64,000 nt of DNA, from positions 1,426,001 to 1,490,000 of the forward strand of contig JAKZZE010000010.1 in the NCBI GenBank assembly GCA_024220505.1. Direction: 5' to 3'. Origin of the DNA: Rhizopus arrhizus. Taxonomy: Eukaryota > Mucoromycota > Mucoromycetes > Mucorales > Rhizopodaceae. Below, one piece after another: positions 1 to 64,000 of this stretch (position 1 is its first letter; each line of letters starts with the position of its first letter). A program made the position numbers and the translations under genes. The notes beneath the pieces are model-generated. The model was given only the letters and a program-made list of their open reading frames with translations, was not told where the DNA came from and searched no databases.

Positions 1-128
1 AACGAGACCGAACAATAGTTCTAAAGTCGAATACTTTTATTAAAGAAAGATTTCAAGGCTATTTATATTAGTTGAGCAAGACCTGAGATTAGATGACAAA
101 AATAGTTACGACCGATATGATTTGACAT
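1..128. other. AT-rich flank, nothing recognised
   Basis: No open frame, repeat or structural signal could be recognised left of the repeat copy. Confidence 0.4.
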
Positions 129-300
129 GTATAAGAAAAATTTTATAAACTGATGTTAATAATCAACTGTTGAGATGAAAGTGAAACTCGGCTGTTTAGG
201 GCAGTGATAATTATCAGGTTCTATTCTTATTCAAACTCATTTGTAAAGATTTAGTCCAGAATGATAAGACTGTATCTTATTGACATGTCAAAACATGACA
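129..300 (+). repeat. 172-bp dispersed repeat, copy 1
   Basis: This segment matches 39431-39602 over 172 bp with about five single-base differences and no length change. It starts at gtataagaaaaa and ends at aaaacatgaca, where LINE sequence begins directly. The second copy sits just upstream of a decayed gene (39612-41305), so the repeat may be the 5' flank of a duplicated gene family rather than a transposon. I see no terminal inverted repeats and no protein in it. Confidence 0.85.
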
Positions 301-2239
301 CAAGGCGATCCATTATCGCCTCTTCTTTTCAACATTGCGCTGGAACCGTTTCTTCGACATATCCTTCAAGATTCTTCCTTTCAAGGTTTCCAATTCCAAG
401 TTGTTAGCAACTCGGCCACCACAACAACCAATACCATGCCCCCTCCCTTAAAGGTACTTGCCTATGCGGATGATGTATGTGTCCTGTTGCATTCCACGGA
501 TGATTACTGTCGCCTACGCTACCATTTAGACCGCTATGGGTCTGTATCCAATGCTAAGGTTAATATTCACAAGACAGAAGCATTTTCTTTGGATGGACGC
601 TCCTACCCAGAGTGGATTGCTTTTCTAGCAGCACAAGGTATCTCCAACTGGCACGATCATTCGTCACCTAGTCCACTTCGATATCTTGGCTTTCCCCTGA
701 TTCAGTCTTTTCATCAACGTCGGTATCTAGAACAACAGTTGTTACAGACAGTGAAATCTCAATGTACTATCTACTCTCAACGTAGACTTTCTATCAAAGG
801 ACGCGTTACCATCGTGAATGCATTAATACTTTCTAAATTGTGGTATGTTTTGCGGATGGTCTATTTGCCGACTACCTTCTTTCGACGGCTCAATTCTGCG
901 ATTTATTAGTTTGTCTGGCATAATTGCAAACCTAAGATCAAATACACGCAGTTGTGTTTAGATCCAAAGTTAGGTGGGTTAGGTCTTTTGGATCCACAAA
1001 TTCAACGACACAACCTACAGATACGCTGGCTACGTCAAGTCCTGGAAGACAACCACCATCAGTCTTGTAGTCAACCTATATTGCTAGATCATATACGTCG
1101 TTTCCATTCAGGAAATACTGGAACAAGACTGGCTCTCTTTTTCCCTCTTTTACGATTACGTCCTGCTGCTCACGCCAATAACTTTATGCAAAACATATAT
1201 GAGGCGGTTGATTCTTTCGGATATGCAGGTACACAACAGACAAAGTGTACTCCTGCCACACTTCTCAGCTTGCCCCTGTCTGCTATATTAGCTATGATTC
1301 CTACTGATTATTGGATCACTCGATCACGACACAAAAAACTCAAGGTGTCTCAATTTTTTACGTATGATCACCACTTTGGATGTATACGACCCTTGTTGTC
1401 ATCTGACCAGCCTTCCTCCCCTCGTCTGGTTTCTAAGTTAAGCCGAGATATCCATAATCGAACCATCAAGCTAAATCAGCTTATCTGGCCTCATATATTG
1501 AATCAAAATCAACCATTGGGTGAAGTAGATGATTCAGCGTTCATCGATGCCTTCTGTTCGCAACCCCAATGGATCAATTACAAACCTAAACCATTTCGGT
1601 TGTCTCTAATACAGCGATCTCTACCATCATCAGCAATGTCACAAATACCAACTTCCAAGTGGTCACTTTTTTGGAAAATGCCTGTTTCGCCTGAAAGCCG
1701 GTCTTTATGGTATCGCCTATTCCATCGTAAACTCTATAGTCAATCACTTCTTTCAAGATTTGATAACGGTTTGACCTCTTCACAATGTAAATTTTGTTCT
1801 GCTAATACTGAAGACTTACAACACCTCTTCGTGCGCTGTCCTATGAAATGGAGAATATGGATAGATGCCTTCAATTTCTTTAGTCCACACCTCACTTTCA
1901 CTCAAGACGATGTATGCTCAATTCTCTGGTCTTTTCAGCAGTTTACTTTTGTTGACAACATTGATCTCTGGACTCTCAGCTGCTGTGTGCTTTCCGTTAT
2001 CTGGCGTGCCCATTGGAGACTTACTATTGACGGCTTTCCTTTTATTGATAAACAGTTGGTCACTCGTGCTATGTCGCAGTTTGCCACCCTCACAAGGGAC
2101 AGACTCGACCTAGACTAGCATGTTCAATCGCCTGCACTCTGTTCCGTTTGGTTCATACCGCTCTCAGACGTGTGACTCCTATTATAATTTATAAATAAAA
2201 ATAAACTATTTATTTACAAAAAAAAAAAAAAAAAAAAAA
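301..2239 (+). pseudogene. 5'-truncated LINE: reverse transcriptase C-terminal part with poly(A) tail
   Basis: The sequence starts abruptly inside the reverse-transcriptase domain at QGDPLSPLLF and continues through the catalytic YADD motif (codons near 460-470). It then runs into the LINE C-terminal zinc-finger region, with CKFC, a histidine and a final cysteine near 1780-1850. The frame is interrupted once, by TAG at 907-909, and is otherwise open to the stop at 2116-2118. An A tract at 2218-2239 ends the copy. This is the pattern of an incompletely reverse-transcribed LINE insertion. The protein is clearly different from the ORF2 at 61025-64000 (I judge roughly 40% identity by eye), so a second LINE subfamily is present. 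I found no convincing target-site duplication. Confidence 0.9.
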
Positions 2240-2539
2240 TACATTACTACATTATAAATGTAGCACAGAGCCCGTTACTGCATTTTGTATGTAGCGATTT
2301 GATACAGCCTTTTCGTCTCACAATATGCATATCTACGACGTACCAGTGTAGTAGTATTTTTTGCTTTTTATTGGAAGTAAATGTACTTTTTATAAAGTTT
2401 ATTAAAACATATTAAAGAATATAAGAATAAAACTAGGGCATTAGATAATAACTCGCCATGAAAATGCAAACACTGCTATTGATTTTAGCCCAGCATTCTC
2501 CTACAGGATTTAAGAAGGAATAGGCTTGTGCCTCTTTAT

Positions 2540-2924
2540 TTATTGCATCCATAACAAACGCAGTGATGGATCCTGCAATCGTCTGTGATAATAGTCATCT
2601 TCATTCTTGATATATCTATCAAGAGCATCCATAATAACTTTGACAGATTTGATTAAATGAATATACTTACAGGGTATATGAAGTGTCAGTCTCAATCATC
2701 AAGATATAAACATAAGAATAGAAGCACTTACCTCCGAAAAACAAAGCAACCATCGATTGCAGCCTATTCTGCTTCCTTTTCAGAAGAGAATGGCAATAAT
2801 TTTGTTTAGAAAGGCTTAATAAAACCGGGGGTATGACCATGTCCGTAAGTGAAAGAAGAGGACCAGAGAGCGAGACAATAGAGTTTTTTTTTTTCTTGGA
2901 ATACTCCACATACTCCTGTTTCAT
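2540..2924 (-). CDS. possible small two-exon gene, function unknown
   Basis: This is a tentative model: exon 1 at 2732-2924 and exon 2 at 2540-2637, with GT-AG borders (donor GTAAGTGC, acceptor AAAG). Joining them gives an uninterrupted 96-residue reading frame. The N-terminus is lysine-rich, the middle is hydrophobic, and the C-terminus is charged and ends in LRLLWMQ. I do not recognise the family. Support is only the splice signals and the protein-like composition of exon 2, so it could be chance. The rest of 2240-3302 shows only AT-rich intergenic DNA. Confidence 0.25.
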
Positions 2925-3302
2925 CCAACTTTTTCTTTTTATCTTATCAAGTCAATTATGATGCAAGGATTCATTGTTCTTTAACGTTTACTTGAAGCAA
3001 CTTATGCAAAAAGAGGATAAAGTATAAATATAACTCTCTCATTAAATTTCAAAACTACATCTGTCTCTTCTACATTAATATTTGTTTCAAACAGTACTAT
3101 TCTATCAAACATTTCCATGAGCAATCAATTTCCCCCCAGTCTAAATATAAGAATCACAAATCCAAGCTCAATGAGAGAATGAATATGATAAAAAATAGAA
3201 TGTACATTATTTATAGTTATTTGGTACAAACTGATTTCAGCTTTATTCATTACAAAAATATATAAATATATATACATAGTACAAACATTACAAAATGTCT
3301 TT

Positions 3303-6300
3303 TTAAATGCGCAAATTGATCTTTCTCAAGATTTCAGCTCTAGCTTCCTCATTCAAGCTTTGCAAAATACTAGCAAAACCATCCAAAGCAGCTTCTTGAT
3401 CGGCAGCGCCAAGAGAAATAATTTGTTCCTTGACAGATTCGCTCTTCAACTTACTGATACGTTGATCAATAACACTTGCACGCTTTTCAAACCATTCAGC
3501 AACATCTTGATCGGCATCTTCATAAGAGACAGTTTCGATGTCACTTTCGAACCATTGCTTAACAAGGCTGAGCATCTTCTCACGAGAGATGGAAGCGTTG
3601 GCAGAGACAATCTTGCGGAAGGTATATTCTTCGCAAAGACGACGGCGGACACGCCAGTAAAAGTAGTGACGAGCACGACGCCATTCAAGGGGCTTACGAA
3701 TAACTCCCTTGGCTTCCATACGACCCGTACGATCGTGAAGATCAGCAAATTGAATAGCCATTTGTTGGTAGATGGGCAAGAGTTCTTGTTCACGAACTTC
3801 TAATTGCTTTTGAACTTCAGCCTTTTGGTCAGCAGAAAGCTCGGCGTTTTCCAATTGCTTCTTGAGAGCACCATACTTTTCGTCCAAACGAGCCATGGTA
3901 GCCAATAATTGAGGCTTACGGTACTTGATTTCGACAATACCTTCGGGTTCAAGGACACCACCACGAGCTTGAGTATCAGCGTACATTTCCATCATGTCTT
4001 GGTTGATGGTAGGGTCAACAACTACCCAAGCACCACCACGGAGTTCACCGTTAGGAACAATGTAGACAAAGACAGGTTGCTTGTAATTTCTGAGAGCATC
4101 AACGATTTGAGCACCATACTTCAATACTTCATTGTACATATCACGCTGACCACCAGAGAAACCACGCCAGTTGGCAAAGATCATCAAAGGCAATTGTTCA
4201 CCCTTGTTGAAGTCATTGATAGCTTGGGCAGTCTTATAGGCAGAGTTAGGGTACCAAACACCACCAGCTTCCATAAAGACTTGTTCAGTAGATTCAGCAT
4301 TAGCAGGGTCAGCAGGAACAATGTTTTCAACTGTTCTGGTCTCAACAGAGACAACACCCATGGGAATACCACCCAAACGAGCACGACCAACAACAACAGT
4401 ACGAGCCCAACCACTCAAGGTTTCAACAAAGGAGTCTTGATCAAAGAAACCACTAAGCCACTTGCCATTTTCATTCTTACCAGCCAAGAAGAAACGAGGA
4501 TCAGAAGGACCCTTAGGAGGAGTGAATTCGATATCACGATCAATAGGGTCAGTACCGATGCGCATGGTAACAGGAGCGTTACGAACAGCAGGCACAAAGG
4601 ACAACCATTGAACAATCTTGTGGATACCTTCTAAATCGTTTTCAGCAGTCAAGTGAGAAACACCGTTCTTGTACATGATTTGAGTACCACCCAATTGCAA
4701 GTTGGAGGTATAAACTTCACGACCAAGGACCTTGTTCAAAGCAGGAGCACCAGTCAAGATGATAGGTTGGCCTTCGTTTTGGACAGTACGTTGACCGAGA
4801 CGAACAAGATAGGCACCAATACCTACGGAACGACAGGTGACCAAGGTGATGGTAAAGATGTCATCATAAGCACGAGAAGTTTCACCGGCAATAAGACCTG
4901 AACCTCTCAAGTTTTCAACACCAAGACCGTCCGTGTGACCAATGATATCAGTGATACGGAGACGAGTTTCGCCTTCATCTTCAATTTCTTCAACAAGGAC
5001 GCTCTTGACATCACCTTGACGAGCCAAGTTATCGTATTCGGCGGGTGTCAAGTACAAGTATTTGAAACCAGCAGTGGGGTCGGAAGCATCCTTCCATGCA
5101 GCTCTGAACTGACTGATGAGTTCATCGGCAAGACCAATACGAGCACCAGAGTTGGCAGACAAGTAGATACGAGGGACACCCAAGTGACGAGCAAGCTCAG
5201 AGGCCTTGAAAAAGACCATATCTTCTGAAACACCAAAAGAACCAATCTTGAAGGTGATATCGTTGGCAATAGCAATAATGCGACGACCACTAGGGTGTTC
5301 AGGAGTACGCAAGGTCATGATCCAAGCAACCATACCAACCGTGTTGGTACCAGGAGCACGTTCAACTTCCTGAAGGATGTTGTCTTCATCAAGGACCAAT
5401 TCCTTGGCCTCGACAATTTGACTAGGTTGCTTGAGAGAAGAATCACTCTTGCAGGCTTGATTCCATTGGTTTTGAACGGATTGACGGAAAAGTTCGGGGA
5501 AATCGTAGACGTAGGTAGTTCCCATCAAATGAGCCTTGTAACGACGAGGTTGGAGCCATTCCTTGGTAGGATAAGGGTTAGACAAAGGCTGCATGTGCAT
5601 GGAACCAGGAACCTTGTTGAGTGATTTGAGAACCCAGCCGTTCTTTTCAGTCTTGACTTCTTGGTAAACATCTACCTTCAAGATGAAACCAGAAACATTA
5701 TCAACAGTGAAACGCATAGGAATGATGGGGGCATCAGGTCTCTTGGATTGGACGTTGAAACGAATTTCGGCACCAGTAACACGGAGCTTCCAGAGACGCT
5801 TGCCGTGACGATCGACAAAGTCCTTCAAGGCATGTTCAACTTCATCAGCTTCGATAGCAAAAGTAGGGATAAAGTTGATGAACAAGTGGTTACAGTCGGA
5901 GTTCTTGTATTCGTGACTGACAATCTCAAGTGTGTCCAAGATATCGGTCAACAAGCGATCACTCTCAGAAATCAAGTAGTCGGCGGTACGCATCGAACTC
6001 TTCACACGACCAGGACGGACCAAGGCACGAATGAAGAAACGGCAATCAGAGGGATTTTCCTTGGCGACTGCATAGTAGACATGCATCTGTCTGTTTTCAA
6101 TGAAACAAGGCTTGATGTCAAAGTTGGACAAACGAGCCAATTCGAGTTGATAGGCCATGGCGGGCTCGATGTGACGGATGGTTTGATCCTCTTGGTAGTT
6201 TTCACGCTCACGGAAGGTATAGTAGTCAGGCAATTGGTTGTCGCGACAGACAACAATGGAGATACGACGAAGATGGGCCTTGCGGAAGTCATCAGCATGA

Positions 6301-9300
6301 GCAGCAATGCGCTCAGAGATCTTGGCTCTCATGGCAGCCTCATCAAATTCATCACTGGCACGAAGGGCAATGTTCAAAATATTTTCCATACGAGACTCAG
6401 TAGCATCACGCTTTTGTTGAAGCATAGGAGGAAGGGGTTCTTCTTCAAAAGCAGTCAAGATACGAGGGAGTTCGCTTTCCAAATCTTCCAAAGAGTTACA
6501 GGCAGTCATGGCACCGGTACGAACAGGCTCTTCTTCAGTCTTGTTGAGCAAGAAGGTAAGATCAGAGAAAGAAGCGATACGCTTTCCAGGATCAATGTTG
6601 TTGACAGCAGTTTGAAGCAAGAACTTCCAGGCAACGACATAGGGCTTACGTTCAAGGTTGTAAGCAACGTCCAAAATCTTGTAAGCATGGTAAGAACGGC
6701 GGCAGTAAACTTCGAGAGCAGCCAAGGCAATGTAAGGATCAGCATGATAAAAGAAGGCAGGCAAGACGTCAAAGACGTTAAATTTGGTATCAATAAGATC
6801 CTTGATGGCGTCATAGCTAGGTGTACGATATTCAGTTCCACCACCATAGACAGATTCAGTGACTGAGCTCTTCAAGATTTGGTACATTTGAGCTTGGCGC
6901 TCCTCAACAGAGGGCAATTGACAGAGAATAAGGAGCTCACGTGCCTTGAGAGTGACCTTTTGAGTAGCGCGGTTGTCGATTTCGGACAGGCGCTTCAAGA
7001 TGGGCATGAAGAATTTGTCAAGGGCGACACCGTTGGCAATAGGACTGATGAGGTCGAGCAACAAGAGCACGAGGTTGTTCTTGGTATTGACCTTGGCGTG
7101 AGATAAAACGATGGCCAAAACCTTCTCGAGATCGTCCTTGTATTGATCTCTAAGAGACAAGACGACTTCTTCTTCACGTTGTTGACCACTGAACAAGATT
7201 TCAACATCATAATACTGTTCCATCAATTGAACATAGACAGCGTATTCGTGTTCCTTGAGACCGTTTCTGAAGCGTTCAAAGATGCTGGTCAAAGGAGCAA
7301 CGGCGGTCTTGTAAGCAGTAGCTTCGGATTGAAGCTTGATGTTTTCACGAGCAAAGTCCTCAACCAACTTTTCAAACTCTTGAGCAGGGAAAGGACGCTT
7401 GGCAGCACTAGCTTCATCAAACAACTTGTGCAAGTTGGCCTCCAGACGAAGAGGAATACGACCGGAAAGAGCAGAAAAGACAGAGTTCATTTCAGAGTAA
7501 GGTAACTCGGGATTGTTCAAGACGTCGGTCAAGTCCTTGACGACAGTTTGGACAGGAGCTTGGTTATCGTAACCTTGGAGAACGTTTTGCAGAATACCCA
7601 TGGTGGTTTGCAAACGTTGAATGGGCTTGTCACCAGTGAGATAAGGAGCACCATAAGCAGGGACGGAACCACTGAAAGGCAAAGCGTGTTTGACACGGCT
7701 AGGATCATCCAAGGATAATATACCAATGATGTCACCAGCTTCAAGAGTAGCACCGGCCTGCTTGATGAATTGGACATGACCATCTTCGCTGGCAACCAAG
7801 GGCATGTACATCTTCATGACCTATTCAAAATACATTAGCTTTCTCCTACTTTCTCCTGAATCATCTCTTACCTCAATTTCAGCATATGCCTCGCCGGCCT
7901 TTACATGATCGCCATTTTCGAGAAGTAAGTTGACAAGCTTACCAGGAGAAGGACTTCTCAACTGAGTAGGATCACTTTCCTTTTCAAGAAGACATGTTTT
8001 TCCATCGATCATCATACGAGTAGCCTGGACTTCATCGCGAGAGTAGGTAGTGTGAGACTTTCCGTCGATAGAAATCAAGAGGCCACCGTCAGATAGGTCA
8101 CGAACACCAACCTCAGTCTTGGCACCATTGAGGTACAAGGTGTAGATGCTGGGTGCAGAGCGAGTGACAGTAAAGTTGAAACGAACATCCTCATAAATGA
8201 ATTCTACACTGAAAACGGTCTTGAGAGTAGCCTTGCTGGGGACCTGACCCTTTTCGAGAGATTGTTGGTACTGTTCGAAACATGTTTGAGAGGCCATGTG
8301 AGCCTTGGTGACAGCACCACAGTAGACAGCCAACATGGTATCGGGACGTTCAGCAGTCAATTTCTTGGAGATCAACATATCCAACCAACCCGTATTGATC
8401 GTGTTTTCTTCGAAATCGGGTGTTTCAAGCAAACGAATGATGTATTCAACGGTCGTTCTAAAGTCACCACGAATAGAGAGTTCCTTGAGAGCAATGACCA
8501 TGTTCTTACGAGCTTGTTGACGGTTTTCACCATAGGCAAAAATGTGACCGAATTGGGAATCAGCATATTCGTGCAAACCACCAGCAGAGACAACAGAGAA
8601 ATAACCCCAGACGTTGGTGCTCGATCTAAAGTTGAGTTCCTGCATCATACCAGAGGAAGGTTTGAAGCCTGCATCGGGGTTTTCAGCTGTGATACGAACG
8701 GCGATAACGTGTCCCTTGGGTACAGGTCGACGATGGCTGGTAAGAGAAGTAGGGTGTTCGAAGCTAAAGTCGATTTCAGAAGAACCGTTGTGTTGAACAC
8801 CATAGAGAACACGAATATCACGAATGCGGTGAAGAGGAATACCCATAGCGATTTGAAGTTGTGCAGCAGGCAAGTTCACACCAGAGACCATTTCAGTGGT
8901 AGGATGCTCCACTTGAAGTCTTGGGTTTAATTCCAAGAAATAGAACTGATCATCGTGATGACTGTAAAGATATTCTACAGTACCAGCAGAGACATAACCT
9001 ACCAATTTACCAAGTCTGACGGCTGCCTTTTCCATTTGCTCAAACACATCGGGCTTGGCGATCGTGACAGGGGCTTCTTCAATAATCTTTTGGTGACGAC
9101 GTTGAACTGAACAATCACGACCAAACAAACTGATCGCATTACCGTATTGATCGGCCAAGAGTTGAACCTCCAAGTGACGAGCGTTACCTGCGAGCTTCAT
9201 GATAAAGATAGGAGAACCAGGAATTTCACCTTGGACCTGAGCAAACAATTGTGCAAAGTTCGAGCCATTTTCCACCTTACGGATACCCTTACCTCCGCCA

Positions 9301-10100
9301 CCTTCGGAAGCCTTGATCATGACAGGAAAACCAATCTTTTCAGCAGCCTTGAGACCTTCTTCGGCTGTTTTGACACATGCTTCTTCATAAGCACTTTCAG
9401 GTACAATAACATGACCTGCGCTATCCATTTCAGTTTCAGTGATACCATCACCACTCCAACCCATTGTAGGGACTTGAGCGCTCTGTGCTACGATGGTAGA
9501 TGAAATCTTGTCACCGAGTGATCTCATGGCGGAAGCGGGAGGACCGATAAAGACACACTTGTGTTTTGATTTAGCGAGCATTTCAGGCAAACGAGGATTT
9601 TCAGATGCATGACCCCTAGTAAAATGTAAATATCTTCATCTCTCTTTATCTCTATCCTTACCATCCGGCCCAGACAGCGTGAACACCTGTTCTTTCAGCA
9701 ACATCGACAATAAGTTCAACATTAGCATAGTTATTGTTATTAGTGCCACCAGGGACTTCAACATAGTTATCGGCCATACGAATATATTCTGCATTTGCTT
9801 TTAAATCCTCTGGGGTGGCCATGACAGTAAATTCAATGGCACGCTCGTTACCAAATGTTTCATAGGCCCACTTTCTTACGGAACGAATCTCTTTCATGGC
9901 AGCCATACCGTTATTGGCAATCAAGACTTTGGAAATAACTGTATGACCTTCATGAGCTTCAACGAAATCTTTCACTGGACCTTGAGGAGCGGTTTCAAGG
10001 GAATTACCACCTTTTGAAACAGATGGTCAATACACATCACTTGTCAATTTATTTCTTGCTTACCCAAAAAATGACTCGGTAAGTTTTTTGAATCGACCAT
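3303..10100 (-). CDS. ACC1: acetyl-CoA carboxylase, multidomain cytosolic type
   Basis: This enzyme makes malonyl-CoA from acetyl-CoA, bicarbonate and ATP, the committed step of fatty-acid synthesis. The model has four exons: 10064-10100, 9662-10010, 7872-9615 and 3303-7820. It has introns of 46-53 nt and encodes 2215 residues, normal for the fungal one-chain enzyme. The biotin carboxylase domain comes first, with the ATP-grasp glycine loop [10 protein letters not shown]. The biotinyl domain follows with motif EVMKM (lysine about 713), then the long central region, then the carboxyltransferase N and C halves (for example LYLTPAEY and [12 protein letters not shown]). The ATG at 10098-10100 gives the short N-terminus [13 protein letters not shown]. 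The last intron splits the biotin motif exactly between Glu and Val. Large antisense open frames on the plus strand are shadows of its codon usage. Confidence 0.97.
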
Positions 10101-10877
10101 GTTTATATATTATGCTTGTTTATACAATTATAAAAAAAAATTAAATAAGGGCTTCCTTTGCTTGTTGATTATGTAAGTGTTATTAGTCAGGTTTCCCTCC
10201 CAGCCAAAAAAAAAAAAAAAAAATAGTACAAGTAAAGTCGAGACAAAAAGAAAGGAAGAAAAAGAGAAGAAGAAAAAAAAAATTAAAAACAATGGGCAAG
10301 GAAAGTGGATAACAACTCCGAGTTTGGGTCAATTCAACCCCACTTGGATGTCTCAATAAAATTTAGCCTTGACACTCCCAAAAGATGTACTGAGATTGAA
10401 GTGACTGCCAATCAAATGATACTTAAAGTGGCTGGTAACCCCAACAAGCGGGTGCATTCGTTGTTTATCTTGAGACAGGATGAAAAGTGATAGATAGTTT
10501 ACTTTTTCATTTGAAAGCTCTTTTTTATTATTTTAATATATTTTAAAAAGCACCTTGTTTGTTTTATTATACAATTTAATTTTTATTTTGTTTCTTTTCT
10601 AATCAATCATGAAAACCAAAGAAAAAAAGTTAAGTTGGGGAAAAAAAAATAAAAAATTTTTCTGTAATTCTTGTTTGCTTTTACTTCGTTGGGTTTGAGA
10701 GAATAAAATGAATGCCCGCCAACTATCCAATTTTACTTGTTCATGGGGCAAAAAACAAGAGGGGGGACAAAATGGGGAAAAAGGGGTTGATTTGTTCTTT
10801 TGTATTCCTTTTGTTTATGTCATTGCCAATGCTATCATCTAAAGTGTCTATTCTTTTGTCACTTTGATTTTAAATTA

Positions 10878-10911
<34 letters not shown>

Positions 10912-11082
10912 TATCAAAGCGAATAAAAATGATTTACGTGCTTATAGAAAAAAGCACTCACTCTCACATCAACAAAGGAAAAACAAAAAAAAAAAAAGTT
11001 TGTATCACATCTGCATAATATTATTTAATTAAAAAATAGAGGCGTGTGCTCATCAGCTTTATAAGAATAACTTTAAGAGCAA

Positions 11083-11126
<44 letters not shown>

Positions 11127-11341
11127 ATTCTATATTTGCAATTAATGGAATTGTCTGAATATTAAATTCAAACGAAATTCTGAATACAGAATATATTGCT
11201 TTTTATCTAGAAAAGTAAGATGAAGAGTTTATATGTCTATGTTGAATGATCTTATTGTTTACTCGACATGAATTCAATAAAGTGTAGTTACATGACGAAA
11301 TTAATTATTTGTGAAATGCTTTATTTTTAACTTGTTGACAA

Positions 11342-11381
<40 letters not shown>

Positions 11382-11663
11382 GAATAAATCGGGTAAAATA
11401 TCTTGCTTTAATTAATATAAATTAAAAATACCACATGAAATATCACATATTCTTCAACTCATAAGAAATGTTTCAACAAATAAAGTAAATTATCTTGAGG
11501 GAAAGATGGGTTAATGATTTCCCAAGGATTAACTCCGATAATTAAAAAAGGAACAAAAAAAAAAAGCACAGTTCACAAAGAGATGGTATATTTTATATAG
11601 ACACCATGTGCTTATTAATTTTTTATTATTTACAGCATTAAATAGAATTAAATAGGGCATTGT
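10101..11663. other. intergenic, homopolymer-rich; one doubtful small frame
   Basis: This is the region between ACC1 and the C2H2 gene. It contains long A tracts at about 10879-10909, 11083-11116 and 11344-11379. On the plus strand 10282-10490 is open and protein-like (it reads FGSIQPHLDV and ILKVAGNPNK). It has no in-frame ATG and no recognised family, so it may be an exon of an unresolved gene transcribed divergently from ACC1. The A tracts lack any adjacent LINE coding sequence, so I do not call them LINE tails. Confidence 0.4.
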
Positions 11664-12551
11664 TTAATAGTCAGATGGCATAAATTCATATGGACTATAA
11701 CAAGGTCTCCACTGAGGCATATAATGAGCATAAGATTGTTGTGAATCCACAGACCAAGTCGACAGACGATGTTCATCCCTTGATTTTTGATGCATCTTAT
11801 TTTCACGTTTTTGTTTTCTCCACATTTTACGAAGTTCTTTAAATTCACTTGGTTGTCTTTTTGGTCCCTAAAATAAAAAAAAAGATGAATAAAATGAATA
11901 AAGTGCGAAAATTTAACTTTTTACATGTTTCTGCATAGAGACGTGTGCGTTTAGATGATTCAAGGTACCATAAGCTTTTGTACAATTTTGAAAGTTACAT
12001 TTGTATAGTCTTTCAACTTCATGATGTTTTCTACGAGGTCTCTTTTTATGTTGTACACCAGGGATTGGAACAAATGAGAATGTCTTTTGATGGCCTTCAT
12101 TATTTATCATTCCATTATCAACAACAGAGATGGGTGGTGAAGGTAGATGATGAGAACGAACGGAATGTGTGTGAGGAAAGAGTTCGGGTTGAGTGGTTGA
12201 TGAATAAAGTGGATGCATCATGAAAACCTCGTCTTTAAGTCTATTGTGATGCTCCAAAGAAGGCATCTGCCATTTTCTGCATTGAGAATAAGGAACAGGA
12301 TCATTTGTAGTCAACAAATGAGATAAAGGAGGTAAAGAATTGTCAGTGAACTCAACAGCGGCAGCAGTAGCCATAGTAACGTTATTAACAGAATGTATGG
12401 ATGACTGTAAAGGGGAAACGGTGTTTATGTAGTGTTTATTCTTGAATGACTGTTGCTGTTGTTGAGCATAAAATGGATGATGACTTTTGTAATAATTTAG
12501 ATTAGAAAACACTTTGGGTGCTGTAACGAGAGAATTGGTATTGTTTTGCAT
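11664..12551 (-). CDS. single C2H2 zinc-finger transcription regulator (CON7-like finger)
   Basis: Exon 1 is 11925-12551 and exon 2 is 11664-11867, with a 57-nt intron. Together they give 276 residues. The N-terminal two thirds are low-complexity, rich in Asn, Gln, His, Ser and Pro, as in fungal activators. Near residue 185 comes one C2H2 finger, reading YKCNFQNCTKAYGTLNHLNAH. It is followed, across the intron, by the basic extension GPKRQPSEFKELRKMWRKQK. That finger-plus-tail combination resembles the fungal CON7-type regulators of morphogenesis; this assignment is from memory of the motif, not from a search. KKRPRRK just before the finger is a plausible nuclear localisation signal. The intron lies just after the last zinc ligand histidine. 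Confidence 0.85.
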
Positions 12552-15500
12552 AGTAAATGAGTGAGAAAGAAAGGTGAGTAAGAAAGTTATGCTTTTATAG
12601 TTGAGCTTATATAATAGATATTAACTACTTAAAGTTATCAGCATTACACTTAATATAATCATTCACCCAATGATTTATCTCCTTTGACTTAGTTGATCCT
12701 TCTTTTTCTCTCTTTGACTTAGACTTGTGTGACTCAGTTGCCAGAAAATTTTAATTTTTTGAGTGTCAAACCAAAGCAACGTCGATCCTTTTTTTTTTAA
12801 AAAAAAATTTATTAAAATTCTATTTAAAGATCAAAAACATATGAGCTTGTATTTCATGAGTTTAATTTTTATTTTCAAGATAAGCAAAATCAAGGTCGTG
12901 CAAAAAAATGACGTGCATCACGGGAAAATGTTTATTCAATTTTTTTTTATTTATTTTTTTTAAAAAGCAGCCAAGTTATTGCGTTCTGTGGATTGAAGCA
13001 GTAGATGAATCAAATCAAATACACCAACAGAATATTGAACATGACACTGTTCATTACAAGGGACCAAAGAGATATCATCTTGATTATAAATTTCTTTTTT
13101 TCTTTTTTATATTTGTTTGCAATAAAAGTAAGAGGAGGTTGAATTGGTTTATATTTGCAACATGTACACTCTTTTCAGAAATCATGAGCGTGTTTATTTA
13201 ATATGTTTTCAGAATAAGATTAATGTAAATAAAAGGTCCATGTATTGATTGGTTAATGAATCTCTAAAATCAAGATTATGATTGCTCTGTTTTCTTCTTG
13301 GCTTCCTTGCTGTGTAAATATCACACGGTCACAAATAATCATCTTTATCATATTGCCTCTTATATCAAGTCATGGTTTTTGTTTTAAGAAAGCTTTAAGC
13401 TTTCTTTTACTCGACATGATTGAGACGCAAAATAATAGCATGTCATGAGCTATATATGAATGTAAAGTACCTCCTTCACTTGTAAAACATACATGCTTTT
13501 TCTAGCCTGATTGCTTCAAGAGAGTAGACATAACATTATCATCTTTCTATATTCTGGTTTTTATTGACATTTCGATCATGAATCGAATCACTAAAGTTTA
13601 GCACTAATATTTTTTTTTTATTGCTTGGTCACTTTTGACTAAAAGTGATGTACATTTACTTTATTTTTGATTTTATTTCGCCATCAAGTATGTGGTTCTT
13701 TTGGCATCAAGCCAGCTTTAAGTTCCCTTATCAACACACCATATTACCAAGTATTTTTTTATTACAAGTGCTGTATCCCTCAGATGTATTTCCTTGTATA
13801 CATTGTTGCATGATTCTCATGACATAAGGAAAGCAAAATGAATAGTTTGATGTAACAGAGAAGACAGTAAATCATCAGAAAAAAAGCTTTAATTAAATAA
13901 AAAGAGAAAGGTATTGTCGACAATAGCTATAGATGAAGCCTTAGAATAAATCCTTGTTTAAAAGATCAAGAGCAAAGCTTAATTCTTCACACATAAAGGC
14001 AAAAATACTTTTCTGTAAGATGTCGAGCTAGCCATATAAGCATCTATTGGGAAAGGGTGTGGTTCGCAGTATTATATTAAAAAGTAGTTCAAGATTCTTG
14101 GTGAAAGTCTGTTTATGAACAAGTCAATTTATTATTAACAGTTTGCTTTTATTTAGTTTTGTATTGCTTACCAGAACAATTGCGGAATTTATCAAGACGA
14201 GAGGCATATATAAATATCCATACATTTAGTAAATATATTGATCCAAGAGGAAAGCAAACATCTGGAGCACTTGATATTGCGATGAATACAGAAGAGAGAA
14301 AGAGATAAATTGCTATGTGTTTGTGTAAAGTAAATAGCTATATTAATAGCTATATTGTTAGAGAAGCATATGTCATTATTATATTCATATACTGTTAGGT
14401 TCTAGACATTTCAAGCAAACAAGGTGCATGCATTTACTTGCTCCCAAGACTTGTACAATCAAATATAAAAAAAATTTCTGATGAACCATTGCTTTTTATA
14501 TGCTCTTTAGTAAAACAATATACATTCCGTTTTCTTAAAGATGATCTTTTAAGTAGCGATCATGACATAAAAAGTTTTCTTAGTACCATGTTTTCCATCA
14601 AATTATCTGCAAACGATGCCAAAAGATAGAGATATGAGCTTTGGCATAGCTGAGATCTATAAACGTATATCAACTATTTTGGCTGTTTCAAAAATGACGA
14701 CGATCGATTCAGCGTATTTCTATCCTGTCTCAAAGGGAACACGTTTTAATTTATATCAATAACTGGAAAGTGAGAGACTAATGAGAAGCGGGAAGCAAAG
14801 CAGATCGGTAAAAAAAAAAAAAAAAAAAAAAAAAAAGCCTGTTTTTGATGAAGAGTATTGGGTGAAGTTATAAGTGATTAAATTTTGTCTTTTTATAAAG
14901 AGATAAAGCAATTATCAATAGGCAGATAAATATTTTGAGTTCTGCAGTAAATTAAAAGAAGAGCCAACTGATATTTGGATGCGCTCACAAGTTAACTCTT
15001 TGTTATATAAAAGATAAGGCAAGAACGAAGCCGATAAAGAATGATAGGTATTGCGATAAACGTTCAATGAGAGATGTTGTGTTTATATCGAACTTTTCCA
15101 ACTTTATTGATACAACTGCCTTTTAATGATAATGAAAGAGGTACGAGTAGGCTATTGATTGTTTAAAAAAAAAAAAACATGCGAGTGATAAGGATCATAA
15201 GTAGTAGTATTTGTATAGATCGTGGCTCCTGTTTAGTTTAATGTTATTCCATCTGGTCATTGACGTATTAAACTGTAGGATTAGACACAAAGCATGATGG
15301 TTTAAAAAGATTCTCAAGTAAATTGTTGATTATCACTGATTAGAGCCATGGATTATTAATTAATTGGATGTCATGATATGAATCATTTCATTATTACCAA
15401 CTGTTGATTTGGAATCTAGCCCTATCAAGACCTCATGAATCATAACAGTGTTGAGTGCAACGTTTAAAACAAAGTTGATGTCGTTACGTTCAAATGATTT

Positions 15501-16271
15501 CTTTGCAAAACTTGATTTATATTTTATCTCAATCCTTGAGTCCACAGCTGTGCTAAATGTCCTAGATACTTATCCACTGTTGACTTTTCATTCTTTTTTT
15601 TTTTGTCTGTTTTACAAGGAGTCTTGTTCTAAAGAAAATTTAAAGTGTGAATACACTTTTTTTTTTTTTCTAGTTTTATTAAAAACAAAAGAGATTTGGG
15701 TTATTAAAGCTCAGATGGTCTTCTTTACGCTGTATCTTTCAATTACGCATTTGACATCGTGTCCATTTTAACTAAAAGAGAGATAAAAGAGGCAAATTAC
15801 TCCTCAAATAATCCTACTTGTGACACCAATAATAGATTGGTTACATTCAAGTAAAGACAACAACAAGGCGTATTCCCAAATTAATACTTTACTCGAAATT
15901 TGCTATTGTAAGACTAGGTACCTATGTATGATAATAGAATGTTTTCATGGTTGCATATACTACAGCAGGAAGTAGCTCTTATTAATCTTCTTCTAGAGCA
16001 TACCACACTGTCAATTTTTATAGTCAAGATCGAATTCTGTCTCGTTTGTCATCAAACTTATGTTCTTTTCTATCTTTACGTACCATCCAGTCATTTTATA
16101 TTGTAAAAAAAAAATATAAATATTTATTTGATATTTTTGATGCGCTTCTTTAAAGTTGTGTGAAGAGTGCTTGCAATGAATTTATTGGTTGAAAATGTTT
16201 ACAAAAAAAAAAAAAAAAAAAAAAAAGGAGAAGAGGAAACTTTTTTAATGGTAAAGAAGAGCCTAGTTGAA
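12552..16271. other. long intergenic region, nothing recognised
   Basis: About 3.7 kb of AT-rich DNA with short random open frames only. There are A tracts at about 14811-14836 and 16203-16226. I found no tRNA, no transposon protein and no conserved motif. Confidence 0.4.
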
Positions 16272-16734
16272 TTATTTCTTTTCTTGTCCTTCGTCTTCAG
16301 ATGGAGTCACTGGAAAGCTAATTGAATGATGAACAAAGGGAGTGCAGGTACCTTCGGATAAAGGAGGAGAGATCATAGAAGAGGGTAATATTGAATATTG
16401 GTAATTATTTTCTTGGGTATTGTTTGGTAACGAAGCCAAACTTTGAGCTAATAATTCATCATTCACATTCAATAAGGATTGAAGATAATCATGAGAAGGT
16501 TTACTCGTCGTTTCAGAGTTTGAAGGTGAAAGTGACTTTTGACACAAACCGTTTTCTTCCCTCATCCAACCAATGCCTGCTCCACTTTTTTTTAAATGTA
16601 AAAATATCAACATCATTGCACTCGTACCTTTCTTCCCATTCTTCACCCATTTTTAACATGACTAATTCCAAACTTTCCCTTTGTTTTTCTAATGCTTCCA
16701 ACGCTTCTGTATATTCTTCTATAGCATCATCCAT
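16272..16734 (-). CDS. small coiled-coil protein, function unknown
   Basis: The model has exon 1 at 16628-16734 and exon 2 at 16272-16584, joined over a 43-nt GT-AG intron, for 139 residues. The first 36 residues are Glu/Leu-rich with heptad-like spacing (IEEYTEALEALEKQRESL), a likely short coiled coil. Next comes EERSGAGIGWMREENG, then a Ser/Pro/Asn-rich tail ending DEGQEKK. The splice is supported because it restores one frame through GAGIGW. I do not recognise the family. The gene lies 133 nt downstream of the GATA factor on the same strand, which may be chance. Confidence 0.6.
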
Positions 16735-16867
16735 TTGAGCGAGAGAGAAAAAAAAGAAGAGAAAAAAAGAAAAAAAAGAAAATGTATGCCATTTTTGGAT
16801 CACATAATAAAAAAAAATTTTTTTTACGTCAAAATAGCATGTGTTTATTTGATTCAAAAAATATTAT

Positions 16868-17878
16868 TTATTCATTAAGAATGGTCTTTAAGAAACCACA
16901 TCTACGTTCAAGTGTACCAAGGAAATCCTTCATTTGATCACGATCCATTTGCATCAAGAGAGAAACAAATCGAGTATCTTCAGCTTCAACCATCGAATCT
17001 TGGTTTGTTTCATTAGCCCAATCACGGCGACGTCTTTGAATTGTCGTCTTTCGCATCTCAGCTGGTCTATCTCGATGATGAAGCTTGGCATAAAGACCAC
17101 AAGCATTACAAAGTGGCTCACCACGTTCATTCTTACGCCAAAGAGGAGTTTGTGTTTGATGACAGTTGGCACACTCTTGATTCATTTCAACTGTCTGTTC
17201 TGTGGATGGTGGTGAAGAAGGATAGGAGAGTTCAGGCTTGACGATTGTCACAGGTAAGCCACGGTCATAAGGATGAGCACGCACAGTATGTGTCTTGTTT
17301 CGAACATGAAGGGGACGATGATGATTGTATTGTTTGTAATAAAGACCACACGCATTACAAAGAGAGTGCTTGCGATCAGGAGTTCTTCTCCAGAGAGGTG
17401 TCTTGGTCACCTTGCAGTTAAAGCATTCTAATTGACGAGAAGGGCGATTGGAGGGTTTGGTAATCTTGATAGACATAGTAGATTGACCTTGTAGTTGGTT
17501 CTTTTTGTTAACCCTTGACTTGACAGGCTCTAATACAGGCTCAGGGTTTTGTTCGATAAAAGAGTCAGCCAAGGAACTAGTAGGACTATGAGTTACTTGC
17601 TGAATAAAGTTGTCCAAGGCATCAAATTGAAGTGCATTGGTATCAGTAGTATTTGTTGAAGATAAGAATTCATCAAGGAAACCATCTTGAAGTAAGGCAG
17701 TAGGTGGACTGTCCAGTGTTTCAGAGGCAGATGAACCAGGGGAAGAAATAGGAGAGGAATAAACCGAGCCAAGTAACTGATCCAAAGAAGCATCCTTAAA
17801 GATATCAGTAAAGAGAGCAGGGTCCTCTTGTTGTTGGTGAAAGAGAGCAGGGTCTTGATAAATAAAAGCGTGTTCCAT
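16868..17878 (-). CDS. GATA-type transcription factor with two zinc fingers
   Basis: This is a DNA-binding regulator expected to recognise GATA sites in the nucleus. Two fingers are visible. The first is CFNC-X18-CNAC with TPLWRRTPDRKHSL in the loop. The second is CANC-X17-CNAC with TPLWRKNERGEPL, followed by the basic tail TTIQRRRRDW. The N-terminal half is acidic and Ser/Asp-rich, typical of an activation region. The frame is a single exon. An upstream ATG at 17936-17938 would add 20 residues. I prefer the ATG at 17876-17878 because the longer N-terminus is Thr/Asn-rich and looks like leader sequence. Two fingers occur in fungal iron and nitrogen regulators. The Cys-rich central block of the iron regulators is not seen, so the regulated pathway stays open. 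Confidence 0.9.
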   Translation of the reverse strand: MEHAFIYQDPALFHQQQEDPALFTDIFKDASLDQLLGSVYSSPISSPGSSASETLDSPPTALLQDGFLDEFLSSTNTTDTNALQFDALDNFIQQVTHSPTSSLADSFIEQNPEPVLEPVKSRVNKKNQLQGQSTMSIKITKPSNRPSRQLECFNCKVTKTPLWRRTPDRKHSLCNACGLYYKQYNHHRPLHVRNKTHTVRAHPYDRGLPVTIVKPELSYPSSPPSTEQTVEMNQECANCHQTQTPLWRKNERGEPLCNACGLYAKLHHRDRPAEMRKTTIQRRRRDWANETNQDSMVEAEDTRFVSLLMQMDRDQMKDFLGTLERRCGFLKTILNE

Positions 17879-20853
17879 ATTGATTGTGTTATAAATATTG
17901 ATTCTTGTAATTGTGTTGTAAGTTGTTTTCTGTTTCAATCTACGTCGTTTCCTACGTGCTTTCCGTTGAACATATAAAAATAGGCCATTTTTTTAATTTT
18001 TAATCGACTTTTTTTTAAAAGATTCTTCTTTTTTTTTATATATATTAATTAAAGGGTGAGAGAAATATTGAATTAAAAGGTGGTAGCGTACATTTTGAAT
18101 AAATGGGTACACTAATAATAATAACAAAGAATAGAAATAAAGGGTTTCAGGAAAATAATAGTTAAGCGTAGTAAAGAGTTACAAAAAAAAATAGGGGTGC
18201 TTTGCTTTTAATAAAAAAGTAGCAAAAAGGGTTATAAAAAAAAGAAAAAAGAAAAAATCTTGAGAAGAAAGAAAAAGAAGAAGAAAAAATTTTATGGGTT
18301 TATTTATTGTTTGGGCGTATCGATGTTTGAAAACAATATAAGCGGAGTCTCGCCGAGTAACACCTATGGGAAGCTTGTTATTAATCTATTGGAACAAAAT
18401 CTTAATGTTTTAATCCCTGAACCTTGTCTTTATGTCTATTTGTACATGAAACATGACAAGAGGGATTTATGATATCATTTATGTTACTACGGTTACTGTA
18501 ACTTGGCAACAATTTTCATTAAAAGGAATAAAAAAAAGAAGTAAATAACTTGTATTACTCATTTCCTTATCGAACCAATCAAATACATTTATATCAACTG
18601 TACTAACAATTGGTGAACAAACCAGCCGTGTATTTTATCCTCAGGCTGAAACTGAGAGAGAAAAAAGATAAAGACAAAATGAAAAAGACTGTTACAACTT
18701 AACACTTTAAAAAAGAAAGAAAGAAAAAAGAAAAAGAGAAAGGTTAATAAGGCAGAGTATTAAATCAGTCAAGTTTTACGCAAAAAAGGGAAAGCTATTA
18801 ACTTGTTTCTTTTTATATGAAAATCAAAAAATGATAACGAGATTGATGATCTTTTTAAAGCAAGATGATGATAATCTTGTTTGATTTTCCCAAAAAAGAT
18901 TAAGCTCCGTTACAGGATTTTGCTGGAAAAATAAACTAGTCAAATACATAAGCCATACGCAGTAAATATTGATTGGATCAATAAAAGTCTTAATTCACAG
19001 TTGTGTTTAATTGCTAATGATTTGAAAAGTGATTCAAAGCACCAAACAAGACAAAAATCAAAAGAAGCACATAGCTTTTATACCAAAAAAGGAAATCGAC
19101 ATAGCGTCTTTTTTTTTAGGCAGCTTGTCGTCATAATATTACTACTCAAGGTTGTTTATACATTTGGTTCAAATCAGACTATTTGTTTTCAAAATATTCA
19201 AATTCAAAAGCTTCAGCAAAGAATATATACAAGATGCTCTATTTTTTCATGTCTTATAAGCTTCAATAGCTCATTTGTTAATTTAAAACTTTTTTTTTTT
19301 TTTTTTGCTGAATGTGGGGCTTGATCAAACATATTTCTTTTTTGATATCGTTGTAAGCATCTTTAAATTGCTTTACACACATAAGTCTTTTATTACATAC
19401 TGAAAAATTGTTTCTTTGTGACGTATTCGAATACTTAAAGTCGAATACATTGTCATGTAGAAATTTGTCTTCCACTTGAATATTTTCTGCTGGTATTAAC
19501 ATGCTAGTCCATGCATCACGGTACGTTTACATTAGAGTTAGATGTTATATGAATTTGTTACAAAACATTATTTATCATTTTTGGTTCATTGCAGTTAAAG
19601 ATTCATATTTTAAGTTGAAGCGTATATACTTTTATAAAGAAATAACTAGCAGGTTTGTTTTTTAAAGTCTGATATTGGTTCAATCATACTCTATTATACA
19701 CTGTTGCTTTTCATTTTTAATACAATTTAAATAATAATTGATATTGCATTAAATTTGCCAACTAGTATTATTCATTATAAGCAGTTATTAGATTGGCAGT
19801 CAATAGTTATAATGCTTTCTTTTTTTTTGAAGTTGGAATGTACATGTTTGAAGATAAGATACAGCAAGACGCATTAAAACTTTGTAGAAAGGTTTACAGT
19901 TAACAATAGGAAAATGATTTGAAGCTTACATGGATAAGAAGCAAGTCAAAATTCATAATGGTTCATTCTTGTTTGGTTTTTCAACTCGCAGCACCTTTAT
20001 CAACATACTTGGGTTTCACATAAAAGTGTAATATCTTTTTGCTTGGAATTAACCATCAATCAAAACTTCTTTTTTATCCTTTCTTATTGATATTTATAAG
20101 TAACCTTAATACACCAACATTAGTTTGGGCAAGCCTCATGCTTAAGGGCCATTGCGTTTTTGTTAGGTGCGAGTTTGGTACTCTATTCAAGTTCTCGTTA
20201 AATCAATTGCAAATGGTTTTTGATGAAACTTGACAAACCACATGTGACGCAATTGGCTTTATAAATAAAGACCAGCATGTTGCAAGCACATCAATCGAGT
20301 TCACATAATACCATATCAAAGGACAATCTTGTAATAATAGTATAAGAGTGAATTATAAAGTTTGTAATGATCACTTCGCTTGCTGAATAAACCAATCTTT
20401 TTTGTTTTATGTTTTCTTTTGCTACACAGCCTATCTTTTATATCAGTAGTAAAGAGGTTTAATCTTATTGTTACGTTGATCCTTTTTCATTATAAAAATA
20501 AATGTGTTTTATTAGTATTTAAAAAAAAGAATGCTCCTAAACACACATTTTATAATAAAGAATAGATAATCTTATTGACATGCTTAGCTTATTATTTCCT
20601 TGTTGGCAGAATTCTTAAGTCGTACATATGTATTTTTGGACCTCATTACTACCTCATTCTTAAAGAAAGTAGATAAAATAATAAAATACAATTTTTTTTC
20701 ACTTTTCTACCAAAGTATTCATTTGACAGAAAGTAAAAAAAAAAAATATGCGTGAATGGTAGAGTTTGCATAATAAATCTACTATGAACGATAAAAGATA
20801 TTGATTTATGATATAAAGCTCGACATGAGTTACACTATGAAAGCAACCTAATT
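17879..20853. other. long intergenic region, nothing recognised
   Basis: About 3 kb of AT-rich sequence upstream of the GATA gene and left of the Fanzor element. Only short random frames were seen. The last bases, next to 20854, are the left flank of the Fanzor element and the predicted source of a guide sequence. Confidence 0.4.
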
Positions 20854-20855
20854 TA

Positions 20856-20977
20856 TAGTGTTTTAATCTAAAATGAGACGATTTAATAAAATAAGTTAGA
20901 CGGCTTAAAAGATAAAAGAGACTAACGTCAGATTTTTTTGAGACAAGTGAGTAAAACAAATTAGACAATACAGGTTC
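20856..20977 (+). repeat. left terminal inverted repeat of the Fanzor element
   Basis: This is the reverse complement of 23590-23711 with about 87% identity. The outermost 18 bp are identical in both arms. It lies downstream of the Fanzor stop codon and so would be the 3' end of the Fanzor transcript. Confidence 0.9.
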
Positions 20978-21072
20978 TTTTTGTAGACACATGTTCAAAA
21001 AAATGTTGACGAGCAATCCCTTATATTATTGTTCAAAGACTTACACTATATCTGGGATTAATGCAGCGTTAA
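20856..21072 (-). ncRNA. candidate Fanzor guide (omega) RNA region
   Basis: In TnpB and Fanzor systems the guide RNA scaffold comes from the 3' end of the element and the guide from the DNA just outside it. Here that corresponds to the strip from the Fanzor stop through the left TIR, transcribed leftward, with the guide taken from the bases just below 20854. This is placement by analogy only. I did not find a convincing strong secondary structure by eye. Confidence 0.35.
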
Positions 21073-23291
21073 CTACAAAGGATTATTTTGTCTTTTCGTC
21101 GGTTGACTAGTACTAGCTGATGGTGATGACATATCCTTTCTTTTAGAGCCGGTGGAGAGAGGTTTTTTCGATCTGCAGAAACGTTCTGGTCTTTCACCAT
21201 TTGCACGCAGGCTAAAAAGGATTTGTCTAAAGTTTAACGTAGCAGCCATATCACGATTCCAAAGACGACGAAGAGGGGCTTTATCAGTAGTTTCTATTGT
21301 GCTCATCACAGCCTTTAAACATTGTTGGTTTTTGCACCTGAGCAGAAATTATGAAAGCTTGTTATTTTTTTTTACTTGCATATAAAAAGCACTTACCTTA
21401 AAAGGCCATGACGGTCTACAACGGGATACTTTTCTCTTTGATATGGTCTAGGATTCTGCACTTTTTTAAACGTTTCAAGTTCACCATTTTGGCAAGAAGG
21501 GCACAGACTAGAAGTCCGGAACTCGTCAAGGAGGTACACCTGGAAGCCTTCTTTGGCTAACATTCTTCTCATTCCGACACCTCTAATGGGTTCATGATAC
21601 TTTACCTTTCCTGCCGACCAATTACCAAGTATTAAGATAGAATCATTCCCAAACCTCTCTCTGAGCTTCTTGGCTAACCGTTTGTCTGCTTGTTGCTGAT
21701 TGATGAAACTTGAGAACTTCATTTTTCTAAAGGGTAAAAAACCACCGGCACCCTGATCTTCTGCTGCAGGGCGATCTTCATTTAAGTAGTACGCTTTCAT
21801 GACATGGGTGACTTTGGCTCTTTCTTGAAGATACTCAATAAACTTGTCTTTGTTGACAGTTGAAGATTTGAAATGCGACAGGGAAAGCTCGGCTGCAATC
21901 ACTTCGTCTCTCTTCAAGTTGTTCCTGAGCTTCCTGAATTTTCTAGATTTAGTTTCGATTGCTTTTTGGTTGCTTGTATATCGGTAAATCATTTTATTTT
22001 CAACAGTACTCTTTTCATGCATACAGTAAAGCAAGTCTCGACGGCCAGGATCAATTAATACACATTTGCCAACACCAGCCAGCAACTCTTCTTTTCCCAA
22101 CTTCTCAATGTACTGGAATTCTTCTGCTTTAATAGACTTTGGCTTTCCACCACTGCTGCCACCTTTCTTCATTGTATCGTAGCTTTGCTTTAACACCGAC
22201 ACACCTACGCCATCTGTGTATATCGTACCTCTAAACTTCATGATCCTTCTTTCTCCTTGTGGTTTCATCGCTTTTGATCTAACATCAAGAACGGCTCCCC
22301 ATACTACTTCTTTATCCAAGTGGCTGATGATGGAATTCTTCAAGATTTGAGTATTTAAAATATATGTATCAATCGTCATATACGATGGTATGAAGCCCTT
22401 TCTTAATGGAAAGCAATTGAATGATTTGTTTTGAAGCGCTTCGCACATGCTTGATAGTCTATAGTACGCTTTTATGTGCTTGAGAGGGTTAGCTTTGCAG
22501 TCGTAATAGATCGAGCCTTTCGCAAATCGATAATCCGTCGAATACGAGTCAAAAAGATTACGGATTTTATCTAAATCATTTGAGGAGAAAAACTCTTTGG
22601 GAACATCTTCAATGCTCCTTGACGATATAGCCAACTTGACCTTGCTTATCTGCTCTGTTATTGTCTTTATAGTTGCCACAATCTCCTTCTCTGTTCCCTC
22701 GTTTTTCTTCATCTCGCTTTTCAGCGCCTTGATTCTTTCGTTCTTCTTTAAGAGCAAGTTAAGAAACATTCGAACTTTGTTTCCGAATTGAACCTTGACC
22801 CCATTCAGATAAGCAGTGACGATCTTTATCATTTCATAAGAGGCTATCTGATGAGCATACTTCATATTAATTGGCTCGTACGAACAGCACTGAAAGTACT
22901 GGTGTCGATAGTTGAGTACTAGCCCTTTGTAAGTTCTTGATTTTGTCGAAGCTTTCTGCTTGTCTGGTTTGTAGTTTTTGAGGAGTGACAAAAAGACTTC
23001 TTTAAAAAAGTCAACATTAATGAAATCCTCCAAGGGAAACGCAGGGTTATTTTCCAGTTCATGAATAAAGATGTACTTCAAAAAGGAGAATGTATGTGAC
23101 ACAAGGGTATGAACATTAGCTACAAGCGTCTTGAGTAGCGGAATATATTGTGGCTTCCACCCAATACCAGCGATTGAACTTTTAACTGTTATGATTTTTA
23201 GAGGCGGTTCCATAAAGAAAAATAAAAGATAAATTGACAGTGTTTTTTTATTACTGTTGTCATTTGTGCTGTCATTGTCTTTTGACAACAT
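21073..23291 (-). CDS. Fanzor RNA-guided nuclease (eukaryotic TnpB homologue)
   Basis: Exon 1 is 21397-23291 and exon 2 is 21073-21337, with a 59-nt phase-2 intron. Together they encode 719 residues. The C-terminal half carries the TnpB/Fanzor RuvC signature: LIDPGRRDL (Asp414), VYLLDEFRTS (Glu590) and LWNRDMAATLN (Asp661). Between the last two is a zinc-ribbon-like set, CPSC (597, 600) and CKNQQC (633, 638). The conserved stretch NPRPYQ precedes the second cysteine pair. The intron falls between the two cysteine pairs. All catalytic and zinc positions are present, so the protein looks functional. Fanzors are RNA-guided DNA endonucleases using a guide RNA encoded beside the gene, which is known for the family and inferred here. 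The ATG at 23289-23291 is used; Met27 (MEPPLK) is an alternative start. The C-terminal tail is basic and Ser-rich, possibly a nuclear signal (SKRKD). Confidence 0.95.
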
Positions 23292-23589
23292 ATTGTCATT
23301 GATAGAATGGAGTTAGAACAATGAAACAATTCTATCTATAATCTTATACTATATGATATGATGAATAATGATCAAATAGTTCAGTGCTTCATAACATAAT
23401 GTCTCGATGATGAATTATAAACTCTGTCCCTCTTTGACATTATGAAGAAAGTGCTTATACTGTTGCCATTTCAGATACAGCACTACAAAGCTAATGATAT
23501 GTGTGCATACAGCCAGTTGCTCGATTACATTGCACTCCACAGTAAAAGGTGGAGAATGATAGTATGATAAAAAAAATCGTCTACAAAAG

Positions 23590-23711
23590 GAATCTGCATT
23601 GTCTAATTTGTTTTGTTTACTTGTCTCAAAAAAATTTGACGTTCGTCTCTTTTACCTTTTAAAGTGTTTAATTTATTTTATTAAATCGTTTTATTTTAGA
23701 TTAAAACACTA
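23590..23711 (+). repeat. right terminal inverted repeat of the Fanzor element
   Basis: This is the partner of the left arm. It ends in GATTAAAACACTA followed by TA. The next base belongs to LINE sequence. Confidence 0.9.
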
Positions 23712-23713
23712 TA

Positions 23714-24214
23714 TTATCCACTCGAGCCAATTTGCATAGAATCATCCCAGCAAAGGTAGATGACGACTATTGCCAATTGTACAAGCTACCAGAAACAGAG
23801 CAGCATATGCTCTTTACTTGTATTCAAAAGCAAGACTTGTGGAACGCAGCCTTCAAGAAATACTTGTCAAATCCTAAAGATCCCAACTGTAGCTCAATAT
23901 TCGAGGATTTATCCACACTTAGGTTATCCAAGTATTACATCTTACACTATCATGACAAGTTTACAATCTATGATTTTTTTTGCTACAGTCATTCGATTCA
24001 TTTGGAAAGCCCACTGGCAACAATTCTTTGAACAGACTCCTGTCGTGGATGAGATTGTCATCAATCAAATCCAGAAGGAGCTATTGAAACTATCTGCTTA
24101 CAATTCTCTATGCTAATTTCTTTTGTATTTTTATAAGTCACTGTTTAATACACTTGTATCGCTCTTAATCCTTATACTCTTTGATGAGTTTTAATAAACA
24201 TTAAAATTTTCATC

Positions 24215-24248
<34 letters not shown>
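23714..24248 (+). pseudogene. LINE 3' stub with poly(A) tail, abutting the Fanzor element
   Basis: The reading begins LSTRANLHRIIPAKV directly at the Fanzor TIR edge. It continues through the C-terminal LINE zinc-finger pattern (YCQLYKLPETEQHMLFTC) and then shifts frame at a run of eight T around 23980-23990. After the shift come RFIWKAHWQQFF and the C-terminal end at 24116. The A tract at 24218-24248 is the tail. The matching block in the stub at 37331-37948 reads KLPTRSRLHKIMP, so this copy is cut at a point where coding sequence should continue upstream. Confidence 0.85.
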
Positions 24249-24252
<4 letters not shown>

Positions 24253-24520
24253 TTATGCAGCAGTCTTCTTTCGCTACTGCAACGGTCCAAACCACCTTTT
24301 TTATGTTTATTTATTTTTCACTTCAGCGTATAGTTTATGATAATGTATGAAATAACTTGGAAATAGACAGCTTAAAATGAATGACATCTTGTGAGATTTT
24401 CTAAAATAGGGTTTCATCCTTTACCATTTTCGGGAAACTCAGCGATAGGTCTACGTTGTCTCTCTACATTAATTTTTTTTTTTTTTTCTATTTCTCTTTT
24501 TCTTTCTTTACATATAAAAA

Positions 24521-25315
24521 ATGACAGAACTACCAGACTATTATGAAATACTTGGTGTATCACCATCAGCTACTCAAGAGGAAATTCGAGAAGGTAAATC
24601 CTAAAAATGACGGTAAACCTATTTAACATAACTCTTTGCAGCTTATAAGAAAGAGGCTCTTTTGAATCACCCAGATAGACTTGGTAGTAGTATAAGCTCT
24701 TCTGAAAGACAAGAAGCTACAAGAAGATTTCAATTAATAGCAGATGCTTATTATACATTAAGCGATCGTTCAAGACGCCAATCATACGACAGATCAAGGT
24801 CACAGCAAGATCGTTTTACTCCTTTTTCTTCTGCCAGACCTAATGCTTCAACTACACAGGCTAATCATATATTTGGAGATGTATTTGAAGAGTTATTAAG
24901 ATCAGAAGGTAGTGAAAGAAATAAATCGAGAAATAAGATATGATTGTTTATTCGTCTATTAGTGGAACATCCAACTTATCTTTGGAGAATCCTTGGAGCA
25001 GGTGCAGGTGCAATATTAGGATTTATATTTGGAAATGTGCCCGGAGCAGCAATTGTAAGTATAGAAAGAAAGGTCTTAAATAGACCAAATCTCATTATTA
25101 TAATAGGGTGCATTAGCAGGAAAAACAGCTGGTCAAGTGAGAGACCACAAAGGTAAATAGTAATAAAAAGATAAAGAAATGATATATTTATATAAACATT
25201 AGGAGTGTCTGTTTATACAGCCTTTCAAAGATTGACAATGGAACAAAGAAGAAATATCTTGACTCACTTACTGGCAAGATTTGTTTCTGCTGGAGCGTCT
25301 GGTATGATGAAATAA
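24521..25315 (+). CDS. DnaJ-domain protein with glycine-zipper-like C-terminus
   Basis: Five exons are inferred: 24521-24593, 24642-24908, 24963-25054, 25107-25152 and 25203-25315. All have GT-AG borders, introns are 48-54 nt, and the product is 196 residues. Residues 6-70 are a J domain (DYYEILGVSPSATQEEIREA then NHPDRLG), containing the HPD tripeptide that stimulates Hsp70 ATPase. A Ser/Arg/Gln linker follows. Next is a Gly/Ala-rich hydrophobic stretch (WRILGAGAGAILGFIFG, then GALAGKTAG) that could insert in or lie on a membrane. The last exon reads VSVYTAFQRLTMEQRR. It is a J-protein co-chaperone; its location and Hsp70 partner are unknown. It converges on HEM14 with an 87-bp gap. Confidence 0.9.
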
Positions 25316-25402
25316 ACTTTATTTTGCTTTTATAACCCAAGAGAGCTTTTGTTTTTGTATGAAATAGCAGTAAATTTTATAATTTATTGTACAGCAATTT
25401 AT

Positions 25403-27143
25403 TTATGATTTCATAATCACGCTCGTGTTACCCCTACTTAGTCTTGCATTATCCCTCATTTCATCTACCGTTGGCTGTTCCTCCAGTTTACCAAGACCCG
25501 TAACGACCTTTTGACGAGAACCCAAGGCACCTGATACCAATAACTCCTCAACTAACATGCGACTGTTTTTGATACAATCAGGCACACTGACACCCAGATA
25601 GCTTGCGCCTGATACACTCAATGCATGTCCGTAATTCTTTTTAATGGCATGGTGAAGTGAAAGCATACGGTCTTGATGTCCGACGAGGTATTGCGGAATA
25701 CATTGTTTTTGAAGATTGACCATAGAGTATCGAGGTTCAGCATGGATATCGAGGAAGGTGCCAACGGCTTTACGGGCATGGTCCAGGGCTACTTTAGGCT
25801 CCAGCTCATCTATGGGCACATTTCCAAAGGCGTCTTTCCAATCTGAGCCTCCAATCATGGCCGTCAATTTGATCGCCCGCTCGGACTCGATCGGCAAAGC
25901 ATTTGAGTCAAAGACGACACCGAGGGTTCCCGGAAGTGGGTTACCGTACGGTGTGTCACGATGAGGAGTGAGGAACCCAAAACCATCATACTGAAGCTTC
26001 ATCTCGTCAGGCGAATAAGCTAAATTGACAACGGCAACATCGGCTGAAGGATTATAAGAGAGGTGAGGCAAGACAGGCTGATGTTGAACAAGTCTTTCAA
26101 GTACAGGAGAAGGTAAGGTAGATATGATATGATCAGCATGCACCGTCTTTCCCTTTTGAGTCTTTATCTTGCTTTCGTGTGCAATCTCGATATACTCTGC
26201 CGGATCATCGGTAATAACCTCCACGTTTGGACACTGCTCCAACCACGATGTAATTTGATGAGGCAGTGTGTCCATACCGCTCTTGAAACCAATCACGCTC
26301 ATCTTTTCCATACGGCCAAACCACTCTGGATCTTCTTTCCTTGATCGAGCTGCCATACCTCGTTCGCGTACACTTGTTGTTACTTGTGATGCGCCCTTCA
26401 TCATGCCTAGTACAGCACTGCCGTAAATGCGCTCAGCCTCATAAAGCGATCGCAAGGTGGATTGGAGTGAAAGCGACTTGATATCTCCCGCATAAATCCC
26501 ATGGATTACGGCACCCATCAAATGGATCGCTGTGTGCTCGTTGAATCGTCGAGTCATGAAGGAGTAAATTGACTCATCCTCTATTCCATCCTTGGCTATT
26601 CCATCCTTATCAAACCTTGAGGGTTTCAGAGGTTCGAGCAGAGCAGCGAGAGGTACGGATTTTAAGACTGGAGGTTTGTTGAGTAAGAAGGATTGCAGGT
26701 CAGAAGGAAGTGTATTGATTTTGTCCTTGTAATAAATGTAACGATTTCTAGCTGAAGGATGTGATTTGGAAACACTCATCAAGTTTTCATTATTTAATTC
26801 TAAATGTCTAATCTATTATATACAATTCATTACAGTTGCACATTGAGAGAACAAAACTCCTTTTTTTTACCATTTCTAATAGAATGGCGCCATTGGAGCC
26901 TTCAGGACGTAATGTTCTCGGACCTGCTTCGAACAAAATTGTGTTTTCTTTTGAGTTATTTTTAGGCAACTGGTGTATATTATCATAGTGGCCAGGTGTT
27001 ACTCTTCTACTTTCTATCCAACCACCCAGACGTTTCTTCCCTTCTATAAGTGTAATTTTTGTTGTAGGAGGGGCCATACGGGCTAAATAGTAAGCGGCTG
27101 ATAGACCAGAAATACCACCACCTAAAATAGCGACTGAGGACAT
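25403..27143 (-). CDS. HEM14: protoporphyrinogen oxidase
   Basis: This enzyme catalyses the oxidation of protoporphyrinogen IX to protoporphyrin IX, the penultimate step of heme synthesis, in mitochondria. Exon 1 is 26871-27143 and exon 2 is 25403-26812 (58-nt intron), giving 560 residues. The N-terminus has the FAD dinucleotide-binding motif VAILGGGISGLSAAYYLAR followed by LIEGKKRLGGWIES. FEAGPRTLRPEG is the family signature. The splice restores ILLEM-IRHLELNNENL and then VSKSHPSARNRYIYYKDK, the conserved block. The C-terminal FAD-contact region reads VSGASYLGVSVPDCI. The length fits fungal Hem14. A mitochondrial presequence is not obvious, as in many members of the family. Confidence 0.96.
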
Positions 27144-29067
27144 TTTTTTGTGAGTTAAAAGAAAATGTGGAAAAGTATTGAATCACATCTTTTTATGTGG
27201 CACATTTCATGCGGAGCAAGTGCCCTCTCTTTTTCTTGTATATCAAAAAGATCACTGAAAAAATCATTCGTTTTTGTTTGATATTAAACCTGTACGTTTT
27301 ATTTCTCATTTAAAAGAAAGAAAGACGAATGTGCTTTATTAAATAATTTTTCAAGTTTCTCTGAAAAAAGCAGAAGGCTCCTTCTTTCATTAAGAAAACT
27401 CATGCGATATAAATAACGAGAAGTGAATGTGAGAGCGATAAGCTTGAGTTCCCAAGCTTCTATGCCACTACAGAACAAGGCGGACGTTAGATTGAATATT
27501 TTGTGAATTTATTTTGCATTGTATTTACTAGTGCTTAGGATCGAACGAAGCGTCATTATGATGACTTGCTAACAATCTTCTTTGTTTGATGCCTCTTTCT
27601 AGAGAAGTATGTTTTTACAGGAGACTGTAGTTAAAATATAACTGCCCGACCATCATGCTTTACACATCAATTGCTGTATCAACCTCTCTACTTCATATCT
27701 ACAGTTTTAAAAAAAACTACAATGTACATTTTGATGCTTTCTGCTGTATGAGTTGAACATTATCCATTACAATGTAATGATCTTTGAGTTCTTCATGTAT
27801 ATTCAAGTATTTAAAGTACTTGCGATGAAATTAAGTAGTTCTCAGTAAATATCCTTGTTGTTGTTCTTGGTTTGGCTCCAGCTGCTTTTCTTTTCTTTTG
27901 ATGTGCATTGATCTTCTTATTTTTTGTTAGCAACATCATGGAGAGAAGTAACAACTAAAATTAGGGACTCGATTAAAAAGAAGTTGAAAGATGAAGGTAC
28001 TGTTTTGTTCAGGAAACTTGGATATGGAAGTCGAATTCTTTGTTTGTTAGTAGTCAGTTGCGGTCAAAATGCTTTGGCTTTCAACTGATTTTTACAAAAG
28101 TTTATTGCTTGTTGCCATATCTGCTGAAGCTTTGCAGTAAGTTTTCAATGAATATAAATACTAAGACAGTAATCACATACAATCCAGTTGAATGAAATGA
28201 AGCGATCTAGTTTCTTTAAAACTGTAGATATGAAGTAGAGAGGTTGCAAAGTGTAGTAAAAACAGAGAAGTATATTTCTAAATGATTTGTAAGGTTATAT
28301 TTATTTAGAAGCATACATCTTGGTATGTTTTTTCATAATGTGGTTATAACCATCTTTGAGCTGGCTACTTTTATTTTGATCCACAAGATCAAATATAAAG
28401 TGTAAAGAAATTAGTGTGTTTATCAACTACGCTTTGTTTTCAAAACAAAAATGAATCTTCACAATTAAATTAAAAATTATTCACTTTCTCATGATAGGAA
28501 ATTTGTTCACGACGTGTGCAGTTGACCTTATTAATGTTGTAGTTGCTCATTTTTTTTTGCTTGATTTGTTTTAAGAGGGTTGAAGTGAAAATGAAAATTC
28601 AATAAAAAATACGCATAATGATTGTTGAACGGTAGGGGGGTTTTAAACTTTTCGTGCAATTTTTTTCTTAATGGAGTCAAAGCTCAGGCTTATCGATGTG
28701 ACGATGTGATCAAGTCACTGTAGCTACTTTTAGGGTTTAAAGTGCATGCACGACTAGGCACTGATTTTAAAACTGTAAGTGTGTCAAAAAAAAAACTAAA
28801 AAAAGTTCATTTGAATAATTTTTCAATTCAATGTACACCATTTCCGGAAATAGATTACACAAACGCAAAATTTTTTTGCACGCATTTATTCCGGACAGCA
28901 TCTTTCCCGGAAATATTTAATAACCGCTTATTCTGTGCTGAAATAAGGACGTGCCTTCTGTTCGCACACTACGTCACATTTCATTTGGCTCCCAGTTTTA
29001 TGAAATGCTTGAAAAATCTTTTCTTTTTTTATATATTTTTTAATATCTGAAGATAACTTTATAAAAG
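27144..29067. other. intergenic region with an inverted repeat and an exon-like stretch
   Basis: This lies between HEM14 and the 4E-T-like gene. It holds the inverted repeat 27680-28246. Inside that, about 27931-27990 reads like an exon (SWREVTTKIRDSIKKKLKDE between TTAG and GGTACT). I cannot attach it to a gene. Near the 4E-T-like start there are two copies of TTCCGGAAAT-like sequence (about 28848 and 28906). Confidence 0.4.
27680..28246. repeat. 29-bp perfect inverted repeat, 567 bp end to end
   Basis: 27680-27708 is the exact reverse complement of 28218-28246 and begins CAACCTCTCTACTTCATATC. An imperfect match continues about 10 bp inward. I see no clear target duplication. It could be a small non-autonomous transposon or chance remnants of one. 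Confidence 0.6.
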
Positions 29068-30985
29068 ATGGTTGAGCATGATTCTAAAAAAGTAATTCGT
29101 TATACAAAAAAAATGATGATCCAACTGCATGACAGCCCACTTGTAAAAAAACCTGATTCACTGCCTTGTTTATCAACCTGGTTTGGGTAATTCACACAAA
29201 AGAAAGGAAGAAAGTTGCTTTGTATTAAAGAAAACAAAAATAGTGAGGACTTGGGATCACCCATTTTAAAAAATGTGTTAAATAGCGTAAATACATCTCG
29301 TACAATGCAAGGTAACAACAAAACATAAATATAAAAATAAAACTGTGAACTAACTTGTAAAACAGATAAAAATATTTTACTTACTCCACAAAAAGCAAAC
29401 TTTGTTTCTTCGTTGTATGGAGGGTTGAAAAAGAATGAAGAAAAACATACAAGACACAAAGTAAGCAATAATAAAATATGCTGTTGAAATAAAAAATTAA
29501 TGGCAATATTATAGCTCGATAACAACAACAGCCGTACACATCGTGGTAATTACATAGGAGGAGAGAAAGGATTCAATAACAACAACAAGTCAAAATATAC
29601 GAATCAATCACTACATAAACGATTTAATAATAACAACAATAAGCGGGATAATAGCAGCCATCATCATAGTCATCATCATCATTACAATAACCAATCTAAT
29701 AGAATGAGATCTGATGAGCATAATAATGAAAGAGTACCTGAATGGTTGGATTATGAATCAAAAGAGCAACAAGAAAATACACCAGTCAATGATTTAGAAT
29801 TATGGAAATCTTCTATGAAAAAAAAGGATGGAATTGATGAGAAAATAGAGCAAAAAGGTAAAAAATGAAATAAGAAACCATTATATACATCAAGACTGAA
29901 CATTTATACATAGAAACAGAGCAGGCATTCTCACTCTTGACTCTTGACCAAAAGAATGGATTCGACGACTTTTTTATAAATGAAACTGAAATGTTACCAA
30001 CCCGTCGTGATAATCAAACTGGTTCACGTTTTGCTAAATTCTTTGCAAAGCGTGAAGGAGAAGAGGAAGAAGTAGTGCAAAAAGAGCCTACGATCGAGCC
30101 AAGATCAATTAGCGTAAATGATTTGTTTGGTAATAACGGAATAACACATCAACATCAGCAACATCTTCAACAACAACAAAAGCAACAACCGATAGAGAAC
30201 AACAATAACGTTCGAGTATTATCTGAGGATGATATTCTGCAATCCTTAGGAGCAAAAAAGAATAGCAGCAATGATAAACCAGTAATGAATGATGCTATTG
30301 GGTTTAATAGAGTACTTCAGATATTATCTCAGCCAAAGGTAAACATACACACAAGTACCGCTATTGATTGCTTACACGTGTACTATAGCCTGCCATTGAA
30401 GAAGAGAATAGGCAGCAGTCATCTATGCCTTCGACACCTATTAATGAACTGCCTATTCCATTAACAGAAAACAAAGCAAACAGTAAACCATCCACTCCTA
30501 CTTTATCTCATCATCGTTTTGGTAATACAAATTTACCGACTGCTGTTTTACGTCAAATGAGCGCACGCTCTTCTCCTTCATTACAAACAAGTAAATCATC
30601 ATCAAATGATAGTATTAGAGATGCAGCACCCATTAAACAACAACCAGTACCATTCTTTCCTTATCAACAACCACATTTTTCACCTCATCAACAACAACAG
30701 ATGATGGATATGTTTCCTATGGGCCAAATGGTACCACCAAGGCCTAATGGTAATAATAACATTGAACAATTTCTGCCTCCTCATATGATGATGCAACCAC
30801 CGCCTTTACCTCCTGGTGTACCAACCAATACAGCACAGAGACCTATGATGCCACCCCATCATCATCCTCTTATGCAAGGACAATTCCCTATACAAAGAGA
30901 TATGATGCATCCTATGCCACCTTATGTTATGACAAATGGTAACCATGATAGCCATAATAATATAATACGTGAATTGACAGGTTAA
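29068..30985 (+). CDS. 4E-T-like eIF4E-binding protein (putative)
   Basis: Four exons are inferred: 29068-29186, 29532-29857, 29914-30338 and 30389-30985, giving 488 residues. The N-terminus reads VIRYTKKMMIQLHDSPLV then LPCLSTWFG. This matches the eIF4E-binding start of 4E-T proteins, YX4(L/M)-hydrophobic followed by SPLVKKP and WFG. Next come an Asn/His-rich stretch, RVPEWLDYE, and GSRFAKFFAKREGEEEE, also typical of 4E-T. The rest is low-complexity Gln, Pro, Met and His, ending NNIIRELTG. Such proteins repress translation and route mRNAs to P-bodies. The first intron (345 nt) is unusually long for this window. The stop is followed in frame by 17 more sense codons, discussed in the findings. 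Confidence 0.78.
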
Positions 30986-31076
30986 ATAGGTATTCCACCT
31001 CAGCTATTCAATAAAACTCAAGGATGGGAACGCCAGTAACAAATGGTAATAAAAAAGGGGTGTCTACCTACTACTT

Positions 31077-31407
31077 TTACAAGTGAAAACCTTAACCTTT
31101 CTCGAAAGAAAGGAAACCATATTTGTCATGGCGATAAATAAAAATAATTATTTTTGCTGTCGACAAAAAAAAAAGGGGGAGGGAGGCTGGTCTTTATGTT
31201 CCTTTCTAAACAGAGACGCTGATACTCTTCATATTTTCTGACAGTGTTGTTGTCCTGTTTCCAAAGTATATCTCATGTCTTGCAAACAAGGATGCTTTAG
31301 CCGGAAACGTTTTTAGTTTGGATTTGTGAGTCGATGTTATGTGAATTGCAAATTCGAGATTCTGAACCTGTCAATTGTCATTACCAAAAAAAAATCATTA
31401 GCTACTT
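31077..31407 (+). repeat. 330-bp inverted repeat, left arm
   Basis: This arm is the reverse complement of 35963-36291 with only a handful of differences and small A-tract length changes. The two arms enclose 31077-36291. Near the outer end is a perfect hairpin, CCTTTCT-CGAA-AGAAAGG (31097-31114 approx.). The arm begins some 90 bp after the 4E-T-like stop. Confidence 0.9.
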
Positions 31408-31744
31408 TACAATCTAAACATCTTCAGGAGATGCAGACTTTCTTTCTATTTTAATATTAGAGATCATGCACTTGACACACGTCATCAAAAAGTTCAACAG
31501 CGTTATCGTTATATGTAGTTCCTAGCTAGACACATGCTTCGGCCAAACATGCAGAGAACCTAGAAGCTAGTATATCGACGAAAGGAAGGCGTTTGTTAAA
31601 CAAGGTGTCATCAGCAGTGCTACTGATAAGCTTAACAAAAAACGTTTATTAACCGCATCACATCAGATCCGAAGTTCTTGCACATTTAAGAGAGAGCTTT
31701 TTGGATTTGTAATTCAATAATGTACTATCCGGTGAATAGACTTT

Positions 31745-33480
31745 AAATCCACGAGATTAACAATAGACAATGTAATCCTGGTGATCCAACAAGACGATGT
31801 AAATTTGGCTTCCTAAAGGAACCTATTGAAAAGACAAAATGTGAAAATGGTTATGTTGTTTACAGACTTACAGTATCGGATGAAAATGTGAATGATTATA
31901 ATCCTTATCTACTGGATAATTCTCGTACAAGCATGGATATACAATACAACGATGGTCCTCAAACAGTCGGATGTCTTGGCAAGTGTCTGATAAAAGACAA
32001 TTATAAAGTAAAGTAATGCTGAAGAACATACAACTTCAAGTATTTAGATGTTATCAAAAACCTTTGTAACCGAAAGGGATCATTATTAAGCAAGGATATA
32101 GGTTCAGTAGAAGCAACACATGATGTTCAAGTATAACATATGCACAGCAACTCTAAAAGTGGCGTGTTTTTTAACATCAGTCTTCTCCATGAAGATTAAA
32201 AAAGATATCAAAAATTTGTCAGATAGCTCTGAAGACATTCTTGCAAAGATTCACGTCGAGAAATGCAAAACACGAAATAGTGCTTCAGAGAGTATTACAC
32301 TAGAATTCTTTTGCTTCTACTAAAGAGCATCATGGAATGAAGAGGAAATGAAAGCAAGTGGAATGGATGACAACAGGGATGAGACTGCTTTGTTTTATGA
32401 AGGACTACTAAAGTACGTCTCCTGTAATCCATATTAATATATCATGAAAACAAAAAAAGCTTTTTTTGAAGAACTTTTAATCAAAGCAAGATGATTAGTG
32501 AAAGCTTCTGTTATTAAGAAACAGTAACGAAACAGGCAATTTTTAATACAACTTTTTTGAGGGAAAAGGGCCAGCGACCTATATGAAAAAAGTTCGTATT
32601 TGTCGTATTCGAAAGATTCCAGCTATTTCCTAACATACTTTTCATTCAATCCAGATTACTATGAAGAGCTAATTTGATTAGGTGAAAGATATAGTAGTAT
32701 TGAAATATCTAGAAAGGTCAACATACAGTCTTTACGTGATGTCTTAGATGTTGAAAGAGGTTTAAAACCTTGTAAAAAGGAATCAGAGGTCATGATGACA
32801 AGCGCTGTTCCTCAGAAAAAAGCGTATATAATCAAATGATGGATGAAACAGAATTGAATTCAGTATCTTTCATTTCTGGTGCAGCAGGTATATGCAAATC
32901 CTATATTCTTAGGATGTTCAAACGATGATGTAGGCTTGAAGGTAATAGGGTTAATGCTTAATCATGTATTTGCATAGCGTAATTGGCTTTATATTAAAAC
33001 TAGGTCTTTAAGGTTGCTCCCACTGGTGTTGCAGCTTATAACGTTTCAGGCCAAACATTGCATCGTTTTTCGGTATGGCAAATAAGCCAATGATTCCCAG
33101 CTATCAAGCTTTGGACACCTATGTTAAGCTTTATATAAAAATGGTTTTGCTAATTGATGAATATTCAATAATAAACTATCCTCTTTAACAATATAGAGCA
33201 GCTACCACCAGTTCAAAAGCAAGAGGGACTACTATGAAATTCACACATTTTCAACTCAGTCATCTGATACAATTTGCAATCACTTACTAGACAGACACAC
33301 AGACAGATAGATACACAATTTGTAGATGTTTTGAACAAAGTCAGAATATGTCAATTCGATAAAGACACAATTGAATTCATCAGTAAAAGAACTGTTCTGA
33401 AATCAGAACTATCTTAATGTTCAATGTAACTATATACCACTATAGGAACATTCACAAGACCAAAAAAGAAATATGAGCAG
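31745..33480 (+). pseudogene. decayed Helitron-type Rep/helicase
   Basis: Scattered frames match the Helitron helicase. At about 31745-32015 it reads CNPGDPTRRCKFGFLKEP, then YNPYLL, SMDIQYND and GKCLIKD, the domain that follows the Rep part. At about 32870-32920 comes FISGAAGICKSYILRMF, a Walker A in which the family GTGKS is changed to GICKS. At about 33005-33065 comes VAPTGVAAYNVSGQTLHRF, the next Pif1 motif. At about 33145-33175 comes LLIDEYSII (Walker B), and at about 33320-33400 FVDVLNKVRICQFDKDTIEF. Many stops and frameshifts separate these blocks and the Walker A is ruined, so it is dead. Order and spacing agree with one original gene. Confidence 0.85.
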
Positions 33481-33885
33481 GTTTTCATAGAGTCACTTAC
33501 GTCTATTACAGATTGTTAATGTTACAAATTATATCAAAGGGAAGCATGTGATGAATACTGCATAAATGTAATCAAATAATGAATGGAATGATAACAAAAC
33601 TTAATAGTACTTTATAATAGTCGCTAGAACAAACACATCATGGATGAATTCATTCGTCATGGTTCAAACAGTATATGTAAGCAGCGATTTGTAACCGTTT
33701 TCAAGCATTATCTTGATAGGACTGTGGAAAATTTAATTGCAATCTCTTTCTAATTCTCTATTTTGGATTCCGTGTTTTGCATCATTTGGTAGCAGTTTCA
33801 TTATGTATATGTTTTAAACGAAGTTAATCATTCAATTTTCAATTGAAAATTCCATGTTCATTAAAGAAATAATCATTAATAATTT

Positions 33886-34095
33886 TTAATTTCTTAGTTG
33901 CTTTTTTTCATTTATAAAAATGGTAAAAAAGTCCTTCCCCATCGTGAAATGGGAAAGGACTACGAAAAAACCCTCCATCGTCCCGTCCTCCAGCCGAAGC
34001 CTTTGGGCAGTTAGGTAGTTTTTATTAAAGAAAACCCTTCCGAAGTCAGGCAAAGAAATGTCTACCATCCTACTTTTCAACTTGCGCCTACGAGT
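33886..34095. other. GC-richer island inside the inverted-repeat segment
   Basis: About 33935-34095 is visibly richer in G+C than its surroundings. It holds a hairpin GTCCTTCCCC...GGGAAAGGAC near 33930-33960. On the minus strand it is open and reads DISLPDFGRVFFNKNYLTAQ. It could be a captured gene fragment or a structured terminus. No family was recognised. Confidence 0.35.
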
Positions 34096-35962
34096 GTTCA
34101 GATAGTTCTTTGAATGAAGAAAAAAATTGCAAACAGGAATAACGACTTTATTTATACTTTTTTTTTCAGGAGAAGTTATGACTGCTTCTTTTCAAATTAT
34201 TTTTTTATTGGTCAATCATTATTACAATATGGACTTGTGATCATTCCTAACGACTATAGGTTATCGTCTTATACATAAACAAAAGGGACTGTTTATTAAA
34301 AAATTATTAACAATGCCATAATTGGTATAGATTATAGTACATGAATAACTGAGAAAAAAAAATTCTTTAAAGCAATACAAGAATTCAATACATGACTTAT
34401 AAAGTTTAAAGTAATAGAAGTGTTATATGTAATTATGTTATATAATACGCTTTTATTTTATCATTTTTATTGCAATACGTCCAACTTAGTGGGGAATAAA
34501 ACTCTATCATTCCGCGCATTTCCTGTACGTGTCTGAAAGTGAACAAAAAAGGGACTCAATAGCACTATAAATGAGCATAATAAATGTGAATTGACAATGT
34601 GAGCTGTGAATTAGTATTAGATCAAAAGAACAAGCATCCCATTAAGTATGTCGTGAGTGCTATAAATTCTAAGACATTACATATATCGCTTTTATTACTA
34701 TGATTGATGTATTTATAAGGAAAGGAGATGGCATGGACAAGTCATAAGGATTTTTAAAAGAAGAAATAAAACAATTTATAGTAAAAGAGGATAATGTTTG
34801 CTCTTAACATTATTAAATCTGCTTTAATTTTTGAATTTTATATCATAGGCAAATGTGGGCCTTTTTTTTCACTTGGTTTGCGGACGTCGATTCGCTCTCT
34901 CAAAAAATATTATGCAGATAATTTTTACCTACTTTTCACAATGTGCCGTATCCATGCAATGTTAATTACGCTTTAGAAACTAACTATACCAAGAATAAGC
35001 GTGATTATGGTCTTGGCTATTGCTGCTATGGACTTAGTAGGAGTATACCCCTTCGGTCGCTTATAGTTACAAGCTATTTAAAAGTTAAAATCCGCCTCGT
35101 CTAGGGAAACACTTAAAAAATGACATGAATAAAAATTGTGTTTCCTGCATTGCTATAAGAATCGCTCCAGCGCAATCTTTAATTATTTTAAAAAGGGATA
35201 ATATGTTATCATTCTTCAAGCATGAAGCAGTTCCTTTGGAGTAACTTCTCCTTTTTACTCTAGAAATTGCTTCCGGCTTATTCTACTTGTTTAAAAAGCA
35301 ATATGCAAATTTTCATAATTTTTTTCGAAGAACCTAATTTCGCATGGACCCCTTCTTTAAAAGAAAAATGAGTTGCATTATCTGGTTAACTGTGTATTTT
35401 GATAAGTTTATTTTATTCTTATATCTCTCATTTATTATCACTAAGGATAATATTTCTGCAAACTCTGTTGTTTTATCTAGTTATTTTACTTTCCTGTAAA
35501 AATGGCCCATAACCGGAAGGACTCGATTTCATGCATAAATACCAGTATGTCTTTATGATACTTCCATAAGTGGTGACATGCAATCAGCTCTACGATTGTT
35601 GATACACCCTTTTTAAATCCAATTGACACATGAGAGGCGTTGAAATGAAAAGTCATTGATTGAATTTTATTGTGTAAATATGCTGCTAAAAAAGCTAATA
35701 GCATGTCAACAATAGCTTTAACAAATGCAGTTATAATTGAGTTCAGAGGTACAATAACAAACAGTTATGAAGCATCCATTAACAATTAAATAACGTAAAA
35801 TCTACACTTGATAATGTAGAGAATAGAACAAGCAAAAAACTTTTATTTTAAACAGATGTATACCTGATCCACTTGTTCTATCTGGTATACAGTAATAAGA
35901 GCTGTCAAACTTTATGTTGTTAAATCGTTGTGATAATCAAAAACAGTTGGAATAATCGAGAG
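34096..35962. other. AT-rich interior of the inverted-repeat segment
   Basis: I see no coding similarity and no repeats other than the right arm at 35963. It is probably degraded transposon filler. Confidence 0.35.
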
Positions 35963-36291
35963 AAGTAGCTAATGATTTTTTTTGATAATGACAATTGACA
36001 GGTTCAGAATCTCGAATTTGCAATTCACATAACATCGACTCACAAATCCAAACTAAAAACGTTTCCGGCTAAAGCATCCTTGTTTGCAAGACATGAGGTA
36101 TACTTTGGAAACAGGACAACAACACTGTCAGAAAATATGAAGAGTATCAGTGTCTCTGTTTAGAAAGAAATATAAAGACCAGCCTCCCTCCCCCTTTTTT
36201 TTTGTCGACAGCAAAAATAATTATTTTTATTTATCGCCATGACAAATATGGTTTCCTTTCTTTCGAGAAAGGTTAAGGTTTTCGCTTGTAA
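35963..36291 (-). repeat. 330-bp inverted repeat, right arm
   Basis: This is the reverse complement of 31077-31407. Similarity stops at TTACAAG on the outer side and GCTACTT on the inner side in both arms. Right of it, 36374-36450 reads DTLEEYMEELGIKRKPEIDH on the plus strand, a short orphan coding-like stretch. Confidence 0.9.
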
Positions 36292-36503
36292 TAGATGACT
36301 CAAACTCCTAAATGTACAAAAGACAGGAATGATTTGTGCAGCTTTTTTTCTTTCTTTCACACTCAAATAAACGAATGATACTTTGGAAGAATACATGGAA
36401 GAGTTAGGAATAAAGAGAAAGCCTGAAATCGATCATGTTAAAAATCGGTGAAGAATGGTAAGGAAGGTACCATGGCTTGATTTTGATATAGTTTTTTTTT
36501 TAT

Positions 36504-37281
36504 TTAAATTGGTTGAAATGCCACTGTACAAATTTTAGAGCCGGTTTGTCCACCAAATTGAAACACGGGATATTTTACATGTGAATGATATTTGAAGTCT
36601 ACGTATATTGATCAGCAACTATTTGGAAAGTGAATATACTTACATTGTTTAAAGCTCTCTATTAATTCTTCCATTGTCCAATTACAACTAGTAATCAAAA
36701 ACAGTCCACTTTCTTTATTAATCATTGCGTGAACAGACTCTACATATTTTTCACGAGGTCCAGGTTTGCCTTGTTTCTTTGCTTCTATTTGGTCGGGATG
36801 TAAAGAGATGGCATCATAAGTGCCTTTATCAAGCACAACTTGAAAAGTGTGTTTAAACCATTGAGGGTTAGATAAGAAGTCTACAGCGTCATATTGAATC
36901 CATTCAAGTTCACGTTCCTTTGCAATTGATTTTGCTAACACTACTGCTGATTCAGAGTAATCAATACCGGCAAGAGATTTGTAACCTTCATTAGCCAATT
37001 CCAAAAGTAAGTGACCGTTACCACAGCCTAAATCAACAATGGTACTTTCTGGATCGGTCACATTCTCAGTTATCCATTCGACCATACGTTCTACACTTTC
37101 TTCCCCAAACCAAACCTCGCCTATATCACCAATCTCTTGAAAGTTTTCATTTTCTCTGTCATATACCGTATCCCAGCTTATTTTATAATAAGAAACAGGA
37201 ATAATTTATAAAATATGATATTTACTATGATTTTGTACCAAGTTTAGAAGCTTCAAAGTCTTGTACCTCTGGTAGTTCCAT
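36504..37281 (-). CDS. EFM4: protein-lysine N-methyltransferase, EFM4/METTL10 family
   Basis: This is an S-adenosylmethionine-dependent methyltransferase; the yeast member modifies translation elongation factor 1A. Exons are 37226-37281, 36644-37176 and 36504-36598 (introns 49 and 45 nt), giving 227 residues. The joined N-terminus reads ELPEVQDFEASKLGTKSYWD. Motif I is IVDLGCGNGHLLLELA. VVLDKGTYDAISLHPD and LFLITSCNWTMEEL are the family blocks after it. The last exon restores YPVFQFGGQTGSKICTVAF, the normal C-terminus. Both introns keep frame, and all family motifs are intact. The gene lies just outside the inverted-repeat segment, with a LINE stub immediately upstream. Confidence 0.95.
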
Positions 37282-37330
37282 TTTAGAGAGAGAGAAAAAA
37301 AAGAAGTCGTGACCATTTTTTCCATTTAGG

Positions 37331-37939
37331 TTTTTTTTTTTTTTTTTTTTTTTTATGTATGAGGAGTTTATTTTTGTGCCGCCTTTAGGCGTACACTGTA
37401 AGAAAGCAATTAAATAGATAGGATAAAAGTATAAAATTAATGTGATATCTGATTATTGTCTTGGAATTCTTTCTGATAAAGACTTTCTTGATGCATTCTG
37501 CGGAGGAGTATAGTAGCTCTAGCAGCTGCTTCATTTGGCCAAAAGGGGGATCCATCAAAAACATGTTTCCAATGATTTCGCCAGAGGCACAGTACACCAC
37601 AGGCGATTACTTGGAAAGAATCAAGTTGCCAGTGCGGACGCACTATGGCTGAGATTGCGTGAGGTCGAGAGATTTCATCAAAAGTCAGACGTGGTGTCTG
37701 TTCTAAAAAACGAGTTGAAAGTGTATCCCACATAAGCTGTTTAAGTGGACAAGACCAGAAGAAATGTTCATCAGATTCAATTGCACTACACAGCATACGT
37801 CTTTTATCAGTAATAGTGTTTGGCATGATTTTGTGCAATCGGGATCGTGTTGGCAGCTTGGAATGATAGAGTCGCCAAAGAATGGTTCGTGCTGGATGCG
37901 GAATTGAGGCGTGCCAAAACTGTGTCCAGGATGACTTGC
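37331..37939 (-). pseudogene. 5'-truncated LINE stub with target-site duplication
   Basis: Minus-strand coding of 168 residues begins SSWTQFWHASIPHPARTILW. It passes through the LINE C-terminal zinc-finger pattern and WRNHWKHVFDG, and stops at 37437. The T tract 37331-37354 is the poly(A) tail on the other strand. CCATTTAGG occurs on both sides (37322-37330 and 37940-37948), a perfect 9-bp target duplication. The apparent start ATG lies in the duplicated target, not in the element, so no native start exists. It is a dead-on-arrival LINE copy. Confidence 0.92.
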
Positions 37940-37948
37940 CCATTTAGG

Positions 37949-39430
37949 TTTATTGTATTTATTTTTTTGTGGATGAATTTTTTTATTTTGCGGATGTGCA
38001 TATCGTTAAAGATGTAAGGCCTTTCGTCACGTCAATTGATAACAGCGATCAGATCGTAGCTCCCTCATTGCGTTGATATCTTGTTTACACTGTTCTGCTC
38101 GTGGGGGCATATTTTTGTCTGAGGGCAGCTAGGGCTTAAACAAGGGAATGCTGAAACTTAATAGACCTACATCTTTTAATATTACATCTCGTACTGCCTT
38201 ATTGAAATACTATTTGGTTCTTTTAATTCAGGTTAGTAAGGATAATAATTAACGATGAGGAAGTCTCTCTTATTAACCAATGCTATGCAAACGTTGGAGA
38301 GTAATGAAGTAATGCTTAAACAATCTATGTACATGTTCGATGAAAAAGAAAAACTGACAACGCTTTCTGGTTCACGTCTCTTCAGTACAACTTTCTTTTC
38401 TAAATCCTCAGTGTAGGCAAAAGGTGTCATTTTCAAAACCATTACTTACATCTTAACACGATTAATTATTTTGTAGCTGAAAAGAAAAATCTTGTGGCAA
38501 AGGTGTTGTGTGCAGACATAATTTAGTTTATAGTTAAAAGTATCTTTTTCATGCACAAACTGTCATCCAACTAGAAAACTTACAAAACCAAAGCTGTGCC
38601 ATTAGTTTCAATAAGCATAGTCAGGAATTCACTCTTGGCTTTGGAGTTATTGTCCTGGAAGGTTTTCCTGTGCAATTTAATTGTGCTTCTGGTCAGTCTG
38701 CTAAAATGGTTTGAAATCGGTGTGAGTCATTCAAGACCCTGAAAAATCGATAAAAACTTACACATGCTACAAGAATGAAGAAATATAATAAACCTTTTTT
38801 TTTAACCTCAAGCTCTTGATGTTGCTATAAAACTGTTTCTTCGCTTGAATTTGGTAAGAAGATAGTTCTTACGTAATCAAACATCGTGTTTGAATTAAAA
38901 TGCATCACTATTATTTATTATATGTGGTGATTATATCTCTTAAATGCTGAAAATAATAATGATCTGTTCGAATGAAACCTGTTTTGTGAGAGCTGCGCTT
39001 GATACATAAGTTTAAATCTATGGATTCAATATAAACATAGTAAATATGTCACAGACTTCTCAGCTAAACATTTATGATATATTGTATCGTACTATCATCG
39101 TAGAATAGTAATGAAATGCCTGTCATTAAAGAAAATATTGTATGCTTGAGTAAAGTGTGGTACAAAAAACAATATGATACTCGTATATCACGTATAACAG
39201 CTCTGAAGAAAAAAGTTGAACACGTACAGCATTTGTGTCACCATATTTTTTGTTGTTTTATTATTAAATCTCTTTAGTTAGTTTTACACTGTTTCCTCTT
39301 GTTCTAATTGCGTTTTGCGAAATTCAAGCAGAGATGCTATATAAGATTATTTTGGAAGAAGGTATGTCTTTCTTTAAAAAAAAACCAGTAAATTTAAACA
39401 TAATAACACTCACTTTATTCTTTCAGCATC
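37949..39430. other. intergenic, with possible gene remnants
   Basis: This is mostly AT-rich DNA. 39305-39361 on the plus strand reads CEIQAEMLYKIILEE before a GTATGT donor, and 38590-38720 on the minus strand is weakly coding-like. Neither can be assigned. The 18-mer ttttattttgcggatgtg at 37981-37998 recurs inverted at 44079-44096. Confidence 0.35.
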
Positions 39431-39602
39431 GTATAAGAAAAATTTTATAAACTGATGTTAATAATCAACTGTTGAGATGAAAGTGAAACTTGGCTGTTTA
39501 GGGCAGTGATGATTATCAGGATCTATTCTTATTCAAACACATTTGTAAAGATTTAGTCCAGAATGATAAGACTGTTTCTTATTGACATGTCAAAACATGA
39601 CA
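39431..39602 (+). repeat. 172-bp dispersed repeat, copy 2
   Basis: This is about 97% identical to 129-300. It ends 10 bp before the ATG of the decayed gene at 39612, so it may contain that gene's promoter or leader. Confidence 0.85.
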
Positions 39603-39611
39603 AACATGAAC

Positions 39612-41305
39612 ATGATACAAAAATTAAGCCAAAATTTTTACTTCAATAAAGAAGAAACAACAAAGTCAACACTCAAGTAGCAATTATCAGATTTCTGGGT
39701 TCAGAATAAAACAGCCAGTGCGAATTCTAAATGCGTTAAACAACGAGCTGAAAAACTGCGTTTATCTTTAACTCAAGTAGTAGATTCACGACCTGTTAGC
39801 ATATTAATCAAGAAAAATTTATCAGAGGTATAACAGTTAAAGTTATATATTTGTAAATAAAACAGTTTTTTAATAATGCATTTTTTATTAGCAAGAAAAA
39901 TTGCACTTTAAAGCCGGTTTCAGGTTACAAGCTGAAAAAGAAGCAAATCAAGAGCAAATCAAGAGCAAATCAAGAGCAAGAAGAAGTTGCGACGCAAGGA
40001 GAAGTTGCAGTTCAAAAAGATAGTGACTTAGCTCCTCGCTCTTCCAAAAGAAGAAAAAGGTTAGACCTAAAGAAAGTAAAGAAGCTTGATCTTGAAGGAA
40101 AAGTGGAAACGATTGTTAAGTATTAGTAAATATTAAGCTTGAAATAAGTACCTCTTCTATAACAATATGTAACTAATGTAACCAACAGCTTTAATGATAA
40201 ACAGATGCTGAATTTTTCAAAAGCAAGAACAATACCCTCAAGATGTAAAGATATAATTGACTCGATTTTGATTGATTCGGGACTGCAGTTACATCCTAGA
40301 TTGACCAAATCTGAGTACGATATCTTAATAAAAATATCCGAATGTACCAATAAATCTAGCCTCGATACCACTGTCAATGAAATTGATCTTTTCAGTTCTC
40401 AAGTTGAATTATCGTTTATAAAGTTGGCGGTTATGAAACTGTATGTATCAAATTAAAAATATTTAATGTTCAATTGACTGATTTATTTGTTTAGATGCTT
40501 ATTATATCATGGAGAATTACTTGAAGGAGAATACAATGAAGATTGGTACTGTGTAAACGTTTATGGCGATATTTTTGACCTGCTTTTTAATTCAAAACAT
40601 GGATATAAAACAAAAAGGTAAGAACGTATTACCTGTTTTTTCAATGACACTCTTATTAAACTCAAGTTTTACAGATCAGAATGCCATTCACAAACTATTA
40701 AGGCATTGAAAGCGAATGGTTTAGTAGATGCAAATGAAAGGGATATTCGTTTGGACTTCATATTTACGAACTCAACTGGGATTCAAGATGTATTTTTCTG
40801 TGAGGACAAGCCTACTATCAAAATATCGAACAAAGACAAACATAAAGCTGACCATTTAAGAGAAAGCGCACTCCGCTATTGGTCTAGTCTCCTTCCTTAC
40901 GAAGAATGCACCCAGCATTTATGCGCTTTGTCATGCCATTTCAACAAGCTAAATCTGCGAATAATGGGTACTAAGCTTATAAATGGAATTATAATCCATG
41001 CTTGCCTTAAAGAAATAGATATTTCTCTATCAGATAACAATGGTGCTGGGATCGCTGAGTACTTGACTGCTGTCATTTCTTTGGTTGTAAGTAGAAAATA
41101 TTTGTTTAATATATCTATAATATATTAACAACCGGTTACTTTTCTACAGAGGATGGTTACTTGGAACTTTGAAGCTATCCAGCTAATGATACAGGCTGCA
41201 CAGCAAGACAATATGACATTTTTGGCGAAGCCAGTTACATCAAAGATCTGCTACAGAGAGTATTCCCCTGCATCGGAAGGTAGCAACATCACCAACACAG
41301 TGTAG
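39612..41305 (+). pseudogene. decayed six-exon gene, PD-(D/E)XK-nuclease-like motif
   Basis: Exons are inferred at 39612-39827, 39892-40119, 40189-40440, 40495-40617, 40675-41086 and 41150-41305. All have GT-AG borders and short introns, and phases agree throughout. Two lesions break the frame: TAG at 39678-39680 (codon 23), and an 11-nt unit aaatcaagagc present three times at 39945-39977. Removing two of those units would restore frame in every later exon. Residues KRRKRLDLKKVKK suggest a nuclear signal. Exon 5 reads RDIRLDFIF then VFFCEDKP, an Asp...Glu-X-Lys arrangement like PD-(D/E)XK nuclease cores, and continues with predicted helices. It seems related to the intact protein at 57626-59443. 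The nuclease assignment is motif inference only. Confidence 0.6.
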
Positions 41306-41406
41306 CTATGATTATGAAGATATGAACTCCGAAACTTCGTACGAGCTCTAACTTGACATTTTGTAAATCATTTTATAAACTGTCAATATTTTACCTATTT
41401 GACAAA

Positions 41407-41514
41407 TTTTTAACCTTTTGATATTTTTTAACCTTTTGATATTTTTTAACCTCTTGATATGTTTTTTAACCTCTTGATATGTTTTTTAACCTCTTGATAT
41501 ATTTTTTTAACTAC
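41407..41514 (+). repeat. minisatellite, about five units of 20-22 bp
   Basis: The unit resembles TTTTTTAACCTCTTGATATG, with T-tract length changes and an early CTTTTGATA variant. It lies just after the decayed gene. Confidence 0.85.
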
Positions 41515-41578
41515 TTTAAATTTTTAACCTTTGCCAATATTTTTACATTTTGTAAAAATTGAACTTTATATTTTTGCT

Positions 41579-41587
41579 TATAAAAAG
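41579..41587 (+). promoter_or_regulatory. TATA-like box TATAAAAAG
   Basis: This sequence is followed by a pyrimidine-rich stretch like a 5' leader and, about 300 bp on, by the coding-like fragment 41880-42121. It is a plausible promoter for that fragment. Confidence 0.35.
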
Positions 41588-41879
41588 CCTAGCTTTTTAT
41601 TCTTTTGACTGAACTTCACTTATCTTGACTTCTCTTGACACTTATCTAAAATATATTTTATCCAATAAATCAAATATCTTTATTCCTGAATCTTTTGGTA
41701 TAACACTCTTAAAACACAAGCAAGACAAGTCCCTTGAAGTCAATTATCTTCATTGTAAACATTCTTAAAACTCTTATCAATTTACTTTATTACAAACAAG
41801 TTTGATCTACTTAACAAGATCTGGTGGTCACTTACAAGCGAACCTAATATCAATACTCTACCCAACTCTTATTTTTTTT

Positions 41880-42121
41880 ATCCATTTTCATCAACTTTAC
41901 TCTATTTCAAAACCGTTAACTCTTACAAGCCATTAAAGCAACAAAAATTACAACAGACTCAGCATCCCTCCGTAGAACTGGATTGGGAAGAGGAAGAAAA
42001 AAAGTTGAGAATAATGGAAAAGATTGAGAGCAACCTTACGGAGCTTGCCAAAAAGGCTAATGAACAGTATGTGTTGTTTTCTCGGGAAAATATTGTTTTT
42101 GATGATAAGCAGCCCGAATAG
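41880..42121 (+). pseudogene. short coding-like fragment, family unknown
   Basis: The open frame ends at TAG 42119-42121 and reads ELDWEEEEKKLRIMEKIESN, then LTELAKKANEQYVLFSREN. Its charged, coiled-coil-like composition differs from the surrounding AT-rich DNA. An ATG at 42013 would give only about 36 residues. It may be the last exon of a gene or a leftover of one. Nothing allows a function to be named. Confidence 0.3.
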
Positions 42122-42621
42122 GATTATGGTTTTCTTTTTTCGTTCGGATAAATTGAATTTGATTTATCAGGTTATTTAACTTCAAGATTAAACGAAATTC
42201 AAAGTTCTGTTTTTATTGAATAAAATAATATTAAGTGTTTATAAAAAATGAGGTCCCAGGAGCAGCTCGTGTGATGTATATTACTCTTTAAATCAGCACC
42301 GTGATATTATACGTTAATAATCAAGTACCATAGTATTCCGAGTGAATAGTTAATATAATAGTAGTAGTGATATAGCCTTGATTGTTCAAGATTGTTGTTA
42401 AGAAAATATGAAAGCCAAAAGCTGAGACCAGGTCTTTTCAATTTTAGTCTTTGAAAATGTTATAATATATCATAGATTTTCCCATGAGATGAAGTGATTT
42501 TCCCCTACATCAAAAAGCATATAAATAGAGGGAGATATTTAATTTATCTCTTAGGCTTTATAATAGTTCTATTTTGGATACACTCCTGTTTCTTATTTAG
42601 TCTTTTTAATACTACTACAAG

Positions 42622-44054
42622 ATGTCTATTTATAACGTATCGGATGAGTACATGCATTGTTTCAACGTAATGGATGAGATTCCAGAGTCTGATCCCATGG
42701 AAATTGAAACGGTCCAAAATGACTTATACAACACTGTCGGTTTGGAATGGCACTATTGGGGACTGCCAGAAATAAGCAAGAAGGTAACAGAACCCGACAT
42801 TAAGAAACTTATGGATTTAAGTAGCTATCAAGGCTTTCGCCAAAATATTTCTATGAGCAGCGAAACATCAGAGGAAAATGCTAAAGAAAAGAAAGATAGC
42901 AGCTCAAAACTATCACCTGTTAAAGTGTCTAATTCCAAGGTTCGGGATCCTATAGATCCTATAATTCAGAGCAAATACAAGAGCTTCTTGACCTTGTCAT
43001 TGAGGGAGGACTTTCAGTAAGAAAGGCTGGAATGATGGTTGGTATTGTTGAGAGAACAGCCCAGCATTATGTGAAGCTTTATAGAGATAATGAAGAGAAG
43101 TGTTTGCCTGGTTTAAGAAAGCCTCGAATCAAGTGCCACATGAAGCTCGAACCACAAGTTACCGACTTTCTCTGCATTTTTTATGGACAAAATCCAGAAG
43201 CTGTCCTCTGGCAGGCAAGGGAGTCATTACTTCAAGCTTTTCCCGAGATTAAACCGATTTCTCTCTCTAGTCTTCACAAACATCTAGTCCAGCACGCATC
43301 ATTAACACTCAAAAAGCTGGAATGAGTTGTAACTACAAGAGCAGCTCACAACAATCTCAATCTGCGTAAAGAAAGAGTTCTAGAATGGAAAGCAGATAAA
43401 AATATGGATTGGGAAAATAGGTGCATTTTTATCGACGGAGCAGGTTTTAACATGCATATTCGTAGAAACTTTGGTCGATCAAAGCAAGGAACACCTGCAA
43501 AAACATTGCTTCCTTCGAACAGAGGCATTACTGTGACTATAATTGGTGCTATCTACGAAAAAGGGGTAATTGATTTAACCTTGCGTAAACCGAAGGCTGT
43601 TCAGAAGAAGGCAGCTCATTCGAAGAAAAGAAAGAGGAAAGATGGTAAAGCGAAAGATGTTGAGGTAAACACTATAGTCGGTACACGTAGTGAGCATTTC
43701 CTTGAATTTTTGAGTAATGTTATGGATATGTTGGATCAACCTGGGATGAAAAGCCGTTACCTGGTTATGGATAATGCTTTCATTCATAAAGTTGATGAAG
43801 TCCGAAATTTGATTGAAAATTGTGGCTATAAAGCCACATATTTTCCCCCTTACTCACCATTTTTAAACCTTATTGAGTTGTTCTGGTCAAAAGTCAAAGG
43901 GAATATAAAGAGAGATTGTTTGACAATTGAGGATAATTTGACTATCAGAATTATTGAATTGGCTAAGAAGGTTTCGTTTAATGACTGTGTCAATTGGATA
44001 AGACATTCTTATTCGTTTTTTGATAGATGCTTGGCTCTTGAGCCAATGCTTTAA
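42622..44054 (+). pseudogene. IS630/Tc1-mariner-type DDE transposase, broken
   Basis: The first frame runs 42622 to about 42950. The reading then continues one frame over, with a helix-turn-helix-like block (EQIQELLDLVIEGGLSVRKA). It meets an in-frame TGA at 43323-43325 and continues to 44054. The catalytic core is recognisable: CIFIDGAGFNMHIRR (first Asp), YLVMDNAFIHK (second Asp) and YFPPYSPFLNLIELFWSKVK (Glu). So all three catalytic residues persist despite one frameshift and one stop. A TATA-like box, CATATAAATAG, lies about 100 bp upstream of the ATG. I could not find its terminal inverted repeats by eye, and its flanks do not show the Fanzor TIR sequence. Confidence 0.9.
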
Positions 44055-45354
44055 TTACATGATGTAAATAAATAAATACACATCCGCAAAATAAAAAGTC
44101 CGCATACTTAGAGTAAAAAACCAATATGAAACTCCTTCCTTTTTGGGATTTAAAATGAGGACGTGGTTTGAACCTTAATTAAGTCGCCTAATTTGGCAGA
44201 AAAGACTAGAAGAGATTACTTTTGGGAAGGATAAAAAAGGTTCCCCTTTTATTAAATAAATCAGAAAGTCTTTATATATCATTTATAATGGAAGTTTCCA
44301 GTAGTCTGAGAATGGTCTATGTTACTATCCAGAAAGTTCTTCGCAAGGTCAGTTTGAGTCGTCCAATCAGAATTGGGGCTCCCATATTCCTGTCCAGCAC
44401 TCACGACAGATTAACTTGTTGAATTTAAATCACATATTCTTTCATACACATTTAATCTGATTTAACCATTAAACATGAACGATCTTTTATATACAATCTA
44501 GCGGCTGCATATTAACTGGTTTGTGTATTATTTTTTCAATTGAAGTACTCTTTTGACTATTCTTCTTCTTATGGGTTCATCAATGTCAAAATTATAGACA
44601 AAAAATAAAATCTGATAAAAAATGGACAAATATCTTGTCTTTTTCTTTCAAACTATTCGTCCTACCAGTTGGCTTTTGACTTGTATATGTTATAAAATGA
44701 GCTTCGCCTCTTTAACTTCCAAGTATCCCTTCTGTTGGAATTGTATCAAATGTCAACGATCCTTAGTTGGAAAGAGGCCTTGATACAGAATTGTGCGTCA
44801 TTTCCTTCTCCTCTTTTTGTAAACCGTTTGTCCTACCGATTAGCCTTTGTCTTGTACGTGTGTTGTCTCCTTAGGTTTCAGGCTCTTCCCCTAATGATAG
44901 TCACTTAACTGGTTAAGTGCGAAAATAGTTCTTTCCAATTGAATTCACCGATATGCTCAAATTCTGGATTGCAGCTAGAAGACTGCAATTACTATGTTCT
45001 CATGGCTATATATGAACTTAATGGCTATTTTTCGATTGAATAGTGAACCATCTGAAATTGTTTGACTCAAATCTGTAACTGTCGCTAACAATTCTATGGA
45101 CAAAGGAACAGAGACTAAATTTAGAAATCCCCCAATGGATGGATATTCCAAAAAGTCTCAGTAAGAAATTATGATTAAGCCCGTTATAATAAACACATTT
45201 TAATTAAGGATATCTTTCTTCTATCTAAAGGGCTCTATAGCTTCTAACTTATTTAGTTTTCACGAATTTGGAAAAATCACAGCATTATATAAATCTCTGT
45301 CTGTTTCCTTCTTTCTCTTACTTTTATCAATCCTGCATTCATACCTTTATATCA
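44055..45354. other. intergenic, probably degraded element sequence
   Basis: No clear gene was seen. 44079-44096 carries the 18-mer shared with 37981-37998. The stretch just before 45355 may be the eroded upstream part of the decayed Fanzor, but I cannot recognise residues there with confidence. Confidence 0.35.
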
Positions 45355-45797
45355 TTAATCTTAGTGTATTTGATTAATGAGATTCGAACAAGTCAATGTT
45401 ACCCCTTTTGTGAATATCATAATTTGACAGCCTTCAAGAGGATACCGAATCCACGGCCATATCAAAGACAAAATAATCCTGAAGATATTTGTCATAGTTT
45501 ATTTTGGTAATCAAATACTCTGATCAATAATTTTTAAAATTATTCGCTGCTTTGCTTTTCTTTTATCTCTTAGATATACAAATCAAAATTGCAAAGTGAC
45601 CGTTCAAAATAGTTCATATGCTCAAGAACTTTGTGAACGTCTATGAAATGCCTAATATGATTCATATTATTGGCAACCTTCGCTTAAATGGTGAAATACC
45701 AGAGAGGTTTCAGCATGCTGGGACTGAAAGAAGAGGCCCGACTAGAAGAAGATTTGAAGAGCATGAAAAACGACGAGTTTTACCTAGAACTCTGTAA
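45355..45797 (+). pseudogene. decayed Fanzor, C-terminal part only
   Basis: The frame reads LVYLINEIRTSQCYPFC, then LTAFKRIPNPRPYQRQNNP. This aligns with VYLLDEFRTSSLCPSC and NPRPYQREKYP of the intact Fanzor. A GT-AG interval at 45507-45573 falls at the same place and phase as the intact gene's intron. After it, YTNQNCK matches CKNQQC. The block with the third catalytic Asp is broken by TGA and TAA stops and a frameshift. Then NLRLNGEIPERF matches SLRANGERPERF, and a charged tail ends at TAA 45795-45797. It keeps a Glu at the E590 position but lacks the first RuvC block entirely, so it is dead. Confidence 0.85.
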
Positions 45798-46263
45798 CTA
45801 TCCAACAGAATTATAGCCATATTACCTCAATTCATTTGGGTAAGCTTGAATTTAAATAATTTGATGCTTTGTTTATTAATATTCAGTTGCTACATCTTTT
45901 ATTATTGAATGTGGATTTCGAGTTATAGGTAAGTTTCATGATATGAATATATTATCTATTTTATACTTACGAATTTTTTTCTTTTATTTTATTATATATA
46001 CTCATCATTGTTATTACTCTTATTCTATCTTTTGCACCATTTCTTTATTTTATTTGCACAGTTTTTTTTTTCTTAAAAGTATAACAATTTATTTCGAAAT
46101 AAGAAACCAGTATTACCAAAATTAGCACGAAACTTTTCTTAGTCAATCCAAGTATTCTCCAAAATCTGAGATTAAACAATTTAAAAATTCGTTGAAATTC
46201 TATATAAAAAGCGTAGATTAAAATGCTCGCTTTTCTTTCCCCCTTTTTTTTGTATGTTATACA
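45798..46263. other. promoter region of the bZIP gene, AT-rich
   Basis: No gene seen. TATATAAAAAG-like sequence occurs at about 46200-46210, some 55 bp before the bZIP ATG. Confidence 0.4.
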
Positions 46264-47670
46264 ATGGCAGATTACATTAAATTTGAACAGGATAACAATG
46301 ATAACTTTATGGACACATATCTCAATGCTGATTATTTGACTTCGGATTTACCTTTATCACCACCTAATTCTTCATCATCTTCTGCTGGAAGTTATTCACC
46401 TGAAAAACAAGTAGCCAGTGATTTTTTATTAGATATGAATGTCGATGATTTATTGTTGAATAATGAATGGATGGTCAATCCTTATTTACTTTTAGAACAA
46501 CCAAATGAGCAAGATGCATTAGCTTCACTCTTTTTATCATCGCCACCTACCGAAGCTCCAAAAAAGAAAAGAGGGCGCAAGAAGCGTGAGGTACAACAGC
46601 AAGTACAACAAATTAGCAGTAGCTTACTAGCACCTAAACCAGTGATAAATACAGAGCCAATTGTTAAATTTGAACCATCACCTCCAGCAGAGAATATCAA
46701 GCTACTATCAAATGAACAAGAAGCACAGAAAGCAGCTCAATTGGCTAAACGGCAGGAAAGATTAATTAAGAATCGAGCAGCCGCTTTGTTATCACGTAAG
46801 AGGAAAAGGGAGCACTTAAATTCATTGGAAGAGGAAAATCAAAAATTACACGGACAAGTGGACGAATTAGAAAAAAGAATTCAAACGCTTGAAAAAGAAA
46901 ATTCTGAATTAAAAGAAAAACTGAATATAAAACCTACAACAATAACAACTAAAAAAACAACGGGAGTTGTTTTTATGGTAAGAGCCACAAGAGTTAGCTA
47001 TGTACGAAAGCTTATTGTTATCTAGATTCTTTTCTTTTCTTTTGCTTTATTTACTTTACCTTCAAGAATGATGTTTAATAATCAACAATTGACTGTAGGT
47101 GGCTCATCAGTCATAAGCAGACAGCAATATCCTTTAATTGATGACGGAAGGTAAGCTATAATGCATAGCAATTCCTTAATGACTACTAATAATAGTAGTA
47201 TCAGTAGCCATAGTATGACACCATCCTTACTCTGTAAAGGAGACTGTAAAGACCAAAGTACAGATCTTGTCCTTATAGACTCTGTACGACCACGAGACTT
47301 ACAGATGTGGATTAATCACAAGCTGGAAAAGAAGCAGTCTGATAAACAATCCCACGTTTACTTGTATTCAAAAGAATTCTTACAAATAGCTTCTTTGACA
47401 AAGACAAACAAATACAAGGGAAATAAGCCTATGCTTTCCTTAATCTCACCTTATAATCAAACAGCCGATATATCTGATCGCTACTTACAGATTGATGTTC
47501 AAGTACTCGGCTCAAAGGTGATTGAGGGACAGTTGACCTCTTTACAGCAATATGACTATCCCTCTGCATTATTAGATGGTATAAAAAAGGATTTGATTAC
47601 CTATCCACGTATCATAAAAAAGAAGCCAACTATTTCAATCCCAATAGAAAATAGCAGAGTTATTTCTTGA
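46264..47670 (+). CDS. membrane-anchored bZIP transcription factor (ATF6/CREB3-like layout)
   Basis: Exons 46264-46977, 47026-47150 and 47199-47670 (introns 48 nt each) give 436 residues. The N-terminal part is acidic and Ser/Pro-rich, likely an activation region. KKKRGRKKREV is a basic patch. The bZIP follows at about residues 160-225, with basic region RLIKNRAAALLSRKRKREHL and a leucine zipper. Splicing then creates GVVFMILFFSFALFTLP, a good single transmembrane segment at about 232-249. Some 185 residues follow that would face the ER lumen. This order (activator, bZIP, one membrane span, lumenal domain) is that of ATF6/CREB3 proteins, which are released by proteolysis under stress. Regulated cleavage is inferred. 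The gene converges on POT1. Confidence 0.85.
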
Positions 47671-47787
47671 TCCTATACATTTTTCCCATACCCTCTTCTT
47701 ATTAATAAAAACAATTCATTCCTCACAAACAAAAGGGAGTGATTTATTATTTATTTACAAAACAATTAAAAAGAAAAATAATCATAT

Positions 47788-49087
47788 TTACTCGCTTTCA
47801 AAGACAGCGGCCATACCCATGCCAGTACCAATACACATGGAAGTAACACCCACTTTCTTATTCTGACGCTTCAATTCAGGGAGAAGGGTGGCAATTTGAC
47901 GAGCACCAGTACATCCCAAGGGATGACCAAAGGCAATAGCACCTCCCTTAGGGTTAACCTTTTCAAAAGGAATACCTAATTTTTCGACAGAGTAAACAGA
48001 TTGAGAAGCAAAGGCTTCGTTAATTTCATAAATATCAACATCCTCAATCTTCAATCCAGCACGTTCAACGGCAACAGGAATAGCATAAGCAGGTCCAACA
48101 CCCATGATCTTGGGAGGAACACCAACGACAGCAGAAGTAATGTATTTACCAATAATAGGCAAACCGTACTTTTGAGCAGTCTTACGCTTCATCAAGAGAA
48201 CAGCAGCAGCACCATCGGATACTTGAGAGGCGTTACCAGCGGTGGTACTACCGTTTTCATCAAAAACAGGCTTCAATTTAGCAAGGTTCTCGGGAGTTGT
48301 ACCGGGACGAACACCATCATCACGGTCAACAATCACTTTCTTTTCATTACCGTCCTTATCATAAACCACGGCTTCCAAAGGAACAATTTCAGCAGCAAAC
48401 AAACCATTCTTTTGAGCTTCGACAGCCTTACGGTGAGAAGCAGCGGCAAACTCATCTTGCTTGGCACGAGTGACCTTGAATTCGGCTGCGACGTTTTCAG
48501 AAGTAATACTATATAAAAAGTTTTAGAGGTAAAGACATGCAATAAACCATTCAAACTTACCCCATAGGTAAAAGACAGTCAGCAGCAGAAGGACAGTTAT
48601 CAGCAATCTTTTCAGATGTGGGAGCAAGAGAAGCAGCACCATAGTTCTTGGTCATGGATTCAACACCAGCACCGATACCTACTTCGATCAAACCAGCTTG
48701 AATAGCTGTCGCGATTTGAACAACGGCCTGAAGACCAGAAGAACATTGACGGTTGAGGGTACTAACAGAGGATGTCTCAGGGAAACCTGCATAAAGGGCA
48801 GCCATACGGGCATTGGTTGCTCCGCCACCAGGAGGCAAGACATTACCCACAGCAATATCATTCACAATAGCGGGATCAATCTTGGTTTGTTCAATCAAGC
48901 CCTTGAATACACCAGCCAACATTTCTTCAGGAAGCGTGTCCTTAAAACCTCCCTTACGGGCACGAGTGATGGCTGTACGAAGAGCAGCAACAATAACGAC
49001 ATCTTCAGGAGACTTGACGCCAATCTTGTTGGCAACATTGCTGGATGGAACCAAGTGACTAGTAACTTGTTGAAGACGAGAGGCCAT
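47788..49087 (-). CDS. POT1: peroxisomal 3-ketoacyl-CoA thiolase
   Basis: This enzyme carries out thiolytic cleavage of 3-ketoacyl-CoA to acetyl-CoA and a shortened acyl-CoA, the last step of fatty-acid beta-oxidation. Exon 1 is 48561-49087 and exon 2 is 47788-48508 (52-nt intron), giving 415 residues. RLQQVTSHL at the N-terminus fits the PTS2 peroxisome-targeting pattern. Catalytic blocks are visible: NRQCSSGLQAVVQIA (nucleophilic Cys), EINEAFASQ, GGAIAFGHPLGCTGARQ (His) and SMCIGTGMGMA (second Cys). The ATG at 49085-49087 places the PTS2 at residues 4-12. The intron lies after CLLPMG. Length and motifs are normal. Confidence 0.97.
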
Positions 49088-49745
49088 GATATGTAATGAA
49101 AAAAAGTTGAAGAAGGAAAAAAAAAAGATGAAAAAGCAAAAAAAAAAGAGTACTTAAATAAATTATTTGAATTTCCGATATTTTTGTGGAGTAAGCAATA
49201 ATACATGCATTTCTTTTTAATAATTCATGTGAAAATCATAAAGCTTTTTTGTGCTGACGAATAAAAAATGAACTAAATTTAATTTTTCTTACACACACAC
49301 TGAGAATTGTTTGGATATGACCGAAATGAACGTGAAACCATATAAACATAAGGCTTCTTGTTTTTCTCCTCATTTAGTCAAAAAGATGACAGAACGAATT
49401 ATTATTGCCGAACGTAAAAAAAAAGATTAAATGGTATTCCCGTTCAAAAGGAAAAAATTTCAAAAGTGTGACAATAGTTTTCTACATCAAAAGAAATATT
49501 CTATTATACACTATGTTTATTGTATTTAGGTTTATGATGATGAAAAGTTTCCATCGTGTATTCAATGAAATACCAAGGAGGAAAAATATCTAATTAGTAT
49601 AAGCCGCATAATTTCAGTTGTATTTACAGTACACTACGTCAATGACTCTAAGAAAAAAAAAAGCTGTCCCTTTACGGTTACAGGAAACGATTATTAATTT
49701 TCTCTCTCTCTCTCTCGCAGCAACTCTATAATTTTTAGTCAGACT

Positions 49746-49790
<45 letters not shown>

Positions 49791-49817
49791 CGTTAAACAA
49801 CTAATCTATCTCTTCTA
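49088..49817. other. shared upstream region of POT1 and CWC24
   Basis: This divergent promoter region holds a (TC)n stretch near 49700-49715 and a very long T tract at about 49750-49790 just before CWC24. No gene was recognised. Confidence 0.5.
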
Positions 49818-50854
49818 ATGGCAGACGACATTATTCCAATCAACAAACAAGAAGAAAAAGTCAGCTTTTTCAAAAAACGCTCAAATAACAAAAATATTCG
49901 AAAGCGTAAGGCGGCTGTCAAAGAGGATTCCGATGACGATTTTGATTCTGAAGAAGACGATGTCGCAGTGTCAGAGGTAGTGACAAAATCTCGAAAGACA
50001 GGCCTTAATCCCTTTGTTCAAAGTACACGAAAGAGACGTACCAAAAAGACAGAAGGCGGCGACGATGACGAAGATGAAGACGAAGGTTTTGGTGTTAATT
50101 ATGCAGCAGATCGATCGACTGATATTAAAAAGAACGATGCCACAAGATATGATACAGAATGGGAATTAGAAAAGAAGGAATTAGATAAAAGGAAAAAAGC
50201 AGAACCGAAAAAAGAAGTACTTAATTCTAAAATGTCGGTTGGACCTCAACGTGCACCTGCTAATTTAAGAGTAACAGCCAGATTCGATTATCAGCCTGAT
50301 GTCTGTAAAGATTATAAAGGTAAGCACGTTTTTAAAGAATTTTACGAATCTGCGTAATTTAACATGCTGACATAGAAACTGGCTTTTGTGGCTATGGAGA
50401 TTCCTGTATTTTCTTGCACGATCGAGGAGATTACAAGACGGGCTGGCAACTTGAAAAGGAGTGGGAAGAAGCCCAAAAGAACGGAACTCGATTTGGTGCT
50501 GCTGATGCTAACAAATATGCCATTTCTGACAACGATGATGACTCTGACGAAGAGCTACCTTTTGCATGTCTTATTTGTCGAGAAGAATTCACAAATCCAG
50601 TCGTGACTCGATGTAATCATTACTTTTGTGAAGCCTGTGCTATCAAAAACTATCAAAAATCACCCAAATGCTTTGCATGCGGTCTTGCCACTCAAGGTGT
50701 CTTTAATACTGCTAAAAACATATTGGCAAAATTGAAACAGAAAAAGAGACGAGCGCAAATGGCTGCTGCAGAAGATGGTAATAACAGTGATAGAGAAGAA
50801 GATAGTTTTATAGAGGGTTTGGAAACAAGAGACGATAGCGATGATGAGGAATAG
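49818..50854 (+). CDS. CWC24: spliceosome-associated CCCH/RING protein, Cwc24/RNF113 family
   Basis: Members of this family join the activated spliceosome and are needed for the first splicing step. Exon 1 is 49818-50319 and exon 2 is 50376-50854 (56-nt intron), giving 326 residues. The N-terminal half is charged with acidic runs ([11 protein letters not shown]). [20 protein letters not shown] starts a CCCH finger (C-X8-C-X5-C-X3-H) whose first cysteine lies before the intron and the rest after it. [10 protein letters not shown] follows, then a RING finger CLICREEF...[10 protein letters not shown]...CFACG. The tail is acidic. All metal ligands are present and the order is typical of the family. 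Confidence 0.95.
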
Positions 50855-51532
50855 TGTTTTTTTTTTTTTTTTTTTTTTTTTAAATAAAATTACGAGTTTT
50901 GAATTATGAATTAATATTTATTTGTTTTTAATGCTCAAAAGGAAAGAAAATTCAGTTATATGGAAGCTTTATGATTCTTTTGTGAGAGTGGAATGTGGGA
51001 TCTATTTACTAGTAGTAATTCTCATATAACCTTATTCCACTGCAGAAAAAGAAAGCTATTAAATCTCAAGCAACCAATAACTACTTTTGATCATCGTTTT
51101 TTGATCATCGTTTTTTTTAAAGGGCCCTAAGCGAAATGAATATGATTTATTTACAATAAACCTTTGTTTATCAATTGTTTTATTGAACTTGTCTTTTTAT
51201 TAAAAATATATGAACTAGATGAGTAGAGAAAATGAATGTTCTACAATCGATAAGATTAGGCCCCAAATCATTTTTTCCGAATTCATAATTAGTTGTAAAA
51301 GGGTCACTAAAGCGATATAGCAACATATACTTAAACCTTTGTTTATATATTAAAAAAAAAGACAGCATAAAATATACTATTCAATAAAGAATAAAGGGAA
51401 ATGTTTAGTGTTTAGCATACAGTGTGTTGATGGAATATCAAGCAATTTGTCTTTAGAGGGCCAGCATATTTACCTTTTTGAAATATGCATTTTTCATATA
51501 GAACGCAATAAAAAAATACATAGGTTTTATTA
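50855..51532. other. intergenic between convergent CWC24 and ECM31
   Basis: A T tract at 50857-50881 follows the CWC24 stop. The rest is AT-rich with no feature recognised. Confidence 0.45.
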
Positions 51533-52764
51533 TTATAACATACTAACGTGTACAGTTCTGTTTTCTTCATCCTTCATGCCATTTCGCTCTCTTTCTTGTA
51601 TAAAGAACTTTTCTAATTGCAATGGATCAATAGGATATGTGTTTTGTGGTGCAGGAAACTTTCTTGCTTTCACTTCTTCGTGATATTCTCTTAATGCATT
51701 CGTCATGATTTGGTTTAGATTGCAATATTGTTTTGTAAACCTAAGAAGAGTTCAATACCTGCTTACGTAACATGAGTAGGCACTCCTTTTTTTTAGCTTA
51801 CTTTGGTACAAATCTATCAAATAATCCTAATGCGTCATTTTGTACCAAGACTTGACCAGAGCAATGAACACCTGCGCCGATACCGATGGTAGGGATCTTT
51901 AATTGCTCAGTGATATAGCCTGCTACTTCAGCAGGCATCGCTTCAAGTACAACGCCAAAGGCACCAGCATCCTGTATAGCAAACGCGTCCTCTAGTAAAG
52001 CCCGAGCTTGTTTGGCTGTCTTTCCTTGCACCCTAAAGCCACCCAAGGCAGATTGTCTTTGAGGTGTCAGACCAATATGTGCTAATACAGGAATGCCCAC
52101 ACGAGTGATCCGATGAACTGTTTCAGCCATCTCAACCCCACCTTCTAGTTTCACAGCCTGTGATAATTATGTAAGAATAAATAATGCGATGGTTTGTTAT
52201 GATCATCATTGTTACCTCTGCATTTCCTTCCTTTATAAAGCGAAGAGATGTCTTGACGGCATCCTCAGGGCTAGCTTCATAGCTACCATAAGGTAAATCG
52301 GCCACGAGAAAAGGAGCTTTTGAACCTCTTGCTACTGCACGACAATGATGAAGCATATCCTTTTAATGTCTATTATTACCCAGTTTAATAAAGTGCGTCT
52401 CATCCTTTACCTCAACCGTAAGAGGATTAGTTGAATCGTATCCCAAGGCAACCATTGCAAGGGAATCACCTACAAGACACACATCAATACCAGATTGATC
52501 TACCATTAAACCTGAGGGATAATCTTGTGCAGTCATCATAGAAATAGGTTCTTTTCTTTTGTACATATTTTGAATGGTCTTTATGGATACCTTTGCTCTT
52601 CCTATAATACTTGTTACACATACACACAAAGGATGTTTTAAACAAATTGGTTTACGTTGAATAACACCACTACCAACTTCCATGGGCCTACTTGAATATA
52701 ACCTTTTTTGAAGGACTGGTAGTATTGAGCTTGAAGTAAATCTTTTTGTTGACAGCATATACAT
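51533..52764 (-). CDS. ECM31: ketopantoate hydroxymethyltransferase (PanB type)
   Basis: This enzyme transfers a one-carbon unit from methylene-tetrahydrofolate to 2-oxoisovalerate, the first committed step of pantothenate and CoA synthesis. Four exons are inferred: 52411-52764, 52216-52359, 51802-52157 and 51533-51740, giving 353 residues. The N-terminus ([20 protein letters not shown]) is basic and Ser-rich, like a mitochondrial presequence. Family blocks are [86 protein letters not shown] and [20 protein letters not shown]. The last exon ends with a charged tail. The DIRS retrotransposon lies about 225 bp upstream of its start. Confidence 0.96.
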
Positions 52765-52988
52765 TATTTATTATTACAAATACGAAAAAAAAAAGGAACT
52801 GTTGACAGACAGCATCGAATACTTAAAATTTCTTTTTTCCTGACTGGCTTCAATAGTTTAAACTCAATATAGTTAACACTACACGCCACCCAATTAGTAG
52901 TGAAAGAATTTTCCAAATTTATGCCATTCAGGATCCTTTTGATTTGTTGTACAGTCAAACCTGTGGAAATTGGCGTTTTCACAAAAAT

Positions 52989-53123
52989 AATTGGATGTCG
53001 TACCTAATTCAATCCTTGTTGGCTCCGATTCGTCTTCCAATGTGGTACTAGCTCTCTGAGCCACGCTTTATTTTCCTTTAAATTTAATAAAAAAATAATT
53101 TTTCCCTTTTCCCTAGAACTTTC
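52989..53123 (-). repeat. DIRS inverted terminal repeat (3' side)
   Basis: This matches the reverse complement of 57126-57254, with one 6-bp insertion near 53080. It starts AATTGGATGTCG. Confidence 0.93.
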
Positions 53124-53197
53124 AAGCTAAGCATGTTATCAAGTTTTTCGAAAAATATTTTGGGTTGGGAAAGTACATATAACGTATATAAACTAAA

Positions 53198-54340
53198 CTA
53201 GAATAATCTTCTGTACCATGGGCGGGTACGTACCACATTTTCAGACTCTTCTTCACCAACCTTTGTATTGGATGTCGTACCTAATTCAATCCTTGTTGGC
53301 TCCGATTCGTCTTCCAATGTGGTACTGTTTTCAGCATTCGAAAAAATTGATTGTTGAATTCTCGTACTTCTGAGGTGTCTTCTTGGAGGTCTGTAGTAAA
53401 ACTTTTCAAACGTGTTTGAGTTTCGGCTCCAGTTTGCATGATCCTTGACTTGGTTAATAGAGGCTCCCAGCATCACTGCCTTTGTACTTGTTGCTGACCG
53501 CAACGAATGTGCTTTGTATCGTCTGTCTACTCCAGCTTTTTCCATAGCTGTTTGAATCCATTTACCGACCGTACTTGCTTGAACAGAAGTAGTTGGTTTG
53601 GCTTCTACCTCTAAATACCTCAAAAACAAGGTATGATCTACTGCTAAATGTTGTCTATGCTGCTTTGTCAATTCCATAAAACGAAACATAGTTCTTCTTC
53701 TTGGATCACTCCTAGTTGGATACTCTTGGTGTTGGTTTCTTTTGGCTGGCGAATATGCAACCAGACACTATCGGGAACGCCGTCTGTGTGCGTAAATTGA
53801 ACATCTCTCCATTGGATCCGGCCAACATCTGATCTCGGTCTCCACATTGTATTTATACACATCAACAAAATTACCTTTAGTTGTAATTGCCCCAAAGTCA
53901 GTATGTTTGAAGGTGATAATTCTTTCCGAATGTATAAAATTAAAATATTGATATCCCAAGTTTCAAGTTTGTCCACGGTAGGTATACGAACTTCCGTATC
54001 CTTTTTTGCTTTGAAAAACCTTGTGATTTCAGGCTGGGAAGCAAGAGATGGTTGATTTGGATGTAATTGTGAATATACCGATGCAATCGCTGAGCGGTAA
54101 TCATTCAACGTCTGAGCACTCAACCTGTTATGTTCCATTAAGAAACATAATACATTCGATACATTATACTCCTCTGGATTTTGAACTGGCATTTGCTTTT
54201 GACACCAATGAGAAAACTTCTTCCAAATTCCATTGTAAGCTCTGTGCGTATTGTAACGATTCGCCTTCAAGAAAAATTCTTGAGTACGTTTACTGATCCC
54301 ATCGGAAGTCCACTTGTTGCTGATAAGTGCCAAGCGGCTA
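53198..54340 (-). pseudogene. DIRS tyrosine recombinase, one frameshift
   Basis: The N-terminal part (TQEFFLKANRYNTHRAYNGI, then WCQKQMPVQNPEEYNVSNVL) overlaps the pol 3' end in another frame. It carries the first catalytic Arg in NTMWRPRSDVGRIQW. Around 53670-53690 the frame shifts by one: ELCFVLWN reaches a stop, while FRFMELTKQHRQHL continues in the next frame. The rest holds HSLRSAT (H-X-X-R), HANWSRNSN and FEKFYYRP (Tyr), completing the R/HXXR/H/Y set. The final residues are encoded by the internal complementary region. Recombinases of this family integrate the circular DIRS intermediate. Confidence 0.88.
53267..53326 (-). repeat. DIRS internal complementary region
   Basis: These 60 bp repeat the outermost 60 bp of the terminal repeat (52990-53049). 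They lie inside the 3' coding end of the recombinase. In DIRS elements this segment templates joining of the ends into a circle. Confidence 0.88.
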
Positions 54341-56205
54341 CTGTCCAGTTCTTTCTTATCTTGAATATCAACGGTAGTTGCCGATGTTTCATTTGTAATA
54401 ACGTCGGAAACCAGTATTGGGTCGGCCACCACGGTGTGACCAATACTACTTCCTTCAACTTCATCGACCGAATTTGTCGTAAAACCTTCGGTATCAGTTG
54501 CCATGGTGGAAACAGGTACAAACCCTTCTTGGGCCAGACTTGGCGAAAAGCATCCACTGCTTTGGCTTCTGGGTCTTCCCGATAACTCCAAAACGTCTTG
54601 AGTCTGGTATTGTGGCGAGCTGCAAAGCCGTCTATCCTCAAAGGACCCATCTTCTGATTTATTACCTGGAACCACTTCTTGGGCATCGTTGCTTCGTATA
54701 GAGGATTGGACGCCTTTATTCGACTTAGTGTATCTGCTTTGACATTTAAAATTCCTGGTATATGGCTGTATGTTACCGTCAAGTTGTATGAGTTGATCAC
54801 TTCCTGGATCTCGATCGCTAATTCTTGAAGAAGTGGTGAAGCTGTCCCTCCTGCCTTGGTCGAATATTTCAGTGCTGTTATATTGTCTGTGAATACTTGA
54901 ATATTTTTCTCTCGAAATTTTTCTGCGTGCAGTTTCAGAGCAAACAGGATTGTCTTGAGTTCTCTTACATTGATCGAAGTGGTCTTTTCCTCGTTCGTCC
55001 ATTGTCCAGAGATTTCCATTTCGTGGGAGCTTACTCCCCATCCCAAATCTGAAGCGTCGCAATGGATTGTCAAGTCCGGGTTTCTTTCTTCTGGTTTTTG
55101 TATATCTAACCCGTTTCTGGTTGATGCAAAATCTTTCCACCATCTTAATTCTTCTTGGCTTTCGTGGGATAAATGACAAGGAGCTTCCCAGTTTTGATGA
55201 TGTAGGTGTAATGATTTTGCTAGATCTCTTTGCATGTATCTTAGGTGTAGTAATGCTTCCCCTATTGCTGGGATCATCGCCGTCATCTTCCCCACTAGAC
55301 TCGCTATCCATCTGCATGATCGTTGTTGAAGAGGATGGTTCAATATTTGCTTCAGTCTCATCATCAATTTCTGTAATTTCTGCGCAGGAACCGAAATTAA
55401 CATCTTCTTGGTGTTGAAAACAAAGCCAAGGAATTCTTGGGCATGGTTGGGGATGAGAACACTTTTCTACCAGTTGATGAGAAAACCTAGTTTGGTCAAA
55501 TGTTTTATAATCAATTGCGTTACTTGAGTCATTCTCTCGCTGGTTTTTTCCAAAACACAAATGTCGTCCAAATAATACACAAATCTGATCCCTTTCCTTC
55601 ATAATGGTTCTAATGCATAACGCATTATCTTGGTGAAAACTCTGGGGGCAACGCTGAGGCCAAACGCCATTGACTTGTACTGATAAACTACTCCCTGGTG
55701 TTTGAAGGTTAAATATTGTTGGGATGCTGGGTGTATTGGCACTACTACATATGCATCCTTGAGATCCAGTTTGCACATCAGGTCGTCTTTCTCTATGATC
55801 TGCCTTAGAGCTGGAACACCTTCCATCTTGAAGTGTTGATATTGTAAGAAGCGGTTGAGTTGGGAACAATCTAGAATCGGTCTTCTCTTCGTTGGTTCCT
55901 GGATCGTAAAGAAGTTGGACAGATAGCTCTCGCTTTGAGTCGGCGAGACTTCTATAATCCCGGCTGTCAAGAATTTTTCTATTGCTAAAGTGATTGCTTC
56001 TTGGTCCAATGATGATAATCTCATTGGTTTTATCTTCCATGGAGATGGCTGTGATCGGAATTGGAGACGATAGCCTTCTGCTATCACTGACAATGGCCAT
56101 TTGTGATGTACTGACCTCTCCCATTGATGATAAAACTTCTGTAACCTTCCTCCTGGAAGGATCCCATCTTCTGGCGTGGTGTAGTGCGCTGTTATTTTTA
56201 TTGGT
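54267..56205 (-). pseudogene. DIRS reverse transcriptase-RNase H, two nonsense codons
   Basis: The frame begins at the end of Gag without its own ATG (ITAHYTTPEDGILPGGRLQK, then FYHQWERSVHHKWPLSVI). RT motifs follow: PILDCSQLNRFLQY, LDLKDAYVVVPIHP, FGLSVAPRVFTKIM and YYLDDICVL (catalytic Asp pair). TGA at 55599-55601 and TAG at 55467-55469 interrupt the same frame just before and after the YLDD block. RNase H follows with TIHCDASDLGWG, NVRELKTIL, VFTDNITALKYS and GILNVKADTLSR. The C-terminal WSYREDPEAKAVDAFRQVW and APWWPTQ-like block is usual in DIRS pol proteins. Apart from the stops it is well preserved. Confidence 0.9.
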
Positions 56206-57100
56206 TGTTGTTGTTGTTGGTGGATGTTGAGAAGTTTTGATTGTTGCTGTTGTTGTTGTTGTTTGTCGTGGGCGAGTTGAAGAATCCTCTTCCCCGGCCT
56301 CTCCCAAAAAAAGGTTTTTGAGAAAAATTGTTTCCAAAACCTCTTCCTCTGAACTGCGCTCTTCCTCTATTACCCCATCCATTGGAGAAACCTCTTGGCT
56401 GGTTGGAGGTGGCGTTGCGCAGGATAGAGCTTTCGTATCTTGCTTGATGGATCTTCTCCACATCTTGAGTGGAGAAGACCATCCTCTTGGTGTCATCTTC
56501 CACATGTTGGTCTTCCAGGTGTTTTGCATGTTGTGGGAGGCGAAGAGCTGTAAGGGTAAGTTCTTTTGCCTCTCTGTCAATCTCTTGGCTTGTAGCGAAG
56601 CTGAAGATGGATAACCGTCTAACCTTTTCCATAACCTGGAGGAATGTTTCTTGGTCTCCGGATTCCATGTAGGCACCGAGACCTTCGAATATCTCGGCTG
56701 CTGATCTACCCACAATCCTGAGTTTGTCTGAATCTTCGTATCTACTTGAGATGACTTGTTTTGCCTCCACTTGGTACCTTTTAAGGTCTGCCATGAACGA
56801 TTTGTTGATAACTGGGGTCTTTGTCCAGTCTCCCGCGACGTATCTCTGTGTGTCTCTGACAAATCGTTTGGAATTGGATTGTAACTCATTTCGAGACGAT
56901 GAGTTGAGCTCGTCCCATATTTCTTCTGGGAGTTCCATGATTTCGTTTCTTCTTGTTGAAGCGTCTTGATTTAGGTGTTCTGCCTGATATCTTTGGGCAA
57001 ACTGCTGATAAAGGGCTTCTTGTTGTTCCTCCGTGAGGGTAAAGGTTGCATTGGAGTCCACATTATTATTGTTATTATAGTCACTATTAGAAACTGACAT
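56198..57100 (-). CDS. DIRS Gag-like protein
   Basis: An open frame of 300 residues from ATG 57098-57100. It has an Asn-rich start (NSDYNNNNN) and a helical middle region (EEQQEALYQQFAQRYQAE). The C-terminus is Arg/Gly-rich (NRGRAQFRGRGFGNNF, GRGRGRGFF), suited to RNA binding, and ends in Asn/Gln repeats. A longer frame starts only with GTG at 57112. Its position at the 5' end of the element and its RGG tail fit a DIRS Gag. The stop at 56198-56200 lies in a CAA/AAC repeat, where the reverse-transcriptase frame takes over. Confidence 0.85.
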   Translation of the reverse strand: MSVSNSDYNNNNNVDSNATFTLTEEQQEALYQQFAQRYQAEHLNQDASTRRNEIMELPEEIWDELNSSSRNELQSNSKRFVRDTQRYVAGDWTKTPVINKSFMADLKRYQVEAKQVISSRYEDSDKLRIVGRSAAEIFEGLGAYMESGDQETFLQVMEKVRRLSIFSFATSQEIDREAKELTLTALRLPQHAKHLEDQHVEDDTKRMVFSTQDVEKIHQARYESSILRNATSNQPRGFSNGWGNRGRAQFRGRGFGNNFSQKPFFGRGRGRGFFNSPTTNNNNNSNNQNFSTSTNNNNNQ

Positions 57101-57125
57101 AAGTAATTCCACGATGCGCGGCTTA

Positions 57126-57254
57126 GAAAGTTCTAGGGAAAAGGGAAAAATTATTTTTTTATTAAAGGAAAATAAAGCGTGGCTCAGAGAGCTAGTACCA
57201 CATTGGAAGACGAATCGGAGCCAACAAGGATTGAATTAGGTACGACATCCAATT
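57126..57254 (-). repeat. DIRS inverted terminal repeat (5' side)
   Basis: This is the partner of 52989-53123. It ends CGACATCCAATT on the plus strand. Confidence 0.93.
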
Positions 57255-57289
57255 AAATTTGGCACTTTCAAGTTGATCATTAATGTCTT

Positions 57290-57465
57290 TCTTCTGTCTG
57301 TCTTTCTCTTTTTTGACTTGGAACCGAAAGTGTAGGCTTTTTAAATACCATATAAACGACTGTGTTTACAGTAACTGTACCCAACACAATATAGGTGATC
57401 ACTCTTGTTACTGGTGTTTTTAGTACTGGGCGGTTTCCAACAGGAGGCCAAGCAATTTTTTTCTC
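57290..57465 (-). pseudogene. orphan terminal exon with a membrane segment, next to the DIRS insertion
   Basis: After an AATAG acceptor the minus strand reads EKKIAWPPVGNRPVLKTPVT, then RVITYIVLGTVTVNTVVYMV (a good single membrane helix), and ends at TAA 57290-57292. No upstream exon was found before the neighbouring gene. A second frame runs on as KEKDRQKKDINDQLESAKFN up to the DIRS end and resumes across it at 52988 as YFCENANFHRFDC. This suggests the DIRS entered a host gene's 3' part. Which frame is genuine is unresolved. Confidence 0.45.
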
Positions 57466-57625
57466 CTATTCATAGAAGTGTTAGATATTTTTTCTTGGTG
57501 AATAAAGAGAGATCTGGTAATTTATTCTATTTTAGTAATCCATTTCAGTTGAAAAAGTGAGTTTAAACTCTTTTTATTTTGCAACTAATAAGAAATTGGT
57601 ATTATTTTGCTTAAGACTAATTACA

Positions 57626-59443
57626 TCAATAATATTGAATAGGACAATTTCGATATTTGAAGTTTGAGCTGTTAGCCATATTAAGTAAAGTATCAATACC
57701 AAGGCTTGATGAATGACTGAGTAGTGGTGAATCATTTGGGAATGGCACGGAATGACAGCAATGCCAAAATATCTGGGTAACGCGTAACAATATTTGGAGG
57801 TTTTTCAGAGTAGCAAAAGATTGGATTGATAATAAAGAATCTGGTACTTTGACGCGGCCAATCTCGATCATAGTGTAGAAACGGTGGTGAATTCTCTGTG
57901 TCACATAAAAAATCAGTTGGAAACCATTGATTTGGAAGGCGAGAATGGGATGTTCATTTTTTAAACAAGTATTTCTTGATAATACAGTCAGCTTTAAAGT
58001 GTCTACGCAGAGTGACTGTGTCGTAGTGCTATTGTCGCCTGGTTTGACTTCACCATATCCTAGGTGTCTTCCAAATTTTAATTGTATCAATGTTGATATG
58101 ATTGCATCAGGTCTTATTTCTGGTGCTGTTTCATCCATTTTATTTGGCCACCTCAAAATAACTTTCTTTGTAGTGTCAGCTAAGATTGCCGATAACAAGG
58201 GTTCATAGTATCTTGTCTGAATATCAACTTCTCCAATTTTGTCCTTCTCTACAATTGAGTCCAAAGGTAACTTCGTGAGTCTATCATACGTACAGAATCA
58301 AAAAAAAAAGAGATATGAGTCTTCATTCAAACACTGCTCATTCGACTACACTTACAAATCTCCAATCCCTTCAATAACGTTTCTTTTCAATGAATCCATA
58401 CCAGCAGCCAGAGTTAAAAGTTCAAGCTTTGCTTGTTTAGGTGTAATGATATTCTGATCGATAGAGGTCAAAACTTTTAAAACAGCCATGTAGTCCTCTG
58501 TTGTAAAATCTGGGTATGTGTCTGGAATTTTGTTCAGCAATACTTGATTTTGATTATCTAAAAGTTTATCGAGTAACTCCTCGCTGAAAAAAGATGTTTT
58601 GATATTGCTATGCTGGTTTTTAGCTAAAAAAAGGACATCGCCCAAGGCCAATAATTCTTGAACATATGTTTCCAATATAATAGGTCTAAGTATTTTATCA
58701 GCACGATTTTGATATTGTCGGAAAAGCGCAGTAATGTCAGAACCACCGAGCATATAATGCTTAAGATCAAGTTCATTATTCGAAGAGTCAATTGTAAATG
58801 CAGATGATGTTGTAGTGGTTACTGTTCCTGATGTTGATGTCTCTGATGTTGCTGATGTTGGTGCCTCTGATGTTACTGATGTTGGTGTCTCTGATGTTGG
58901 CGTTTCTTTTGTTGCTGATGAGGATGTTGGCGTTTCTTTTGTTGCTGATGAGGATGTTATAGTATCTTTTATAGCTGGTTTATGAAAGTTTTCAGCAGAA
59001 GCTAAAACCTCTTCAGAATTCTTCACTAAAAACTTATTAATTACATCAGAGCAATTGGAATCAGCCTCCGACAAAGCATCTACTCGTTTTTGTTCTTTCC
59101 AGAATTCAATACAGTGAAGAGTTTTTTTCCAATTATTAAAGTCATCCCTAAGGCGAGACTGCTCTTCTTGTGGAATGTAATTCTCAATAATTGTAATATA
59201 TCGGGAATGGCAGTAGTGTTGATCTTTATGTTTGAATTCTCTAGCAAAAGACGTAACCGACAGGCTTTCTATGTTGTTCACGCACCAATAACTATCAACT
59301 GCTAACACACGTGGACGCTTCTTCCTTGTTGTGAGAGTGGCGTTCTTTCGTTTACTACTTGTTGTATTATCCATTTCTTCTTGCTTGTTTTGATTGTTTA
59401 CTTGTTTTTTAGAACGTAATTTCCTGCTACTTGTTGACTTCAT
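57626..59443 (-). CDS. uncharacterised protein with PD-(D/E)XK-nuclease-like motif
   Basis: Exon 1 is 58356-59443 and exon 2 is 57626-58280 (75-nt intron), giving 580 residues. The only ATG that fits is 59441-59443; the frame upstream opens with GTG. The N-terminus is strongly basic (MKSTSSRKLRSKKQ, later TTRKKRPRVLAVD), a likely nuclear signal. Residues near 180-220 form a Thr/Ser/Glu/Pro repeat (TSETPTSVTSEAPTSATSE). Exon 2 reads EIRPDAIIST, then HLGYGEVKPGDN. This is an Asp followed by Glu-X-Lys about 20 residues on, as in PD-(D/E)XK nuclease cores. ILAFQINGFQLIFYV and YTMIEIGRVKVPDS follow. It resembles the decayed gene 39612-41305. Function unknown; a nuclease or effector role is inference. 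Confidence 0.75.
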
Positions 59444-59528
59444 CTTTGAATATAAGCTGTTTACAAAACAAAAAGAATAAATAATGCTCAATAAGAAAAC
59501 CACATTGCTTAATTTTATTGGTTAATCT

Positions 59529-59626
59529 ACTATTTTCAGGATTAAATGTCGCATTCTTACAAAGTTTACAATACAATTTATACATAAAAACGACAAGTTA
59601 ATGCGACATTCATTCCTGAAAATAGT
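59529..59626. repeat. 98-bp palindromic MITE-like hairpin
   Basis: 59529-59555 and 59600-59626 are 27-bp inverted repeats with about two mismatches, beginning ACTATTTTCAGG. The same 12-mer recurs at 59657-59668 with a partly similar continuation, just before the LINE ORF1. Confidence 0.75.
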
Positions 59627-59690
59627 GTCTACAATTTTGTTTTTGTATTGACCTATACTATTTTCAGGGGAAGGTCTTTCGCACATTCAA

Positions 59691-61028
59691 ATGTTACACG
59701 AAGATCCAACCAATCGCAGCCCATCTCCTACAGGAGATCAAGACAACAATCCCAAGGCAGATCTCTCTACATCTACCACTTCTGCGAGCATTTGGCAGAC
59801 GTTCAGGGCCTACTCTAAGCTTACTAAGAGACAAGTTATTACAGCCTTTGAAGACAAAGAAGCTAAAGCAACATCTCGTCAAAAACGCAATGAACGATTA
59901 TGGATCCAGTCCACAGAAAAAAACAGTGCTGTCTTTGACTTACAATCAACAAACGTCACAATAGACGCATTTTTAACAGCCTTATCCATTCAATATCCTG
60001 AAGCAATTGGTGGCGTAGATACACAGCAAGGCTCAGTAAAGGGAACTGTCGTAGCTTTTGATACCATCGCAGCACGAGACAGAGCATGCACAGTTGGTAT
60101 TACTTTGGAAAATTTCACTCTTTTTGGAACAGCCACTCTTTCGGCTGAGAGTAGTGTTTACAAAGTATCTTTGGATAAATTGCCTATCCTTCGACCATCC
60201 GAACTTAGTCCACTCCTCCAGGAGGTTTTTAGCCAATATGGCAAGGCCTTGCATGTTGGCCTTTACTTAGATCCTAAAACGAAGTTATTTTTCGGAAAGG
60301 GGTATATTATGTTGGATGTAGCTGACAACGATGCCAATATCTATCGCTCACTAACTCATGAGATCTCGCTTGGCCATCATCGTGTCATTTTAGCCACATG
60401 GAGAGGTATGGAGAAACATTGTTTCTACTGCCACAAACCGGGCCATACTAAGTCTGGCTGCCAACGACTTCAGCGCCAAAATATTAAACGCTGCTATGCT
60501 TGCAAGAGTCTCGACCATCTTGTTAGAGATTGTCCTAAGATCGGATCACCCAATGTAGGGGAGAAAAGAGCAAGAACCGAATCCCATGTGAGCCCTACCA
60601 CTATCGCTCAGTCAGTGCTTGCCAGCCAACCTAACGATTCCAACGGCTCGAAGATCGAGGAAATCGATTTCACTACCTCTGCGTCAAAGTATGCTACGAT
60701 TGATCCTGTGGCCTCCAATGCTGGAGGGTCCACCTCCACCAACCTTTCTCCAGAGCAGACGGTCGATAAAGACAGTGATATCGACATTGATGACATAGAT
60801 GACACAGATGATTCAGACTATGTGCCACCGGAGGAGTCCGAAGAAAGCAGTGACGATAGTCAAGATGAAGAAGAAACTGACAAAATGCTAATTGATAGCC
60901 AAGAGGTCGAGGAACTACAAGATGAGGAAAATAACCAAGTGGTTTTTGCACAATATTCCCGAGAGGGTGCTGTAGTTACTCATTCGTCTTCGGACGATAG
61001 GGGCAACATCTCTGAACCTTTACTATGA
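59691..61028 (+). CDS. LINE ORF1, Gag-like CCHC protein
   Basis: 445 residues. After a Ser/Thr-rich start (NRSPSPTGDQDNNPKADLS), the middle region resembles the RNA-binding part of LINE Gag proteins. Two zinc knuckles lie in tandem at about residues 243-280: CFYCHKPGHTKSGC and CYACKSLDHLVRDC, both C-X2-C-X4-H-X4-C. The C-terminal 130 residues are highly acidic (DSDIDIDDIDDTDDSDY). The TGA overlaps the ATG of ORF2 in ATGA, so ORF2 is probably reached by termination-reinitiation. The protein would coat the LINE RNA. Confidence 0.93.
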   Translation: MLHEDPTNRSPSPTGDQDNNPKADLSTSTTSASIWQTFRAYSKLTKRQVITAFEDKEAKATSRQKRNERLWIQSTEKNSAVFDLQSTNVTIDAFLTALSIQYPEAIGGVDTQQGSVKGTVVAFDTIAARDRACTVGITLENFTLFGTATLSAESSVYKVSLDKLPILRPSELSPLLQEVFSQYGKALHVGLYLDPKTKLFFGKGYIMLDVADNDANIYRSLTHEISLGHHRVILATWRGMEKHCFYCHKPGHTKSGCQRLQRQNIKRCYACKSLDHLVRDCPKIGSPNVGEKRARTESHVSPTTIAQSVLASQPNDSNGSKIEEIDFTTSASKYATIDPVASNAGGSTSTNLSPEQTVDKDSDIDIDDIDDTDDSDYVPPEESEESSDDSQDEEETDKMLIDSQEVEELQDEENNQVVFAQYSREGAVVTHSSSDDRGNISEPLL

Positions 61029-64000
61029 GTATGAGAGATAACTCTCATGTCTCCTTGGCCTCACTTAATTGTCGAGGTCTTAAAAAAATGTTAACTAACT
61101 CTGGTCGCTCTTTTTCTCAAATTTTACGCTCACTCCCTTACGATTTACTTGCTCTACAAGAGACACATGCTTCTACTGAACAACTACAAAATAGTTTTAA
61201 TATGATCTTACAAGCTTCAGCTAGCAACTGGACTCACCACTGTGGTCTAATTTCCTTCAACCCTTCCCTGTCACTCCTTCCACTATGGTCCTCAATCGAT
61301 GGACGGATTTTGGCAACCACAGTTACGCACAACTCCAATTTATTTGAACCACTTACTATATATGTTATATATGCTCCTGCCACTAGTACAGCACGTCTCA
61401 ACTTCTTATGTGAATCCAACCGACTGCTTCAGTTTCATCAGGCACCAGAAGGTCGCTGCATCCTTATAGGTGACTTCAATCATAACATACACAAATCAAT
61501 CAGGTCTGATCGTGCTGTGGAATGGCAACACTGGATTCATCGCTTCTGGCATGATCCTATCCACTCCGATCAAGAATATCGTAACATGCCTACATTCCGT
61601 AATATTTCTACTATTGATTTTTTGTTAGTCACTACTGATCTCAAATATAATGTTTCTCGGCCTGATGTCCAATATGTCCCACACTGTGATCACTCAGCTG
61701 TGTCTATCAATCTCTTTTTTGGAACACAACGGTCTGGTCCAGGTATATGGCGGTGCAATCCTTATCTAATGCAAGATTTGAGCTTTAGAAAAGAATTAAA
61801 ATCGTTTTGTGACGCTGCCTCGCGATATATTCCAGATCTTGATGCTCCTTCCCAATGGGACCACTTTAAGATTGTTCTGAAAGGTTTCATTCAAGCCTTC
61901 TCTCACAAATTGCACGCCAAGCATCGACGAAAGGAAGCTTACCTGCAACGACAGAGGCGCAAACTCCTCAGACATCAACAATTTGAGCATGCCGCAGATG
62001 CGTTAAGTCATGCTGAGGCCCAGCTCGATCAAATGGCCGATTTCTCAGCAAGTACCCTTGCCCTAAGATCTGGTTTACGTTGGCGAGAACACGGTGAACG
62101 CTCCAACTCATACTTCTATAAGACGATCAAGACCCGTACTCAAAAACAGACTATCCACGAACTTCTTTCTTCAGAGGGATACTTGGTTCGCTCTCCAAAC
62201 CAGCTCAACAATTGCGCCAAACAATTTTACGAGCAGCTATACTTTCCTGACCCAATTGATAATGAGGCGTTGGAGGGACTGCTGACACAGATTCCTCCCT
62301 CAACTTGCTTTGATGCAGCTACAAATAATGCTTTAACATCTGAATGGACCGAAGAGGAGGTACTTACGTGCGCTTCTAAAGCACCATCCCACAGCAGTCC
62401 GGGCGTGGATGGCATTCCTTACGAGTTGCTACAACTCCTGCTGCAGCACCCTTTCTGTATTCGCTTATTCACGAAAGTACTCAACAGTGCTCTCCAGCAG
62501 AGTAAATTTCCCGCTACTTGGCAACAATCAATTGTAATCCTTTTACCAAAAAAAGGAGATCGAAGTCAATTAAAAAAGTGGAGGCCTATCTCTTTGATAT
62601 GTGCGGATGCAAAAATCTACACTAGATTGCTAGCAACAAGAGTCAATGACGTCCTGCCTCACCTGATAGACATGCACCAGACGGGATTCATGCCTAAACG
62701 TTTCATAGCAGACAATGGGGCTACCACTAGACTCGTAATGGATGTCGCTCAAAGAATGAAGCTCCCTGGTATTGCTTTACTTTTGGATCAAGAGAAAGCT
62801 TATGACCGAGTGCATCCTCAGTATTTAAAAGCATGTCTAGATAAATATGGCTTCCCACAACCATTGGTTGTCAGCATCATCTCCCTGTTTTTTGGAACTT
62901 CTCTTTGTATAAACGTTAATGGTTTCCTCACGGCACCGATTTCGCAAGATAGAGGCTTACGCCAAGGAGACCCCCTTTCTCCCCTACTTTTCAATTTGGC
63001 AATAGAACCATTGCTACGCTCTATATGGTCCTCTCCACTTATCTCGGGATTTACATTCCTTAGACCGCAATGGCCTAATTTTACCTCTCTGCCAAGATCA
63101 TCGCCACCATTGAAAGCACTAGCCTATGCAGACGATGTCCTAGTCTTCCTTACACAACCTACAGAGTTGCAGACATTACTACATTTAGTATCTCTATACG
63201 GCAAAGCTTCCAACGCTCGTTTGAATCGTAGCAAGACTATGGCTGTCTCCCTTTCAGGGGAAGACCACCATGATTGGAGACAAACGCTCAGTGCTAACGG
63301 GATCACCCAGTGGCATGACAAACGGGCATCTTCAGCTACCATTTATCTTGGATATCCTCTCACAAGCAGTCCTCAACAACTGTCTAGCTATTTAGATAGC
63401 CTTATTGTAAAAATCGAGAAACATGCTACCATCCTATCACAGCGACGGTTGTCCATACTAGGGCGCAGCATGATTGCCAACTCACTCCTCCTTAGTCGTG
63501 TTTGGCATAGTATAAGGGTTTTGTCACCTCCTCAAAATTTCTTTCAGCGGATACGTACGGTGATTATATCATTTTTGAAACAAAAGAACTTTCCGTTTGT
63601 GAAATTCCAAGACTGTCAGCGATCACGTAACGAGGGCGGTATCGCTATACTGGACCCATCGACACAACACTCTGCCTTGCAGTTACGATGGCTTACTCCA
63701 CTGCTCCTCTCATCCGACCAAGCAACCAATCCAGATTTCTTTGCTACCAGCCTCATGAAATACACTCTCTGTGCCTTCTCATTTGCGCCATCACCACTAT
63801 TACCTCTACTATTTCCTGAGCGACGCACCACCGATTTACACAGACTTGGTTGTTTTAACTCATTATTCAACACTTTTGATAAAATAGATTTTGAGATCGA
63901 TTGGACGGCACTGAACGCTGGTATAGCTTCAGAGATCCCCTTGAGCCGTATATGCCCATTACTGCTTACCAACGATCCTTACCACACTTGCAACTATTGG
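61025..64000 (+). CDS. LINE ORF2: endonuclease-reverse transcriptase, 3' end outside window
   Basis: Read by hand, 992 codons are open from ATG 61025-61027 to the window end without a stop. The N-terminal AP-type endonuclease shows SLNCRGL (Asn15), LQETHAS (Glu46), IGDFNHN (Asp150, Asn152) and PHCDHSAV (Asp222, His223). Reverse transcriptase motifs follow: HSSPGVDGIPYELL, WRPISLICADAKIYTRLLA, LLLDQEKAYDRV (Asp588), GLRQGDPLSPLLFNLAIEP and AYADDVL (Asp703, Asp704). The C-terminal part reads RLSILGRSMIANSLL. It nicks target DNA and primes reverse transcription there. All catalytic residues are present. The C-terminal zinc-finger segment lies beyond the edge. Confidence 0.95.
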   Translation, partial: MSMRDNSHVSLASLNCRGLKKMLTNSGRSFSQILRSLPYDLLALQETHASTEQLQNSFNMILQASASNWTHHCGLISFNPSLSLLPLWSSIDGRILATTVTHNSNLFEPLTIYVIYAPATSTARLNFLCESNRLLQFHQAPEGRCILIGDFNHNIHKSIRSDRAVEWQHWIHRFWHDPIHSDQEYRNMPTFRNISTIDFLLVTTDLKYNVSRPDVQYVPHCDHSAVSINLFFGTQRSGPGIWRCNPYLMQDLSFRKELKSFCDAASRYIPDLDAPSQWDHFKIVLKGFIQAFSHKLHAKHRRKEAYLQRQRRKLLRHQQFEHAADALSHAEAQLDQMADFSASTLALRSGLRWREHGERSNSYFYKTIKTRTQKQTIHELLSSEGYLVRSPNQLNNCAKQFYEQLYFPDPIDNEALEGLLTQIPPSTCFDAATNNALTSEWTEEEVLTCASKAPSHSSPGVDGIPYELLQLLLQHPFCIRLFTKVLNSALQQSKFPATWQQSIVILLPKKGDRSQLKKWRPISLICADAKIYTRLLATRVNDVLPHLIDMHQTGFMPKRFIADNGATTRLVMDVAQRMKLPGIALLLDQEKAYDRVHPQYLKACLDKYGFPQPLVVSIISLFFGTSLCINVNGFLTAPISQDRGLRQGDPLSPLLFNLAIEPLLRSIWSSPLISGFTFLRPQWPNFTSLPRSSPPLKALAYADDVLVFLTQPTELQTLLHLVSLYGKASNARLNRSKTMAVSLSGEDHHDWRQTLSANGITQWHDKRASSATIYLGYPLTSSPQQLSSYLDSLIVKIEKHATILSQRRLSILGRSMIANSLLLSRVWHSIRVLSPPQNFFQRIRTVIISFLKQKNFPFVKFQDCQRSRNEGGIAILDPSTQHSALQLRWLTPLLLSSDQATNPDFFATSLMKYTLCAFSFAPSPLLPLLFPERRTTDLHRLGCFNSLFNTFDKIDFEIDWTALNAGIASEIPLSRICPLLLTNDPYHTCNYW

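Follow-up and report, generated by a model that had tools for sequence, protein, structure and literature searches.

The locus raises three questions: does it encode an intact RNA-guided nuclease, what carries the gene, and how has it spread? It lies in a stretch of 64,000 nt of Rhizopus arrhizus DNA, analyzed whole and referred to as the window. The copies of the surrounding element hint both at the DNA signal that the nuclease reads and at its mode of spread.

Identification of the nuclease

The original prediction identified the gene as a Fanzor and named, among the outcomes that would speak against it, closest similarity to some unrelated family. In sequence comparison and in comparison of the predicted fold, the window protein instead matches solved Fanzor1 nucleases best, and the catalytic positions are conserved. 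Clustering of the three acidic residues, the other criterion of the prediction, is supported through this alignment to solved Fanzors. The fold match was run on the database protein P0001, which has 577 residues and lacks the first 142 of the 719-residue frame. The protein database search returned 77 relatives at E ≤ 0.001, the best of which is named for Rhizopus arrhizus. The named relatives are mainly from Rhizopus and further genera of the Mucorales, with a few from Syncephalis and Coemansia.

As had been claimed, the 719-residue translation contains the RuvC residues D414, E590 and D661 and the pairs C597-x2-C600 and C633-x4-C638, in the order of Fanzors. The Fanzor1 motif given in the available part of PMC3627910, D-X(125,275)-[TS][TS]-X-X-[C4 finger]-X(5,50)-RD, is represented by D414, T593-S594, C597/C600/C633/C638 and R660-D661, with 178 residues separating D414 from T593 and 21 separating C638 from R660. 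The TDG motif, assigned to the WED domain of Fanzors in the accessible text of PMC10711439, is found at T359-D360-G361; D360 and G361 are invariant in alignment A2. The gene is also carried by a eukaryotic transposon, a further mark of Fanzor1. Judged by its sequence, it is an intact Fanzor1 and an ordinary member of a well-described kind (PMC3627910, PMC10432273, PMC10711439 and PMC11423790, each available in part); a 2013 listing, in its accessible portion, gives Rhizopus oryzae RA 99-880 four Fanzor1 families.

The element and its copies

The gene lies on the minus strand of an element of 2,860 bp (20854..23713) bounded by terminal inverted repeats of 135 nt. The repeat at the gene's 5' or TAM end (23579..23713, minus strand) is 88% complementary to that at its 3' or guide end (20854..20988, minus strand), in or near which the candidate omega-RNA scaffold would lie. 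The Fanzor is the sole long frame of the element, with no other of at least 250 aa; one further frame of at least 80 aa overlaps 20854-23713 (105 aa, 20699-21016) and extends beyond it. Since no transposase frame of its own was found in 20854-23713, the element, judged by its coding content, is non-autonomous at most. Elsewhere in the window are another relic of a retroelement, an open frame of 402 aa (910-2118) that includes a zf-RVT domain, and a 1100-aa stop-to-stop frame with no Pfam match (53668-56970, minus strand).

Nine places in the genome, the window included, are 98-100% identical to the element and many more are 82-91% identical. The family has recently multiplied in this genome. 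The frame is intact in seven of these nine young copies (window, L002, L003, L005, L006, L007 and L008); in L004 codon 532 is a stop, and L009 is a truncated copy. All five of the old copies examined contain stops. The guide flank is different in each of the nine young copies.

Two observations concern rearranged copies. L007 is a mosaic: from exon 1 through the guide end it matches the window at 99.6-100% identity, and in the 5' repeat and leader at 89-92%, which suggests exchange between copies. At four places (G000 C23:1605933-1606227, 1616262-1616556, 1658913-1659207 and 1665435-1665729), some 41-45 nt of the element's repeat directly adjoin 251 nt of exon 1, the orientation alternating from place to place; two of these fusions, L029 and L030, have one common flank, and a third starts with the same CACAGTG.

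The element's ends resemble those of Tc1/mariner transposons. TA is present at both ends: L010, L011 and L019 start with TACTG or TACAG (TACTGTG/TACAGTG) and finish with CATTGTA or CACTGTA. A genome search for the repeat's outer 28 nt, allowing up to 3 mismatches, gave 57 occurrences, Fanzor copies among them; the same 28 nt read backwards gave none. Some of the occurrences outside Fanzor copies adjoin DDE_3 transposase frames. L043 has a 456-aa stop-to-stop frame matching PF13358 (E 1.6e-25) and one repeat end, unlike the TACAGTG form at 4 of 28 positions; its opposite end is missing. The Tc1/mariner DDE_3 elements L043-L045 of this genome resemble the Fanzor element only in the outer 28 nt of the repeat (4-5 mismatches to the TACAGTG form) and the terminal TA; they differ in coding for a transposase and in the inner repeat sequence. 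A transposase of this type, acting in trans, is likely to move the Fanzor element. The genome yielded neither a complete transposase element with the same 135-bp repeat nor any empty site or polymorphic insertion.

Start codon and intron

Read from the ATG originally chosen, the minus-strand frame 23291..21397 joined to 21337..21073, with a 59-nt GT..AG intron (21396..21338) removed, encodes 719 aa. The intron falls between ..HGLLR and CKNQQC... Exon 1, from the likely start at M27 of this numbering (21397..23213), holds D414, E590 and C597/C600; exon 2, stop included (21073..21337), holds the second cysteine pair, C633/C638, and the RuvC residue D661. The spliced C-terminus is also present in P0001, for which the listed identity to the window protein is 100%, one residue differing by eye. 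Of the predicted 719-residue spliced gene, the frame and intron stand and the start is likely to shift.

The protein is most likely of 693 aa (23213..21073), with D388, E564 and D635 as its catalytic residues, and the 26 residues upstream of M27 (23214..23291, minus strand) are most likely an untranslated leader. Three comparisons favor this start. In the alignment of relatives, P0007 and P0010 start with MEPLLKI/MEPPLKI at residue 27 of the 719-residue frame; the alignment of PpFz1, the Fanzor1 of Parasitella parasitica, starts at residue 29; and M1 is out of frame with M27 in six (L002-L007) of the seven young copies that have it, the window copy alone having an extra A that brings the two into frame. 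L008 lacks the M1 ATG and L009 the whole M1 region. Speaking against M27, M1 is in frame in two of five old copies (L012 and L013); it is out of frame in L010 and L019, and L011 has no ATG.

In a second Fanzor1 family of this genome, exon 1 ends at the same codon (..GLLR) and the intron phase is identical. On these grounds, the intron was most likely present before the two families diverged. Between the window and the old copies L010-L013 and L019, identity is 95-97% in the intron and 88-90% in exon 2; this may reflect chance or splicing constraint, the stretch being short and holding some indels. It had also been supposed that intact homologues with a host-style intron are few. This does not hold here, given the seven intact young copies and the long open frames of the second family that end at the same intron position.

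Guide end and flanking motif

If the family rule described in the accessible sections of PMC10432273 holds, the flank at 20834..20853 (minus strand) would serve as guide; its only exact match in the genome is its own locus. The omega-RNA would be expected to end at 20854 and then run into this flank. That of PpFz1 measures 75 nt (PMC11423790, available text), and the accessible part of PMC10711439 reports that the RNA scaffold comes to include the target duplication, which fits a guide starting directly after the TA. Stretches of 75-150 nt at the 3' end fold no better than shuffled sequences (z -0.84 to 0.55), a test weakened by the AT-rich repeat. Rfam gave no match, and the 3' repeat shows no extra conservation against old copies (77-89%, compared with 88-92% for the exons).

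The flanks of the copies contain a motif that is commoner on the 5' side. TTTA precedes the TA of the 5' repeat in eight of 12 independent insertions (L007, L010, L011, L013, L015, L016, L017 and L019) and the guide-side TA in three of 17 (L004, L021 and L079). At control repeat ends it was found in 0 of 28, or 0 of the 24 starting with TA, and its background, taken over both strands of the window apart from the element, is 1.5% of 8,927 TA contexts. For the 5' side, Fisher's p is 0.018 against the guide side, a modest contrast, and 6e-6 against the controls, which mix several element families.

These counts are defined as follows. For the 5' flanks, the junction of LINE origin common to the window, L002, L003, L004, L006 and L008 was excluded, L020 was treated as a repeat of L019 and matches with 6 mismatches were ignored; the L007 flank was read by eye (ctttttaTAACAGC), and without it the count is 7/11. 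The guide flanks comprise 16 plus L079, leaving out L003 as shortened, L081 (acataa|ATTAG, probably a guide-side end), which does not start with TA, and L030 and L080, which repeat L029. Among the 28 control ends, L064, L066, L067 and L075 start without TA, and L078 and L046 represent one flank; L059, L060 and L061 have no control row under the 5-mismatch limit, and L079-L082, as Fanzor-family relics, were kept out of the control set.

We predict that the TAM of the window Fanzor ends in ATA, with TTTATA as the best form. The prediction draws on the TTTA bias, on the ATN TAM of PpFz1 (PMC11423790, accessible part) and on the anatomy of SPu-1, in which CA lies upstream of the 5' repeat and the TAM is CATA (PMC10432273, accessible part). 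The carriers of TTTA on the 5' side are mostly older copies. The young copies fit the motif poorly: L007 conforms, L005 has TTTAA before the TA and the six-copy junction reads GGATAA and is derived from the LINE.

It is possible, if doubtful, that TTTA instead records the target preference of the transposase, the Fanzor reading something looser. The three guide-side occurrences of TTTA would then mark insertions in the opposite orientation. Against this, the 28 related repeat ends outside Fanzor copies never carry TTTA, and a bias to the 5' side would be unexpected for a TA-targeting transposase acting on near-identical ends.

The LINE tail beside young copies

Directly outside the 5' repeat of the window copy lies a block on the plus strand (23714..24248) that consists of the 3' tail of a 5'-truncated LINE (23714-24217) and a 31-nt poly(A) (24218-24248); tail and element occur together as one block in five further young copies. 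In the window, L002, L003, L004, L006 and L008, 489-504 nt of this one LINE tail occupy that position. The tail ends in poly(A) of differing length in the first three; in L004, L006 and L008 it runs on into other repeated sequence. L005 lacks the tail and L007 adjoins an 88% LINE stretch. On the guide side the flanks differ and start at the repeat end, which eight of the nine young copies have in full and which falls 5 nt short in L003. The LINE belongs to a family of its own, for which a first look gave 259 candidates, 40 of them scored; one ordinary copy, L037, has a 15-bp duplication. At another place, L046 (G000 C4:53300-53700), a LINE tail with poly(A) is joined straight onto a mariner-type repeat end (TACAGTATTTCAG..).

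Three processes could each account for some of the LINE-tail pattern: recombination between copies, composite transposition and retrotransposition. We consider it unlikely that the young copies spread as one block with the LINE tail, LINE enzymes having retrotransposed an antisense transcript. The window, L002 and L003 do have the element and the LINE tail in common, with a poly(A) of differing length at the right end and different left flanks, the antisense direction would preserve the intron and the ordinary copy L037 has its duplication. No target duplication was found around the three poly(A)-ended blocks, however, where the longest common words are about those of shuffles; L004, L006 and L008 also have no poly(A) end, and L005 has no tail at all. 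In the accessible portions of the literature on Fanzor with Rhizopus or retrotransposon/Mucor, we met no description of the flank motif or of such one-sided copies.

Proposed mechanism

We assign a probability of about 0.8 to the following reading: the gene is an intact Fanzor1 and, as the one long frame present, belongs to a non-autonomous element with Tc1/mariner-type ends, which guided cutting and repair would maintain or spread. The Fanzor would most likely bind an omega-RNA transcribed from the 3' end of the element, with the flanking DNA immediately past that end as its guide. The resulting complex would cut a matching element-free site that follows an ATA-ending motif, TTTATA being favored; repair with the filled copy as template could then keep the element in place or carry it to new sites, as in homing.

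It is improbable that the gene is an inert passenger of copies moved by a transposase in trans. The stops that riddle all five old copies examined would suit such a passenger, but most young frames are intact, the catalytic residues are kept and dN/dS is below 1 in all five comparisons of the window with old copies (0.40-0.43). Values are 0.13-0.52 against young copies, based on few changes, and 0.49-0.64 among old copies, a pattern that fits selection on the coding sequence between bursts, followed by decay. Distinctly improbable is a copying process, other than ordinary cut-and-paste, that begins at the omega-RNA end, perhaps at a cut made by the Fanzor or the LINE, and spreads the gene with foreign DNA; it is suggested by the guide end, complete in nearly all young copies, and by the variable extension of most of them past the other end into LINE tail and repeats. 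The biological role of Fanzors is described as an open question in the discussion of PMC10432273, as far as that text was available.

Comparison with known systems

The closest solved protein is PpFz1 (PDB 9cf0-9cf3, PMC11423790), which aligns over nearly its full length and agrees with the window protein in RuvC acids, cysteine pairs and the TDG motif. PpFz1 differs by an insertion of about 100 aa in RuvC (FRI) that binds cyclophilin, according to the available part of PMC11423790; the window protein has a short linker at residues ~507-517, with about 10 residues between the aligned stretches against about 105 in the PpFz1 chain. The second Fanzor1 family (L053-L055; G000 C41:94800-99300, C40:1222800-1227500 and C37:1552500-1556900) is nearer to PpFz1: L055, the member tested, matches it with 1065 bits, compared with 554 for the window protein, and aligns straight through the insertion. 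Its members are mutually ~95% identical, with stop-to-stop frames of 748-838 aa, and no inverted repeats were seen in the examined stretches, which stop short of the 5' border. FRI has been reported only in Parasitella and Rhizopus, according to the accessible text of PMC11423790. By their sequences, Rhizopus-type genomes also hold Fanzor1 relatives that lack it.

Nine near-identical copies, seven of them intact and each with its own guide flank, together with decayed copies and an FRI-bearing sister family, provide a natural test bed. This genome offers a TAM prediction, relatives of a solved enzyme with and without the insertion, and strain comparisons for homing.

Bacterial TnpB (PDB 8h1j, 8iaz) has much smaller chains and gave no sequence match to the window protein. 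SPu-1, with its nuclease SpuFz1, is alike in organization, as described in the available parts of PMC3627910 and PMC10432273. It likewise has a single Fanzor gene between inverted repeats, no transposase and a putative TA duplication, and a motif is conserved just outside its 5' repeat, on the upstream side. Its repeats are of 33 bp or 30 nt, depending on the source, compared with 135 bp here; SpuFz1 is encoded by an uninterrupted single frame, uses the TAM CATA and is 29-30% identical to the window protein in the structural match.
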